Assembly (NCBI RefSeq): GCF_000613905.1
Contig: NZ_BAJW01000015.1
Span: 1-57,998, forward strand
Length of the DNA stretch: 57,998 nt
Reading direction: 5' to 3'
DNA from: Acetobacter persici JCM 25330
GTDB taxonomy: Bacteria > Pseudomonadota > Alphaproteobacteria > Acetobacterales > Acetobacteraceae
Each line of letters begins with the position of its first letter. Position 1 is the stretch's first letter. The notes below the pieces were generated by a model. That model saw nothing but the letters and a program-made list of their open reading frames with translations. It had not been told where the DNA came from and searched no databases. This document shows positions 1-57,998 of this stretch, piece by piece. A program made the translations under genes and the position numbers.

Positions 1-981
1 GTGCGGGCGGCGCAGGCCGAGGCCCTGCGGGACATGGCGGAAGCGTCCGCCCGTCAGCTTTCCGCCATCCGCGTGGCCGTGACGGACCAGTTGCATGAGG
101 CCGTGGAGCGGCAGATGCAGACGTCCTTCCAGCGGGTGCTGGAGCAGTTCAGCGCCATGCAGAAAGCCATGGGGGAAGTGCGGGCCATGACGGCGCAGAT
201 CAGTGATCTCAAACGCCTGTTCGGCAACGTAAAAACCCGTGGCGGCTGGGGCGAGGCTCAGTTGAAGGCCATTCTGGATGATGTGCTGCCTGAAGGCTCT
301 TACGAATCGAATGTCAGGCTGGGGCCGGGGAATGATGTGGTGGAATTTGCCATCCGCATGCCGGTCCGCGCCAGCACACCGCCAGTCCTGCCGGTGGACA
401 GCAAGTTCCCGACGGAAGCGTATGAACGCCTGCTGAACGCGGTGGAGGAGGGTGATGCGGTGGCTGAGAAGGCTGCCCGTAAATCTCTGGAAAGCACATT
501 GCGGCTGGAATCACGGAAAATTGCGACCAAATATATCCACCCGCCCCGCACGGTGGAATTTGCCGTGCTGTACCTGCCAACCGACGGGCTTTACGCGGAG
601 GCCGCACGTATTCCGGGCCTGATTGATGAAATTGGCCGCACCTGCCGGGTGATGATCATGGGCCCGGCTTTGATGCCCGCCCTGCTGCGCACGGTGCATC
701 TGGGATACGTGACCCTGGCGCTGGAAGACCGGACGGAAACCATTGCCCGCCTGCTGGGCGCCACCCGGCAGGAAATGATCCGTATGGATGGCGTGCTGGA
801 AAAACTGGCGCGTAATGCACAGGCCATGTCAACATCCATTGAGGAAGCCCGGAGGCGGACCCGTGTTGTGAGCCGCCGCCTGCGGGAACTGGACGCCCCG
901 GAGACGGAAGATGTGGCGCTTAATCCTGAAATGGAATTTACTGGCTCTGAACCGGGGAACACAGCATCAGGACAGTTATGA
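1..981 (+). CDS. rmuC: RmuC-family DNA recombination protein, 5' end outside window
   Basis: This is the C-terminal 326 residues of an RmuC-type protein. The family is linked to limiting recombination at inverted repeats and has a nuclease-like fold behind an N-terminal coiled coil. Visible family landmarks are GGWGEAQLKAIL near residue 80, VDSKFPTEAYERLL near residue 131 and YLPTDGLYAEA near residue 193. The first codon in the window is GTG, but RmuC proteins are normally longer and the reading frame is open at the window edge, so the true start is probably upstream. The stop overlaps the next start as ATGA (978-981), which suggests translational coupling with the response regulator. Family assignment is confident; the role in this organism is inferred. 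Confidence 0.82.
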   Translation: MRAAQAEALRDMAEASARQLSAIRVAVTDQLHEAVERQMQTSFQRVLEQFSAMQKAMGEVRAMTAQISDLKRLFGNVKTRGGWGEAQLKAILDDVLPEGSYESNVRLGPGNDVVEFAIRMPVRASTPPVLPVDSKFPTEAYERLLNAVEEGDAVAEKAARKSLESTLRLESRKIATKYIHPPRTVEFAVLYLPTDGLYAEAARIPGLIDEIGRTCRVMIMGPALMPALLRTVHLGYVTLALEDRTETIARLLGATRQEMIRMDGVLEKLARNAQAMSTSIEEARRRTRVVSRRLRELDAPETEDVALNPEMEFTGSEPGNTASGQL

Positions 982-1719
982 CGGACGAGACAGGAACCAA
1001 CACACACCCGGATGACGCACTCATGGCTCTGCCGGGCCACTCCAGAGGCGTGGTGCTGCTGATAGAAGATGACAGCGCCATTGCTGAGGAAATTGTGGGA
1101 GAACTGATGGGCCACGGTTTTGAGGTGCGGCATGAGGAGACGGGTGATGCCGGTCTGACCTCCGCTCTCACGGGTGAGGCGCATGTCATGGTGGTGGACC
1201 GCCTGCTGCCGGGCATGGACGGCTGAGCGTGATTGAGGCTGTGCGCCAGCACGGTATCCGCACGCCGGTGCTGGTGCTGTCCGCCCTTTCTGCCGTGGAT
1301 GACCGTGTGACCGGGCTGAAGGCGGGCGGGGATGACTATCTGACCAAGCCCTTCGCGATGGAAGAGTTGATGGCGCGGGTCGAGGCCCTGCTGCGCCGCC
1401 CGGATGATACGCGCAGCACCACGCTGCGGGTCGGGCCGCTTTCCATGGACCTTATTGAACGCCGTGTCTGGCGGGACGGGCGGGAGATTGAGCTTCTGCC
1501 GCGTGAGTTCCGCCTGCTGGAATATCTCATGCGCAGGCCGGGGCAGGTGCTGACGCGCTCCATGATGCTGGAAGATGTCTGGCAGTATCGCTTCATCCCC
1601 CGCACCAATCTGGTGGATGTGCATATCGGCAAGCTCCGCCGCAAGGTGGATGCCCCCGGAGAAGAGCCGCTGATCCGCAGTATTCGCGGCACAGGTTCCT
1701 GCTGCGTGTTCCTGACTGA
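978..1719 (+). CDS. OmpR/PhoB-type response regulator (two frame breaks)
   Basis: This is a cytoplasmic DNA-binding response regulator of about 247 residues once two one-base gaps are restored. The receiver domain shows the acidic pair after LLIE (D31, D32), a phospho-acceptor Asp near residue 74 in VVDRLLPGMDG, and the conserved Lys in TKPF. The C-terminal winged helix ends in IRSIRGTG. The frame breaks at about 1223 (GGC-CTG read with one C missing) and about 1696 (GGT-TTC with one T missing). After the second repair the protein ends FLLRVPD at the TGA at 1717-1719. It overlaps rmuC by ATGA, and the kinase gene begins inside its last codons. It probably controls the downstream RND operon, but that is inferred from position alone. 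Confidence 0.85.
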
Positions 1720-3089
1720 ACTTTTCCGCACCGCGACCTTCCGCCTGACCCTCGCTGCTCTGGCGGCCATGGCGGGCGTGATGGTGATGCAGTTCGGGCT
1801 GGTCTACACCCAGATGGAAGCGGTGGAATCCCGCCGCTCGACCGAACTGCTGCGTGGAGAGTCGCGTCTGCTGGCGCAGATGACACCGGAACATCTGGAA
1901 TATGTCATTCGTAAACGCGCCACGGATGACATGCGGCTGGTGATCAGCAGCGCCGGACTGTTTGACGCAAGCCACGCCCTGATTGCCGGGGACCTGCATG
2001 TCTGGCCCAGAGGCTGGTGGCGGACGGCAAGCCCCATAATGTGGAAATCTACCCGGAGGAAGGGGCGGCCTACCCGCTACGCCTGCTGGCTGAAACCCTG
2101 CCGGACGGGAACATTCTGGTTCTGGGCCGCAGCTTTCATCTGCTCGCGGAGCAAAAGCTTATGCTGCGGCACGCAACGCTGGTTGCGGCCATCCCGACCC
2201 TTCTGTTCGCCTTGCTGCTGGGCATGGTGCTGAGCCGCCGTGCCCTGTTCCGGGTCAAGCAGATGCATGAGGCGATTGATCTGATCATGGCCGGGGATAT
2301 TCATGAACGCCTCCCAGCGGGGAAGGAGCGGGATGATCTGGAGCGGCTGGCGGGCAGCGTAAACCGCATGCTGGACCGGCTGGAACGGCTGATGGACGGC
2401 ATGCGTGAAGTCGGGAACGATATCGCGCATGACCTGCGCACACCGCTCTCCCGCGTGCGGGCCAGACTGGAACGCGCTCTGGCCTCTGGCGGAGAGCGTG
2501 AGGCGCTGGAAGATGCTGTCAGCGGGGCGGTGGATAATCTGGACCAGTGCCTTGGCATCATCACCGCGCTGCTGCGCATTGCGGAACTGGAAAGCAGCCG
2601 CCGCCGCGCGGGCTTTGAGACAGTCAATCTGAATGACCTTGGTGCGGATGTAGTTGACCTCTATGAGCCGATTGCCGAGACGGAAGGTGTCACACTGGTC
2701 ATGCAGCCGACGGCTGTTCCGGTCTGTCTGGACGGAGACCGGCATCTGCTGATCGAGCTGCTGGTCAATCTGGTGGATAATGCCATCAAGTTCACGCCGG
2801 AGGGCGGGCAGGTGGCGGTGAGCATCGGCCGTCAGGTGGGTCTGTGTCTCTGGAGGTGACAGACACCGGGATCGGGATTGCGCCGGAAGAGCGCGGGGCC
2901 GTGCTCTCCCGGTTTTATCGGTCTGACAAAAGTCGGCATGTGCCGGGGAGCGGTCTGGGGCTGAGCCTTGTGTCCGCCATTGCGCACCTGCATGACGCCA
3001 CGGTGCAGATTGATGCCGGGCCAGATGGGTGCGGAACACGCTTCAGTGTTATATTTGTATTACAACATGGCCTGAGACCCCCAGATTAA
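1706..3089 (+). CDS. Sensor histidine kinase (two frame breaks)
   Basis: This membrane-bound kinase has about 461 residues after repair. It starts near a GTG at 1706; this start is uncertain. Two membrane segments flank a periplasmic region: one near residues 12-35 and one in the stretch beginning HATLVAAIPTLLFALLLG. A HAMP-like linker follows, then the H-box AHDLRTPLSR, the N-box LVDNAIKFTPEG, the G1 box DTGIGIAPE and the G2 box GSGLGLSLV. All boxes needed for ATP binding and autophosphorylation are present. The frame breaks at about 2006-2008 (a run of four C read as three) and about 2839-2841 (four G read as three). It is the partner of the preceding regulator. The signal it senses cannot be read from the sequence. 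Confidence 0.85.
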
Positions 3090-3192
3090 AAGCATTTTTA
3101 TTGGCGCTCAGGGGGGATATCTGTATCTCAGTTAGGTATGAGCGATTTATCTGGATGCTGGCGTTTAGACGTGTCGGCAGGGGCTGCCACGT

Positions 3193-6100
3193 ATGAATGA
3201 GATTGTCGTAACGGCGCTTAAAAAGCCGTATACCTTTGTGGTACTCTCCATTCTTATTCTGGTGTTTGGCATCAGAGGTGTCTTCACGACACCGACTGAC
3301 GTCTTTCCCAGTATCAAGATCCGGTTGTGGCCGTGGTCTGGACCTATACCGGCCTGATGCCCGAAGATATGTCCGGCCGCGTGGTGTATTACTATGAACG
3401 CGCGCTGACAGCGACGGTTAACAATATCGAGCATATTGAAAGCCAGTCCTACTACGGGCGCGGGATTGTAAAAATCTTCTTCCAGCCCGGAACGGATACG
3501 GCCGTCGCGCAGACGCAGATCACCTCGGTCTCCCAGACCGTGATCAAGCAGATGCCCACCGGCTCCACCCCGCCGCTGGTTCTGGCCTATAACGCGTCCT
3601 CTGTGCCGGTGATCACGTTGCAGGTCTCCTCGACCTCCATGACGGCCTCACAGATTTACGATATGTCGTCCAACCTTATCCGGCCCGCGCTGGTTTCCGT
3701 CGCAGGGGCGGCAATCCCGAACCCCTATGGCGGCCAGCCAGGCAACGTGATGGTCGATCTGGACCCGGTGAAACTGCTGGCGCACCGGCTTTCACCCGTG
3801 GATGTTTCCAAAGCCCTGAACAGTCAGAACATCGTGCTGCCCGCGGGTGATCAGCGGATTGGCGCGTTTGACTGGATGGTGCAGACCAATGCCTCCCCAC
3901 GGGACATGAATGACCTCAACATGCTGCCCATCAAACAGGTGGGGAATGCTGTGGTCCGCCTGCAGGACGTGGCGTGGGTGCATCAGGGTGGCCCGCCGCA
4001 GACCAACCTCGTGCTGGTTAAAGGCCAGCAGGGCGTTCTGATTGTGGTCATGAAGAGCGGTGATGCCTCGACACTGGATGTTGTGGCCGGGGTGAAGAAG
4101 CTGCTCCCCGGTATTATCAGCACCCTGCCGGAGGGGGTGAGCATCAAGGTTCTGAACGACGCCTCAACCTTCGTGAAAGAGTCTGTTGAGGACGTGCTGC
4201 GGGAAATGTTGACCGCCGCCTGCCTGACCGGGCTTGTGGTGCTGCTCTTCCTCGGGTCATGGCGTTCAACCGTTATTATTGCCACCTCCATTCCGCTGGC
4301 GATGCTCTGCTCCATTATCGGGCTGGGCTGGGCCGGGCAGACCATCAACGTCATGACACTTGGCGGCTTGGCGCTGGCCGTGGGTATTCTGGTGGATGAT
4401 GCCACCGTGATGATTGAAAACATCGACGCGCATCTTGAGATGGACAAGGATCTTGAGACCGCGATTATCGATGCCGCCAATCAGATCGTGATCCCGACAT
4501 TTGTCTCCACGCTTTGTATCTGTATCGTCTGGATGCCGCTGTTCCAGCTTACGGGTGTTGCGGGCTGGCTGTTCATGCCAATGGCTGAAGCCATCATCTT
4601 CGCGATGATTGCGTCCTTCATCCTCTCCCGGACCCTCGTGCCGACCATGGCGAAATACATGCTGGCGGCGCAGGTCGCGGCACATGCGCACGGTCCGGTC
4701 GCGCCCAAGACCATTTTTGGCCGGTTCCAGAAAGGGTTTGAGCGCAAATTTGAGCAGTTCCGGCAAAGCTATCAGAACCTGCTGAAGCATCTGGTGGCGA
4801 CGCGTGCGACGTTTATTCCGGTGTTTGTCCTGTGCTCGCTGGGGTCTCTGGGTCTGCTGTTTTTTGTCGGGCAGGATTTCTTTCCCGAAATCAATTCCGA
4901 CACCATGGCCATTCACATGCGCGCGCCTCTGGGCACCAAGCTCTCGGAAGCGGGCAAGATTTCCCAGCTTGTAAATGATGAGATTGAACGCACGCTGCCG
5001 GGGCAGGTGGAAAGTATTGTTGATAACTGCGGTCTGCCGTTCAGTCCGCTCAATCAGGCTTATATTCCCACACCCACAGTCGGCACGCAGGATTGCGATC
5101 TGACGGTCTCCCTGAAGGACCCGAACTCTCCGGTGGCGGAGTATCGCAGGATGATCCGCCGTAATCTGGGCGAAAAGTTCCCCGGCACGCAGATTTCCTT
5201 TCTGCCGGGGGATCTGACCGCCAAGATCCTGAACTTCGGCCTGCCATCCCCGATTGATGTGCAGATTACGGGCCGTAATCTTGCGGATAACTTCCGCTTT
5301 GCAAATCGTCTGGCGGACCGCCTGCGGCACGTAACCGGACTGACGGACGTATCCGTCCAGCAGCCAATGACAACACCCACTGCGGGTGAATACGCGCCGG
5401 ACATACGCGTTGGGCACAGGTATTACGGAATCAGACGTGGCGAACAACGCACTGGTCTCTCTGTCCGGCAGTTCGCAGGTCGGGCAGGTGTACTGGCTGG
5501 ACACCAAAACGGGTGTGTCGCATCTGATTGATATCCAGACCCCGGCGACCTTCCTGCAAACCATGAATGATCTGGAAATTACCCCTGTTGATAAAGGGGA
5601 CGGTAATCCGTCCGGCCAGACCCCGCAGATTCTGGGGGGCTTGAGCCAGATTGTGCAGACGGGTACCCCCGGCGAGGTCGCGCACTACAATATCATGCCG
5701 GTGTTTGATATCTACGCCTCCAATGAAGGTATTGATCTTGGCCGGGTCTCCCGCGAGGTTGGCCGGATTGTGGATGAAGTCCGGCCTGACCTTCCTCGTG
5801 GCTCTGCCTTGGCGGTGCGCGGGCAGGCTGTGACCATGAACAGCGCCTATGTGCAGTTGCTCGGTGGTCTCGCCATGTCGGTGCTGCTGGTCTACCTGCT
5901 GATTGTGGTGAATTTTCAGTCCTGGCTGGACCCGTTCATCATCATCACAGCCCTTCCGGGCGCGCTGGCCGGGATTTCATGGAGCCTGTTCCTCACGCAC
6001 ACCACGCTCTCCGTGCCTGCACTCACAGGGGCTATCATGTGCATGGGGACGGCAACAGCCAACGCCATTCTGGTGGTGTCCTTTGCGCGGGAGCGGCTGG

Positions 6101-6363
6101 AAGAACATGGGGATGCGATTGCCGCAGCCATTGAGGCCGGGTTTGAGCGTATCCGCCCGGTGCTGATGACGGCCTCCGCCATGATCATCGGGATGTTGCC
6201 CATGTCCCTCAGTAATTCTCAGAATGCGCCACTGGGGAAGGCCGTCATGGGCGGCCTGCTGGTGGCAACAGTTGCAACCTTGCTGTTTGTGCCATGTGTT
6301 TTCGCCATGCTGCATAATCGTAAAAAGCCGACCAGTACGACGGAAGAGGGAGAAGGCGCATGA
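3193..6363 (+). CDS. RND efflux pump, AcrB/MMPL type (two frame breaks)
   Basis: This inner-membrane proton-driven efflux pump has about 1,057 residues after repair, the usual RND length. The start is ATG 3193, giving MNEIVVTALKKPYTF and the first membrane helix. The TM4 proton-relay motif GILVDDATVMIENI is present, with the paired Asp residues that carry protons. The two halves of the RND fold are recognisable (GQDFFPEIN opens the second porter domain). The frame breaks at about 3321 (CCC read as CC) and about 5380 (two bases lost from a CCC, restoring TPTLRVNTRR). Its stop overlaps the adaptor start by ATGA. It is not closely related to the MdtB/MdtC pair on the other strand. The substrate is unknown. 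Confidence 0.88.
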
Positions 6364-7706
6364 GCGGGTATCATGAAGACGGTGGCCAGCCGCAGCAGAC
6401 CACACAGCATGATGCGGCGTCTTCCCGCAAACGGACGATCGGGATTGCCGTTGTCGCACTGGTCGCCATTATTCTGGCAGTCATCGGCATTGTGCAGCGG
6501 CAGGCGCATTTCATGCATCTGGCCAAGGAAACGCAGGAAAACGCCACACCGGCTGTGCAGGTGATCTACCCGCAGCCGGGGCCGTCCGTCCGCACGCTCT
6601 CTCTGCCCGCCAATATTGCAGCATGGTATCAGGCGCCCATTTACGCGCAGGTCTCCGGCTACGTGAAAATGTGGTACAAAGACTTTGGCGCGGTGGTGAA
6701 AACCGGCGACGTTCTGGCGGAAATCGACACGCCGGGACTGGATGCGCAATATGCAGCCGCCAAAGCCAATCTGGACGTAGCACAGGCACGCTACAAACTG
6801 GCCCAGATCACAGCACGGCGCTGGAAGGCACTGCAGGGCACGCAGGCTGTCTCACAACAGGAAGTGGATGTGCAGGCGGCCAACGCAGAGGCTCAGCAGG
6901 CGCAGGTTGAAGCCGCGCGACATGATGTGGAGCGGTTTGCGGCCCTAGAAGGCTTCAAGAAAATTGTCGCACCCTTTGATGGCGTCGTGACATCGCGTTT
7001 TGCGGACGTTGGGGATTACGTCAATGCGGGCCGGGGGGATGTCGACTCTCACGGCAATGCCACGGAACTGTTCAGCGTGGCGGATGTGCATGCCATGCGT
7101 GTGTTTGTGGCAGTGCCGCAGGATTATGCAGACATCATCTCGCCGCGTCTGGAAGCAGACCTCAGCATCCCGCAATATCCGGACCGCACCTTCAAAGCGA
7201 AGTTTCTGGCAACGGCAACGGCCTTCAACGCCTCCACCCGTACCGTGACGACCGAACTCACGCTGGATAACAAATCTGGCGAACTCTGGCCCAATTCCTA
7301 CGCAACCGCCAATTTCAAGGCACCGGGTGACCCGGATATGCTGATCCTGCCGGAAGGCGCGATTATCTTCCGGGCGGAAGGTACGCAGGTCGCGCTGGTG
7401 GATGATTCCAACCATGTGCATCTGGTGGGCGTGACGGTCGGCACCAATCTGGGCACGACTGTGCAGATCCTGCGTGGCGTCAAGAAAACGGACCGCGTGG
7501 TGAACAGTCCCTCTGCCGGGCTTCTGGACGGGCAGAGTGTGCGGATTGTCAAAGGCACCCCCGGCTACAATATGCCCTCTAAAAAGCCTGCTGCTCCTAA
7601 GGCTGAGCAAAAGACACCCGCCAGCAGCACCGAGCAGGGCAAGGATGATATCCGCGCCATGCCGGAAGATAATCAACCCGCAACGGAAGCAGGGGGCCGC
7701 CCATGA
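6360..7706 (+). CDS. RND periplasmic adaptor (membrane fusion protein, HlyD/AcrA type)
   Basis: This 448-residue protein links the pump to the outer-membrane channel. One membrane segment lies near residues 22-42 (IGIAVVALVAIILAVIGIV). The half lipoyl motifs are YAQVSGYVKMWYKDFG and APFDGVVTSRFADVGDYV, separated by an alpha-hairpin rich in Ala, Gln and Glu. The last 45 residues are a Lys/Pro/Ala-rich, probably disordered tail that many adaptors lack. It is joined by ATGA overlaps both to the pump upstream and to the outer-membrane factor downstream, so the three genes are very likely one transcript. The frame is intact. Confidence 0.9.
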   Translation: MSGYHEDGGQPQQTTQHDAASSRKRTIGIAVVALVAIILAVIGIVQRQAHFMHLAKETQENATPAVQVIYPQPGPSVRTLSLPANIAAWYQAPIYAQVSGYVKMWYKDFGAVVKTGDVLAEIDTPGLDAQYAAAKANLDVAQARYKLAQITARRWKALQGTQAVSQQEVDVQAANAEAQQAQVEAARHDVERFAALEGFKKIVAPFDGVVTSRFADVGDYVNAGRGDVDSHGNATELFSVADVHAMRVFVAVPQDYADIISPRLEADLSIPQYPDRTFKAKFLATATAFNASTRTVTTELTLDNKSGELWPNSYATANFKAPGDPDMLILPEGAIIFRAEGTQVALVDDSNHVHLVGVTVGTNLGTTVQILRGVKKTDRVVNSPSAGLLDGQSVRIVKGTPGYNMPSKKPAAPKAEQKTPASSTEQGKDDIRAMPEDNQPATEAGGRP

Positions 7707-9330
7707 CAGGGCGGGCCGCACCCTTGAGACTGAACTTGAGACTGAAGCGGAGTTTTCTGGTCGGTCTGTCTCTCGCCACCATGCTGTCGGGGTGTGACAT
7801 GGCCCCGCGCTACAACCCTACAAAGCTGACCATGCCAGCGGAGTGGGAGGGGCAGAGTCATGGTGTGCTCCAGTCTGCACGTCCGGCGGACGACGCCATC
7901 CGCCCGGACTGGTGGACCATGCTGGGTGACCCGGAACTGAACCGGCTGGAAGAGCAGGCCATGCGCCTCAATCCGGACCTTCAGGCGCGGGCAGAAGCGT
8001 TTATGCAGGCGCGAGATGTGGCGATGGAGGCCAAATCGCATCTGTATCCGCAGGTTACTGGCGGCGCGGGGGGCGCAAAATATAAAGGCTCCCGGCACAG
8101 GCTGTGGCGTGGGGCAGGCTCGCAGGGGCCGGTTTATATGTCGTCCGAGCAGTATTCGGGCACCGCAACGTGGGAGCCGGATTTCTGGTCCGCCATTCGC
8201 AACAAGGTGCGGATGGCCAAGCAGGGCACACAGGCGGAAGCAGCCGCCTATGCGCTGGCGAAGCTGAGCTCCAGGCGGAACTCGCGAGTGATTATGTGAC
8301 GCTGCGTGGTCTGGACGCGCAGGACGCGGTTTATCGGGATTCCATCCGGTATTATCAGACGGCCGTGCAGGTCACTAAAATGCGTCTGGCAGGAGCGATT
8401 GCGCCGGGGATGGACGTCTCCCGCGCGGAGACCCAGCTCTACACCACACAGGCGCAGGAAACCGAAGTCCGCGCCCAGCGTGACGTGATGGAGCACGCCA
8501 TTGCCGTGCTGGTGAATGAGGCTCCGGCATCATTCCATATTGCGCCTGTCACCCGTCTGTCCTTTGCGGAAATCCAGCCGCCGGTTGCTCTGCCGTCCAC
8601 GTTGCTGGAGCGCAGGCCGGATATTGCGGAGGCCGAACGGCGCATGGCGCAGGCCAACCGGGCCATTGGTGTCTCGCGCGCGGCGTTTTATCCGCACATT
8701 ACCTTCAACGCCATGACGGGCTTCATGGATAACGGGTTTGACCTCGCGTCTCTCTCCAACTCCATGTACCAGTTCGGCGTGCAGGCTCTGATGCCGTTTT
8801 TTCAGGGTGGTTTGCGGCGCGCGGAACTCCAGCGCAACTGGTCGCAATACCGGGAGAAGGAAGACCTGTATCGCAGCACCGTGCTGGATGCGTTTCAGGA
8901 GGTGGAAGATAACCTCACGCGCACCAGCCGCCTGAAAACGGAATCGCAGCAGCAGAGCAATGCGGTTGCCGCAGCCCTGCACACCCAGACCATGACGATG
9001 GCGCTCTACACAGGCGGCCTGACCAACTATCTGGATGTGGTTGTGGCGCAGGTGGCAGCCCTGAACGCCCGCATCGCGCTTGTGCAGGTGCAGACGCGGG
9101 CTGTGGATGCGCGTGTGGAGCTGATTCGCGCGCTGGGCGGCGGATGGTCCCGCGCCGAGCTTCCGCAGTCTGATAAAATCATGCCGTTCCAGCCGTTGCA
9201 GTATGGCAATCTGCGCCATGCAGCCCCCCTTGGCGGCATCACGACGCAGCCTGATCCGGCTGCATCAGACCTCACATCAGGCGGCGCAAATATGCGTCAG
9301 CCTCTTGACATAACCGGCGCGCACCGGTAA
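7703..9330 (+). CDS. Outer-membrane efflux lipoprotein, NodT/OprM type (one frame break)
   Basis: This TolC-like outer-membrane factor has about 542 residues after repair. The signal peptide ends in a lipobox (MLSGC), so the mature protein is probably lipid-modified at Cys. Family motifs include WWTMLGDPELNRL near the N-terminus, LLERRPDIAEAERRMAQANRAIG in the second repeat and RALGGGWSR at the end. The frame breaks at about 8269, where AGC-CTC is read with one C missing; the protein then continues LQAELASDYVTLRGLD. It starts by ATGA overlap with the adaptor. A GC-rich inverted repeat spans its stop codon and may end this operon. Confidence 0.87.
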
Positions 9331-9342
9331 GCGCGCCTTTCC
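9305..9342 (+). promoter_or_regulatory. Candidate rplK promoter overlapped by a GC-rich hairpin
   Basis: A perfect TTGACA lies at 9305-9310, followed after 17 bases by a weak TAAGCG at 9328-9333, inside the 3' end of the efflux gene. The same stretch contains the perfect 7-bp inverted repeat GGCGCGC (9316-9322) and GCGCGCC (9331-9337), followed by TTT. The hairpin could end the efflux operon, be an operator, or be both. The arrangement is seen in the sequence; promoter activity is inferred. Confidence 0.4.
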
Positions 9343-9435
9343 TATCGGAACGCGGGAGGCTTGTCCTGTGCCATCACCATGGCTCAGGCGGTCGTGAGAA
9401 CCGCGGTCCGGGTTCAACAATGAGGAGTCCCGGAT

Positions 9436-9867
9436 ATGGCCAAAAAAGTTGTTGGCTACATCAAGCTTCAGATTCCCGCTGGCAAGGCGAATCCTTCGCC
9501 GCCGGTTGGTCCCGCGCTCGGTCAGCGTGGTCTGAACATCATGCAGTTCTGTAAAGAATTCAATGCCAAGACCCAGGGTCTTGAGCCCGGTATGCCGATC
9601 CCGGTCGTCATCACCGCTTATGCAGACCGCACGTTCAGCTTCATCACCAAAACCCCGCCGAACACGCACTTCCTGCTCAAAGCTGCCAAAATTTCCAAAG
9701 GCAGCCAGACAGTCGGTAAGTCTGCTGCGGTTGGTAAAGTGACCATGGGTCAGCTGCGCGAAATCGCGGAGCAGAAATTCCAGGACATGAACGCCAATGA
9801 TATCGATGGTGCCGTGCGGATGCTGGTTGGCTCTGCCCGTTCCATGGGTCTGACGGTGGAGGGCTGA
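9436..9867 (+). CDS. rplK: 50S ribosomal protein L11
   Basis: This 143-residue protein belongs to the GTPase-associated centre of the large subunit, where it binds 23S rRNA with L10 and contacts elongation factors. The N-terminal [20 protein letters not shown] is the classical L11 signature, and the C-terminal rRNA-binding domain ends [18 protein letters not shown]. The start is ATG 9436 with an AGGAG ribosome-binding site 8-10 bases upstream. It is the first gene of the L11-L1-L10-L12-rpoBC cluster. The usual upstream genes secE and nusG are absent here; an efflux operon ends 105 bp upstream. Confidence 0.97.
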
Positions 9868-9871
9868 GAGC

Positions 9872-10564
9872 ATGGCTAAGAATAAGCGTATTGCCGCTGC
9901 ACGCAGCAAAGTCACACACGGTCAGGTCTACGGGCTGGATGAAGCTCTTGCTCTGGTAAAGGGCAACGCGACCGCCAAGTTTGACGAAACGGTTGAAATC
10001 TCCCTCAACCTGGGCATTGACCCGCGTCATGCTGACCAGATGGTCCGTGGCTTCGTTTCCCTGCCGAACGGCACGGGTAAGACGCTGCGCGTTGGCGTGT
10101 TTGCTCGTGGCGCGAAAGCTGACGAAGCAACTGCTGCCGGTGCCGACGTTGTTGGCGCTGAAGACCTGATGGAAAAAGTGCAGGCTGGCGAAATCGAATT
10201 CGACCGCTGCATTGCAACCCCGGACATGATGGCTCTGGTCGGTCGTCTGGGTAAGATCCTCGGTCCGCGCGGTCTGATGCCGAACCCGAAGCTGGGCACC
10301 GTGACCATGGACGTTAAGGGTGCTATCACAGCAGCCAAGTCCGGTCAGGTCGAATATCGTGCTGAAAAAGCCGGTATCGTGCATGCTGGCATCGGCAAGG
10401 CGTCCTTCGATGAGGCAAAGCTGGCTGAAAATGCCCGTGCCTTCATTGACGCCGTGCAGAAAGCTCGTCCGTCTGGTGCAAAGGGCACGTATCTGAAAAA
10501 GATCGCTCTTGCTTCCACCATGGGGCCGGGCGTTCAGGTCGATACCTCAGCCTTCTCTGGCTGA
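9872..10564 (+). CDS. rplA: 50S ribosomal protein L1
   Basis: This 230-residue protein forms the L1 stalk, which helps tRNA leave the E site. In many bacteria it also represses its own mRNA. The family signature [19 protein letters not shown] is present near residue 130, and the length is normal. The start ATG 9872 follows the rplK stop by four bases, so the two are co-transcribed and probably translationally coupled. The frame is intact. Confidence 0.97.
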
Positions 10565-10685
10565 GTGTGAAATGCTGCTGCGCGGGGCTTCGGTCCGGTG
10601 TGGCACATTAAGGGAAGCACCTTAGGGCTGCTTCCCGATCCTGTCCGAGATCACACGTGGCTCAGTGCCGTAAAAAGCCTTTATG
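10561..10685 (+). promoter_or_regulatory. Structured rplA-rplJ leader, upstream part
   Basis: The rplA-rplJ gap begins with a long-range pairing (CTGAG and TGTGA at 10561-10570 with TCACA at 10651-10655 and CTCAG at 10661-10665). It encloses a perfect 8-bp hairpin, GGGAAGCA (10612-10619) with TGCTTCCC (10629-10636). A further small stem AAGCC/GGCTT follows at about 10676. No T-run follows, so this is not an intrinsic terminator. It is plausibly part of the mRNA leader used to tune L10-L12 synthesis. Confidence 0.4.
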
Positions 10686-10765
10686 GCTTGCGCGTGTAAG
10701 ACGGGGATGCTGGTTGCAGGCTGTTTTTCGGCAGGCTCCGGGTATTCCGTTTGAAGGACAGGCGA

Positions 10766-10807
10766 GCGGGTTTCACGCTTCTTCGTGAAATCCTGAGGGC
10801 AACCCGC
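10766..10807 (+). promoter_or_regulatory. Candidate L10 autoregulatory leader (L10-binding site)
   Basis: A stem GCGGGTT (10766-10772) pairs perfectly with AACCCGC (10801-10807). Inside it is a second stem TCACG/CGTGA (10773-10777 with 10784-10788), and the 3' side carries a 12-base unpaired stretch (10789-10800). A two-helix element with a one-sided bulge, 43 bases before rplJ, matches the position and general shape of the known L10 leader, where L10-L12 binds and blocks rplJ translation. Assignment rests on position and shape, not on a model search. Confidence 0.5.
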
Positions 10808-10849
10808 TTTGTTCAGCTTGCGCTGGATGAAGCAAGACGGAGACGGGAT

Positions 10850-11374
10850 TTGAACCGTACGGAAAAGCAGGCCGCTGTTGCCGCCCTTGCCGCCGTGTTC
10901 GCTGAAACGTCCATGGTTGTGGTCACCCAGAATGCTGGTCTGACCGTGGCTGATGTGACGGATCTGCGACGCAAAGTGCGTGCAGCGGGTGCAACTTACA
11001 AGGTCGCAAAAAACCGGCTGGCAACTCTCGCCCTGGATGGGACCCAGTTCGACGGCATTAAGCCGATGCTTAAAGGACCGACTGCTCTTGCATGGGCAGC
11101 TGATCCGGTAGCAGTGGCAAAGGTGATCGTCGAGTTCGCCAAAACCAATGACAAGCTTGTGCTGGTCGGGGGTTCTCTTGGTTCGCAGGTGCTTGACGCC
11201 AACGGACTGAAGGCTCTGGCCGAACTGCCGTCTCTGGATGCACTGCGCGCGCAGCTCGTGGGTCTTATCTCCACGCCCGCTACGCGTATCGCAGGTGTTG
11301 TTCAGGCACCGGCAGGGCAGCTTGCCCGGGTTTTTGGGGCCTATGCCAAAACGGGTGAGGCGGAAGCCGCCTAA
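10850..11374 (+). CDS. rplJ: 50S ribosomal protein L10
   Basis: This protein of about 174 residues anchors L12 dimers to the ribosome as the base of the stalk. The start chosen is TTG 10850, because the family N-terminus (here LNRTEKQAAVAALAAVF) begins there and GGAG lies 8 bases upstream. The frame is open further upstream (to about 10751), but that stretch is leader RNA and has no L10 similarity. KVAKNRLATLAL and LKGPTALAW are recognisable L10 segments. The long C-terminal helix that binds L12 is present (ARVFGAYAKTGE). A TTG start may limit translation. Confidence 0.93.
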   Translation: MNRTEKQAAVAALAAVFAETSMVVVTQNAGLTVADVTDLRRKVRAAGATYKVAKNRLATLALDGTQFDGIKPMLKGPTALAWAADPVAVAKVIVEFAKTNDKLVLVGGSLGSQVLDANGLKALAELPSLDALRAQLVGLISTPATRIAGVVQAPAGQLARVFGAYAKTGEAEAA

Positions 11375-11472
11375 AGCACGCCTTCATCTGAAGACGTGTT
11401 CAAGAAATCGCATGGCCTTCCACCGGGGAGGTTGTGCTTTGCAAACCAGTGTTTATATTAGGAAGTCTAATC

Positions 11473-11847
11473 ATGGCTGATCTTAACAAGCTCGTTGACG
11501 AACTGTCCGCTCTGACCGTTCTGGAAGCTGCTGAACTCTCCAAGCTGCTGGAAGAAAAGTGGGGCGTTTCCGCCGCTGCTCCGGTTGCTGTTGCTGCTGC
11601 TGGTCCGGCTGCTGCCGCTGCTCCGGCTGAAGAAAAGACCGAATTTGACGTCGTTCTGACCAAAGCTGGCGACAAGAAAATCAACGTCATTAAGGAAATC
11701 CGTGGCATCACGGGTCTGGGCCTGAAAGAAGCCAAAGACCTGGTTGAAGGCGCACCGAAGACCGTTAAAGAAGGCGCAAGCAAAGACGAAGCCGAAAAAA
11801 TCAAGAAGCTTCTTGAAGACAACGGCGCAAGCGTCGAAATTAAATAA
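11473..11847 (+). CDS. rplL: 50S ribosomal protein L7/L12
   Basis: This 124-residue stalk protein is present in several copies per ribosome and recruits translation GTPases. The N-terminal dimer domain (residues 1-32) is followed by an Ala/Pro-rich hinge (about 36-53). The C-terminal factor-binding domain has the family signature [16 protein letters not shown]. The start is ATG 11473, with an AGGAAG ribosome-binding site upstream. It lies 98 bases after rplJ, as usual for this operon. Confidence 0.97.
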
Positions 11848-11859
11848 GTTTTCCGGTCT

Positions 11860-11881
11860 CCCGCTGCTTCCGGGCAGCGGG
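11860..11881 (+). promoter_or_regulatory. Stem-loop just after rplL
   Basis: CCCGCTGC (11860-11867) and GCAGCGGG (11874-11881) form a perfect 8-bp stem with a 6-base loop, 12 bases after the rplL stop. There is no run of T after it, so full termination is unlikely. It may act as a partial attenuator or a 3'-end barrier, since L12 is needed in excess over RNA polymerase subunits. The structure is seen directly; the function is inferred. Confidence 0.5.
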
Positions 11882-12003
11882 GTGATGGGAAGGGTTTTCG
11901 GGTGGAGGTATGTGCCTCTGCCCGTTTGCCTGTTTCGGATCCGTTCGGAGCAGGTATAGATGCCGGGATTTCCCGGTGTTCAGTGAAGGCCGGTTACTAC
12001 AGA

Positions 12004-12050
12004 TCGGACCATCAGGCTCGCGGTAGAGCGCGGCGGGCCTGATGGTCCGA
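12004..12050 (+). promoter_or_regulatory. 18-bp stem-loop in the rpoB leader
   Basis: Positions 12004-12021 pair with 12033-12050 over 18 bp with a single G-U pair and an 11-base loop. It ends 24 bases before the rpoB start. In Escherichia coli an RNase III site lies between rplL and rpoB, so this could be a processing site. A binding site that sets rpoBC translation is the other option. No T-run follows, which argues against simple termination. Confidence 0.6.
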
Positions 12051-12074
12051 GACAAGGGCGGGGCAGGAGCGAAG

Positions 12075-15000
12075 ATGAACGCAATCACCAAATCGTTCAC
12101 AGGACGGAAGCGGATTCGCAAGAGTTTCGGGCGGATCCCCGAAATCGCTCCGATGCCGAACCTGATTGATGTGCAGCGCGCGTCTTATGAGACGTTTCTT
12201 CAGGCGAATGTGTCGCCTGATGCGCGCACACCGACGGGTTTGCAGGAGGTTTTCCGGTCTGTTTTCCCGATTAACGACTTTGCAGGTCGTGGGCGGCTTG
12301 AATTCGTAAGCTACGAATTTGAAGAGCCGAAATATGATGTTGAAGAATGCATCCAGCGCGGGCTGACATATTCCGCCCCGCTGAAAGTGATCCTGCGTCT
12401 CATTGTATGGGATGTGGATGAAGATACGGGGTCCCGCTCCATCCGGGATATCAAGGAGCAGCCGGTCTATATGGGCGACATGCCCCTGATGACCGATAAC
12501 GGCACCTTTATCGTTAACGGCACCGAGCGTGTTATCGTCAGTCAGATGCACCGGTCTCCGGGTGTGTTCTTTGATCACGATAAAGGCAAGACGCACTCTT
12601 CCGGCAAATATCTGTTTGCCGCGCGCGTCATTCCGTATCGTGGCTCATGGCTCGATTTTGAATTCGACGCCAAAGATCTGATCTATGTGCGTATCGACCG
12701 TAAGCGTAAGCTGCCTGTCACCACGCTGCTGTATGCGCTGGAAGGTGAGGCCTCTGCCGCTGCCCGTAAGGCAAAAGCAGCAGAAGGCGGTGATGTTGAT
12801 GCTCTGGATATCAAGGGGATGGATGATAATGAAATCCTCTCCTATTTCTATGACACCGTTACCTTCACCAAGACGGCTAAAGCTGGGCCCGCCCGTTTGA
12901 TGCGGATTCTTTCCGTGGCATGAAGCTGCTGGCGCCGCTGGTGGATGCTGAAACCGGGGAAGTGGTTGCCGAGGCAGAAGCCAAGCTGACGGCCCGTACC
13001 GTCCGTAAGATTGCCGAAAAAACCCGTGAAGTGCTGGTGGGCGAGATCGACCTGCTCGGCCGCTTCATTGCCCGGGACATGGTCAATCTGGACACGGGTG
13101 AGATCTACGCGGAAGCTGGTGACGAAATCACGGAAGCCACGCTGACCGGGCTTGAAGAAGCTGGTGTGACGGAAATGCCGGTTCTGGCAATTGACGCCGC
13201 CAAGGGGCCGTGGATCCGCAATACGCTGGTTGTTGATAAAAACACGGCGCGTGATGAAGCGCTGATTGATATCTACCGCGTGATGCGTCCGGGTGAGCCG
13301 CCGACGGCTGAAACCGCCGATGCCATGTTCCACGGCCTGTTCTTTGATCCCGACCGCTATGACCTCTCTTCAGTCGGTCGTGTGAAGATGAACATGCGTC
13401 TTGATATTGATGTGCCGGACACCGTGCGCGTTCTGCGTAAGGAAGATATCCTGCGCACCATCAAGGTGATGTGTGAACTCAAAGACGGTCGCGGTCAGGT
13501 CGATGATATTGATAACCTCGGTAACCGCCGCGTTCGCTCGGTTGGTGAACTGATGGAAAACCAGTATCGCGTCGGTCTGCTGCGGATGGAGCGCGCCATT
13601 CGTGAACGGATGGGCTCTGTCGATATTGATACGGTCATGCCGCATGACCTGATCAACGCGAAGCCTGCCGCCGCTGCTGTGCGTGAGTTCTTCGGCTCTT
13701 CCCAGCTCAGCCAGTTCATGGATCAGACAAATCCGCTCTCTGAAGTCACGCATAAGCGTCGTCTCTCAGCGCTTGGTCCGGGCGGTCTGACGCGTGAACG
13801 TGCAGGCTTTGAAGTCCGTGACGTTCATCCGACCCATTATGGCCGTATCTGCCCGATTGAAACGCCGGAAGGCCCGAACATCGGTCTGATCAACTCCCTG
13901 TCTACCTACGCCAAGGTGAACAAGTACGGCTTTATCGAAACGCCGTATCGTCTGGTGAAAGACGGCGTTCTTCAGGATGGCTGGAAATATCTTTCCGCAT
14001 GGAAGAAGAAAAGCTGGTCGTCGCCCAGGCCGATGCCGAGCAGAGTGCCGATGGTACGCTGACGGGGGATCTGGTGTCCGTGCGTCGTGGCGGGGACTTC
14101 CGTCTCGTGCCGCCGACGGAAGTGACGGCCTGTGACGTTTCTCCCAAGCAGCTCGTGTCTGTCGCCGCCGCGCTCATTCCGTTCCTTGAGAACGATGACG
14201 CGAACCGCGCACTGATGGGCTCGAACATGCAGCGTCAGGCTGTGCCGCTGGTGCGCTCTGATGCGCCGCTGGTTGGCACAGGGATGGAAGCCGCAGTGGC
14301 TCATGACTCCGGTGCGACAATTGTCGCCCGTCGTCAGGGGATTGTGGACCAGATCGACGGTGCGCGTATCGTTGTCCGGGCAACGGATGCCAATGGCTCG
14401 ACACAGGGTGTCGATATCTATCGTCTGCGGAAATATTCCCGCTCCAACCAGTCGACCTGCATCAACCAGCGCCCGCTGGTGCATGTGGGTGACACGGTTC
14501 TTGCCGGCGATATCATTGCGGATGGTCCGTCAACCGAACTGGGTGAACTGGCTCTGGGCCGGAACACGCTTGTCGCGTTCATGCCCTGGAACGGTTACAA
14601 CTTCGAAGATTCCATCCTGATCTCCGAACGTATTGCGAAGGATGACGTGTTTACCTCGATCCATATCGAGGAATTCGAAGTCATGGCGCGTGATACCAAG
14701 CTGGGTCAGGAAGAAATCACGCGTGATATCCCCAATGTGGGTGAAGAAGCGCTGCGGAATCTGGACGAAGCTGGCATCGTTTACGTTGGCGCTGAAGTGA
14801 ACCCCGGTGATATCCTTATCGGTAAGGTCACGCCGAAGGGCGAAAGCCCGATGACACCGGAAGAAAAACTTCTGCGCGCCATCTTCGGTGAAAAAGCATC
14901 TGACGTGCGGGATACGTCTCTGCGTCTGCCGCCTGGCACAACCGGCACCATTGTCGACGTCCGCGTGTTCTCACGCCGTGGCGTAGACAAAGACGAACGT

Positions 15001-16245
15001 GCGATGGCGATTGAACGCGCCGAAATCGAACGTCTGTCCAAGGACCGTGATGACGAGCGCGCCATTCAGGAACGCTCTTTCTACAGCCGTCTGCGTGAAA
15101 AGCTGCTCGACCAGACCGCAGGGGCCGGCTTCAAGGGTATCCGCTCCGGTACCGTGATTACGGACGAAGTTCTGGATGAAAATCCCCGTGGTGCATGGCG
15201 CAACATCGTCGTCGCCTCTGATGAGGCGATGGCTGAGCTGGAAACGCTGCGTCGTGAATTTGATGCCTCTGTAGCAAAAATTCAGGCCCGCTTTGAAAGC
15301 AAGGTTGAAAAACTTCAGCGTGGTGATGAACTGCCGCCCGGCGTGATGAAAATGGTCAAGGTGTTTGTCGCCGTGAAGCGTAAGCTTCAGCCGGGTGACA
15401 AAATGGCCGGTCGTCACGGGAATAAGGGTGTCGTCTCCCGCGTGGTGCCTGTTGAAGATATGCCCTTCCTGGAAGATGGCACGTCTGTTGACATCGTGCT
15501 GAACCCGCTGGGTGTGCCGTCCCGTATGAACGTGGGGCAGATTCTGGAAACGCATCTGGGCTGGGCCTGCGCCAACCTTGGTCGTGGCATTGGTGATCTG
15601 GTGGATGAATACCAGCGCACGGGTGAAAAGCGTCAGGAACTGCTGGACCGTCTGAAAGACGTGTACGGGCAGAACATCTATGACGATGCCATTGCCAACA
15701 TGGACAACCGTGAACTGACCGAACTGTGCAACAATCTGCGCAAAGGCGTGCCGATTGCAACGCCGGTGTTCGATGGTGCTTCCATTCCGGATATTGAAGC
15801 CATGCTTGAAAAGGCAGGGGTGGATAAATCTGGTCAGTCTCAGCTGATTGATGGGCGCACTGGCGAGCCGTTCGAGCGTAAAACCACGGTTGGCTACATT
15901 TATATGCTCAAGCTGCATCACCTTGTTGATGACAAGATCCATGCACGCTCCATCGGTCCGTACTCCCTTGTGACCCAGCAGCCGCTGGGTGGTAAGGCGC
16001 AGTTCGGTGGTCAGCGCTTTGGTGAAATGGAAGTCTGGGCTCTGGAAGCCTACGGTGCTGCATATACGCTGCAGGAAATGCTGACGGTGAAATCGGATGA
16101 CGTCTCCGGTCGAACCAAGGTCTATGAAGCCATTGTGCGTGAGCAGGATGACTTTGAAGCCGGTATTCCGGAAAGCTTTAACGTTCTGATCAAGGAACTG
16201 AAGTCCCTTGGCCTGAATGTTGAGCTGGAGCAGGGGGCCAAATAA
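12075..16245 (+). CDS. rpoB: DNA-directed RNA polymerase subunit beta (two frame breaks)
   Basis: This catalytic-core subunit has about 1,390 residues after repair. The start is ATG 12075 with GGAG upstream; the N-terminus is [19 protein letters not shown]. The rifampicin-pocket region reads [32 protein letters not shown], with no obvious resistance change. The C-terminus carries [32 protein letters not shown]. The frame breaks at about 12882 (AAAGG read with one G missing, restoring [11 protein letters not shown]) and about 13998 (GCC-ATG with one C missing, restoring YLSAMEEEKL). An essential gene cannot tolerate either, so both are probably sequence errors. Confidence 0.95.
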
Positions 16246-16288
16246 GAGTGACCCTTAGCAGCACCATCCGTTCTTATTTTGAGGGGGA

Positions 16289-20513
<4,225 letters not shown>

Positions 20514-20546
20514 CGCAGCGCGCGCCGCTAAGGTATAAGAAGAAGA

Positions 20547-20577
20547 GGGATCAGAGTTATGCTCTGGTCCCTTTTTT
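20547..20577 (+). terminator. Intrinsic terminator after rpoC
   Basis: A 10-bp stem with one G-U pair (GGGATCAGAG with CTCTGGTCCC, loop TTATG) is followed directly by six T. It lies 33 bases after the rpoC stop and closes the rplK-rpoC transcription unit. Confidence 0.88.
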
Positions 20578-20625
20578 ATGTGAGGGCTTCTTTTCATTTT
20601 CGTGGTTAAGAATCGCGTACCGCGC

Positions 20626-20654
20626 TTGACTTAAGGGGGGGAGAGGTAGTTAGC
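20626..20654 (+). promoter_or_regulatory. Candidate rpsL promoter
   Basis: TTGACT (20626-20631) resembles a sigma-70 -35 box, and GTTAGC sits 17 bases later (20649-20654) as a weak -10. It lies between the rpoC terminator and rpsL, where a promoter for the next cluster is expected. The -10 match is poor, so the exact position is uncertain. Confidence 0.35.
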
Positions 20655-20798
20655 AGCCCTCAGCTTCTGCTCCCGTGCCGGAGCGGAGGTAAATTCGTAA
20701 TTCTTGTGTAAGCATGCGGCTGGCTTCCGGTTGGAAGTAAAGGCCGGATGCCTAGATAGCCCCACACGGGTGTTGTTGCCTGGTGGGTTTTTCAAATG

Positions 20799-20838
20799 AC
20801 AGTCGGCAGCCGATAAAAAGGCTAGCCGGCCGAACTGT
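20799..20838 (+). promoter_or_regulatory. Stem-loop in the rpsL leader
   Basis: CGGCAGCC (20804-20811) pairs with GGCT-A-GCCG (20820-20828, one bulged A). An outer helix ACAGT (20799-20803) pairs with ACTGT (20834-20838). It ends 20 bases before rpsL. The whole 345-base rpoC-rpsL gap holds no gene that I can see. A role as a ribosomal-protein binding site is possible but unproven. Confidence 0.4.
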
Positions 20839-20858
20839 GTAAGGATCGGGAAAGGCGC

Positions 20859-21230
20859 ATGCCGACCATCAACCAGCTCATTGCCAAGGGGCGCAAGCCT
20901 GCAGTCAAGCGCAACAAAGTGCCCGCACTGCAGAGCTGCCCCCAGAAACGTGGTGTTTGCACCCGTGTTTATACGACGACGCCGAAAAAGCCGAACTCCG
21001 CACTGCGTAAAGTTGCAAAGGTGCGTCTGACGAACGGCTATGAGGTGGTGAGTTATATTCCGGGTGAAGGTCACAACCTTCAGGAACATAGCGTCGTGCT
21101 TATCCGTGGGGGTCGTGTAAAGGATCTTCCGGGTGTGCGTTATCACATCCTTCGCGGTGTCCTGGATACCCAGGGTATTGCTAAGCGTCGTCAGCGGCGT
21201 TCGCTCTACGGCGCGAAGCGTCCGAAGTAA
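20859..21230 (+). CDS. rpsL: 30S ribosomal protein S12
   Basis: This 123-residue protein of the decoding centre takes part in tRNA selection. The sequence [19 protein letters not shown] contains Lys43, and [13 protein letters not shown] contains the second Lys known from streptomycin work; both are the wild-type, sensitive residues. The start is ATG 20859. It is the first gene of the str cluster and is followed after 14 bases by rpsG. Confidence 0.97.
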
Positions 21231-21241
21231 GAGGAAGTTAA

Positions 21242-21721
<480 letters not shown>

Positions 21722-21812
21722 TCTTTTGAGTGTGGCATTCACTCCTTGTGGAGTGGGGGCGGACTTATTAAAAACTGCATCCCGATAAATTTTCGGGGTA
21801 TGGAGTAGAGAA

Positions 21813-23003
21813 ATGGCTAAGGCTAAATTTGAGCGGAATAAACCGCACTGCAACATCGGCACCATCGGCCACGTTGACCATGGTAAAACGTCTCTGACGG
21901 CCGCCATCACCAAGACGCTGGCGAAAGCTGGTGGCGCTGAGTTCAAGGCGTATGACCAGATTGACGCTGCTCCTGAAGAGCGCGCTCGTGGCATCACCAT
22001 CTCCACGGCTCACGTGGAATATGAAACGGCCAATCGTCACTACGCACACGTCGACTGCCCCGGACATGCTGACTACGTGAAGAACATGATCACGGGTGCA
22101 GCGCAGATGGACGGCGCTATCCTCGTGGTTTCCGCAGCTGATGGCCCGATGCCGCAGACCCGTGAGCACATCCTGCTTGCTCGTCAGGTCGGTGTGCCGG
22201 CTCTGGTTGTCTTCCTGAATAAAGTTGACCAGGTTGATGATCCGGAACTGCTTGAGCTGGTTGAAATGGAAGTTCGTGAACTTCTGTCTTCTTACCAGTT
22301 CCCGGGCGACGAAATCCCCATCATCAAGGGTTCTGCTCTGGTTACTCTGGAAGATGGTGATCCGGAAATCGGCGAAAACCGCGTTCGTGACCTGATGGAT
22401 GCAGTTGACTCCTACATCCCGCAGCCGGAACGTCCGGTTGACCGTCCGTTCCTGATGCCGATCGAAGACGTGTTCTCCATCTCCGGTCGTGGCACCGTGG
22501 TGACGGGCCGTGTCGAACGTGGTGTTGTGAACGTGGGTGACGAAGTTGAAATCGTCGGCCTGAAGGACACCGTTAAGACGACCGTTACGGGCGTTGAAAT
22601 GTTCCGTAAGCTGCTTGATCGTGGTGAAGCTGGTGACAACATCGGTGCGCTGGTGCGTGGCACGAAGCGTGAAGACGTTGAGCGTGGTCAGGTTCTGGCT
22701 AAGCCGGGTTCCATCACCCCGCACAAGAAGTTTAAAGCTGAAGCGTACATCCTGACGAAGGATGAAGGTGGCCGTCACACGCCGTTCTTCACCAACTATC
22801 GTCCGCAGTTCTATTTCCGTACGACTGACGTCACTGGCGTTGTTCACTTGCCGGAAGGTACGGAAATGATCATGCCGGGCGATAACTGCGCCATGGATGT
22901 TGAGCTGATCGCTCCGATTGCCATGGATGAAGGCCTGCGCTTCGCTATTCGTGAAGGTGGCCGCACCGTTGGTGCCGGCGTGGTTGCTTCTATCACCGAC
23001 TAA
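21813..23003 (+). CDS. tuf: Elongation factor Tu
   Basis: This 396-residue GTPase delivers aminoacyl-tRNA to the ribosome. G motifs are GHVDHGKT (residues 19-26), DCPGH and NKVD, with the switch I segment ARGITIS. Domains 2 and 3 are complete. It follows rpsG directly, without fusA. The 91-base gap holds a 6-bp hairpin CACTCC/GGAGTG (21740-21755), which is not a terminator. Whether this is the only tuf copy cannot be known from the window. Confidence 0.97.
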
Positions 23004-23029
23004 TCGGTTAGAAGCCTAGGACTGGATGG

Positions 23030-23057
23030 CCCCGGCCGAGTCTTCGGTCGGGGTCTT
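23030..23057 (+). terminator. Weak terminator or attenuator between tuf and rpsJ
   Basis: A 10-bp stem (CCCCGGCCGA with TCGGTCGGGG, one G-U pair, loop GTCT) is followed by the short tract TCTTAC. The stem is strong but the T-tract is poor, so partial termination, letting tuf be expressed above the S10 cluster, is more likely than a full stop. Confidence 0.4.
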
Positions 23058-23107
23058 ACTTGGCGGCCGGGTTACCCCGGACCAGTAAAGTGTTGGACTA
23101 AGAAACA

Positions 23108-23416
23108 ATGGACAACCAGAACATCCGCATTCGCCTGAAGGCGTACGATCATCGTGTTCTCGATAACAGCACGAAAGAGATCGTCAATACGGCGAAGCGT
23201 ACGGGTGCGCGGGTTCGGGGTCCTATCCCGCTGCCGACGCATATCGAGCGGTTTACAGTGAACCGTTCTCCCCACGTGGATAAGAAAAGTCGCGAGCAGT
23301 TCGAAATTCGGACTCATCGCCGCCTGCTCGACATTGTCGAGCCGACTCCGCAGACCGTGGACGCTCTCATGAAACTCGACCTCGCCGCTGGCGTGGATGT
23401 CGAGATCAAACTTTAA
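23108..23416 (+). CDS. rpsJ: 30S ribosomal protein S10
   Basis: This 102-residue protein of the 30S head also takes part in transcription antitermination as NusE. The sequence [17 protein letters not shown] and the segment [12 protein letters not shown] are family hallmarks. It opens the S10 cluster. The gap to tuf (104 bases) contains a hairpin that may weaken read-through. Confidence 0.97.
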
Positions 23417-23426
23417 GGTCCAGACG

Positions 23427-24110
23427 ATGCGCACCGGATTGATCGCAAAAAAGTTGGGTATGTCCCGACTGTTCAAGGAAGATGGCACACATGTGCCCGT
23501 TACCGTCCTGCATGTGGATTCCGTGCAGGTGGTGGACGTCCGTACTCAGGAGCGGGATGGCTATACGGCCCTTCAGCTTGGTATGGGCAAAGCCAAGGTA
23601 AAAAATGTCTCTAAACCTAACCGTGGCCATTTTGCCCGCACACAGGTTGAGCCGAAGAAGAAGCTGGTTGAATTCCGTGTAGCTGATGATGCTACGCTGG
23701 ATATCGGCGCTTCTCTTTCCGCAGCTCACTTTGTTGTGGGGCAGAAAGTCGACGTGACGGGTACCAGCAAAGGTAAAGGGTTCGCAGGCGCCATGAAGCG
23801 CTGGAACTTTGCCGGTCTGGAAGCCTCCCACGGCGTGTCCATCTCTCACCGTTCACATGGCTCTACCGGTAACCGTCAGGATCCGGGCAAGACCTTCAAG
23901 AACAAGAAGATGGCCGGTCACCTTGGCGATGAGCGTATTACCACGCTGAATCTTGAAATTGCTGCGATCGATCCGGAAAAGAACCTGATCATGATCCGTG
24001 GTTCCGTTCCCGGAGCTAAAAACGGTGTCGTTCTGGTCCGTGATGCAATTAAAAAAGCCCGCCATGTCGATGCGCCGTATCCGGCCGCTCTCGTGACGGC
24101 GGAGGGCTGA
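23427..24110 (+). CDS. rplC: 50S ribosomal protein L3
   Basis: This 227-residue early-assembly protein reaches the peptidyl-transferase centre. The start is ATG 23427 ([16 protein letters not shown]), 10 bases after the rpsJ stop; the open frame extends upstream but only inside rpsJ. The family signature [13 protein letters not shown] is present. The Gln that can be methylated in related species lies in [18 protein letters not shown]. Confidence 0.96.
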
Positions 24111-24114
24111 GGTC

Positions 24115-24728
24115 ATGGAAATCGAAATCAAAACGCTTGATAACGGCACCGCAGGTTCTGCAACGCTTCCCGAAGCGCTGTTTGCTGTCGCGCCGCGCAA
24201 TGACATCATGGCGCGCGTTGTTCACTGGCAGTTGGCCAAGCGCCGCGCTGGTACGCACAAGGTCAAGGGCATGGGCGAAGTGTCCGGCACGACCAAAAAG
24301 CCGTATCGCCAGAAGGGCACAGGTAGCGCCCGTCAGGGTTCTCTTCGTGCACCGCAGTATCGTACCGGTGGCGTAGTCCATGGTCCGGTTGTGCGTGACC
24401 ACGGATATGACCTTCCCAAGAAGGTTCGCCGTCTGGGTCTGATCTCTGCGCTGTCTCAGAAAGCAAAAGAGGGCAAGCTGGTTGTCCTTCAGTCTGCTTC
24501 TGGTGTGGCCCGCACGAGCGAACTGGCTGCAAAGCTGAAAACGCTCGGCTGGAAATCTGCCTGATTGTTGATGCCTCTGTTGACGAAGGCTTTCTGCGCG
24601 CTGCAAGCAACCTGCCGCGCATTGATATCCTGCCGACAATTGGCGCCAATGTTTATGACATTCTTAATCACGAGGTCTTGGCGATTACGCAGGCTGGCCT
24701 CGAGGGTCTGAAGGAGCGCCTGGCATGA
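24115..24728 (+). CDS. rplD: 50S ribosomal protein L4 (one frame break)
   Basis: This protein has about 204 residues after repair and lines the exit tunnel; in some bacteria it also represses the S10 operon. The loop region [20 protein letters not shown] is intact. The frame breaks at about 24561: GCC-CTG is read with one C missing. The repaired tail is [19 protein letters not shown] and ends at the TGA at 24726-24728, which overlaps the rplW start as ATGA. The tail is needed for function, so the break is probably an error. Confidence 0.93.
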
Positions 24729-25060
24729 CGAACATTCTTGCTCTGCGCAAGAAAGCCGAGCGTCTTTCCCGGGAAGCGATGTACGACATTGTTCGTTCTC
24801 CGCTGATCACCGAGAAAGCAACCGCGCTTTCAGAGAAGAATCAGGTTGTTTTCAAGGTTGCGATCTCTGCAACCAAGCCTGAAATCAAAGTGGCTGTGGA
24901 AACACTGTTCGGCGTCAAGGTTGTTGGCGTTAACACGCTTGTCCAGAAGGGCAAGACCAAGCGCTTCAAGGGGCGTCTGGGGCAGCGTTCTGATATCAAG
25001 AAGGCGTTCGTCCAGCTTGCGGAAGGTCAGTCCATTGACCTTACCGCTAAACTGGCGTGA
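24725..25060 (+). CDS. rplW: 50S ribosomal protein L23
   Basis: This 111-residue protein sits at the tunnel exit and docks trigger factor and SRP. The start ATG 24725 overlaps the rplD stop. An internal ATG at 24779 ([15 protein letters not shown]) would give the more usual length of about 93 residues and cannot be excluded. KVVGVNTL and [18 protein letters not shown] match the family. Confidence 0.93.
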
Positions 25061-25076
25061 CGTGGGGTAGGAACAA

Positions 25077-25907
25077 ATGGCACTGAAGCACTTTAATCCC
25101 GTCACGCCGAGCCTTCGTGGTACGGTTCTGATTGATCGTTCCGACCTCTGGAAGGGCAAGCCGGTCAAGCAGCTGACGGAAGGTAAAAACAAGACGGGCG
25201 GTCGTAACAACAACGGTCGCACAACGTCTCGTTTCCGTGGCGGCGGGCACAAGCAGTCATACCGTTATGTCGACTTCAAACGTCGCAAGTTTGACGTGCT
25301 GGGCACAGTTGAGCGTCTGGAATATGACCCCAACCGTACCGCCTTCATTGCGCTTGTGAAGTACGAAGATGGTGAGCTGGCTTACATCCTGGCTCCGCAG
25401 CGTCTGAAAGTGGGCGACAATGTCATCGCTGGCGCTCGCGTTGACATCAAGCCGGGTAACGCCATGCCGCTGGCAGCGATTCCGGTTGGCACGATCGTGC
25501 ATAACATCGAACTGAAGCAGGGTGCCGGTGGCAAGCTGGCCCGCTCTGCCGGGACGTATGCGCAGCTGGTCGGTAAAGATGCCGGCTATGCGCAGATCAA
25601 GCTGCAGTCTGGTGAGCTGCGTGTTGTGCGTGGTGAATGCATGGCAACGGTTGGGGCTGTCTCCAACCCGGACAACATGAACCAGCACATTGGTAAGGCT
25701 GGCCGTGCGCGCTGGCTGGGTCGTCGCCCGCATAACCGCGGCGTTGTGATGAACCCGGTCGACCATCCGCATGGTGGTGGTGAAGGCCGCACCTCTGGTG
25801 GCCGTCATCCGGTTACGCCGTGGGGCAAGCCGACCAAAGGTTACAAAACTCGGGTCAACAAGCGTACGGACAGTCTGATTATCCGTCGTCGGAAGACCGG
25901 CAAGTAA
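25077..25907 (+). CDS. rplB: 50S ribosomal protein L2
   Basis: This 276-residue protein is essential for subunit joining and peptidyl transfer. The C-terminal HPHGGGEGR motif, with the His important near the catalytic centre, is intact, as are [17 protein letters not shown] and [10 protein letters not shown]. The length is normal. Confidence 0.97.
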
Positions 25908-25920
25908 GGGGCAATAGAAG

Positions 25921-26199
25921 ATGGCACGTTCCGTCTGGAAAGGCCCGTTCGTCGACGGGTATCTGCTGAGCAAAGCTGAAACGTCCCGCGCGTCGGGTCG
26001 TAACGAAGTGATCAAAATCTGGTCACGTCGTTCTACGATCCTTCCGCAGTTCGTTGGTCTGACGTTCGGTGTTTATAATGGTCAGAAGTTCCTGCCTGTG
26101 CAGGTGACGGAGAATATGGTCGGACACAAGTTCGGTGAATTTTCTCCCACCCGTACGTTCCACGGGCATGGGGCCGATAAGAAGTCGAAGCGGGGCTAA
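25921..26199 (+). CDS. rpsS: 30S ribosomal protein S19
   Basis: This 92-residue protein of the 30S head contacts the A-site tRNA region with S13. [16 protein letters not shown] and [12 protein letters not shown] are typical. It is separated from rplV by one base. Confidence 0.97.
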
Positions 26200-26200
26200 G

Positions 26201-26611
26201 ATGAGCAAGCCGAAGCATCCGCGCACGCTCGCGGAAACAGAAGCGCAGGCGATCACGCGCAACATCCGGGTTAGTCCCCGCAAGTTGAACCTTGTTGCCG
26301 GTCTGATCCGCAACAAGCCCGCGTCTCAGGCTGTCGCAACCCTGACGTTCTCCAAGCGTCGCATTGCCCAGGAAGTCAAAAAGACTCTGGAAAGCGCGAT
26401 TGCAAATGCTGAGAACAATCACCAGCTGGACGTTGACCAGCTGGTTGTGAAGACGGCTGAAGTCGGGAAGTCCATTGTCATGCGTCGCTTCCATGCGCGT
26501 GGCCGTGGTCGTTCCGCCCGTGTGGAAAAATTCTTCAGCCATCTGAAGATTGTTGTTGCAGAACGGGCTCCGCAGCCCGAAGCAGCTTCTCCTGAGCAGA
26601 AGGCAGCCTGA
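26201..26611 (+). CDS. rplV: 50S ribosomal protein L22
   Basis: This 136-residue protein has a beta-hairpin that reaches into the exit tunnel (site of macrolide-resistance changes elsewhere). The start is ATG 26201; the open frame before it lies in rps[18 protein letters not shown] and the hairpin [17 protein letters not shown] are present. A C-terminal Ala/Pro/Glu-rich tail of about 15 residues extends beyond the usual core. Confidence 0.95.
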
Positions 26612-26614
26612 CGT

Positions 26615-27292
26615 ATGGGACATAAAGTCAATCCAATCGGGCTGCGGCTCGGAATCAATCGCACCTGGGATAGCCGTTGGTACGCTGACTCCGACTATTC
26701 TCGTCTGCTGCACGCTGACCTGAAGCTGCGCGCCTTCCTGCGTCGCAAGCTGTCTGGTGCTGGTGTGTCCCGCGTTGTGATCGAACGTCCGGCCAAAAAG
26801 CCGCGCGTTACGATTTATGCAGCACGTCCGGGCGTTGTGATCGGTAAAAAAGGTCAGGACATTGACGCTCTGCGTAAAGAGCTGACCAAAATGGCCGGTA
26901 CGGAAGTGGCTCTCAACATTGTTGAGATCCGCAAGCCGGAAATCGACGCCACGCTGGTTGCTGACAACATTGCGCAGCAGCTCGAACGCCGTGTGGCCTT
27001 CCGTCGCGCCATGAAGCGCGCCGTGCAGTCCGCTATGCGTCTTGGCGCACAGGGTATCCGGATCAACTGCTCCGGCCGTCTTGGTGGTGCAGAAATCGCC
27101 CGTATCGAATGGTATCGTGAAGGACGTGTGCCCCTGCATACGCTCCGTGCAGATATCGATTACGGGACGGCGACTGCACAGACCACGTATGGTGCTTGCG
27201 GTGTGAAGGTGTGGATCTTCAAAGGTGAGATCCTGGCCCATGACCCACTGGCTCAGGACCGCCGGGCGGCCGAGCAGGCCCCTCAGCGCTGA
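26615..27292 (+). CDS. rpsC: 30S ribosomal protein S3
   Basis: This 225-residue protein lies at the mRNA entry channel with a KH domain. [13 protein letters not shown] opens the protein, and the KH GXXG-like segment [12 protein letters not shown] is near residue 70. [25 protein letters not shown] is the C-terminal signature region. The frame is intact. Confidence 0.97.
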
Positions 27293-27310
27293 GGCGAAGG
27301 ATAGAAGACA

Positions 27311-27727
27311 ATGCTCTCTCCGAAGCGAACTAAATTCCGTAAGGCTCACAAAGGTCGTATTCACGGCCTGGCCAAAAGCGGCACGACGCTCAACTTCGGT
27401 ACGTTTGGTCTGAAGGCTCTTCAGCCCGAACGTATCACCGCACGGCAGATTGAAGCCTCTCGTCGGGCTATCACCAGAGCGATGAAACGTGCAGGTCGCG
27501 TGTGGATTCGTATTTTTCCTGACCTTCCGGTCTCGACAAAGCCTGCAGAAGTGCGTATGGGCTCGGGCAAGGGATCTCCCGAATACTGGGTGGCCCGTGT
27601 GAAACCCGGTCGCATTTTGTTTGAAATCGAAGGTGTGCCGCCCGAGATCGCGCGTGAAGCGCTGGCTCTCGGTGCAGCAAAGCTGCCGATCAAGACAAAA
27701 TTTGTGACCCGAATTGGAGATGCGTAA
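27311..27727 (+). CDS. rplP: 50S ribosomal protein L16
   Basis: This 138-residue protein helps position A-site t[22 protein letters not shown] and [19 protein letters not shown] are family signatures, including the Arg region that is hydroxylated in some bacteria. Its stop is one base before the rpmC start. Confidence 0.97.
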
Positions 27728-27728
27728 G

Positions 27729-27968
27729 ATGGCGAAGGCAACAAAGCCCGCTGACCTGCGTGCCAAAACGGCCGACGAACTGAACTCACTTCTGCTTGAG
27801 CTGAAGCGTGAGCAGCTCAATCTCCGGTTCCAGCAGGCAACCGGGCAGAACGAGGGCCAGAGCCGCATTCGTGTGGTCCGTCGTGAAATTGCGCGCATCA
27901 AGACGATTGACGCGCAGAATACAAAGAAGACTGCGGCGGGTGCTAAAACATCTGCCGCCATTTCCTGA
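27729..27968 (+). CDS. rpmC: 50S ribosomal protein L29
   Basis: This 79-residue protein sits next to L23 at the tunnel exit. The start is ATG 27729 ([18 protein letters not shown]). [20 protein letters not shown] and [11 protein letters not shown] are typical helices. The Ala/Lys/Thr-rich C-terminal tail makes it longer than average. Confidence 0.95.
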
Positions 27969-27981
27969 AGGGAGTTGGACG

Positions 27982-28254
27982 ATGCCAAGGCGCGTCCTTA
28001 CCGGGCGTGTGACCAGCGACAAAATGGACAAGACTGTAACGGTTCTTGTCGATCGTCGCGTCATGCATCCGCTGTATAAGAAGTTCATTCGTCGCTCTAA
28101 AAAATATGCGGCGCATGATGAAGAGAATGTCTGCAAAGTGGGCGATAGCGTGCGCATCATTGAATGCACGCCGATTTCCAAGCGCAAGACGTGGGCCGTG
28201 GTGGCACGCAATGGTGAGGTCGTTGATGCGTCCTCCGCTGGCGTGTCAGCGTAA
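27982..28254 (+). CDS. rpsQ: 30S ribosomal protein S17
   Basis: This 90-residue OB-fold protein is important early in 30S assembly. The start is ATG 27982 ([19 protein letters not shown]) with GGGAG upstream. [13 protein letters not shown] and [10 protein letters not shown] are conserved. The open frame before the start lies inside rpmC and is not coding in this frame. Confidence 0.96.
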
Positions 28255-28272
28255 GGTAAGGATATCTAGTTC

Positions 28273-28641
28273 ATGATCCATCCCGAGACCAACCTCGACG
28301 TGGCCGACAATTCTGGTGCGCGTCAGGTGCAGTGCATCAAGGTACTGGGCGGCTCCAAGCGGAAGTCCGCCTCGGTCGGCGACGTGATCGTCGTGTCTGT
28401 CAAGGAAGCCATCCCCCGTGGGAAGGTGAAAAAAGGCGACGTGCACCAAGCTGTTATCGTGCGTACCTCTTATCCGGTTCGCCGCCCCGACGGGAGCGCG
28501 ATCCGTTTTGATAAGAACGCTGCTGTTCTGATCAATAAGCAGCAGGAGCCGATCGGCACCCGTATCTTCGGCCCGGTTGTTCGTGAACTGCGTGCGCGCA
28601 AGTTCATGAAAATTATCTCTCTGGCGCCGGAGGTTCTATAA
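28273..28641 (+). CDS. rplN: 50S ribosomal protein L14
   Basis: This 122-residue protein sits at the subunit interface, where it forms bridges and binds the silencing factor Rsf[21 protein letters not shown] and [24 protein letters not shown] are typical. It abuts rplX with no gap. Confidence 0.97.
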
Positions 28642-28962
28642 ATGGCTGCTCGCATTAAAAAAGGCGATACGGTTGTTGTCATCACGGGTTCCTCCAAAGG
28701 AACTCAGGGTGAAGTTCTTTCCGTCCGCCCGGCTGAAAATCGCGCGATTGTTCGTGGTGTAGCGCTTGTTAAGCGTCACCAGAAAGCAACGCGTATGGGT
28801 GAAGAAGGCGGCATCATCACGCGTGAAGCCCCGATTCATCTGTCGAATCTGAAACTGGTCGATCCGGCCTCCAAGAAGGCGACCCGCGTTGGGTTCCGTG
28901 TTCTGGAAGACGGGCGGAAAGTTCGTGTTGCAAAAGCAACCGGCGAAGTGATTGAAGGCTGA
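28642..28962 (+). CDS. rplX: 50S ribosomal protein L24
   Basis: This 106-residue assembly-starter protein has an N-terminal KOW motif ([20 protein letters not shown]). The start ATG 28642 follows the rplN stop directly. The C-terminal [14 protein letters not shown] is typical. Confidence 0.96.
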
Positions 28963-28972
28963 GGGGGCGAGA

Positions 28973-29542
28973 ATGAGTGAGTCTAAGGGCGTTCGTTCCG
29001 TTCCTCGTATGCAGGAACGTTATGAAGCCGAACTGCGCGCTAAACTGCGTGAACAGTTTGGTTACAAAAACATCATGCAGGTTCCTCGGCTGGAAAAAAT
29101 TGTCCTGAATATGGGCGTTGGTGAAGCTGCGGGCGACCAGAAGAAACTGGATGCTGCCGTTGCTGAAATGACGCTGATCGCAGGTCAGAAGCCGGTTAAG
29201 ACTGTTGCAAAAAAAGCCATCGCGGGCTTCAAAATCCGTGAAGGTCTGCCGATTGGTTGTAAGGTTACGCTGCGCCGTGCGCAGATGTATGAATTCCTTG
29301 ATCGTCTGGTCACAATCGCAATGCCCCGCATTCGCGATTTCCGTGGTCTGCCGGCTAACAAGGGGTTCGACGGACGTGGTAACTTCGCTCTTGGTCTGAA
29401 AGAACAGATCGTTTTCCCTGAAATCGACTACGATAAAGTAGACGAAGTTCGCGGGATGGACGTGGTGTTTGTGACCAGCGCAAAGACGGATGCTGAAGCT
29501 AAGGCGCTTCTTAAAGCGTTCGATCTCCCCTTTGCTGCCTGA
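28973..29542 (+). CDS. rplE: 50S ribosomal protein L5
   Basis: This 189-residue protein binds 5S rRNA. The start is ATG 28973. [20 protein letters not shown] and [20 protein letters not shown] are signatures, as is the C-terminal [18 protein letters not shown]. It is followed by an 83-base gap with a hairpin. Confidence 0.97.
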
Positions 29543-29580
29543 GTGAAATAGGTTACCTGTCACCAGGTGTTGTTGTCTTG

Positions 29581-29600
29581 GAAAACCATCGAAGGTTTTC
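29581..29600 (+). promoter_or_regulatory. Stem-loop in the rplE-rpsN gap
   Basis: GAAAACC (29581-29587) pairs perfectly with GGTTTTC (29594-29600). A smaller ACCTG/CAGGT stem lies just upstream. It sits 25 bases before rpsN. In Escherichia coli the repressor S8 acts near rplE, so a regulatory role is possible, but there is no direct evidence. Confidence 0.3.
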
Positions 29601-29625
29601 GAAGGGTTCCGGAGGATAAAATTAT

Positions 29626-29931
29626 ATGGCTAAGACTTCTGCCATCACGCGTAATGCCAAGCGGACACGCATGGCTGCGCGCGACAAGGAAAAGCGTGCG
29701 GCGCTGAAGAACATTGTGATGGACCGCTCGCTTCCTGTAGAAGATCGGTTTGATGCGTCTTTAAAGCTGGCTGAACTGCCGCGGAATGGTTCACGCGTAC
29801 GTGTCCGTCTCCGTTGCAAACTTACGGGGCGCTCTCGCGGTAACTACCGCAAGTTTGAGCTGTGCCGTATTGCACTGCGTGATCTGGCTTCAAACGGGCA
29901 GATCCCGGGCCTGGTCAAAGCTAGCTGGTAA
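29626..29931 (+). CDS. rpsN: 30S ribosomal protein S14 (zinc-free long form)
   Basis: This 101-residue protein belongs to the 30S head. It is the long form without the CxxC zinc ribbon, as expected for alphaproteobacteria. [25 protein letters not shown] is the C-terminal signature region. A GGAGG ribosome-binding site lies upstream. Confidence 0.97.
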
Positions 29932-29940
29932 GGGCGCACA

Positions 29941-30339
29941 ATGTCACTTTCTGATCCGCTGGGTGATATGCTCACCCGTATTCGTAACGCGCAGCGTGCA
30001 CGCCATGTGTCCTGCGTGTCGCCGGCTTCCAAGCTGCGTTCGAATGTTCTTGATGCCCTGCAGCGTGAAGGCTACATCCGTGGCTACTCACACGAAGAAA
30101 TTCGCAAAGGCATCACTCAGCTCCATATCGAGCTGAAATATTCCGAAGGCGAGCCGGTTATTAAGGAAATCCACCGCGTGTCCCGTCCGGGCCGCCGTGT
30201 ATATTCCAAAATTAAAGAGTTGCCGCGGGTGCGTGCTGGTCTCGGGGTTTCGATCCTGTCCACACCGCGTGGTGTTCTGTCTGATGTCGAGGCTCGCGCT
30301 GCCAATGTTGGCGGTGAAGTCCTCTGTCGCGTGTTCTGA
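29941..30339 (+). CDS. rpsH: 30S ribosomal protein S8
   Basis: This 132-residue protein of the 30S platform is, in other bacteria, the translational repressor of the spc operon. [15 protein letters not shown] and [16 protein letters not shown] match the family. It is ten bases from rplF. Confidence 0.97.
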
Positions 30340-30349
30340 GGAGGGATAC

Positions 30350-30881
30350 ATGTCACGTGTAGGCAAATATCCCGTTGATGTTCCCGCAGGGGTGACTGTC
30401 TCGATTGCAGACGGTGTTTTCAAGGCGAAGGGAAAGCTGGGCGAGCTCGCTCTGCCGCTTTCCTCTCACATTGAAGCGGAAATTTCAGACGGGAAAGTCG
30501 CGGTGCGTCCGGTTGGGACTGCAGCGCAGGCTCGTATGATGTGGGGCACAACCCGCGCTCTGATTGCAACGGCGATCAAAGGTGTTTCTGAAGGGTTCTC
30601 AAAGGCTCTTGAGATCAACGGCACCGGTTATCGTGCTGCTGTGCAGGGTTCTAATCTTGTGATGAACCTGGGCTATTCTCACGACGTGGTTTATCCGATC
30701 CCGCAGTATCAAGATCTCCACGCCGCGTCCGACAGCTATCCTTGTCGAAGGTATCGACAAGCAGCGCGTTGGGCAGGTTGCTCTTGATATTCGCAATTTT
30801 CGTAAGCCTGAGCCCTATAAAGGCAAGGGTGTGCGTTATGAGACGGAAACCATTCGTCGCAAGGAAGGCAAGAAGAAATAA
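30350..30881 (+). CDS. rplF: 50S ribosomal protein L6 (one frame break)
   Basis: This protein has about 177 residues after repair and sits near the factor-binding site. The start is ATG 30350 with GAGG upstream. The frame breaks at 30704-30707: CAG-GGT is read with two G missing. The repaired sequence is [20 protein letters not shown], and it ends [17 protein letters not shown] at the TAA (30879-30881), which shares one base with the rplR start. The lost half carries RNA contacts, so the break is probably a sequence error. Confidence 0.92.
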
Positions 30882-31242
30882 TGAGCACTCAGCAGGAACT
30901 GCGGAACCGTCGGCGTGCTCGCCTGCGTTTTCAGCTCCGTCGCAAGGCTGGTGGTCGTCCGCGTCTGTCGGTCTTCCGGTCTGGCAAGAACATCTATGCG
31001 CAGGTCATTGATGACGTGCGCGGATGCACCCTTGCTGCCGCTTCCAGCCTGGATAAAGAACTGCGCTCGTCTCTGAAGACCGGTGCCAACAAGGACAGCG
31101 CTGGCGCTGTTGGTAAACTTGTTGCGCAGCGTGCTGTGGCTGCCGGCGTCTCCCAGGTTGTTTTCGACAGGGGGTCGTATCTTTATCATGGGCGCGTGAA
31201 AGCCTGGCGGAGGCTGCCCGCGAGGGCGGTCTCTCCTTCTGA
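30881..31242 (+). CDS. rplR: 50S ribosomal protein L18 (one frame break near the end)
   Basis: This 5S rRNA-binding protein has about 120 residues after repair. [21 protein letters not shown] is typical. The frame breaks at about 31206: GCC-CTG is read with one C missing. The repaired C-terminus is [15 protein letters not shown] with the stop at 31240-31242, a family-like ending that leaves room for the GAGGAAAGGA ribosome-binding site of rpsE. Without repair the frame would run into rpsE. Confidence 0.92.
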
Positions 31243-31257
31243 GGAAAGGATCACGTA

Positions 31258-31836
31258 ATGGCTCGTGAACCAAGAGAAGGCGGTCGAGGCGGCCGTGATC
31301 GCGAACGCGAAGGCGATGAACTGGTTGATAAACTGGTCACCATCAACCGCGTTGCTAAGGTTGTTAAGGGTGGTCGGCGCTTTGCCTTCGCTGCTCTGGT
31401 TGTCGTTGGTGACCAGAAAGGCCGCGTTGGATATGGTGCTGGTAAAGCCCGTGAAGTGCCGGAAGCTATCAGGAAGGCGACGGAACGTGCCAAGCGTGGC
31501 ATGATCCGCGTGCCGATGAAGGAAGGCCGTACGCTGCATCACGATGTGGCTGGTCACTTCGGTGCTGGTAAGGTTGTTCTGCGCTCTGCTGAAGCAGGGA
31601 CGGGGATCATTGCTGGCGGACCGATGCGCGCTGTTTTTGAAAGCCTGGGCATCAATGACGTGGTTGCCAAGTCCCTCGGGACGCGTAACCCGCACAACAT
31701 GGTGAAAGCGACGTTTGCGGCGCTTGAGCGTTGTGCAAGCCCTCGTTCTGTTGCAAACCGTCGCGGTAAGAAGGTTGCTGAAATCTTCGGTAAGCGCGAT
31801 CAGGCTGCTTCAGGTGTGGAGGCTGCAGATGTCTGA
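31258..31836 (+). CDS. rpsE: 30S ribosomal protein S5
   Basis: This 192-residue protein is involved in decoding accuracy and mRNA unwinding. A Gly/Arg-rich N-terminus precedes [20 protein letters not shown], the S5 double-stranded RNA-binding signature. [22 protein letters not shown] is the second domain. It overlaps rpmD by 8 bases. Confidence 0.97.
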
Positions 31837-32014
31837 AGCTAAGACCTTCAAAGTCATTCAGATTGCGTCCGGTAACGGCCGCAAGCCTGGCCAGAAAGAG
31901 ACCCTTGTGGGTCTCGGTCTGAACAAGATCGGGCGTGAGCGGGTGTTGGAAGATACCCCTTCAACCCGCGGTATGGTCCGTAAGGTGGCCCACCTCGTGA
32001 AGGTGGAGGATTGA
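31829..32014 (+). CDS. rpmD: 50S ribosomal protein L30
   Basis: This 61-residue small subunit-surface protein starts at ATG 31829, inside the end of rps[20 protein letters not shown] and [18 protein letters not shown] are typical of alphaproteobacterial L30. Confidence 0.95.
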
Positions 32015-32015
32015 T

Positions 32016-32507
32016 ATGAATCTGAACGAACTGCGTGATAACGAAGGCTCTCGTTATCGCAAAAAGCGTCTCGGTCGTGGTATCGGTTCTGGTAAAGGCA
32101 AGACCTCCGGTAAAGGTGTGAAGGGGCAGAAAGCACGTGAAGGCGTGTCCCTGAACGGCTTTGAAGGTGGTCAGCTGCCGATCTATCGTCGTCTGCCGAA
32201 GCGTGGCTTCAAAAACATCTTCCGTAAGGCTTATGCTCCGGTTAACCTCGGTGCCATTGAAAAAGCCTTTGCTGATGGCAAGCTTGAAGCTGGCACGACA
32301 GTGACGGAAGAAACGCTGAAAACTGCTGGTCTGGTCGGCACAGGCAAATATGCTGGTGTGCGTATTCTGGCTGAAGGCGAACTGACCCGCGCTGTCACGT
32401 TCGAAGTGTCTGGTGCTTCTGCTTCTGCAGTTGCAGCTATTGAGAAAGCTGGCGGGTCCATCAAGGTCCTGGTGGCTCCTAAGGCTGCTGAAGCCAGCGC
32501 ATCCTGA
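32016..32507 (+). CDS. rplO: 50S ribosomal protein L15
   Basis: This 163-residue late-assembly protein has a Gly/Lys-rich N-terminal extension that enters the rRNA core. [19 protein letters not shown] and [18 protein letters not shown] are signatures. It is followed by a strong hairpin before secY. Confidence 0.97.
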
Positions 32508-32514
32508 TGTTTTG

Positions 32515-32547
32515 GTCAGAAGGGCAGTCCTGTACTGTTCTTCTGGC
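32515..32547 (+). promoter_or_regulatory. 14-bp stem-loop between rplO and secY
   Basis: Positions 32515-32528 pair with 32534-32547 over 14 bp, including three G-U pairs, with a 5-base loop. No T-run follows. It begins 8 bases after the rplO stop. It may protect the upstream ribosomal mRNA or lower secY expression relative to the ribosomal genes. Confidence 0.5.
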
Positions 32548-32643
32548 TGATACTTCTCCAGATGTGGTCTGGGTTAACTCTTAGACTATCATGACAGCGT
32601 CCCGCGTTATGTGGTGGCGCTGTTTGTGTGAAAGGACGGATGC

Positions 32644-34002
32644 ATGGCTTCCGCGGCCGAACAGTTGGCTGCCAACTTCAATGTGGGCTCCTTTGCCAAG
32701 GCAACCGAACTCAAAAAGCGGATTTGGTTCACGCTTGGTGCGCTGATTATTTACCGTCTTGGCACATACATTCCGGTTCCGGGTGTGGATGCGACGGTAA
32801 TGGGGCAGCTTCTGGCTCAGCATCAGGGTGGCATTCTGGGCATGTTCAACATGTTCACCGGTGGTGCGCTTGGGCGTATGACCGTTTTTGCCCTCAATAT
32901 CATGCCTTACATTTCTGCCTCGATTATCGTGCAGTTGATGTCCACGGCAGTTCCTTCTCTGGAAGCCTTGAAAAAAGAAGGTGAGCAGGGGCGGAAAAAG
33001 CTCAATCAGTACACACGCTATCTGACTGTGTTTATTGCGTTATTTCAGGCTTACGGCATTGCCGTCGGGCTTGAGAGTATGCATAGCGCAGCTGGATCCG
33101 CTGTTGTGAACCCGGGCGTGTTCTTTCTGGTTTCCTGCGTGATCACCCTTGTGGGTGGCACCATGTTCCTGATGTGGCTGGGTGAGCAGATTACGTCCCG
33201 AGGTGTCGGGAATGGAATCTCCCTTATTATCTTTGCCGGTATTGTGGCCAACCTGCCGCATGCCATGGCAAGTCTGTTCCAGCTTGGATACACGGGTGCG
33301 CTTTCACCTTTCTTCGTGCTGGTCTTTCTTGTTCTGGCCGCGGTGACCATTACGTTCATCGTGTTTATGGAGCAGGCCCAACGGCGTGTTGTGATCCAGT
33401 ATCCCAAGCGACAGATGGGGCAGAGGATGTTTGGGGGGGATACCACCCATATGCCTCTTAAAGTGAATACAGCGGGCGTCATTCCGCCAATTTTCGCATC
33501 GTCTGTGCTTCTGATTCCGGTTACCATCTCCGGCTTCATGAACGGTAAGTCTATGCCGGGCTGGTTGTCGTTTCTGGGTGAAGAGCTGGGGCAGGGGCAG
33601 CCGCTCTATATGCTGTTTTACGCCGCCATGATCGTGTTCTTCTCGTACTTTTATGCGGCAGTCACGTTTAACCCAGCGGAAACTGCGGATAACCTGCGGA
33701 AGCAGGGGGGCTTTATTCCGGGTATTCGCCCCGGTGCGGCTACGGCAACCTACTTCGATAAAATTCTCACGCGCCTGACGACGATTGGCGCTGCCTATAT
33801 GGTTCTTGTCTGTCTGTTACCGCAGATTCTGATCAGCCGTTACAACGTGCCTTTCTATTTTGGAGGCACAAGTCTGATCATTATCGTGTCGGTCACTATT
33901 GATACCGTGACGCAGGTGCAGTCGCATCTTGTTGCGCATCAGTATCAGGGGCTTATGCGGCGGTCTCGTGGTGGCAAGAAGCAGAGGGTTATCAGACGAT
34001 GA
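32644..34002 (+). CDS. secY: Preprotein translocase subunit SecY
   Basis: This 452-residue channel of the Sec translocon has ten membrane helices. The start is ATG 32644 (MASAAEQLAANFNVG). ALGRMTVFALNIMPYISASI is the TM2 region, GVGNGISLIIFAGIVANLP lies in the middle, and the C-terminal QYQGLMRRSRGGKKQRVIRR is basic and cytoplasmic. The partner secE is not in this window. The stop overlaps the adk start as ATGA. Confidence 0.97.
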   Translation: MASAAEQLAANFNVGSFAKATELKKRIWFTLGALIIYRLGTYIPVPGVDATVMGQLLAQHQGGILGMFNMFTGGALGRMTVFALNIMPYISASIIVQLMSTAVPSLEALKKEGEQGRKKLNQYTRYLTVFIALFQAYGIAVGLESMHSAAGSAVVNPGVFFLVSCVITLVGGTMFLMWLGEQITSRGVGNGISLIIFAGIVANLPHAMASLFQLGYTGALSPFFVLVFLVLAAVTITFIVFMEQAQRRVVIQYPKRQMGQRMFGGDTTHMPLKVNTAGVIPPIFASSVLLIPVTISGFMNGKSMPGWLSFLGEELGQGQPLYMLFYAAMIVFFSYFYAAVTFNPAETADNLRKQGGFIPGIRPGAATATYFDKILTRLTTIGAAYMVLVCLLPQILISRYNVPFYFGGTSLIIIVSVTIDTVTQVQSHLVAHQYQGLMRRSRGGKKQRVIRR

Positions 34003-34649
34003 ACGTGATTTTTCTGGGGCCTCCCGGTGCCGGGAAGGGAACGCAGTCCAAGCGGCTGGAAGAGCAGTACGGGCTGGTGCAGATTTCTACCGGTGACATG
34101 CTGCGTGCCGAGGTTGCTCGTGGGTCTGACATTGGTAAGCAGGCAAAATCTCTGATGGATGCCGGGAAACTGGTACCGGATGAGCTGATTATCGCCATGC
34201 TGCATTCCCGTATCGGGCAGCCTGACTGTGCAAAGGGATTTATCCTTGATGGATTCCCGCGCACTCTCGGGCAGGCAGATGCGCTGGATAAGATGCTTTC
34301 TGCCGAGAATAAAAAAATAGATGTGGTTCTGTTTCTAGATGTTGATGAAGACATTCTGGCAGACCGAATCTCCGGACGCTTTACGTGCAGCAAGTGTGGC
34401 GCGACGTATAACGAAGTCTCCAAGCCTCCTAAAAAGGAAGGCGAGTGTGATGTATGTGGCAGCCATGAATTCAAGCGGCGGGCGGATGACAAGCGTGAAA
34501 CGGTTGTTGAGCGCCTGAAGGAATACCGGAATTTGACGGCTCCGATTCTTCCTTTTTATGAAAAAACCGGACGGCTTTATAAAATTAATGGAATGCTTCC
34601 GACCGCTCAGGTCACGGCAGACATTGAAGCTGTCATGGCGGGAAAGTGA
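33999..34649 (+). CDS. adk: Adenylate kinase, zinc-type LID
   Basis: This 216-residue enzyme interconverts ATP, AMP and ADP. The P-loop is GPPGAGKGT (residues 7-15), the NMP-binding segment STGDMLRAEV and the DGFPRT motif are present. The LID contains four Cys (130, 133, 150, 153) arranged CxxC-CxxC, so it probably binds a structural zinc ion. It overlaps secY by ATGA, so the two are co-translated, an arrangement common in alphaproteobacteria. Confidence 0.96.
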   Translation: MNVIFLGPPGAGKGTQSKRLEEQYGLVQISTGDMLRAEVARGSDIGKQAKSLMDAGKLVPDELIIAMLHSRIGQPDCAKGFILDGFPRTLGQADALDKMLSAENKKIDVVLFLDVDEDILADRISGRFTCSKCGATYNEVSKPPKKEGECDVCGSHEFKRRADDKRETVVERLKEYRNLTAPILPFYEKTGRLYKINGMLPTAQVTADIEAVMAGK

Positions 34650-34679
34650 CAGATCACGAAAAAGTGATCTGTTTTCGTT
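34650..34679 (+). terminator. Terminator after adk
   Basis: CAGATCAC (34650-34657) and GTGATCTG (34664-34671) form a perfect 8-bp stem with loop GAAAAA, followed by TTTTCGTT. It starts right after the adk stop. A promoter-like sequence for rpsM overlaps its end, so transcription is probably restarted there. Confidence 0.65.
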
Positions 34680-34704
34680 GACTTGTGCGGGTGGCCGGTA
34701 TATT
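34678..34704 (+). promoter_or_regulatory. Candidate rpsM promoter
   Basis: TTGACT (34678-34683) and TATATT (34699-34704) are good sigma-70-like boxes with a short 15-base spacer. It lies between the adk terminator and rpsM, where the alpha operon would need its own promoter. The short spacer lowers confidence. Confidence 0.5.
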
Positions 34705-34786
34705 TCGCGGCCACTGATTGAAATCATGCATCCATGTGATGCCAGTAGCGTTCGACCAGCGAGTTGAACCGACAGGAGTGTAAAGC

Positions 34787-35164
34787 GTGGCACGTATTGC
34801 CGGCGTGAATGTCCCGACCAACAAACGGGTTGTTATCGGGCTTCAGTATATTTACGGAATTGGCGCAACCAAGGCAGCTCAGATCTGCGAGAAGGTTGGT
34901 ATTGCCGATGCAAAGCGCGTGAACGAGCTGAGCGATGATGAAATCGCAAAGCTGCGTGAAGTGATCGACACCGACTATCGCGTTGAAGGTGACCTGCGTC
35001 GTGAAGTCGCAATGAACATCAAGCGTCTGATGGATCTGGGCTGCTACCGCGGTCTCCGTCACCGTCGCGGCCTGCCGGTGCATGGTCAGAGAACCCACAC
35101 CAACGCCCGTACACGTAAGGGTAAGGCTGTGGCGATCGCTGGTAAGAAGAAAGCCACGCGTTAA
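34787..35164 (+). CDS. rpsM: 30S ribosomal protein S13
   Basis: This 125-residue protein of the 30S head contacts P-site tRNA and L5. The start is GTG 34787 with CAGGAG upstream; the product begins [44 protein letters not shown] is the C-terminal signature. It opens the alpha operon. Confidence 0.97.
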
Positions 35165-35230
35165 TCTGATTTGTTGAGGATTTCCGGACGGCTTTTGCGG
35201 GCTTCTGGGCAGGACTGAGGTAGGAAAACA

Positions 35231-35623
35231 ATGGCGAAAGCCGCTACACCGCGTATTCGTAAAAAAGAGCGCAAGAACATTATTTCTGGCGTGGCACATG
35301 TTCTGTCCACGTTTAACAACACCATGATCACCATCTCTGATGCGCAGGGGAATGCAATTTCCTGGTCTTCAGCCGGTGCTCAGGGCTTCAAAGGCTCCCG
35401 TAAGTCTACGCCGTATGCGGCGCAGGTTGCTGCTGAAGACGCAGGCCGCAAGGCCCGTGAACACGGCATGGAAACGCTGGAAATCGAAGTGTCCGGCCCT
35501 GGGTCAGGGCGTGAAAGCGCTCTGCGTGCTCTGCAGGCTGTCGGTTTTTCCATTACCTCTATCCGTGACATGACGCCGGTACCGCACAACGGTTGCCGCC
35601 CGCGCAAGCGTCGTCGCGTCTAA
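35231..35623 (+). CDS. rpsK: 30S ribosomal protein S11
   Basis: This 130-residue platform protein sits near the mRNA exit. [19 protein letters not shown] and the C-terminal [16 protein letters not shown] are hallmarks. rpsD does not follow; rpoA does, as in other alphaproteobacteria. Confidence 0.97.
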
Positions 35624-35636
35624 GCATTAAGGTTGT

Positions 35637-35658
35637 GCGGCTACCTGAGTGTAGCCGC
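35637..35658 (+). promoter_or_regulatory. Stem-loop in the rpsK-rpoA gap
   Basis: GCGGCTAC (35637-35644) pairs perfectly with GTAGCCGC (35651-35658), followed by CATCTTTT. It could be a weak terminator or attenuator that lowers rpoA expression relative to the ribosomal genes. Confidence 0.45.
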
Positions 35659-35736
35659 CATCTTTTCGCTGTTCTGTTAATTTTCTGAGAAATCGCTGCG
35701 ATCCGCAGTTTTTTTTCATATTGAAAGGCCGGTACC

Positions 35737-36755
35737 TTGGTCCTTCAGAAAAACTGGCAATCTCTGATCAAGCCCGAAAAGCTTGAAGTCGAATCCGGCG
35801 TGGAACCGACACGTATTGCGACAGTTGTGGCAGAACCGCTGGAACGCGGTTTTGGTATGACACTGGGCAACGCCCTGCGTCGTGTGCTGTTGTCTTCCCT
35901 GCAGGGGGCTGCGGTTACAGCCGTGCAGATTGACGGCGTCCTGCACGAGTTCTCTTCCGTTGCGGGTGTGCGCGAAGATGTGACGGATATTGTCCTGAAC
36001 ATTAAACAGCTTGCACTGCGTATGCACGGAGAAGGCCCGAAGCGCATGGTGCTGACGGCGACAGGCCCCGGTGAAGTGCGTGCCGGCCAGATCCAGACCG
36101 GGCATGACATTGAAGTCATGAACCTGATCTGGTTCTGTGCACACTGGATGACGGTGTGAAGTTGGGCATGGAATTTGTGGTGAACATGGGCAAGGGTTAT
36201 GTCCCTGCTGCTGCAAACCGTCCGGAAGATGCGCCGATCGGTCTTATCCCGATTGATGCCATCTATTCTCCGGTCAAGCGCGTGTCTTACAAGGTTGAGC
36301 CGACCCGTGTTGGTCAGGTAACAGACTTTGATAAGCTGCTGCTGACGGTGGAAACAAACGGCGCCATCACGCCGGAAGATGCAGTTGCTCTTGCAGCCCG
36401 AATCCTTCAGGATCAGTTGCAACTGTTCATCAACTTTGATGAGCCGCGTCCGGTTCAGGCTGAAGAGCCGCAGGATGACCTGCCCTTCAACCGTAATCTG
36501 CTGCGTAAGGTTGACGAGCTTGAGCTGTCTGTTCGTAGCGCTAACTGCCTGAAGAACGACAACATCATCTATATCGGGGACCTGGTCCAGAAGAGCGAGC
36601 AGGAAATGCTGCGCACTCCGAACTTTGGGCGTAAGTCTCTGAACGAGATCAAGGAAGTCCTGACCTCCATGGGGCTTTCTCTGGGTATGAATGTGCCGGC
36701 CTGGCCGCCGGAAAATATTGAAGATCTGGCAAAGCGGCTTGATGAGCCGTTCTAA
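35737..36755 (+). CDS. rpoA: DNA-directed RNA polymerase subunit alpha (one frame break)
   Basis: This subunit has about 339 residues after repair; it nucleates polymerase assembly and contacts activators. The start is TTG 35737, with AAAGG upstream, because the family N-terminus ([17 protein letters not shown]) begins there and no ATG is available. [22 protein letters not shown] is the dimer signature. The C-terminal domain carries [18 protein letters not shown]. The frame breaks at about 36124: AAC-CCT is read with one C missing, restoring [17 protein letters not shown]. This is an essential gene, so the break is probably an error. Confidence 0.95.
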
Positions 36756-36785
36756 GTCCACATCTTATTGACTAGGAACTGAACT

Positions 36786-37211
36786 ATGCGTCACCGGATG
36801 GCCGGCAGAAAGCTCGGCGTAACCTCTTCTCACCGCGCGGCAATGTTTCGCAACATGGCCGTTGCTCTCATTAAACACGAGCAGATCACGACCACTCTGC
36901 CCAAGGCGAAGGAACTGCGTCCCGTCGTCGAAAAGCTGATCACGCTGGGCAAACGTGGTGATCTGCACGCTCGTCGTCAGGCTTATGCCATGCTGCGTGA
37001 CGAAGTGATCGTGAAGAAACTGTTCTCCGCGATTGCAGAACGTTACAAGGGCCGCACCGGTGGGTATTCCCGCGTGATGCGTGCTGGCGTCCGTTATGGT
37101 GACGCGGCTGATATGGCTGTGATCGAACTGATCGACCGCGATATCAGTGCAAAGGGCCAGGATAGCGGCCCCCGTCCGGAAGTGACGGAAGAGCACGATC
37201 TGGCAGCCTGA
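36786..37211 (+). CDS. rplQ: 50S ribosomal protein L17
   Basis: This 141-residue protein is the last gene of the alpha operon. [20 protein letters not shown] and [22 protein letters not shown] are typical. The C-terminal tail is acidic and rich in Glu. Confidence 0.97.
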
Positions 37212-37232
37212 GGCTTCCAGAGTCTGATCAGG

Positions 37233-37258
37233 GAGGCCAGCGTCTTCATGCTGGCCTC
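37233..37258 (+). terminator. Hairpin after rplQ, possible terminator
   Basis: GAGGCCAGC (37233-37241) pairs perfectly with GCTGGCCTC (37250-37258), 9 bp with an 8-base loop. The following ATCTGCCTTTCT has only a weak T-tract, and a second small CTGCC/GGCAG stem follows. It is the only candidate for ending the ribosomal cluster; the rest of the 309-base gap to the MFS gene holds nothing else clear. Confidence 0.45.
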
Positions 37259-37520
37259 ATCTGCCTTTCTGGCAGAAGCGTCCACGCCAGTGTGGGCGTT
37301 GTTATCAGCCGGATGTTGAGTTTTTCTCCGTCCTTATGGCTGTTTGGGTGAGATCTTACGATCTGTCTGTTCCGTCTCGCGCTTGACGGCTGCCCAGCAA
37401 AAAATCGTTTTTTCGGGTCTTTGCGAGCACTCCCGTAAAGGTCCGTATGGTGATGTGCCTGAAGCCCACGCAATGAGGCGAGGTGTCTTTATTTCGTGCC
37501 GTCACCGCATGAAGGAGAGC

Positions 37521-38854
37521 ATGGTGATGCAGACAGCAACACAGCAGGAAAAACCACATCTTATAGACAGAATGGGCATCCCGCGTCCCTTACTCTGGGG
37601 CTTTGTCGGGCTTTTGCTGTTCATGATCGGGGACGGGGTGGAGGCCGGTTATCTGGCTCCGTATCTGGAAGGGCAGGGACATTCTTCCACACGGGTTGCG
37701 CTGCTGTTTACTGTTTACGGTGTTGCTGTCTCCATTTCCTCCTGGCTTTCAGGCCCGCTGTCGGACCTCTGGGGGCCGAAGAAAGTCATGTGGACCGGCC
37801 TGTGGATCTGGGGTGTTTTTGAAGTTCTGTTTCTGCTTCTTGGCCTCCAGCCGAACAACTATCAGATGATGATGGTGGCCTATACGGCGCGTGGTCTGGG
37901 TTATCCGCTCTTTGCGTATGGCTTTCTGGTCTGGATTGCCGCGGCAACGCCTGCGCGCCAGCTTGGCTCGGCCGCCGGGTGGTTCTGGTTTGCATTTTCT
38001 GGTGGTCTGCCCACGCTGGGTTCTCTGTTCGCCAGCTTTGCCATTCCGCGCATTGGGGAAATGGGCACGTTCTGGTCTTCTCTGGGGCTGGTTATGGCTG
38101 GGGGGCTTGTTGCTCTTCTCTGCACCCATGAACCCGTGGCACGCAGCGTCTCAGCCCGCCGGACGTTACGCTGAAGCAGGCCATGTTCGGCTCTATCAGC
38201 ATCATCTGGCGTGAACCGAAGACGTTGATCGCAGGCATTGTGCGCACCATCAACACGTCCTCTGAATATGCCTTTCTGGTCATTATGCCGGGTGTGTTTA
38301 CCAAGCTGGTCGGCTTTTCTCTGGAACAGTGGCTGCAACTGCTGTCTATCGTGTTCCTCAGCAACATTATCTTCAACCTGCTATCCGGCATGATGGCGGA
38401 TAAGCTGGGTCCGCGGACGGTTGTGGCTGTGGGTGGCGGGCTTGGTGCGGCTATTTCTGTTCCGCTGTTCTATTATATTCCGCTGTCCTTCACGCATAAT
38501 TTCCCCATTGCGGCGGCTATGGGGGTGCTGTATGGCGCGTCTCTGGCGTCCTTCGTGCCGCTATCCGGCCTGATGCCGCAGGTCTGCCCGCGTGAGAAAG
38601 CGGCGGCTCTGTCCATTCTGGGTCTGGGTGCCGGGGCCAGTACATGGGTTGGCCCGGCTATTGTCACCTGGTTTGAAGGCTGGCGCGGTGTTGAAGGCGT
38701 GATCTGGATTTTCAGCGGGTTGTATGTTGTCTCTGCGTTACTGACGGTTCTGATTACCGTCTCTCCGGAAGCGCGTGCCCAGATCCGCCGGGATGAGCAG
38801 AGAGATAGCCAGATGAATCGTGAAGCCGCGATGCATGCTGTCGGGAACCAGTAA
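37521..38854 (+). CDS. MFS transporter, polyol permease type (one frame break)
   Basis: This inner-membrane transporter has about 444 residues after repair and about 12 helices. The start is ATG 37521 with AAGGAGA just upstream; in-frame ATGs at 37509 and 37527 are alternatives. The opening DRMGIPRPLLWGFVGLLLFM followed by IGDGVEAGYLAPYL resembles the ribitol/arabitol (RbtT/DalT/CsbX) permease family as I remember it. Polyol uptake would suit an acetic acid bacterium. The frame breaks at about 38160: CGC-CCG is read with one C missing, joining ARPDVTLKQAMFGSI. No polyol dehydrogenase is adjacent, so the substrate is unproven. Confidence 0.75.
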
Positions 38855-38984
38855 GGTCTGCGAAAGCTGGTTTGAGGTTTAGCAGTGTCTAGCGTTTAAA
38901 AAGAGCGTACCTCTTCCGGGTCGGAATAGTCCGCAAGGATGGCGCTCTGTTTTTGACAGCCTGACAGAATGATCTACAGAAGCA

Positions 38985-39033
38985 GGGGCAGGGATGGAAC
39001 GGGGGTTTCGGTGTTCCATCGGCCCCAGTTTTT
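38985..39033 (+). terminator. Terminator after the MFS gene
   Basis: GGGGC (38985-38989) pairs with GCCCC (39022-39026), and inside it GATGGAAC (38993-39000) pairs perfectly with GTTCCATC (39013-39020). Five T follow at 39029-39033. It ends the MFS transcript about 130 bases after its stop. Confidence 0.65.
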
Positions 39034-39071
39034 GTATGCGGCCAATATATTTTCCAGAAGCTGTGACAAAA

Positions 39072-39130
39072 CCGCATAATCTCCATTTCATGCGGTGCGT
39101 TGACAGGTGTTCGAATTTTATCACTATACT
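39072..39130 (+). promoter_or_regulatory. Candidate promoter and operator of the ABC importer
   Basis: A perfect TTGACA (39100-39105) and a TATACT (39125-39130) lie before the binding-protein gene, with a long 19-base spacer. Directly upstream is an inverted repeat CCGCAT (39072-39077) and ATGCGG (39090-39095). The repeat sits where an activator or repressor could act. The boxes are clear but the spacing is unusual, so function is inferred. Confidence 0.5.
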
Positions 39131-39169
39131 GTTTCGGTATTAAACGCTTTTGCTCAGCGTGGTGATAAA

Positions 39170-40210
39170 ATGAAACGGTTCTTTTCCCGATTGATGGTTG
39201 CGGGTGCGCTGGCTCTGTCCGTGTTGGGTAGTTCTGCGCACGCCGGGACACCGGTGCGGATTGGCTATATTCCTGTTCTCGGTTCTTCCGCGCTGTTTGT
39301 GCTGGATGGAGAAGGCTGGGCGAAAGAGGCCGGGCTGGACCTGAATCTGGTGCGCTTTACGTCTGGCCCGCAGGCCATTCAGGCGCTCGTTTCCGGGCGG
39401 ATTGATGCCTATGTGGCTGGAGTTCTCCCGCTGCTTCAGGCACGGGCGCATGGCGCGGATGTAAAGGTGGTCACGGCAGCCTCTGTTGAGGAACTGGAAG
39501 TGGTGTCCCGCGGGGCGCTCAGTTCCTTGCTGCCTGCCGGGGCAGAAGGCGGCCTTTCTCCTGAGGCTCTGAAAAATGTTCTGGAAAAATTCAAGCAGGA
39601 GCAGTCTCGTCTGCCGCGTATTGCGGCTCAGCCCTCTGGCTCCGTGCCAGACAGCATGCTGCGGTTCTGGCTGCAAAAGCGGGAGGGGATTAATCCCGTG
39701 ACGTCTGCTGTGTCTATCGTCGGTGTGGATATTGATGCGGCACAGCAGGCGTTTCTGGCTGGGGCAGTGGACGCGGCCGTGCTGCGCGAGCCCGCCCTGA
39801 CGGTGGTGCGCAGCCGGTTGAATGATGTCAGAACGCTGGCCAGCGGGCATGATCTCTTGCCGGATCAGCCGGGTTCCGTACTGGCAATTGTCAATCCCAA
39901 CGCCCCCGACCGTCAGGCCTGGGCGAAGGCTCTCGCTGGCCTGTTTGTGCGCGCCACAACACTTCTGGCCACGCATCCGGATGAGGCCGCTCCGTTTGTG
40001 ACCAAGGCGCTCGGCGGCGGTATCCTGAGTGAAGATGTTCTGAAAAAAGCGCTGGAAGGCTCTGCGTCCCGTTTTGTGAGCGACCCGACACGTATTGTAG
40101 CGGGCGTAAAGGAGTTGCAGGACTTTGAAGTGGAACAGGGGCTGCTGAGAAAAGCGCAGCCGGTGGAAGACCTGTTTGACCTTGATTTGTGGCGGCAGTT
40201 GAAACAGTGA
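39170..40210 (+). CDS. ABC substrate-binding protein, sulfonate/nitrate/taurine type
   Basis: This periplasmic protein has 346 residues. The signal peptide is clear (MKRFFSRLMVAGALALSVLG, probable cleavage after SSAHA) and lacks a lipobox Cys. The mature protein begins TPVRIGYIPVLGSSALF and contains RFTSGPQAIQALVSGRIDAY, as in SsuA/TauA/NMT1 proteins. The start is ATG 39170; the open frame upstream to 39107 overlaps the promoter. The stop overlaps the permease GTG start. The exact ligand (an organosulfonate, nitrate, or a thiamine precursor) cannot be told from the sequence. Confidence 0.85.
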   Translation: MKRFFSRLMVAGALALSVLGSSAHAGTPVRIGYIPVLGSSALFVLDGEGWAKEAGLDLNLVRFTSGPQAIQALVSGRIDAYVAGVLPLLQARAHGADVKVVTAASVEELEVVSRGALSSLLPAGAEGGLSPEALKNVLEKFKQEQSRLPRIAAQPSGSVPDSMLRFWLQKREGINPVTSAVSIVGVDIDAAQQAFLAGAVDAAVLREPALTVVRSRLNDVRTLASGHDLLPDQPGSVLAIVNPNAPDRQAWAKALAGLFVRATTLLATHPDEAAPFVTKALGGGILSEDVLKKALEGSASRFVSDPTRIVAGVKELQDFEVEQGLLRKAQPVEDLFDLDLWRQLKQ

Positions 40211-40971
40211 CAACCGCGCTTTCCCCACGGCAGCGCCTTGCGCTGTCTGGCCTCGGTCTGATTGTGTTTTTTGGAGGCTGGGAGGCGGCGGTCCGCACAG
40301 GCCTTCTGCCGTCTGGCATGGTGCCTGCGCCAAGCTCTTTATGGCAGGCGTGGCTGGATGAGGTGCATGGCGGATTCTGGCAACAGGCTATTCTGGATAG
40401 TCTGAGCCATTATGCGCTGGGGCTGCTGTTTGGTTCCGTGCTGGGGGCGCTGACGGGCCTGCTATGCGGTATGGTACCGGTGCTGGATGCCTTTCTGGCC
40501 GGGATTGTGCATCTCCTGCGTCCGGTGCCGGGGCTGGCATGGGTGCCGTTTGCCATTTTGTGGTTTGGACTGAACACCTCCGGCGCGACGTTTGTTATCG
40601 CGATTTCTGTTTTCTGGATCAATTTCTACGCGGCTTATGCGGCGGTGCGGAGTGTGGACCCGGAATTGTATGAACTGGCTTCGGCCTTTGGGCATGGTAG
40701 CTTTCTGGGGCGTTTGTTCAAGGTTGTACTGCCCGCTTCTGCGCCGGGCGTTATGGCCGGGCTGAGGACCGGGCTGGGGCAGGGCTGGATGTCCGTTGTG
40801 GCAGCAGAACTGTTTGGCGTGCCGGGGATTGGCGCCCGCATGATGCAGGCGTCCAGTCTTCTGGCGACCGACGTGGTTGTGGTTTATATGCTGACCATGG
40901 CGCTTTTGTATGCACTGACAGATTTTCTTTTCGGTTTTGTACGCGTGCGTGTGTTGCGATGGCAGGCATGA
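40207..40971 (+). CDS. ABC transporter permease, SsuC/TauC type
   Basis: This inner-membrane permease has 254 residues. The start is GTG 40207, which overlaps the binding-protein stop; the open frame reaches slightly further upstream. About six helices are visible, beginning LGLIVFFGGWEAAV. The EAA loop that contacts the ATPase reads LASAFGHGSFLGRLFKVVLP. The gene is the second of a three-gene unit with overlapping ends. The transporter class is confident, the substrate is not. Confidence 0.87.
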   Translation: MTTALSPRQRLALSGLGLIVFFGGWEAAVRTGLLPSGMVPAPSSLWQAWLDEVHGGFWQQAILDSLSHYALGLLFGSVLGALTGLLCGMVPVLDAFLAGIVHLLRPVPGLAWVPFAILWFGLNTSGATFVIAISVFWINFYAAYAAVRSVDPELYELASAFGHGSFLGRLFKVVLPASAPGVMAGLRTGLGQGWMSVVAAELFGVPGIGARMMQASSLLATDVVVVYMLTMALLYALTDFLFGFVRVRVLRWQA

Positions 40972-41783
40972 GCGATGCAGGGCCGCTGGCCCGGCTTGAA
41001 GAGGTCGGGCTTTCGCATGATGGGGGAAAGACGTTCATTCTCCGTCATGTCAGCCTGAATTTGCACAAAGGCGAGTTTGTCGCGCTGCTTGGGCCGTCCG
41101 GTGTGGGGAAATCCACGTTGCTGCGGGTGCTGATGGGGCTGAGCAAGCCCTCAGAAGGCACAGTAGTCGGGCCGACGCAGGATGGGGCTGGCACATCGCA
41201 TGGGGCATCAGAGGGCAGGCGTCGTGCGCAGGCTCTGGTTTTTCAGGATGCCCGGCTGATGCCCTGGCGTTCTGTCCTGCGGAATGTGGCTTTTGGGCAG
41301 GAAGGGCTGGGGTTGACCCGGCAGGCAAAACGGGAGCGCGCGCTGGCGGCATTGCGACTGGTCGGGCTGGAAGATGCGGCGGACCGCTGGCCGAGGCGTC
41401 TTTCGGGCGGCCAGCGTCAGCGCGTTGGGGTTGCCCGTGCCCTGACGGTTGACCCGGACCTGCTGCTGATGGATGAACCGTTTGGGGCGCTCGACCCCAT
41501 TACGCGCAGTTCCTTGCAGGACGAATTACTGCGGATCTGGCAGCAGACCCATAAAACGGTGCTGTTTGTAACGCATGATATTGAAGAAGCGCTGAAGCTC
41601 GCGACCCGCATTGTCGTGCTCTCCGGCTCCCCTGCGGGCATTACCGGAGAACTGGAGCTTGGAGCCGGGGAAAAAGAGCCGGATTCTCCTGCATTTCGCA
41701 TGTATGCCGCCCGGCTGCGCGCCATGATTGCCGGGGAACCGGACCCCGGTGGGGCTCCATACTGGCAATCCGCCGAAATTTAA
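40968..41783 (+). CDS. ABC transporter ATP-binding protein, SsuB/TauB type
   Basis: This ATPase of the importer has about 271 residues. Walker A is GPSGVGKST, the Q-loop is LVFQDARLMPW, the signature is LSGGQRQRVGVARAL, Walker B is LLLMDEPFGALD and the switch is VTHDIEEAL. All catalytic parts are intact. The start is most likely ATG 40968, which overlaps the permease stop as ATGA; ATG 40959 is possible. An insertion after Walker A (about residues 70-85) is longer than in typical SsuB. Confidence 0.9.
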   Translation: MSDAGPLARLEEVGLSHDGGKTFILRHVSLNLHKGEFVALLGPSGVGKSTLLRVLMGLSKPSEGTVVGPTQDGAGTSHGASEGRRRAQALVFQDARLMPWRSVLRNVAFGQEGLGLTRQAKRERALAALRLVGLEDAADRWPRRLSGGQRQRVGVARALTVDPDLLLMDEPFGALDPITRSSLQDELLRIWQQTHKTVLFVTHDIEEALKLATRIVVLSGSPAGITGELELGAGEKEPDSPAFRMYAARLRAMIAGEPDPGGAPYWQSAEI

Positions 41784-41868
41784 CTTTTTTTGTGAGAAAA
41801 TACGGCTGCAACGCATCCCTGTGCGCAGGTGTGCGTTATGAGCAGTTATGAGAGGGGGAGGGCTTCTG

Positions 41869-42105
41869 ATGAGTGACGAAAAAACAGTTGAGAACAAACT
41901 GGAAGATGGCATTGGCCGTGTTCAGGACGGTGCAGAAAACCTTTTCAACAAAGCGGCGGATCAGACTGATGGTCTGGCCTGCAACAAAGCCTGTGCCGCG
42001 CTGGATGCGGTGCGGGACTGTGTTGCGGATCAGCCCGTGGTTGCTGTCTCGGTCGCAGGTCTTTTCGGTTTTATTCTGGGCGCCTTACTGGCTCGTAAAT
42101 CCTGA
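41869..42105 (+). CDS. Small tail-anchored protein, DUF883/ElaB-like
   Basis: This 78-residue protein has an acidic, helical N-terminus (MSDEKTVENKLEDGIGRVQD) and a C-terminal membrane segment, VVAVSVAGLFGFILGALLARK. That layout is typical of the ElaB/YqjD (DUF883) group, some of which tether ribosomes or act in stationary phase. The start is ATG 41869 with a GAGGGGGAGGG purine tract upstream. Two Cys lie in DGLACNKACAALD. The molecular function is unknown. Confidence 0.65.
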   Translation: MSDEKTVENKLEDGIGRVQDGAENLFNKAADQTDGLACNKACAALDAVRDCVADQPVVAVSVAGLFGFILGALLARKS

Positions 42106-42170
42106 TCAACGCTGACACCCGTTTTAACACTAACGGCTGTGTTGGCTAAAAAGGCAAAGGAGATTTCAAC

Positions 42171-42347
42171 ATGTTGAAGATGGCGCTTTTCTTTCTGGTG
42201 ATTTCCATCATTGCTGGTCTGTTTGGTTTTGGCGGAATTTCTTCCGCTGCTGCCGGAATGGCTAAAATTTTATTCTTTATTGCGATTGTTCTGTTTGTTG
42301 TGTTTCTGGTGGTCGCCCTCTTGGCGGGCCGTTCGCTCACTCAATAA
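42171..42347 (+). CDS. DUF1328/YtjA-like small membrane protein
   Basis: This 58-residue protein is almost entirely hydrophobic, with two membrane segments: [20 protein letters not shown] and [20 protein letters not shown]. The Gly-rich turn [15 protein letters not shown] between them is characteristic of YtjA (DUF1328). An AAAGGAGA ribosome-binding site lies upstream. It follows the DUF883-like gene by 65 bases and is ended by a strong terminator. The function is unknown; relatives are often stress-induced. Confidence 0.8.
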
Positions 42348-42367
42348 ACAGGTTCATCCAGAGTTTG

Positions 42368-42405
42368 AAAAAGGCCCCTGTCCGGAAGGATGGGGGCTTT
42401 TTTTA
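42368..42405 (+). terminator. Strong intrinsic terminator after the YtjA-like gene
   Basis: An imperfect stem of up to 14 bp (with G-U pairs) around a GGAA loop is flanked by A-runs on the 5' side and a run of seven T on the 3' side. It ends the small-protein transcript. Confidence 0.88.
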
Positions 42406-42430
42406 TGATGGGTATTTGTTTTTCACGGAT

Positions 42431-42522
42431 CTTGAGCCTTGAGCCTTGAGCCTTGAGCCTTGAGCCTTGAGCCCTTGAGCCCTGAGCCCTGAGCCCTGAG
42501 CCCTGAGCCCTGAACCGGAGAC
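42431..42522. repeat. Heptamer tandem repeat, 13 units
   Basis: Six copies of CTTGAGC are followed by one 8-base CCTTGAGC, five copies of CCTGAGC and one CCTGAAC, 92 bases in all. The change from the T form to the C form part-way suggests separate expansion of two unit types. It lies between a plus-strand terminator and the end of a minus-strand gene, and it is not inside any gene. Copy number may vary between strains by replication slippage. Confidence 0.92.
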
Positions 42523-42557
42523 TGAGCGGAGGAGCCGCCCAGCATTACTGCAGGCTG

Positions 42558-42992
42558 TTATCGTTGTCTGAGGGGGTTGCTGAGGCGGTAGGCTTCACCA
42601 AACTGGGCAATAGAGGCACCTGTTACCGGGTCATGCCGGGTATCTTCGCCAAACTGCATGTGGATGCGCATACCTTTCCAGAGAGTGATGTCTCCAGCGG
42701 CATGGCCATCGTCATACCGTTTTAAAAAAGGCTTTTGCGGGGGCGCGAGAAAGGCCGCGTGGCGTTTGCCGTGTACGGTCAGATCTTCAGTAAGCCATGA
42801 CTGCAAACCTGCGGGCTCAGAGGTTTGCTGCCTCTGGAAAGACAGGGCGTTTGGGGGCAGAATTGTCTGGGTTCTGAGGTCCGGCGCATCCGGTGCACCC
42901 GGAGCAGCCTGACACCGCGAGGCAACGCACAGGGATACCATCTGAAAAGCGCAGGCCAGAACGGGAACTAAGAGCGGATGGCGTCTTAGCAT
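42558..42992 (-). CDS. Small secreted protein of unknown function
   Basis: This 144-residue protein has a likely signal peptide (MLRRHPLLVPVLACAFQMVS, probable cleavage near SRCQAAPG). I do not recognise the family. The mature part has a Pro/Ala-rich start and then a region with KRYDDGHAAGDITLWKGMRI and MQFGEDTRHDPVTGA; it ends near the heptamer repeat. It is read in the same direction as the efflux operon but lies after that operon's terminator, so it is probably separately transcribed or expressed by read-through. Confidence 0.6.
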   Translation of the reverse strand: MLRRHPLLVPVLACAFQMVSLCVASRCQAAPGAPDAPDLRTQTILPPNALSFQRQQTSEPAGLQSWLTEDLTVHGKRHAAFLAPPQKPFLKRYDDGHAAGDITLWKGMRIHMQFGEDTRHDPVTGASIAQFGEAYRLSNPLRQR

Positions 42993-43043
42993 ATGGAAAG
43001 GCTCGTGCTTGAGAGAGGGCTGGGTACAGCAGGGTTAGGGCCC

Positions 43044-43079
43044 ATAAAAAAAGTCCCTGCTGAAAACAGCAAGGACTTT
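43044..43079 (-). terminator. Terminator of the minus-strand efflux operon
   Basis: Read on the minus strand, AAAGTCC plus TGCTG pairs with CAGCA plus GGACTTT around an AAAA loop with one internal mismatch, and then a run of T follows. It lies about 30 bases after the outer-membrane factor stop. Confidence 0.8.
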
Positions 43080-43108
43080 GTTCCGTTGTCCAGATTATTC
43101 CAGAAAAC

Positions 43109-44662
43109 TCAGTTTTTGTCCTTCTGAATGAAGGAGGGCAGGAACGGATTATCCGTCTGCATGGAGTTTTTGCTCGGCAGTTCAGTTGCGTTCCAGCCAC
43201 CACCCAGATTTTCAATCAGGGTAACGGAGTCCAGCATCCGGCTCTGCTGGATCTGCAAGGCAGTTTCAGCATTGGAAAGAGCGGTGACTTCCGATGTGAT
43301 AACAGTCGTATAGATTTCCGTGCCTGCCATATACTGGTTAAGGGCCACAGTGACTGCGCGGTTGGAGGCTTTGACGGCCACATCCTGCTGGTCAGCCTGC
43401 TGGGCCAGAACGCGCAGGTTGGCAAGCTGATCTTCCACGCCCTGCAGGGCGGTCAGCACCGTCTGACGATAGGTGGCGACGTAATAATCATAATTGGCGT
43501 TTGCTTCATGCACGGCAGCAGTACGGCTGCCACCGGAGAACAGGGTTTCAGACGCTGAGGCTCCCAGTGCCCAGATCCGGTTGGCGACCTGCACCAGCGT
43601 CCCCACCGGGTCCCCGCTGTAGGAATAAGACGCCGTGAGTTTTACATCCGGATAGAACGCGGCAATGGCCGCACCAATCTGGGCGTTATATTCTTCCATC
43701 CGGCGTTCAGCGGCCGCCACGTCCGGGCGGCGTTGCAGCAGATCCGCCGGAACCGTGACCGGGATGGCGGGGATGGAGGTAGGGAGCGCACCGGGGGCGA
43801 TGGAGACTTCAGCCGGTGGTTTGCCAATCAGGATGGCAATGGCGTGTTCATACTGGGCGCGGGCCGCCTGTGTGGCGGTGGACTGCGCACGGGTCTGTTC
43901 CAGTTGTGTCTGCGCCTGCAGCAGGGTCGTCGGGGTCGCGGTTCCGGCGTCATACTGGTTTTTGGTAATCTGGTAGGAGCGTTCATAGAACTTCACGTTC
44001 CGCTCCAGCAGGTCATGCAGGCTGTCCTGATAGCGCATGTTGAAATACGCCGTGGCAAGCTGGGCCTGATAGGACAGGCGGGCATTGGCGAGGTCTGCCG
44101 CGCTCGCCTGTGCCTCAGTGACCTGTGCCTGAATCTGGCGGCGGATCTTGCCCCACAGATCCAGATCCCACGAGGCAGTCGGCCCCATGCCGTAGGTATT
44201 TTCTGTGCTGTTGGAGGGCGTAGCCCCGCCGGAAGCAGAATCCCCGCCGTAATTGATGATGGTACCGGACGAGCGTGACCCACGGCCCGAACTCTGCCGG
44301 TTGAAGGAGAGTGAACCGCTCAGCGTGGGGTAAAGCTGCGCGCGCACGGAATTGATGGTTGCGCGGGCGTTCCGGTAGCGCGCGTCATATTCCAGCACGG
44401 TCTGGTTGTTCAGCGCGACCTGTGCTTCCAGCGCGTTCAGCGTCGGGTCATTATAAATGGTCCACCATGTGCCTTTTGGCAGCTCCGCCAGAGCCGGTTT
44501 GGCGTAGGTCCAGCCGGGAGCCGGGCGCAGTTCCTTGAACTGAGGAGATACAATGGCCGAAGGGCGCTTATAGCTGGGGCCGACCATGCAGCCCGTTAAA
44601 ATAAGCGGGGCCAGCAGGATACTCAGGCGGCGAGAAGACGGGCGGAGAGGGAAATGCTTCAT
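43109..44662 (-). CDS. Outer-membrane efflux lipoprotein, NodT/OprM type
   Basis: This 517-residue TolC-like channel is the last gene of the MdtABC-like operon. The signal sequence ends with the lipobox ILTGC, so the protein is probably lipid-anchored. Landmarks are WWTIYNDPTLNALEAQV, LLQRRPDVAAAERRMEEYNAQIG and the ending NLGGGWNATELPS. The frame is intact, unlike the related protein at 7703-9330, to which it is clearly a paralogue of the same family but only moderately similar. Confidence 0.9.
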   Translation of the reverse strand: MKHFPLRPSSRRLSILLAPLILTGCMVGPSYKRPSAIVSPQFKELRPAPGWTYAKPALAELPKGTWWTIYNDPTLNALEAQVALNNQTVLEYDARYRNARATINSVRAQLYPTLSGSLSFNRQSSGRGSRSSGTIINYGGDSASGGATPSNSTENTYGMGPTASWDLDLWGKIRRQIQAQVTEAQASAADLANARLSYQAQLATAYFNMRYQDSLHDLLERNVKFYERSYQITKNQYDAGTATPTTLLQAQTQLEQTRAQSTATQAARAQYEHAIAILIGKPPAEVSIAPGALPTSIPAIPVTVPADLLQRRPDVAAAERRMEEYNAQIGAAIAAFYPDVKLTASYSYSGDPVGTLVQVANRIWALGASASETLFSGGSRTAAVHEANANYDYYVATYRQTVLTALQGVEDQLANLRVLAQQADQQDVAVKASNRAVTVALNQYMAGTEIYTTVITSEVTALSNAETALQIQQSRMLDSVTLIENLGGGWNATELPSKNSMQTDNPFLPSFIQKDKN

Positions 44663-44670
44663 CGGGCGTA

Positions 44671-47600
44671 TCAGGTATCTTGCATGTTGTGAGAAAGGCG
44701 GAGGGAGCGGGGGCGCCGTCGGGCAAAGCGCAGGCGCAACCCATCCAGCATGAGGTAAATAACGGGCGTGGTATAGAGCGTGAGCGCCTGACTGACGATC
44801 AGACCGCCCACAATCGCAATTCCCAGCGGGCGGCGCAACTCGGCACCATAGCCGTTGGCAACAATCAGAGGGGCCGCCCCAAGGGCTGCGGCCACGGATG
44901 TCATCATAATCGGACGGAACCGCAGCAGGCAGGCTGTGCGAATGGCTTCCAGCGAGGACAGGTTCCGTTCCCGCTCGGCCTCAATGGCGAAATCCACCAG
45001 CATGATGGCGTTTTTCTTGACGATGCCGATCAGCAGAATCACACCGATCATGGCGATGAGCGAAAATTCCTCGCCTGCCAGTTGCAGGGCCAGCAATGCG
45101 CCGACCCCGGCGGAGGGCAGGGTGGAGAGAATGGTCAGCGGATGCACATAGCTTTCATACAGCACACCGAGCGTAATATAGACGGCGGCGAGTGCGGCCA
45201 GAATGAGCAGTGGTTCATCATTCACCGTCTGCTGGAACTGCGCGGCGTTGCCCGCAAAGCTGCCGTGGATGGTGGGCGGCATATGCAGCGCGACCTGCGT
45301 GGCCTTAAGCACCTGCGTTGCCGTGCTCAGAGAGACGTTTTTCGCCAGATTGAAGGAAATGGTGGTGGCGACGGACTGGCCCTGATGGTTGATGGAGAGC
45401 GGTGTTTTGGCAGGCACCAGTCTGGACACCAGCGTAAGCGGCACCATGGTCTCGGACGATGTGCTGACTGCGGAGCCGTTTGATGCACTTGCCCCGCCTG
45501 CCAGAGCGTTGGCAATCTGGTTTTTAAAGGACTGGCTGCTCAGGGAGGAGGAACTGCTGTTGCCTGCCGAATCCCGGCCCGACGCATCCCGCCGGACCCG
45601 CACGGTATTGGACTTTGTGCCGCCCCCGGCAGACCCGCCTGATACACTGATCCAGACCTGATTCAGCGCGTTGGGGCTGGACCAGTGCTGCGGGTCCGCT
45701 TCCATCACCACATGATACTGGTTGAGCGCGTTATAAATGACGGAGGCAGAGCGCTGGCCAAACGCATCATACAGGGTGTTGGACAAAAGCTGCGGGGTGA
45801 TCTGCACGCGCGATGAGGTGTCACGGTCAATCCGCACATCAATCGCGGAGCCACCCTGCTGCACGTCGGAGGACAGATCCGTAAATTCCGGGTGGTGTTG
45901 CAGGGCGGCCTGGAGTTTGCTGGTCCATGTATAGAGTTCTGACGCGGATTCTCCTTCCAGCGTGTACTGGTAGGCCGCGTTGCTCTGCCGGGCACCGGCC
46001 CGTACAGCCCCCGGCTGCATCATGAAGAACTGCGCGCCAACCAGATGGCTCAGCCTGCGCGTGGCGCGGGCAATCAGGTCCGTCGGCGTGTCGGACCGGT
46101 CTGCCTTGTCTTTGAGTTGCAGGAACAGATTGGCCTGATTGGAGCCGCGCCCGCCAATAAAGCTGGAGACACTCTGCACATCCTTATCCTTCAGGATGCT
46201 TTTCTGAACCTGCATCAGCTTTTGTGAGAGCGCCGTGAAGGAAATGGACTGATCACCCTGCAAATGGCCCATCATCATGCCGGTATCTTCCGTGGGGAAG
46301 AAGCCTTTGGGCATACGGACAAACAGCGCGACAATCAGGGCGAGAGTCAGCGGCAGACTGAGCAGCACCAGTTTGCGGTGTGCCAGTGCCACGTCCAGCG
46401 TGCGCGTGTAACCTGCCTGCAAACCATTCAGGACGCGGGTGATGAAAGCCGTGATGCGCCGCAGGATTTCCGGTGTCTGGCCGGGCTTGCGGGGGGTGAG
46501 AAGCTGGGCTGCCATCATCGGCGTAAGAGTGAGGGACAGCACCATGGACACCAGAATGGTGACGGAGACTGTCATTGCAAACTCATGGAACAGCCGCCCG
46601 GCCAGCCCGCCCAGCAGCAGAATGGGCAGGAAGACCGCAATGAGCGAAATAGAGATGGAAATGACGGTAAAAGCCACTTCCCCCGTGCCGCGAATGGCGG
46701 CATCCCGCGCGGAATAGCCCTGCTCAATATAACGGGCGATATTTTCCATCACCACAATGGCGTCATCCACCACAAAGCCGGTGGAGACTGTCAGCGCCAT
46801 GAGAGACATATTGTCCAGCGAATAGCCGAGTGTTGCCATCACGCCGAAGGTTGCCACAATGGAGGTTGGCACCACAACAGCCGGGATCAGCGTCATGCGG
46901 CCTGAATGCAGGAAGGCCAGCACCACCAGCACGACCAGCACTACGGAGACAATCAGCGTATATTGCGTATCCGCCAGAGAGGCCCGGATGGTCAGAGACC
47001 GGTCAAGCCCCACATGCAGGTCCACCCCGCCGGGCAGTGCGGCCTGAAGCAGCGGCATTTTGGCGTTGATCTGGTCCACCGTCTTGATGGTGTTGGCCCC
47101 GGCCTGCGGAAAGACAACGGCAATCACGGAGCGCGCGCCGTTATAATAGCCTGCGTTGCGGAGGTCTTCCACGCTGTCCCGCACGTAGGCCACGTCTGAA
47201 AGCCGCACCGGGCGGTTGTTGCGCCATGCGATAATCAGGTCCCGGTAGTCCTGCGCGCTGCGGGCCTGATCGTTCGTATCGAGCGTAAAGCGCATGCCGT
47301 TCTGGTCCACCACCCCTTTGGGGGTGTTGGCGTTGGCAGAGGCCAGTGCCGCCCGGACGTCTTCAAAGCTGATGCCGTATTTGTAGAGCGGGTGCGGGTT
47401 GATTTCCACGCGCACGGCGGGCAGGGCGCTCCCGCTGATTTCCACTTCCCCCACCCCTTCAATCTGCGAGAGGTGCTGCTCCAGAACATTGGTGGCGTAG
47501 TCATAGAGCTGCGGCTGGGTGTGGGTGTCGGAGGTCAGCGCCAGAATCAGGATGGGCGCGCCGTTGGGGTTGGCTTTGGAATAGGACGGGTTTTGGCGCA

Positions 47601-47967
47601 GGGAAGAGGGGAGGTCCGCATGGGCGGCCTGAAGGGCTGCCTCCACATCCCGCGCGGCCCCGTTGATATCGCGTGAGAGCGCAAATTGCAGCGTGATGCG
47701 CGTCAGGTTCTGGGAGGACTGGGACGTCATTTCCGTGAGGTCCGCAATCTGCCCCAGATGCCGCTCCAGCGGGGCGGCGACGGAACTGGCGATTTCTTCA
47801 GGCGAGCCGCCAGGCTGCCGCGCCTGCACCTGAATAACCGGGAAATCCACGTTCGGCAGGTCTGACACCGGGAGACTTCTATACCCCAGCGCGCCGGCAA
47901 GCAGCAGTGCTACGGTCAGAAGAATGGTGGCAACGGGCCGGTCAATGAAGATCCGGCTGAAATTCAC
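44671..47967 (-). CDS. mdtC: RND efflux pump, MdtC-like, with Ser/Gly-rich insertion
   Basis: This 1,098-residue inner-membrane pump is probably half of a heteromeric MdtBC complex. It starts at GTG 47967, overlapping the stop of the partner. The N-terminus [20 protein letters not shown] and the TM4 motif [14 protein letters not shown] with paired Asp residues are intact. It is about 70 residues longer than typical MdtC. The excess lies near residues 776-842, a low-complexity stretch rich in Ser, Gly and Ala that includes SAGNSSSSSLSSQ. The frame is intact. Confidence 0.85.
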   Translation of the reverse strand: MNFSRIFIDRPVATILLTVALLLAGALGYRSLPVSDLPNVDFPVIQVQARQPGGSPEEIASSVAAPLERHLGQIADLTEMTSQSSQNLTRITLQFALSRDINGAARDVEAALQAAHADLPSSLRQNPSYSKANPNGAPILILALTSDTHTQPQLYDYATNVLEQHLSQIEGVGEVEISGSALPAVRVEINPHPLYKYGISFEDVRAALASANANTPKGVVDQNGMRFTLDTNDQARSAQDYRDLIIAWRNNRPVRLSDVAYVRDSVEDLRNAGYYNGARSVIAVVFPQAGANTIKTVDQINAKMPLLQAALPGGVDLHVGLDRSLTIRASLADTQYTLIVSVVLVVLVVLAFLHSGRMTLIPAVVVPTSIVATFGVMATLGYSLDNMSLMALTVSTGFVVDDAIVVMENIARYIEQGYSARDAAIRGTGEVAFTVISISISLIAVFLPILLLGGLAGRLFHEFAMTVSVTILVSMVLSLTLTPMMAAQLLTPRKPGQTPEILRRITAFITRVLNGLQAGYTRTLDVALAHRKLVLLSLPLTLALIVALFVRMPKGFFPTEDTGMMMGHLQGDQSISFTALSQKLMQVQKSILKDKDVQSVSSFIGGRGSNQANLFLQLKDKADRSDTPTDLIARATRRLSHLVGAQFFMMQPGAVRAGARQSNAAYQYTLEGESASELYTWTSKLQAALQHHPEFTDLSSDVQQGGSAIDVRIDRDTSSRVQITPQLLSNTLYDAFGQRSASVIYNALNQYHVVMEADPQHWSSPNALNQVWISVSGGSAGGGTKSNTVRVRRDASGRDSAGNSSSSSLSSQSFKNQIANALAGGASASNGSAVSTSSETMVPLTLVSRLVPAKTPLSINHQGQSVATTISFNLAKNVSLSTATQVLKATQVALHMPPTIHGSFAGNAAQFQQTVNDEPLLILAALAAVYITLGVLYESYVHPLTILSTLPSAGVGALLALQLAGEEFSLIAMIGVILLIGIVKKNAIMLVDFAIEAERERNLSSLEAIRTACLLRFRPIMMTSVAAALGAAPLIVANGYGAELRRPLGIAIVGGLIVSQALTLYTTPVIYLMLDGLRLRFARRRPRSLRLSHNMQDT

Positions 47968-50900
47968 GAGTGAACCTGTCCGGCTGAGGGCGGCTGGGTG
48001 GGAGGTAGGTCATTACGGTGGCGCCACGTGTTCCAGCGATGCGCCCATGTATCCAGCGTCAGATAGATCACCGGGGTGGTGAACAGCGTGAGAAGCTGGG
48101 AGAGGGCAAGGCCGCCGATAATGGTCAGCCCCAGCGGGTAACGCAGTTCAGACCCCGTGCCGTTGGAAATGACCATCGGCACAGCGCCCAGCATGGCGGC
48201 AAGGGTTGTCATCAGAATAGGACGGAACCGCAGGGTGGCCGCCTGACGGATGGACTGGAGGGAGTCCATGCCGTGCTCACGTTCGGCATCCAGTGCGAAG
48301 TCGATCATCATGATCGCGTTTTTCTTCACAATGCCGATCAGCAGCACGATGCCGATAATGCCCATCACATCCAGATCCACCCCGGCCACAATCAGCGTCA
48401 GCAACGCCCCAATCGCGGCGGAGGGGAGGGTGGAGAGAATGGTAATGGGGTGGATAAAGCTCTCGTACAGAATACCCAGCACGATATAGACCGCAACCAG
48501 CGCCGCCGCGACGAGGAACAGTTCGTTACTCAGAGACCCTTCAAATGCCGCCGCCGTGCCCTGAAAGGACGTCTGGAAAGAAGAGGGCAGTTTGATCTCT
48601 TCTTCCACCTTGCGGATGGCGGCTGTCGCATCCCCCAGCGCATAGCCGGGTGCGAGGTTGAAGGAGACGGTCGTCGCCGGGAACTGCCCGAAATGCGTTA
48701 TCAGCAGCGGGGCCTTGCCTTTGGTGACTTTTGTGACCGCCGCCAGAGGCACCAGCCCGGAGGTGGGGGACCGGGTGGGACCAGAAGAACTTTCCCCGGA
48801 GTTGCCGCCAATACCCGGCAGATAGACCTGATTGAGCGAGGCCAGATTGGTCTGGAAGGCCGGGTCAGCTTCCAGAATGACACGATACTGGTTGGACTGC
48901 GTGTAGATGGTGGAAATCTGCCGCTGGCCGAACGAGTCATACAGCACGTTATCAATGGTCTGCGGCGTGATGGAATAGCGCGCGCCGGTGGTGCGATCCA
49001 GCGTGACATGCGCCACCAGCTTCGGCCTGAAGGTCGGACGTCACATCGGCCAGAGCAGGCTCCTGCCGCAGGCGGTCCAGCAGTTTGGGGATCCACGTGT
49101 TAAAGGCGGTGGCGTCCGGGTTTTCCAGCAGGAACTGATACTGCGTGGCGGTGACGGTTGTATCCAGAGACAGGTCCTGAATAGGCTGCATATACAGCTT
49201 GATCCCGGCGACCTCGGAGGTTTCCTGCTCAAGACGGCGCGCAATGGTCAGCGCGCTGTCTGAACGGTCATCATGCGGGCGCAGGTTGATCAGGAAGCGA
49301 CCCTGATTAAGCGTGGCGTTCTGCCCGTCCACCCCGACAAAGGAGGAGAGGGAGACCACATCCGGGTCTTTCAGCAGCACGCGGGCCAGGGCCTGCTGGT
49401 GCTCCTTCATGCTCTCGAACGAGATGGCCTGAGACGCAACGGAAATCCCCTGAATGACGCCGGTATCCTGCGCGGGGAAGAACCCTTTGGGGATGATAAC
49501 AGCCAGAACGCCGGTCAGCACCAGCGTGCCCAGTGCGACAAACAGGGTGAGAACGCGTTGTGCCAGAACAACATCCAGAGCGCGGTCATACCCGGCGATC
49601 AGCTTTTCCGTCGCTACTTCCATACGGGCGGACCAGCGCTGGAAGGCAGTGGTGGCGCTGGCGGCATCATGCGGGCGCTCACTGAGAATACGCGCGCACA
49701 TCATCGGCACGAGCGTCAGGGAGACCACGGCAGACAGAACGATGGTGATGGACAGGGTCAGCGCAAATTCGTGGAACAGGCGCCCCACCACATCCCCCAT
49801 GAACAGCAGCGGGATCAGCACCGCAATGAGCGAAATGGTCAGGGAGATAATGGTAAAGCCGATTTCCCCCGCACCTTTGACGGCGGCGGACATCCGGTCT
49901 TCCCCGGCTTCCACGTAGCGCGAGATGTTCTCGATCATCACAATGGCATCATCCACCACAAAGCCGGTGGCGATGGTCAGGGCCATGAGAGAGAGGTTAT
50001 CCAGCGAGAAGCCGAGCAGATACATAATGGCCAGCGTGCCGATAATGGAGAGCGGCACGGACAGGCTGGGGATAATGGTGGCCGGGACGTTGCGCAGGAA
50101 CACAAAAATTACGCCCACGACCAGCACCAGAGCCAGAAACAGCTCGAACTCCACGTCCGAGACGGAGGCGCGGATGGTGGTGGTGCGGTCTGTCAGCGGA
50201 ACAATATCAATGCCCGGTGGCAGCGCCTTGCGCAGCACGGGCAGGGCCGCCTGAATATTGTCCACCACGGAGATCACGTTGGCGCCCGGCTGGCGCTGCA
50301 CATTCATGATCAGCGCCGGGGTGAGGTTGGACCACGCGGCGAGCTGTGTGTTTTCCGGGCCGATCACAACAGAGGCGACGTCCCGGATACGGACAGGCCC
50401 GCTGTTCTGATAGGCAATGACCTGATTGAGCAGCATGTCCACATTGGTAATCTGGCCATCAACCCGCAGCGTGGCTGCACGGGTTGCACCATCAAACGTG
50501 CCGGTGGGGGAGTTGACGTTGACGTTGCCAATGGTGGTGCGCAGCGTATCCAGATCAATCCCGTAGGATGTCAGCTTGGGGATGTTGACGCGAACGCGAA
50601 TGGCCTTGCGGTTGCCGCCTGAAAGCGTCACCAGCCCAACGCCGGAAATCTGGCTGATTTTCTGGGCGAGACGGGTGTCCACATAGTCTTCCACTTCCGG
50701 CAGGGGAATGGTGGAGGACGTAATGCCCAGTGTGAGCACAGGTGTATCCGCCGGGTTGACCTTGGCGTACACCGGCGGGGCCGGAAGGTCAGTCGGCAGG
50801 AGAGAATTGGCCTGATTGATGGCGGCCTGCACTTCCTGCTCCGCCACGTCCATGGACATGGTGAGGTTGAAGCGCAGCGTAATGACAGACGCGCCCCCGG

Positions 50901-51153
50901 AGGAGCGCGATGTCATCTGGTCCAGCCCCGGCATCTCGCCAAACTGGGTTTCCAGAGGGGCCGTCACGGAGGTGGCCATCACATCCGGCCCGGCGCCGGG
51001 GTAGAAGGTCTCAACCGTAATGGTGGGGTAGTCCACCTGCGGCAGAGCCGAAACCGGGAGGAAGTGGTAGCCCAGAAGCCCGCTCATCAGAATGGCGAGC
51101 ATCAGAAGCGTCGTGGCGACGGGCCTGCGGATAAAGAGGCTGGAGGGGTTCAC
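47964..51153 (-). CDS. mdtB: RND efflux pump, MdtB-like (one frame break)
   Basis: This partner pump has about 1,063 residues after repair. It begins [20 protein letters not shown], and TM4 reads [14 protein letters not shown]. The frame breaks at about 49020, where a GGG on the minus strand is read as a single G. Restoring two bases gives [20 protein letters not shown], which fits the family. After repair the end is typical. It overlaps the adaptor upstream (51150-51153) and the MdtC-like gene downstream. Two adjacent RND genes behind one adaptor is the arrangement of mdtABC. Confidence 0.87.
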
Positions 51154-52436
51154 TGGGCAGGCGTACCGGCAGGTGGGGTGGTGGGGGCTGTCATGGGGGA
51201 GGTATCAGCCGTTTTTGCGTCCGGAATGGTCACCTTGCTGCCAGCGCGCAGGTGGTCCACGCCGTCTGTCACCACGCGGTCCCCGGCCTGCAGGCCGGTT
51301 TTGACCACGGTGTTCGTGCCATCGGAAATCCCGATGCTTACCTGACGGACTTCTACGGTGCTGTCGGCCTTGACCACATACACAAACTGGCCGGAGGGGC
51401 CGGTTTGCAGAGAGGTTGAGGGCACCAGAATGACGTTCTCCAGATCCTTCACCAGCAGGCGGGCATTGACGAACTGGTTGGGGAACAGATGTTCATCCGT
51501 GTTGGGATAGAGCGCACGCAGGCGGACGGTGCCGGTGGCGGTATCAATCTGGCTGTCCAGCGTGCTGACAGTGCCATCCGCAATTTTGGTGCTGTTTGAA
51601 CTGTCCCACGCCTCGACCTTCAGGGAGCCTTTGGCGCGAAGCTGCTCGGCAACCTGCGGAAGCTGATCCTGCGGGAGCGTGAAGATAACGGAGATAGGCT
51701 GCATCTGGGTCAGCACTGCCAGCCCGCCGGACTGACCGGCGCTGACATAGTTGCCCTTATCCACCGCGCGGATACCAATGCGGCCATCCACTGGGGCAGT
51801 GATGTGGCAGTAAATTAGCTGAAGTTTCTGGTTATCCACCAGAGCCTGATCGGACTTGACGGTGCCTTCATACTGCTGGACCAGAAATTCCTGATCCCGC
51901 GCGGTCTTGGCGTCGATACTGTCCTGCTTGATCAGGCGCTGATACCGGGCGTTATCCACGCGCGCCTGTGCAAGCTGGGCTTTGTCCCGCTCAAGCTGGC
52001 CTTCATACTGCGCAAGCTGCACTTCATACGGGCGGGGGTCGATCACTGCCAGCAGATCACCCGCATGCACGTGCTGTCCTTCTGTAAAAAGCACCTGCAT
52101 CAGGTAGCCCTCCACACGGGTCTGCACCGTGACGTTGGTTACCGGCACGACTGTTCCGAGTTCTGTCAGAATCACCGGCATGGTGCCGGTTTTGACCGTC
52201 TGCACTGCAACGGGCTGCGTGGTTGCGCTGTCAGCCGCGGCATGGCGGCTGCCATGTTTGCCCGGTGTTGCCGAATGGTGCGGCCGCAGGAAGGCAAACG
52301 CCAGCACGCAGACACCGGCTACGGCAACGCCGCTCCAGATAAGACGCTTTTTCCGGCCAGAGGTGCGGAGGGGCGTGGGTGAATCGGATCGTGTGTCCGT
52401 GGTGTAATCATCCATAGGGCGCGCGGCTCGTTTCAC
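51150..52436 (-). CDS. mdtA: RND periplasmic adaptor, MdtA-like
   Basis: This adaptor of up to 428 residues has a membrane segment near residues 31-50 ([20 protein letters not shown]). [23 protein letters not shown] and [21 protein letters not shown] are the two lipoyl halves, with an alpha-hairpin between them. The annotated start is GTG 52436; ATG 52415 ([12 protein letters not shown]) is an equally plausible start, and neither has a strong ribosome-binding site. The C-terminus is a Thr/Pro/Ala-rich tail. The 251-base region upstream (52437-52687) must hold the operon promoter, but I see no clear boxes. Confidence 0.85.
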
Positions 52437-52687
52437 CTGACTGCTAGAGTGGACCGCAGGGGCTGCAATGCAGATCTGCGGTAAACCGGAGAAGGGACAG
52501 TAGCAGCTTTTCCTTTCCGTTCAATTTCAATCCTGACAAGAAAAAATGCCCGGCGGAAAGCGTGCTGGCGTTGTAACAAAAAACAGGCTGGAGTTTACAC
52601 GGACTGAAAGTTTCATCCAAGATTTATTACGAAAAGAGAACACTATAAAAGCGAGTTTAAAATAACCTTTAATCTCGGACGCGGTCG

Positions 52688-54082
52688 TCAGGATTTGTTG
52701 CCGCTCATGCTCGCCCCGGCCTGTGGGGACAGGCAGGCTGCCGCAGGCACCGCCAGCATGGAGATACTGCCCACGACCAGAAAGGCGATTGAGAAATCAT
52801 GCAGGGTGGGGGTGGCGTGCCGGAACAGAATATGGGTGAGGGTGAGGGTGCCCGCGGCCGTGCAGATCCCCACAGACAGCATAAGCTGTTGCAGGGTTGA
52901 ATAAAGGCTGGTGGCCGCACTCATCCGCTGCTTGGAAATATCCGCGTAGGCAATGGTGTTATAGGCGGAAAACTGCGTGCTTTGCGCCATGCCCGCGGCA
53001 AACAGAATGAGAGAGAGTGTCCATAACGGCTGGCCTTTCTGAAAAGCGGCAATCAGCGCGAACAGAATGGCCGCGGAAAACCCGTTGGCCATCAGCACGC
53101 GCCGGAACCCCCAGCGCGCAAGTGTGGCAGGCACAAAGGGGCGCATGACAATCGCGCCAAGCGGCGCAATGAACGTGATGGCGCCGCTCTGGGCTGCCGT
53201 CAGGCCCGAGCCAATCTGCAGGAAGGTCGGGAACAGAAACGGCAGTGAACCGACGGCCACACGTGATGCCGCGCCGCCCGCGACGGAAATGGCGAAGGTG
53301 GGTACCCGAAACAGGCTGAAATCAAGCAGGGGTGCCGCCGTGCGCACGGCGTGCAGGCTGTAAAGCCCCATCAGGCTGCTGCCCCCCACCAACATGCCCA
53401 GAACCAGCATGCCGCCGCCCTCACCGTGGCTGAAGAGTTCCGCCGCGATGGACAGAACGGCCAGCCCACCCCCCACCAGCGCCATGCCCCGCAGGTCAAA
53501 CGGTGCCGGATCAGGCGTGCGGGTGTTGGGGATAAAGCGGCGCGTGAGCAGCAGGCCGACAATGCCCACCGGAATGTTGAGGTAGAAGTTCCAGCGCCAG
53601 GACAGATAGGTGGTGATGAAGCCGCCCACCACAGGCCCCATCAGCGGGCCGAGGGTGGCGGGCAGCATCATCCACGTCATGGTGCGCACCAGATCCTCCC
53701 GCGCCGTGCCCCGCAGCACGACCAGCCGCCCTACCGGCACCATCAGCGCGCCGCCAATGCCCTGCAATGCGCGCATACAAGCCAGAAATATAAGGCTGGT
53801 GGCTGTCGCGCACAGCACCGAGCAGGTGACAAAGATGATGATGGCCCCCGTCAGCACGGTGCGGCTGCCCAGCCTGTCCGCCAGAGCGCCGGAAGCGGGG
53901 ATAAATATGGCCAGGCCTATGATGTAGGAGGTCAGCGCCACGGAGGTCGCGACCGTATCAACATGCAGGCTGTGGGCAATGGAGGGCAGGGCGGTGGCCA
54001 GAATGGTGCCATCCAGTTGTTCCATGAAAAACATGGAGGCGACGATAAGGGCGATCAGATGAGGGCGGCTGATAAACGGCAT
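52688..54082 (-). CDS. MFS multidrug exporter, DHA2 (EmrB/QacA-like) family
   Basis: This 464-residue inner-membrane proton antiporter has about 14 helices. FFMEQLDGTILATALPSIA is the TM1 DHA2 motif, ADRLGSRTVL the loop 2-3 motif A, and LPATLGPLMGPVVGGFI the motif C that marks antiporters. No EmrA-like adaptor is adjacent. It is read in the same direction as the MdtA gene, 251 bases upstream of it, and may be a separate unit. The substrate is unknown. Confidence 0.88.
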   Translation of the reverse strand: MPFISRPHLIALIVASMFFMEQLDGTILATALPSIAHSLHVDTVATSVALTSYIIGLAIFIPASGALADRLGSRTVLTGAIIIFVTCSVLCATATSLIFLACMRALQGIGGALMVPVGRLVVLRGTAREDLVRTMTWMMLPATLGPLMGPVVGGFITTYLSWRWNFYLNIPVGIVGLLLTRRFIPNTRTPDPAPFDLRGMALVGGGLAVLSIAAELFSHGEGGGMLVLGMLVGGSSLMGLYSLHAVRTAAPLLDFSLFRVPTFAISVAGGAASRVAVGSLPFLFPTFLQIGSGLTAAQSGAITFIAPLGAIVMRPFVPATLARWGFRRVLMANGFSAAILFALIAAFQKGQPLWTLSLILFAAGMAQSTQFSAYNTIAYADISKQRMSAATSLYSTLQQLMLSVGICTAAGTLTLTHILFRHATPTLHDFSIAFLVVGSISMLAVPAAACLSPQAGASMSGNKS

Positions 54083-54195
54083 GCTAGCCAGAGACGTGTT
54101 TTTGCGGTCTGATGCAACAGAAGACCGTGCTCAAACGCTATATTTGTGGCGACCGCACTCTGGGTACGGAACGGTCTTAAATAAGGAGAAAAACG

Positions 54196-54501
54196 ATGGC
54201 TGACGATAAACTCAAAAACCTCGGCACAAAACTTGAAGGCGTGGCTGATGAAGCCAAGGGCCGCGTGAAAGATGCCGCTGGTGGTCTGACGGGTGATCTG
54301 GGGCTACAGGCCGAAGGAAAGATCGATCAGCTTTCCGGAATGGCCCAGCAGGAATTTGCTGACCTGTATGAGGAAGGTGAGGGTGTGGTGGAAAAAGCCG
54401 TGACCTTTGTGCGGGATAAGCCCTTGCTTTCACTGGGTATTGTGACGTTTGTCGGGGTGCTGATCGGCTGGCTGGTGTTCCCGCGTTCCAAGCGCTCCTG
54501 A
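54196..54501 (+). CDS. CsbD-like protein with C-terminal membrane anchor
   Basis: This 101-residue protein begins with a CsbD-like domain (KLEGVADEAKGRVKDAAG and QAEGKIDQLSGMAQQ) and ends in one membrane segment (PLLSLGIVTFVGVLIGWLVF) and a basic tail. CsbD proteins are stress-induced in other bacteria; the tail anchor recalls the DUF883-like protein at 41869-42105. A strong AAGGAG ribosome-binding site lies upstream. It diverges from the DHA2 exporter. Confidence 0.8.
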   Translation: MADDKLKNLGTKLEGVADEAKGRVKDAAGGLTGDLGLQAEGKIDQLSGMAQQEFADLYEEGEGVVEKAVTFVRDKPLLSLGIVTFVGVLIGWLVFPRSKRS

Positions 54502-54508
54502 TAAATCA

Positions 54509-54542
54509 TTTTCACCGGGACTCTTGCGCGTTCCGGTGAAAA
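54509..54542 (+). terminator. Hairpin after the CsbD-like gene
   Basis: TTTTCACCGG (54509-54518) pairs perfectly with CCGGTGAAAA (54533-54542), with three more outer pairs after one bulged base. A pyrimidine tract TTCTCCTCTTTCT follows. It is a likely terminator, with a loop that contains a GACTC (CcrM-type) site. Confidence 0.55.
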
Positions 54543-54601
54543 GTGATTCTCCTCTTTCTACGGAGTCGCAATTGGTGCGACTCGGTTATTTTAACCGAGT
54601 C
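54519..54601 (+). promoter_or_regulatory. Cluster of five GANTC sites upstream of rnhB-ccrM
   Basis: GANTC, the target of CcrM methylase, occurs at 54519 (GACTC), 54545 (GATTC), 54563 (GAGTC), 54579 (GACTC) and 54597 (GAGTC), five times in 83 bases against about one per 256 in random sequence. The last three also form two competing hairpins: GAGTCGCA/TGCGACTC (54563-54583) and GACTCGGTTA/TAACCGAGTC (54579-54601). The second ends 26 bases before rnhB. In Caulobacter, GANTC sites in the ccrM promoter region adjust its transcription; the same here is inferred. Confidence 0.65.
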
Positions 54602-54627
54602 CTGCCAAATGAGTGGAAAGAGGGGTC

Positions 54628-55257
54628 ATGCCGGATTTTACACGGGAGCAGCAACACGGCGGGCGCGTCGCCGGTGTTGATGAAGTCGGGCGTGGCCCGC
54701 TGGCTGGTCCCGTGGTGGCTGCTGCTGTCGTCTTTGGTGCGGGTGTGCCGGACGACCTTGCGGCCGTTATTGATGATTCCAAAAAACTGAAGCCTGCTGT
54801 GCGTGAGGCCATTGCGGCCCGCCTGCCGGATGTGCCCGGAATTGAAATTGGTCTGGGTGCTGCGTCTGCTTCCGAAATTGATACGCTCAACATCCATCAC
54901 GCTGCCCATCTGGCCATGCAGCGCGCTGTGGCGCGCCTGCCGGGCCTGCCGGATTATGTGCTGGTGGATGGCAACAAGCTGCCGTCCTTCGGGTGTCGTG
55001 CGGAGGCTCTTGTGGGCGGGGACGCGCTCAGCCTTTCCATTGCAGCAGCATCAATCATGGCCAAAGTCGTGCGGGACCGCATTATGGCGCGTCTGGACGT
55101 GCGCTGGCCCGCTTATGGCTGGGACCGCAATTCCGGTTACGGCACCGTAGTGCATCGCGCGGCGCTGAGCAGCGCGGGCGTCACCCCGCATCATCGTAAA
55201 ACATTCGGCACAGTGCGCCGGCAAATTGAACATCTTGCTATGGAGGGCCGGGCATGA
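54628..55257 (+). CDS. rnhB: Ribonuclease HII
   Basis: This 209-residue enzyme removes ribonucleotides and RNA primers from DNA-RNA hybrids. The start is ATG 54628 with GAGGGG upstream; an in-frame GTG at 54613 is less likely. The acidic catalytic pair is D18-E19 in [13 protein letters not shown], a further Asp lies in VLVDGNKLP, and the segment [13 protein letters not shown] follows. Overlap with the methylase gene by ATGA implies coupled expression. The rnhB-ccrM pairing is common in alphaproteobacteria. Confidence 0.94.
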
Positions 55258-56450
55258 GCGGCGCAAAATCAATCAGTATGGAACTTCCTCTTGATCAGAT
55301 TCTGCGTGGCGAATGCGTGGAAACCATGCGCGGCCTGCCGTCCGGTTCTGTGGACTGCGTGTTTGCAGACCCGCCATACAACCTCCAGTTGCGTGGGGAA
55401 CTGCGTCGCCCGGATGATTCCCTCGTGGACGGCGTGGATGATGACTGGGACAAGTTTTCCGATCTGGCCGAATATGACCGCTTTACCCGTGCATGGCTGA
55501 CGGAAGCGCGCCGCGTCCTGCATAAGGATGGCACCATCTGGGTGATTGGTTCCTACCACAATATTTTCCGCATCGGTGCGATTTTGCAGGATCTGGGATT
55601 CTGGATTCTGAATGATATTGTCTGGCGGAAATCCAACCCGATGCCCAATTTCCGTGGTCGCCGCTTTACCAACGCGCATGAAACCATGATCTGGGCCGCA
55701 CGGAGCGAAGACAGCCGCTACCGCTTCAACTATCAGGCCATGAAGGCTCTGAATGATGATGTGCAGATGCGCTCCGACTGGTATCTGCCGCTCTGCACCG
55801 GCAATGAGCGCCTGCGCAATGAACATGGCCTGAAGCTGCACCCCACCCAGAAGCCGGAAAGCCTGCTGCACCGCGTTCTGCTGGCCTCCACATCCGTTGA
55901 TGATGTTGTGCTCGACCCCTTTACCGGCACGGGCACGACGCCTGCGATGGCCAAGCGCCTGCGCCGCCGCTTTATCGGCATTGAGCGCCACCCGGATTAT
56001 GTGGAGGCGGCTCTGGGCCGCGTAGCGCGGGAAGAGCCTCTGCCGGATGATGCCGTTATGACCACGCTGGACAAGCGCGAGGCACCGCGTGTGCCGTTTG
56101 GCAGTCTGGTAGAGCAGGGGCTGCTCTCCGCTGGTGTTGTGCTGGCCGACAAGAAGCAGCGCGTGCAGGCAACGGTTTCTCCTGATGGCACGCTGGTCAG
56201 CGGGGATAAGCGCGGCTCCATTCACAAAATGGGCGCGATGCTGACCAATGCTCCGTCCTGCAATGGCTGGACTTTCTGGCATTTTGAGCGTGATGGCGTC
56301 TGGCTGCCGCTGGATGTGCTGCGGCAGGAAGTCTGGTGCAGTCTGGCCGTGGCGCCAGCAACGTCATTTCTGTCTGAAGACTCTGAACGCACTGGGGCCG
56401 GGCCGGTTACGGCTCTGCCCCGGTCTTGTTGCAAGAGAATGAGGTTATAA
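55254..56450 (+). CDS. ccrM: CcrM-type adenine DNA methyltransferase (GANTC)
   Basis: This solitary methylase is cell-cycle linked in alphaproteobacteria. The catalytic DPPY is at residues 39-42 ([13 protein letters not shown]) and the SAM-binding DPFTGTGTT comes later, the beta-class order. A C-terminal domain with [12 protein letters not shown] matches CcrM. As read, the protein has 398 residues, but the last 30 look unlike the family. Restoring one C at about 56333 gives [19 protein letters not shown] with a stop at 56375-56377 and seems more natural. This is probably another homopolymer error but cannot be proven here. Confidence 0.92.
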
Positions 56451-56480
56451 AAAAAGCCGCCCGGAAAAGGCGGCTTTTTT
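56450..56480. terminator. Bidirectional terminator between ccrM and the ankyrin-like gene
   Basis: GCCGCC (56456-56461) pairs with GGCGGC (56469-56474), with seven A before and six T after. It can stop transcription from both sides, ending ccrM on the plus strand and the ankyrin-like gene on the minus strand. Confidence 0.9.
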
Positions 56481-56499
56481 GTTGGCTGATAAGGGAAAC

Positions 56500-57111
56500 T
56501 TAGCTTCCGCCAAACCCGAGGAAGCCGATATCGGGCCGGGGAGAGCCGCCCGCCGCGTCATACCGGCTTCTGCCGGAAACGGACGTAGCGTTATGGCGTC
56601 CGGCCGTGCCGCCGATTGTCAGATGGCCTGCGCCGTCTTCCGTGTCCATCCCGCGGGTTTTTGTGGTGATGTCGGTGCGCGGGCGGTCATCGCTGCCACG
56701 CATGGACAGCAGCAGGAAGATGATGGGGTTCCGGTTGAGGTCAATGGCCATATCCAGCGGGGTCTGGCCCAGAATGTTGTGATGGTTCAGGTCCGCGCCA
56801 CGGTTGACCGCTTCTTTGGCGGAAAGCAGGTTGCCGCGGTTAATGGCGTCAAACAGGGCCGCAGTCGGTTCCATATCCGTGTTGGAATGGTCATTTTCAT
56901 CGTCATCAGGAGCTTCTGCGCCGGGGATGGACGCCGGAGGCGCAGCGCGTTTGGCCGCTTTCGCTGCTTCGGCTTTCTGGGCAGCTTCTTCCGCAGCAGC
57001 CTGAGCTTCGGCCTCACGGGCGGATTGCGCCCAGACGGGCGTGGCACAGGCGAGAAAAAGGCTGCCACCAACCATGAGAGCAGCCGGAGTAAAGCGGAAG
57101 AAACGGGTCAT
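56500..57111 (-). CDS. Secreted protein with ankyrin-like repeat
   Basis: This 203-residue protein starts at ATG 57111; the frame is open upstream but the start fits a signal peptide, MTRFFRFTPAALMVGGSLFL, with cleavage near PVWAQS. A long Ala/Glu-rich, probably coiled or disordered stretch (residues 32-60) follows. LFDAINRGNLLSAKEAVNRGADLNHHNILGQTPLDMAIDL looks like one to two ankyrin repeats. The C-terminus is Gly/Ser/Arg-rich. It is probably periplasmic; the partner is unknown. Confidence 0.7.
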   Translation of the reverse strand: MTRFFRFTPAALMVGGSLFLACATPVWAQSAREAEAQAAAEEAAQKAEAAKAAKRAAPPASIPGAEAPDDDENDHSNTDMEPTAALFDAINRGNLLSAKEAVNRGADLNHHNILGQTPLDMAIDLNRNPIIFLLLSMRGSDDRPRTDITTKTRGMDTEDGAGHLTIGGTAGRHNATSVSGRSRYDAAGGSPRPDIGFLGFGGS

Positions 57112-57178
57112 GATCTGTCCATAGGTGGAACCTGATTTGTTATTTATCACACCCGTGTGCGGGCGGAAAGGAAAACGG

Positions 57179-57998
57179 TTATCCGCTCCGTCCTTCCCGC
57201 CACCAGCCTGCAAACAGCAGGCAGAGGGTGAGGCCGAGCATCAGCCAGGCCGGTAAAAGGGGCGTGGCACTTTTGCCGGTCACAACATGCGCGTTGCGGT
57301 GTGGGAAGCCCATCCAGTCTGCCCCGTGCGGGGTGCTGCCGTCTGCTAGCCGCAGGTCCGGCACGGTGGGGGAGGCACTGTTCTCCCCTGCCCAGAAAAT
57401 GCCACCGCCGGTCGCCCTTACGACTGCGTTCAGATGGCTGGCGGTGGCGCGGAGGTCCGCAAATTCCTGCGGGTCTGGCTGGACCGGGGACGCGAAGGCT
57501 TTGTGCGTGCCATCATCCACCTGCCAGATGCCCGGCTTATCGGCCTGCATGCGGCCTGTGCTGAGGCCGGTTGCGTCGTCCTTAACGTCTGCGCTTTCTG
57601 TGACGGAATGCAGGTTCAGGCTGACCGCTGCACTACCGGGCGGTGTGACGGTGACGGATTTGAGCGGTGCGCCAGCCGTGCTGCGGCGCGTGACTGTTAG
57701 TTCGCCCCCGGCAATGGCGGCGGTCAGTTGTTCTTCCTCCAGTTCCGGCTCTTTCATCAGCCAGTGGGAAATCCGGCGCAGCAGTTCAGCCTGCGGACCA
57801 CCGCCGCCTTCCCCGCGAGACCAGAGCCAGATCTGGTCAGATAGCAGGAGCGCCACGCGGCCCTGATCCACATGGTCAAGCACCAGTAACGGTGCGTTGT
57901 CCGGCCCGCTCATCAGGGTCTGGCCGTGCGTGGTGTCAGGTTTGAGGGCACGATACCACGGCCCCCATTCGCCGGGGATGGTCTGCGCCGTATCGGCC
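57179..57998 (-). CDS. C-terminal part of a large membrane protein, 5' end outside window
   Basis: The reading frame is open to the window edge, so this is the last 270 or so residues of a longer protein. It resembles, as I recall, the C-terminal part of alphaproteobacterial membrane proteins with a glutamine-amidotransferase-like domain, often encoded with MoxR and DUF58/DUF4159 genes. Recognisable stretches are DQGRVALLLSDQIWLWSRG and RRISHWLMKEPELEEEQL. One membrane segment ends the protein (LPAWLMLGLTLCLLFAGWW). A beta-rich segment and a second domain lie between. The enzymatic role cannot be judged from this fragment. Confidence 0.6.
   Translation of the reverse strand, partial: ADTAQTIPGEWGPWYRALKPDTTHGQTLMSGPDNAPLLVLDHVDQGRVALLLSDQIWLWSRGEGGGGPQAELLRRISHWLMKEPELEEEQLTAAIAGGELTVTRRSTAGAPLKSVTVTPPGSAAVSLNLHSVTESADVKDDATGLSTGRMQADKPGIWQVDDGTHKAFASPVQPDPQEFADLRATASHLNAVVRATGGGIFWAGENSASPTVPDLRLADGSTPHGADWMGFPHRNAHVVTGKSATPLLPAWLMLGLTLCLLFAGWWREGRSG

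What the first reader, a model, noticed from the sequence alone, without database searches (positions are those of the whole stretch)
54519..54601. Five CcrM target sites packed upstream of the ccrM operon itself
GANTC occurs five times in 83 bases, spaced 26, 18, 16 and 18 bases apart, in the region from which rnhB-ccrM should be transcribed. Random expectation is well under one. CcrM methylates GANTC, and in Caulobacter methylation of GANTC in the ccrM promoter region and the regulator GcrA link methylation to transcription. Here the density is high enough to suggest a strong feedback switch that also controls the coupled RNase HII. The regular 16-18 base spacing of the last four may place sites at fixed positions for a protein array.
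Basis: partly seen in the sequence, partly recalled or inferred. Interest (0 to 1): 0.7.

Follow-up and report, generated by a model that had tools for sequence, protein, structure and literature searches.

The report
Methylase operon's own methylation-site cluster
The start of an operon that makes a bacterium's DNA-marking enzyme is packed with that enzyme's own target sites, and many relatives keep such a cluster where the enzyme's operon begins, which suggests, without proving it, that the enzyme controls its own supply.

Summary
Five GANTC sites lie at 54519-54601, before an rnhB-ccrM pair in a genome close to Acetobacter; the window is otherwise poor in GANTC (83 against 227 in shuffles). 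The cluster is conserved: 44 of 48 same-genus genomes hold 4-9 sites in the 200 bases before rnhB. It tends to follow the start of ccrM's transcription unit. Where rnhB and ccrM touch or overlap, 56 of 66 distinct loci have three or more sites before rnhB and 1 of 66 has two before ccrM. Where a gap of 10 bases or more separates them, 2 of 113 have three before rnhB and 69 of 113 have two or more before ccrM; 34 have neither. Of 88 ccrM loci from other alphaproteobacterial families, 52 have three or more. About a third of these 88 have a GANTC at a fixed place in the -35/-10 spacer. This supports methylation-linked autoregulation; no methylation or expression data exist here. Sites 4 and 5 also form the arms of a leader hairpin largely confined to the genus. 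A protein array has no independent support.

The parts
54519..54523 (+). GANTC site 1 (GACTC), directly before the conserved TTGC
   Evidence: GANTC-TTGC in 45 of 48 genus loci
54545..54549 (+). GANTC site 2 (GATTC), kept in part of the genus only
   Evidence: 13 of 48 genus loci
54563..54567 (+). GANTC site 3 ('a', GAGTC; GAATC in 6 of 43 relatives)
   Evidence: GA and TC invariant in 43 aligned sequences
54579..54583 (+). GANTC site 4 ('b', GACTC), 5' arm of the main hairpin
   Evidence: 43 of 43
54597..54601 (+). GANTC site 5 ('c', GAGTC), 3' arm of the main hairpin
   Evidence: 43 of 43
54519..54529 (+). conserved block GACTCTTGCGC, perhaps part of the rnhB-ccrM promoter (inferred; the sigma-70 consensus scan found none)
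   Evidence: alignments of 30 and 43 sequences; scan
54572..54608 (+). main hairpin b:c in the leader (arms 54572-54587 and 54593-54608, loop 54588-54592)
   Evidence: z -7.36 for 54543-54632; pair counts in 43 sequences
54563..54583 (+). alternative hairpin a:b, mutually exclusive with b:c, followed by a T-rich stretch (terminator-like by pattern only)
54551..54623 (+). outer stem (54551-54561 with 54613-54623) that overlaps the likely ribosome-binding site GAGGGG at 54620-54625; weak outside the window's nearest relatives
54505..54547 (.). upstream inverted repeat (TTTTCACCGG...CCGGTGAAAA) around site 1 and TTGCGC
54196..54501 (+). CsbD-like small protein gene upstream
   Evidence: Pfam PF05532
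54628..55257 (+). rnhB, ribonuclease HII, first gene of the pair
   Evidence: Pfam PF01351, NCBIfam NF000595 above its cut-off
55254..56450 (+). ccrM, adenine DNA methyltransferase with RAMA domain
   Evidence: Pfam PF01555 and PF18755; solved CcrM 6pbd, E 6.4e-148

Best explanation
The cluster is the methylation-sensing control region of the ccrM transcription unit. CcrM methylates GANTC sites in and just behind its own promoter. After replication passes, these sites are hemimethylated and the promoter changes state; newly made CcrM remethylates them and returns it, so enzyme output follows the cell's methylation debt. In many other Alphaproteobacteria the sites sit before ccrM itself, in about a third of an even sample with one or two of them inside the -35/-10 spacer. 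In acetic acid bacteria, where rnhB and ccrM overlap, they sit before rnhB, so RNase HII comes under the same control. Shown here: the cluster, its conservation, its change of place with the operon start, and the spacer pattern. Inferred: methylation of these sites, the direction of the effect, and what reads the marks (GcrA is a candidate). In Acetobacter the leader RNA can also form a hairpin from two of the sites, which probably adds control of translation or mRNA stability.
For: Genus: 44 of 48 loci have 4-9 GANTC in the 200 bases before rnhB; per 50 bases 0.00 from -500 to -250, then 0.10, 0.44, 1.08, 1.48, 1.98 up to the start codon and 0.06 after it. GANTC is the commonest of all 256 XYNZW words before rnhB in the genus (239; mean word 36.75) and before ccrM in the class sample (259; mean 67.4). 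Place (identical loci removed): gap under 10 bases, n=66, rnhB side three or more in 56, ccrM side two or more in 1; gap 10 or more, n=113, rnhB side three or more in 2, ccrM side two or more in 69 and three or more in 43. Class sample: 52 of 88 have three or more before ccrM, 1.19 and 1.15 per 50 bases next to the gene against 0.02-0.05 at -400 to -250. Spacer: of 108 TTGAC anchors chosen without regard to GANTC downstream (TTGACTC left out), 50 have GANTC at offset 8 and 67 at offset 19; of 237 TTGAC elsewhere in the named loci none does. The middle base at offset 8 is free (A23 G12 T9 C6). In 9 of 48 genus loci a TTGAC stands 3 or 4 bases before a GANTC. GANTC between -10 and -35 marks a timed group of promoters in Caulobacter (PMC4287350, passages).
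Against: No methylation, transcription or binding data for any locus. Of 113 loci with a gap, 34 have fewer than two sites on either side; of 66 without, 10 have fewer than three before rnhB. 15 of 88 class loci have none before ccrM. Three genus loci have none (G185, G186, G187: 2.9, 1.5 and 1.7 Mb). The spacer pattern is commoner in the named loci nearest the query (both sites in 33 of 49 anchors) than in the even class sample (20 of 60 anchors, of 88 loci); with exact spacings it is in 13 of 88. The offset-19 site is in 0 of 48 genus and 0 of 91 other family rnhB regions, and the window's promoter is unmapped. Site number is the same with and without a detected GcrA (40 of 68 and 12 of 20 with three or more). 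gcrA of this assembly lies in two frames. CtrA is reported to act at the ccrM promoter of S. meliloti and to bind that of Brucella (PMC4433202, PMC2877005, passages); CtrA sites were not searched here.
Confidence: 0.65

Rival explanations
1. RNA first: the sequence is conserved as a structured mRNA leader that controls translation of rnhB-ccrM, and GANTC sites come in pairs because a self-complementary word in one stem arm brings one in the other.
For: The leader folds far better than shuffles (z -7.36; genus mean z -4.45, 33 of 44 below -3). Main hairpin in 43 sequences: 88.9% of cells paired against 28-41% when slid, 55 double-change cells against 23.9 in shuffles, 0 of 500. 43 of 48 genus loci have an uninterrupted stem of 8 or more pairs holding a GANTC pair. 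G-U outnumber A-C cells 34 to 2 in the window clade. The outer stem overlaps the likely ribosome-binding site.
Against: The two measures less sensitive to relatedness do not exceed shuffles (pairs with a double change 6 against 5.1, 171 of 500; further pair types 17 against 16.4, 233 of 500; similar). The 34 G-U cells sit mostly in three pairs, and in the second clade the ratio is 13 to 8. In other Alphaproteobacteria the cluster remains while folding is ordinary: mean z -0.97, 3 of 93 below -3. Sites 1 and 3 are conserved outside the main stem, and the GANTC pairs never vary in 43 sequences while flanking pairs do. The outer stem is weak in the 30-sequence alignment (74.2% against 49-67% slid; pair types below shuffles).
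Confidence: 0.12
2. CcrM acts by occupancy: many target sites recruit the enzyme to its own promoter, where it blocks RNA polymerase, so that binding and not the methyl mark does the work.
For: GANTC inside the presumed core promoter in part of the class; up to 9 sites at one locus; no link of site number to a detected GcrA.
Against: No test here separates binding from methylation.
Confidence: 0.1
3. The sites are operators of another DNA-binding protein, or core promoter letters that merely contain GANTC.
For: Site 1 lies beside the conserved TTGC; in the class pattern the second GANTC ends on the first base of a presumed -10 hexamer. In Agrobacterium some GANTC adenines may simply be core promoter bases (PMC11514494, passages). 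Proteins such as MucR can sit on GANTC sites and keep CcrM away (PMC5172544, passages).
Against: The free middle base at offset 8, different flanks between lineages and GANTC being the top word of 256 fit a constraint on GANTC itself. At offset 19 the middle base leans to C (49 of 67), which fits less well.
Confidence: 0.12
4. Chance or composition.
For: None found.
Confidence: 0.01

Closest known systems
Caulobacter crescentus ccrM promoter and leader (two GANTC in the leader; recalled from Stephens et al. 1995, nothing of it seen here)
   Same: CcrM target sites at the ccrM promoter, proposed to link methylation to shut-off (recalled)
   Different: Here 4-9 sites, before rnhB instead of ccrM, two of them in a leader hairpin.
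Methylation-linked promoters of Caulobacter: ctrA P1 and podJ P2 (PMC4287350, passages) and ftsN (PMC3885167, passages)
   Same: GANTC close to the core promoter (-28/-29 and -24 in the first two); in ftsN a GANTC mutation lowered promoter activity
   Different: 11 of 96 timed start sites had more than one site within 50 bases upstream (PMC4287350); the layout is not established in Acetobacter, and GcrA binding is untested
GANTC-rich repABC promoters of Rhizobiales (PMC11514494, passages)
   Same: Several GANTC in one promoter region, single sites tested there by mutation
   Different: Controls replicon maintenance genes, not the methyltransferase
Synthetic CcrM memory circuits (PMC5458116 and PMC12496179, search listings only)
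   Same: CcrM expression governed by methylation of a control region
   Different: Engineered, with a synthetic zinc finger repressor; here a natural region
Structured leaders that mask the ribosome-binding site (general class, recalled)
   Same: Outer stem overlaps the likely ribosome-binding site in the window
   Different: No Rfam match above threshold in 54100-54900; no ligand or regulator known

Membership tests
CcrM (GANTC adenine methyltransferase) | N6/N4 methylase domain followed by RAMA domain | tested here: met
   PF01555 E 9.5e-64 and PF18755 E 1e-16
CcrM (GANTC adenine methyltransferase) | Full-length similarity to the solved CcrM | tested here: met
   6pbd chain A, residues 13-361 of 398, E 6.4e-148. 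NCBIfam NF050803 matches with 631 bits, below its cut-off of 830
CcrM (GANTC adenine methyltransferase) | Methylates GANTC in this organism | not testable with these tools
   Only indirect: GANTC depleted in the window (83 against 227), as reported for CcrM-bearing Alphaproteobacteria (PMC3973325, passages)
GcrA-dependent methylation-sensing promoter | GANTC between -35 and -10 | tested here: inconclusive
   Pattern present in about a third of the even class sample; in the genus TTGAC-N3/4-GANTC in 9 of 48 and the offset-19 site in 0 of 48; no sigma-70 site found by scan
GcrA-dependent methylation-sensing promoter | GcrA encoded in the genome | tested here: inconclusive
   48 of 49 same-genus genomes, but two frames in this assembly; six close relatives have one unbroken match
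GcrA-dependent methylation-sensing promoter | Site number goes with the presence of GcrA across species | tested here: not met
   40 of 68 with and 12 of 20 without detected GcrA have three or more sites; missed divergent GcrA is possible
GcrA-dependent methylation-sensing promoter | Output changes with methylation | not testable with these tools
   needs a bench experiment
Regulatory mRNA leader | Conserved structure with compensatory changes | tested here: inconclusive
   Cells paired, double-change cells and covariation score exceed all 500 shuffles, but pairs with a double change and further pair types do not; outer stem weak
Regulatory mRNA leader | Match to a known Rfam family | tested here: not met
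   Four chance-level matches, all below gathering scores, none covering the main hairpin
Transcription attenuator | Terminator hairpin with T run and a competing hairpin | tested here: inconclusive
   One terminator-like pattern at 54563-54583, against 0.7 expected in shuffles

The most novel reading that the evidence does not exclude
A self-sensing element of ccrM that moves with its operon: many Alphaproteobacteria place GANTC sites, often two of them one helical turn apart (11 bases), inside the sigma-70 spacer of the ccrM promoter with further sites around it, and the cluster moves to whichever gene heads the ccrM operon. In Acetobacter the same letters serve twice, as methylation sites in DNA and as the two arms of a leader RNA hairpin, so that one sequence carries a DNA-methylation switch and an RNA switch for the methyltransferase and RNase HII.
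Probability: 0.35. Interest if true: 0.75.

Novelty: new variant of a known kind. Interest (0 to 1): 0.6.

Why it matters
How CcrM levels are set outside a few model species is little tested. A site cluster that recurs across the class and changes place with the ccrM operon makes methylation feedback testable in many species with simple site changes. It would explain why RNase HII shares this control in acetic acid bacteria, and it offers a case where a DNA methylation motif may also be constrained as RNA structure.

Tried and rejected
Chance or composition: rejected. A known RNA family: none above threshold in 54100-54900. A sigma-70 promoter by consensus scan: none in 54080-54700. GcrA as obligatory reader: no association in the class sample. 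DNA cruciform or dimer operator in place of RNA: the G-U to A-C ratio (34 to 2) speaks against it in the window clade, hardly in the second clade (13 to 8). Literature: no paper with ccrM and rnhB, one unrelated paper with GANTC and Acetobacter, no passage found on a GANTC cluster at ccrM of acetic acid bacteria (nine searches). The library lacks most subscription papers, so absence is weak.

110 loci of other genera of the family were examined, of 146 such genomes with a match; rnhB was located in 91 of the 110. The class sample is 88 loci of the 115 matched genomes outside the family, the strongest matches. Start codons were assigned by script; for two genus loci (L060, L156) no start codon was found at the place, and some large negative gaps are probably start misassignments. 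L158 was left out of the alignments as identical; L005, L155, L156 and L157 because they lack the cluster. Folding z-scores rest on 30 shuffles each. Related species are not independent, so shuffle counts overstate significance.

Full report
OBSERVATION. GANTC is rare in this window (83 against 227 in shuffles), in line with the published depletion in CcrM-bearing Alphaproteobacteria (PMC3973325, passages seen). The stretch between the csbD-like gene and rnhB would hold 0.8 sites by its dinucleotide composition; 2 of 5000 shuffles reached five. In 400 kb taken from two other same-genus genomes no 100-base stretch held more than three.

GENES AND ORGANISM. The closest named loci are from Acetobacter (A. 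cibinongensis, A. suratthaniensis, A. fallax), so I take the genus to be Acetobacter. Downstream lie rnhB (54628-55257) and ccrM (55254-56450), overlapping by four bases, so no promoter fits between them, though one inside rnhB is not excluded. The methyltransferase has methylase and RAMA domains and aligns over residues 13-361 with a solved CcrM (6pbd, E 6.4e-148).

CONSERVATION IN THE GENUS. Of 49 genomes, 48 have an rnhB match. In the 200 bases before it 44 of 48 hold four to nine GANTC, one holds two and three hold none. Per 50 bases the density is 0.00 from -500 to -250, then 0.10, 0.44, 1.08, 1.48 and 1.98, and 0.06 after the start codon; a single site at +100 to +150 (1.0 per locus, 31 loci) is the GATTCC that codes for Asp-Ser in rnhB (letters). 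In 43 aligned sequences the GA and TC letters of sites 3, 4 and 5 are invariant. Site 1, before TTGC, is in 45 of 48 and site 2 in 13 of 48. In the 44 loci that have sites 1, 3, 4 and 5, site 1 to 3 is 43 or 44 in all, 3 to 4 is 16 in 43 and 4 to 5 is 18 in all, even where extra sites split these into 7+9 and 8+10.

THE CLUSTER TENDS TO FOLLOW THE START OF THE ccrM UNIT. With identical loci removed, 66 loci have rnhB and ccrM overlapping or less than 10 bases apart: 56 have three or more sites before rnhB and one has two or more before ccrM. With a gap of 10 bases or more there are 113 loci: 2 have three or more before rnhB, 69 have two or more and 43 three or more before ccrM, and 34 have fewer than two on either side (the same with repeats, where means for gaps 10-40, 40-80 and 80-400 are 1.08, 1.58 and 2.55 before ccrM and 0.50, 0.77 and 0.47 before rnhB). 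Most of the gapped loci with few sites are other Acetobacteraceae: 19 of 52 of these have two or more before ccrM, against 50 of 61 named loci. In an even sample of other alphaproteobacterial families, 62 of 88 ccrM loci have two or more and 52 three or more sites in the 200 bases before ccrM; the profile is 1.19 and 1.15 per 50 bases next to the gene, 0.02-0.05 at -400 to -250, 0.34 and 0.17 in the first 100 bases of the gene and 0.03-0.06 in the next 100; 15 have none. GANTC is the commonest of the 256 XYNZW words in both sets.

A SPACER PATTERN IN PART OF THE CLASS. Placing 146 distinct upstream regions on TTGAC shows GANTC at offsets 8 and 19. With anchors picked without regard to GANTC downstream (TTGACTC left out), 50 of 108 have it at offset 8, 67 of 108 at offset 19 and 53 of 108 hold both a site at 7-9 and one at 19; of 237 TTGAC elsewhere in the named loci none has either offset 8 or 19. 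The letters at 23-28 (C-A-T-N-N-T) look like a -10 hexamer 17 bases from TTGACN. The pattern is commoner in the named loci (both sites in 33 of 49 anchors) than in the even sample (20 of 60 anchors, 88 loci); with exact spacings it is in 13 of 88. The middle base is free at offset 8 (A23 G12 T9 C6) and leans to C at offset 19 (49 of 67). In the genus, TTGAC-N3/4-GANTC is in 9 of 48 and the offset-19 site in none; the window's own leader shows neither, and no start site is known.

THE HAIRPIN. Sites 4 and 5 are the arms of a hairpin at 54572-54608; the 90 bases 54543-54632 fold with -42.4 kcal/mol, z -7.36. In 43 sequences 88.9% of cells pair, against 28-41% when slid, with 55 double-change cells against 23.9 in shuffles (0 of 500). 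But the number of pairs with a double change (6 against 5.1) and of further pair types (17 against 16.4) does not exceed shuffles, and these are the measures least inflated by relatedness, so the covariation is suggestive, not proof (similar for 30 sequences). An uninterrupted stem of 8 or more pairs holding a GANTC pair is in 43 of 48 genus loci, 4 of 26 other family loci with three or more sites, and 11 of 93 other alphaproteobacterial loci. In the window's clade there are 34 G-U against 2 A-C cells, in the second clade 13 against 8. The outer stem over the likely ribosome-binding site is weak in the 30-sequence alignment. Site 3 can pair with site 4 instead. Mean folding z is -4.45 for 44 genus loci (33 below -3), -1.72 for 26 other family loci with three or more sites (6 below -3) and -0.97 for 93 other alphaproteobacterial loci with three or more sites (3 below -3), about the same as for 55 with fewer (-0.92). 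The cluster is thus wider than the hairpin.

MECHANISM. The best-supported reading is methylation-linked autoregulation of the ccrM unit, with RNase HII included where the operon begins at rnhB. The change of place with the operon start is the main argument; it is a tendency, not a rule. The direction of the effect and the reader of the marks are not shown. GcrA is encoded in 48 of 49 genus genomes, but site number does not differ between class genomes with and without a detected GcrA. In this assembly gcrA lies in two reading frames, a sequencing error or a real break; six close relatives have one unbroken match. CtrA is reported at ccrM promoters of other Alphaproteobacteria (PMC2877005, PMC4433202, passages) and was not tested here. 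That two GANTC in the Caulobacter ccrM leader are linked to shut-off is recalled, not read.

NOVELTY. Methylation sites at a ccrM promoter are a known kind (recalled for Caulobacter). The dense conserved cluster, its change of place with the operon, the paired spacer sites and the possible double use as DNA mark and RNA stem were not found in nine searches, but most subscription literature is not held.

Noticed in passing
L353 (own genome, contig C227:16300-17500): The gcrA match of the window's own assembly lies in two reading frames, while six close relatives have one unbroken match; assembly error or real break not settled.
   Followed up: partly
L111 and L124: Records titled Mycobacterium sp. 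KBS0706 and a Solirubrobacteraceae MAG carry a ccrM like those of Alphaproteobacteria with four GANTC before it, which suggests mislabelled or mixed records.
   Followed up: no
54505-54547: A second inverted repeat surrounds site 1 and the TTGCGC; in some relatives (L040, L044, L059) it is built from other letters, with extra GANTC in its arms.
   Followed up: partly
54775-54779: The GANTC inside rnhB recurs in relatives (1.0 per locus in 31 genus loci); here it codes for the Asp-Ser of a DSKK stretch.
   Followed up: partly
ccrM upstream regions of L080-L141 and L264-L351: A further GANTC, usually GATTC, followed by an A-rich stretch lies 15 bases before TTGAC in 33 of 107 anchored regions.
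   Followed up: no
genus loci L051-L057, before site 1: TTGACCGGGACTC puts site 1 at the same distance from TTGAC as the first spacer site of the class pattern (letters; 9 of 48 genus loci fit TTGAC-N3/4-GANTC).
   Followed up: partly
L145, L147, L151-L154, farther upstream: A short GACTC-N5-GAGTC hairpin lies beside T-rich stretches, perhaps the end of the upstream transcript.
   Followed up: no
own genome contig C177:2611-3372: A second, distant adenine methylase-like frame (33% identity to CcrM).
   Followed up: no
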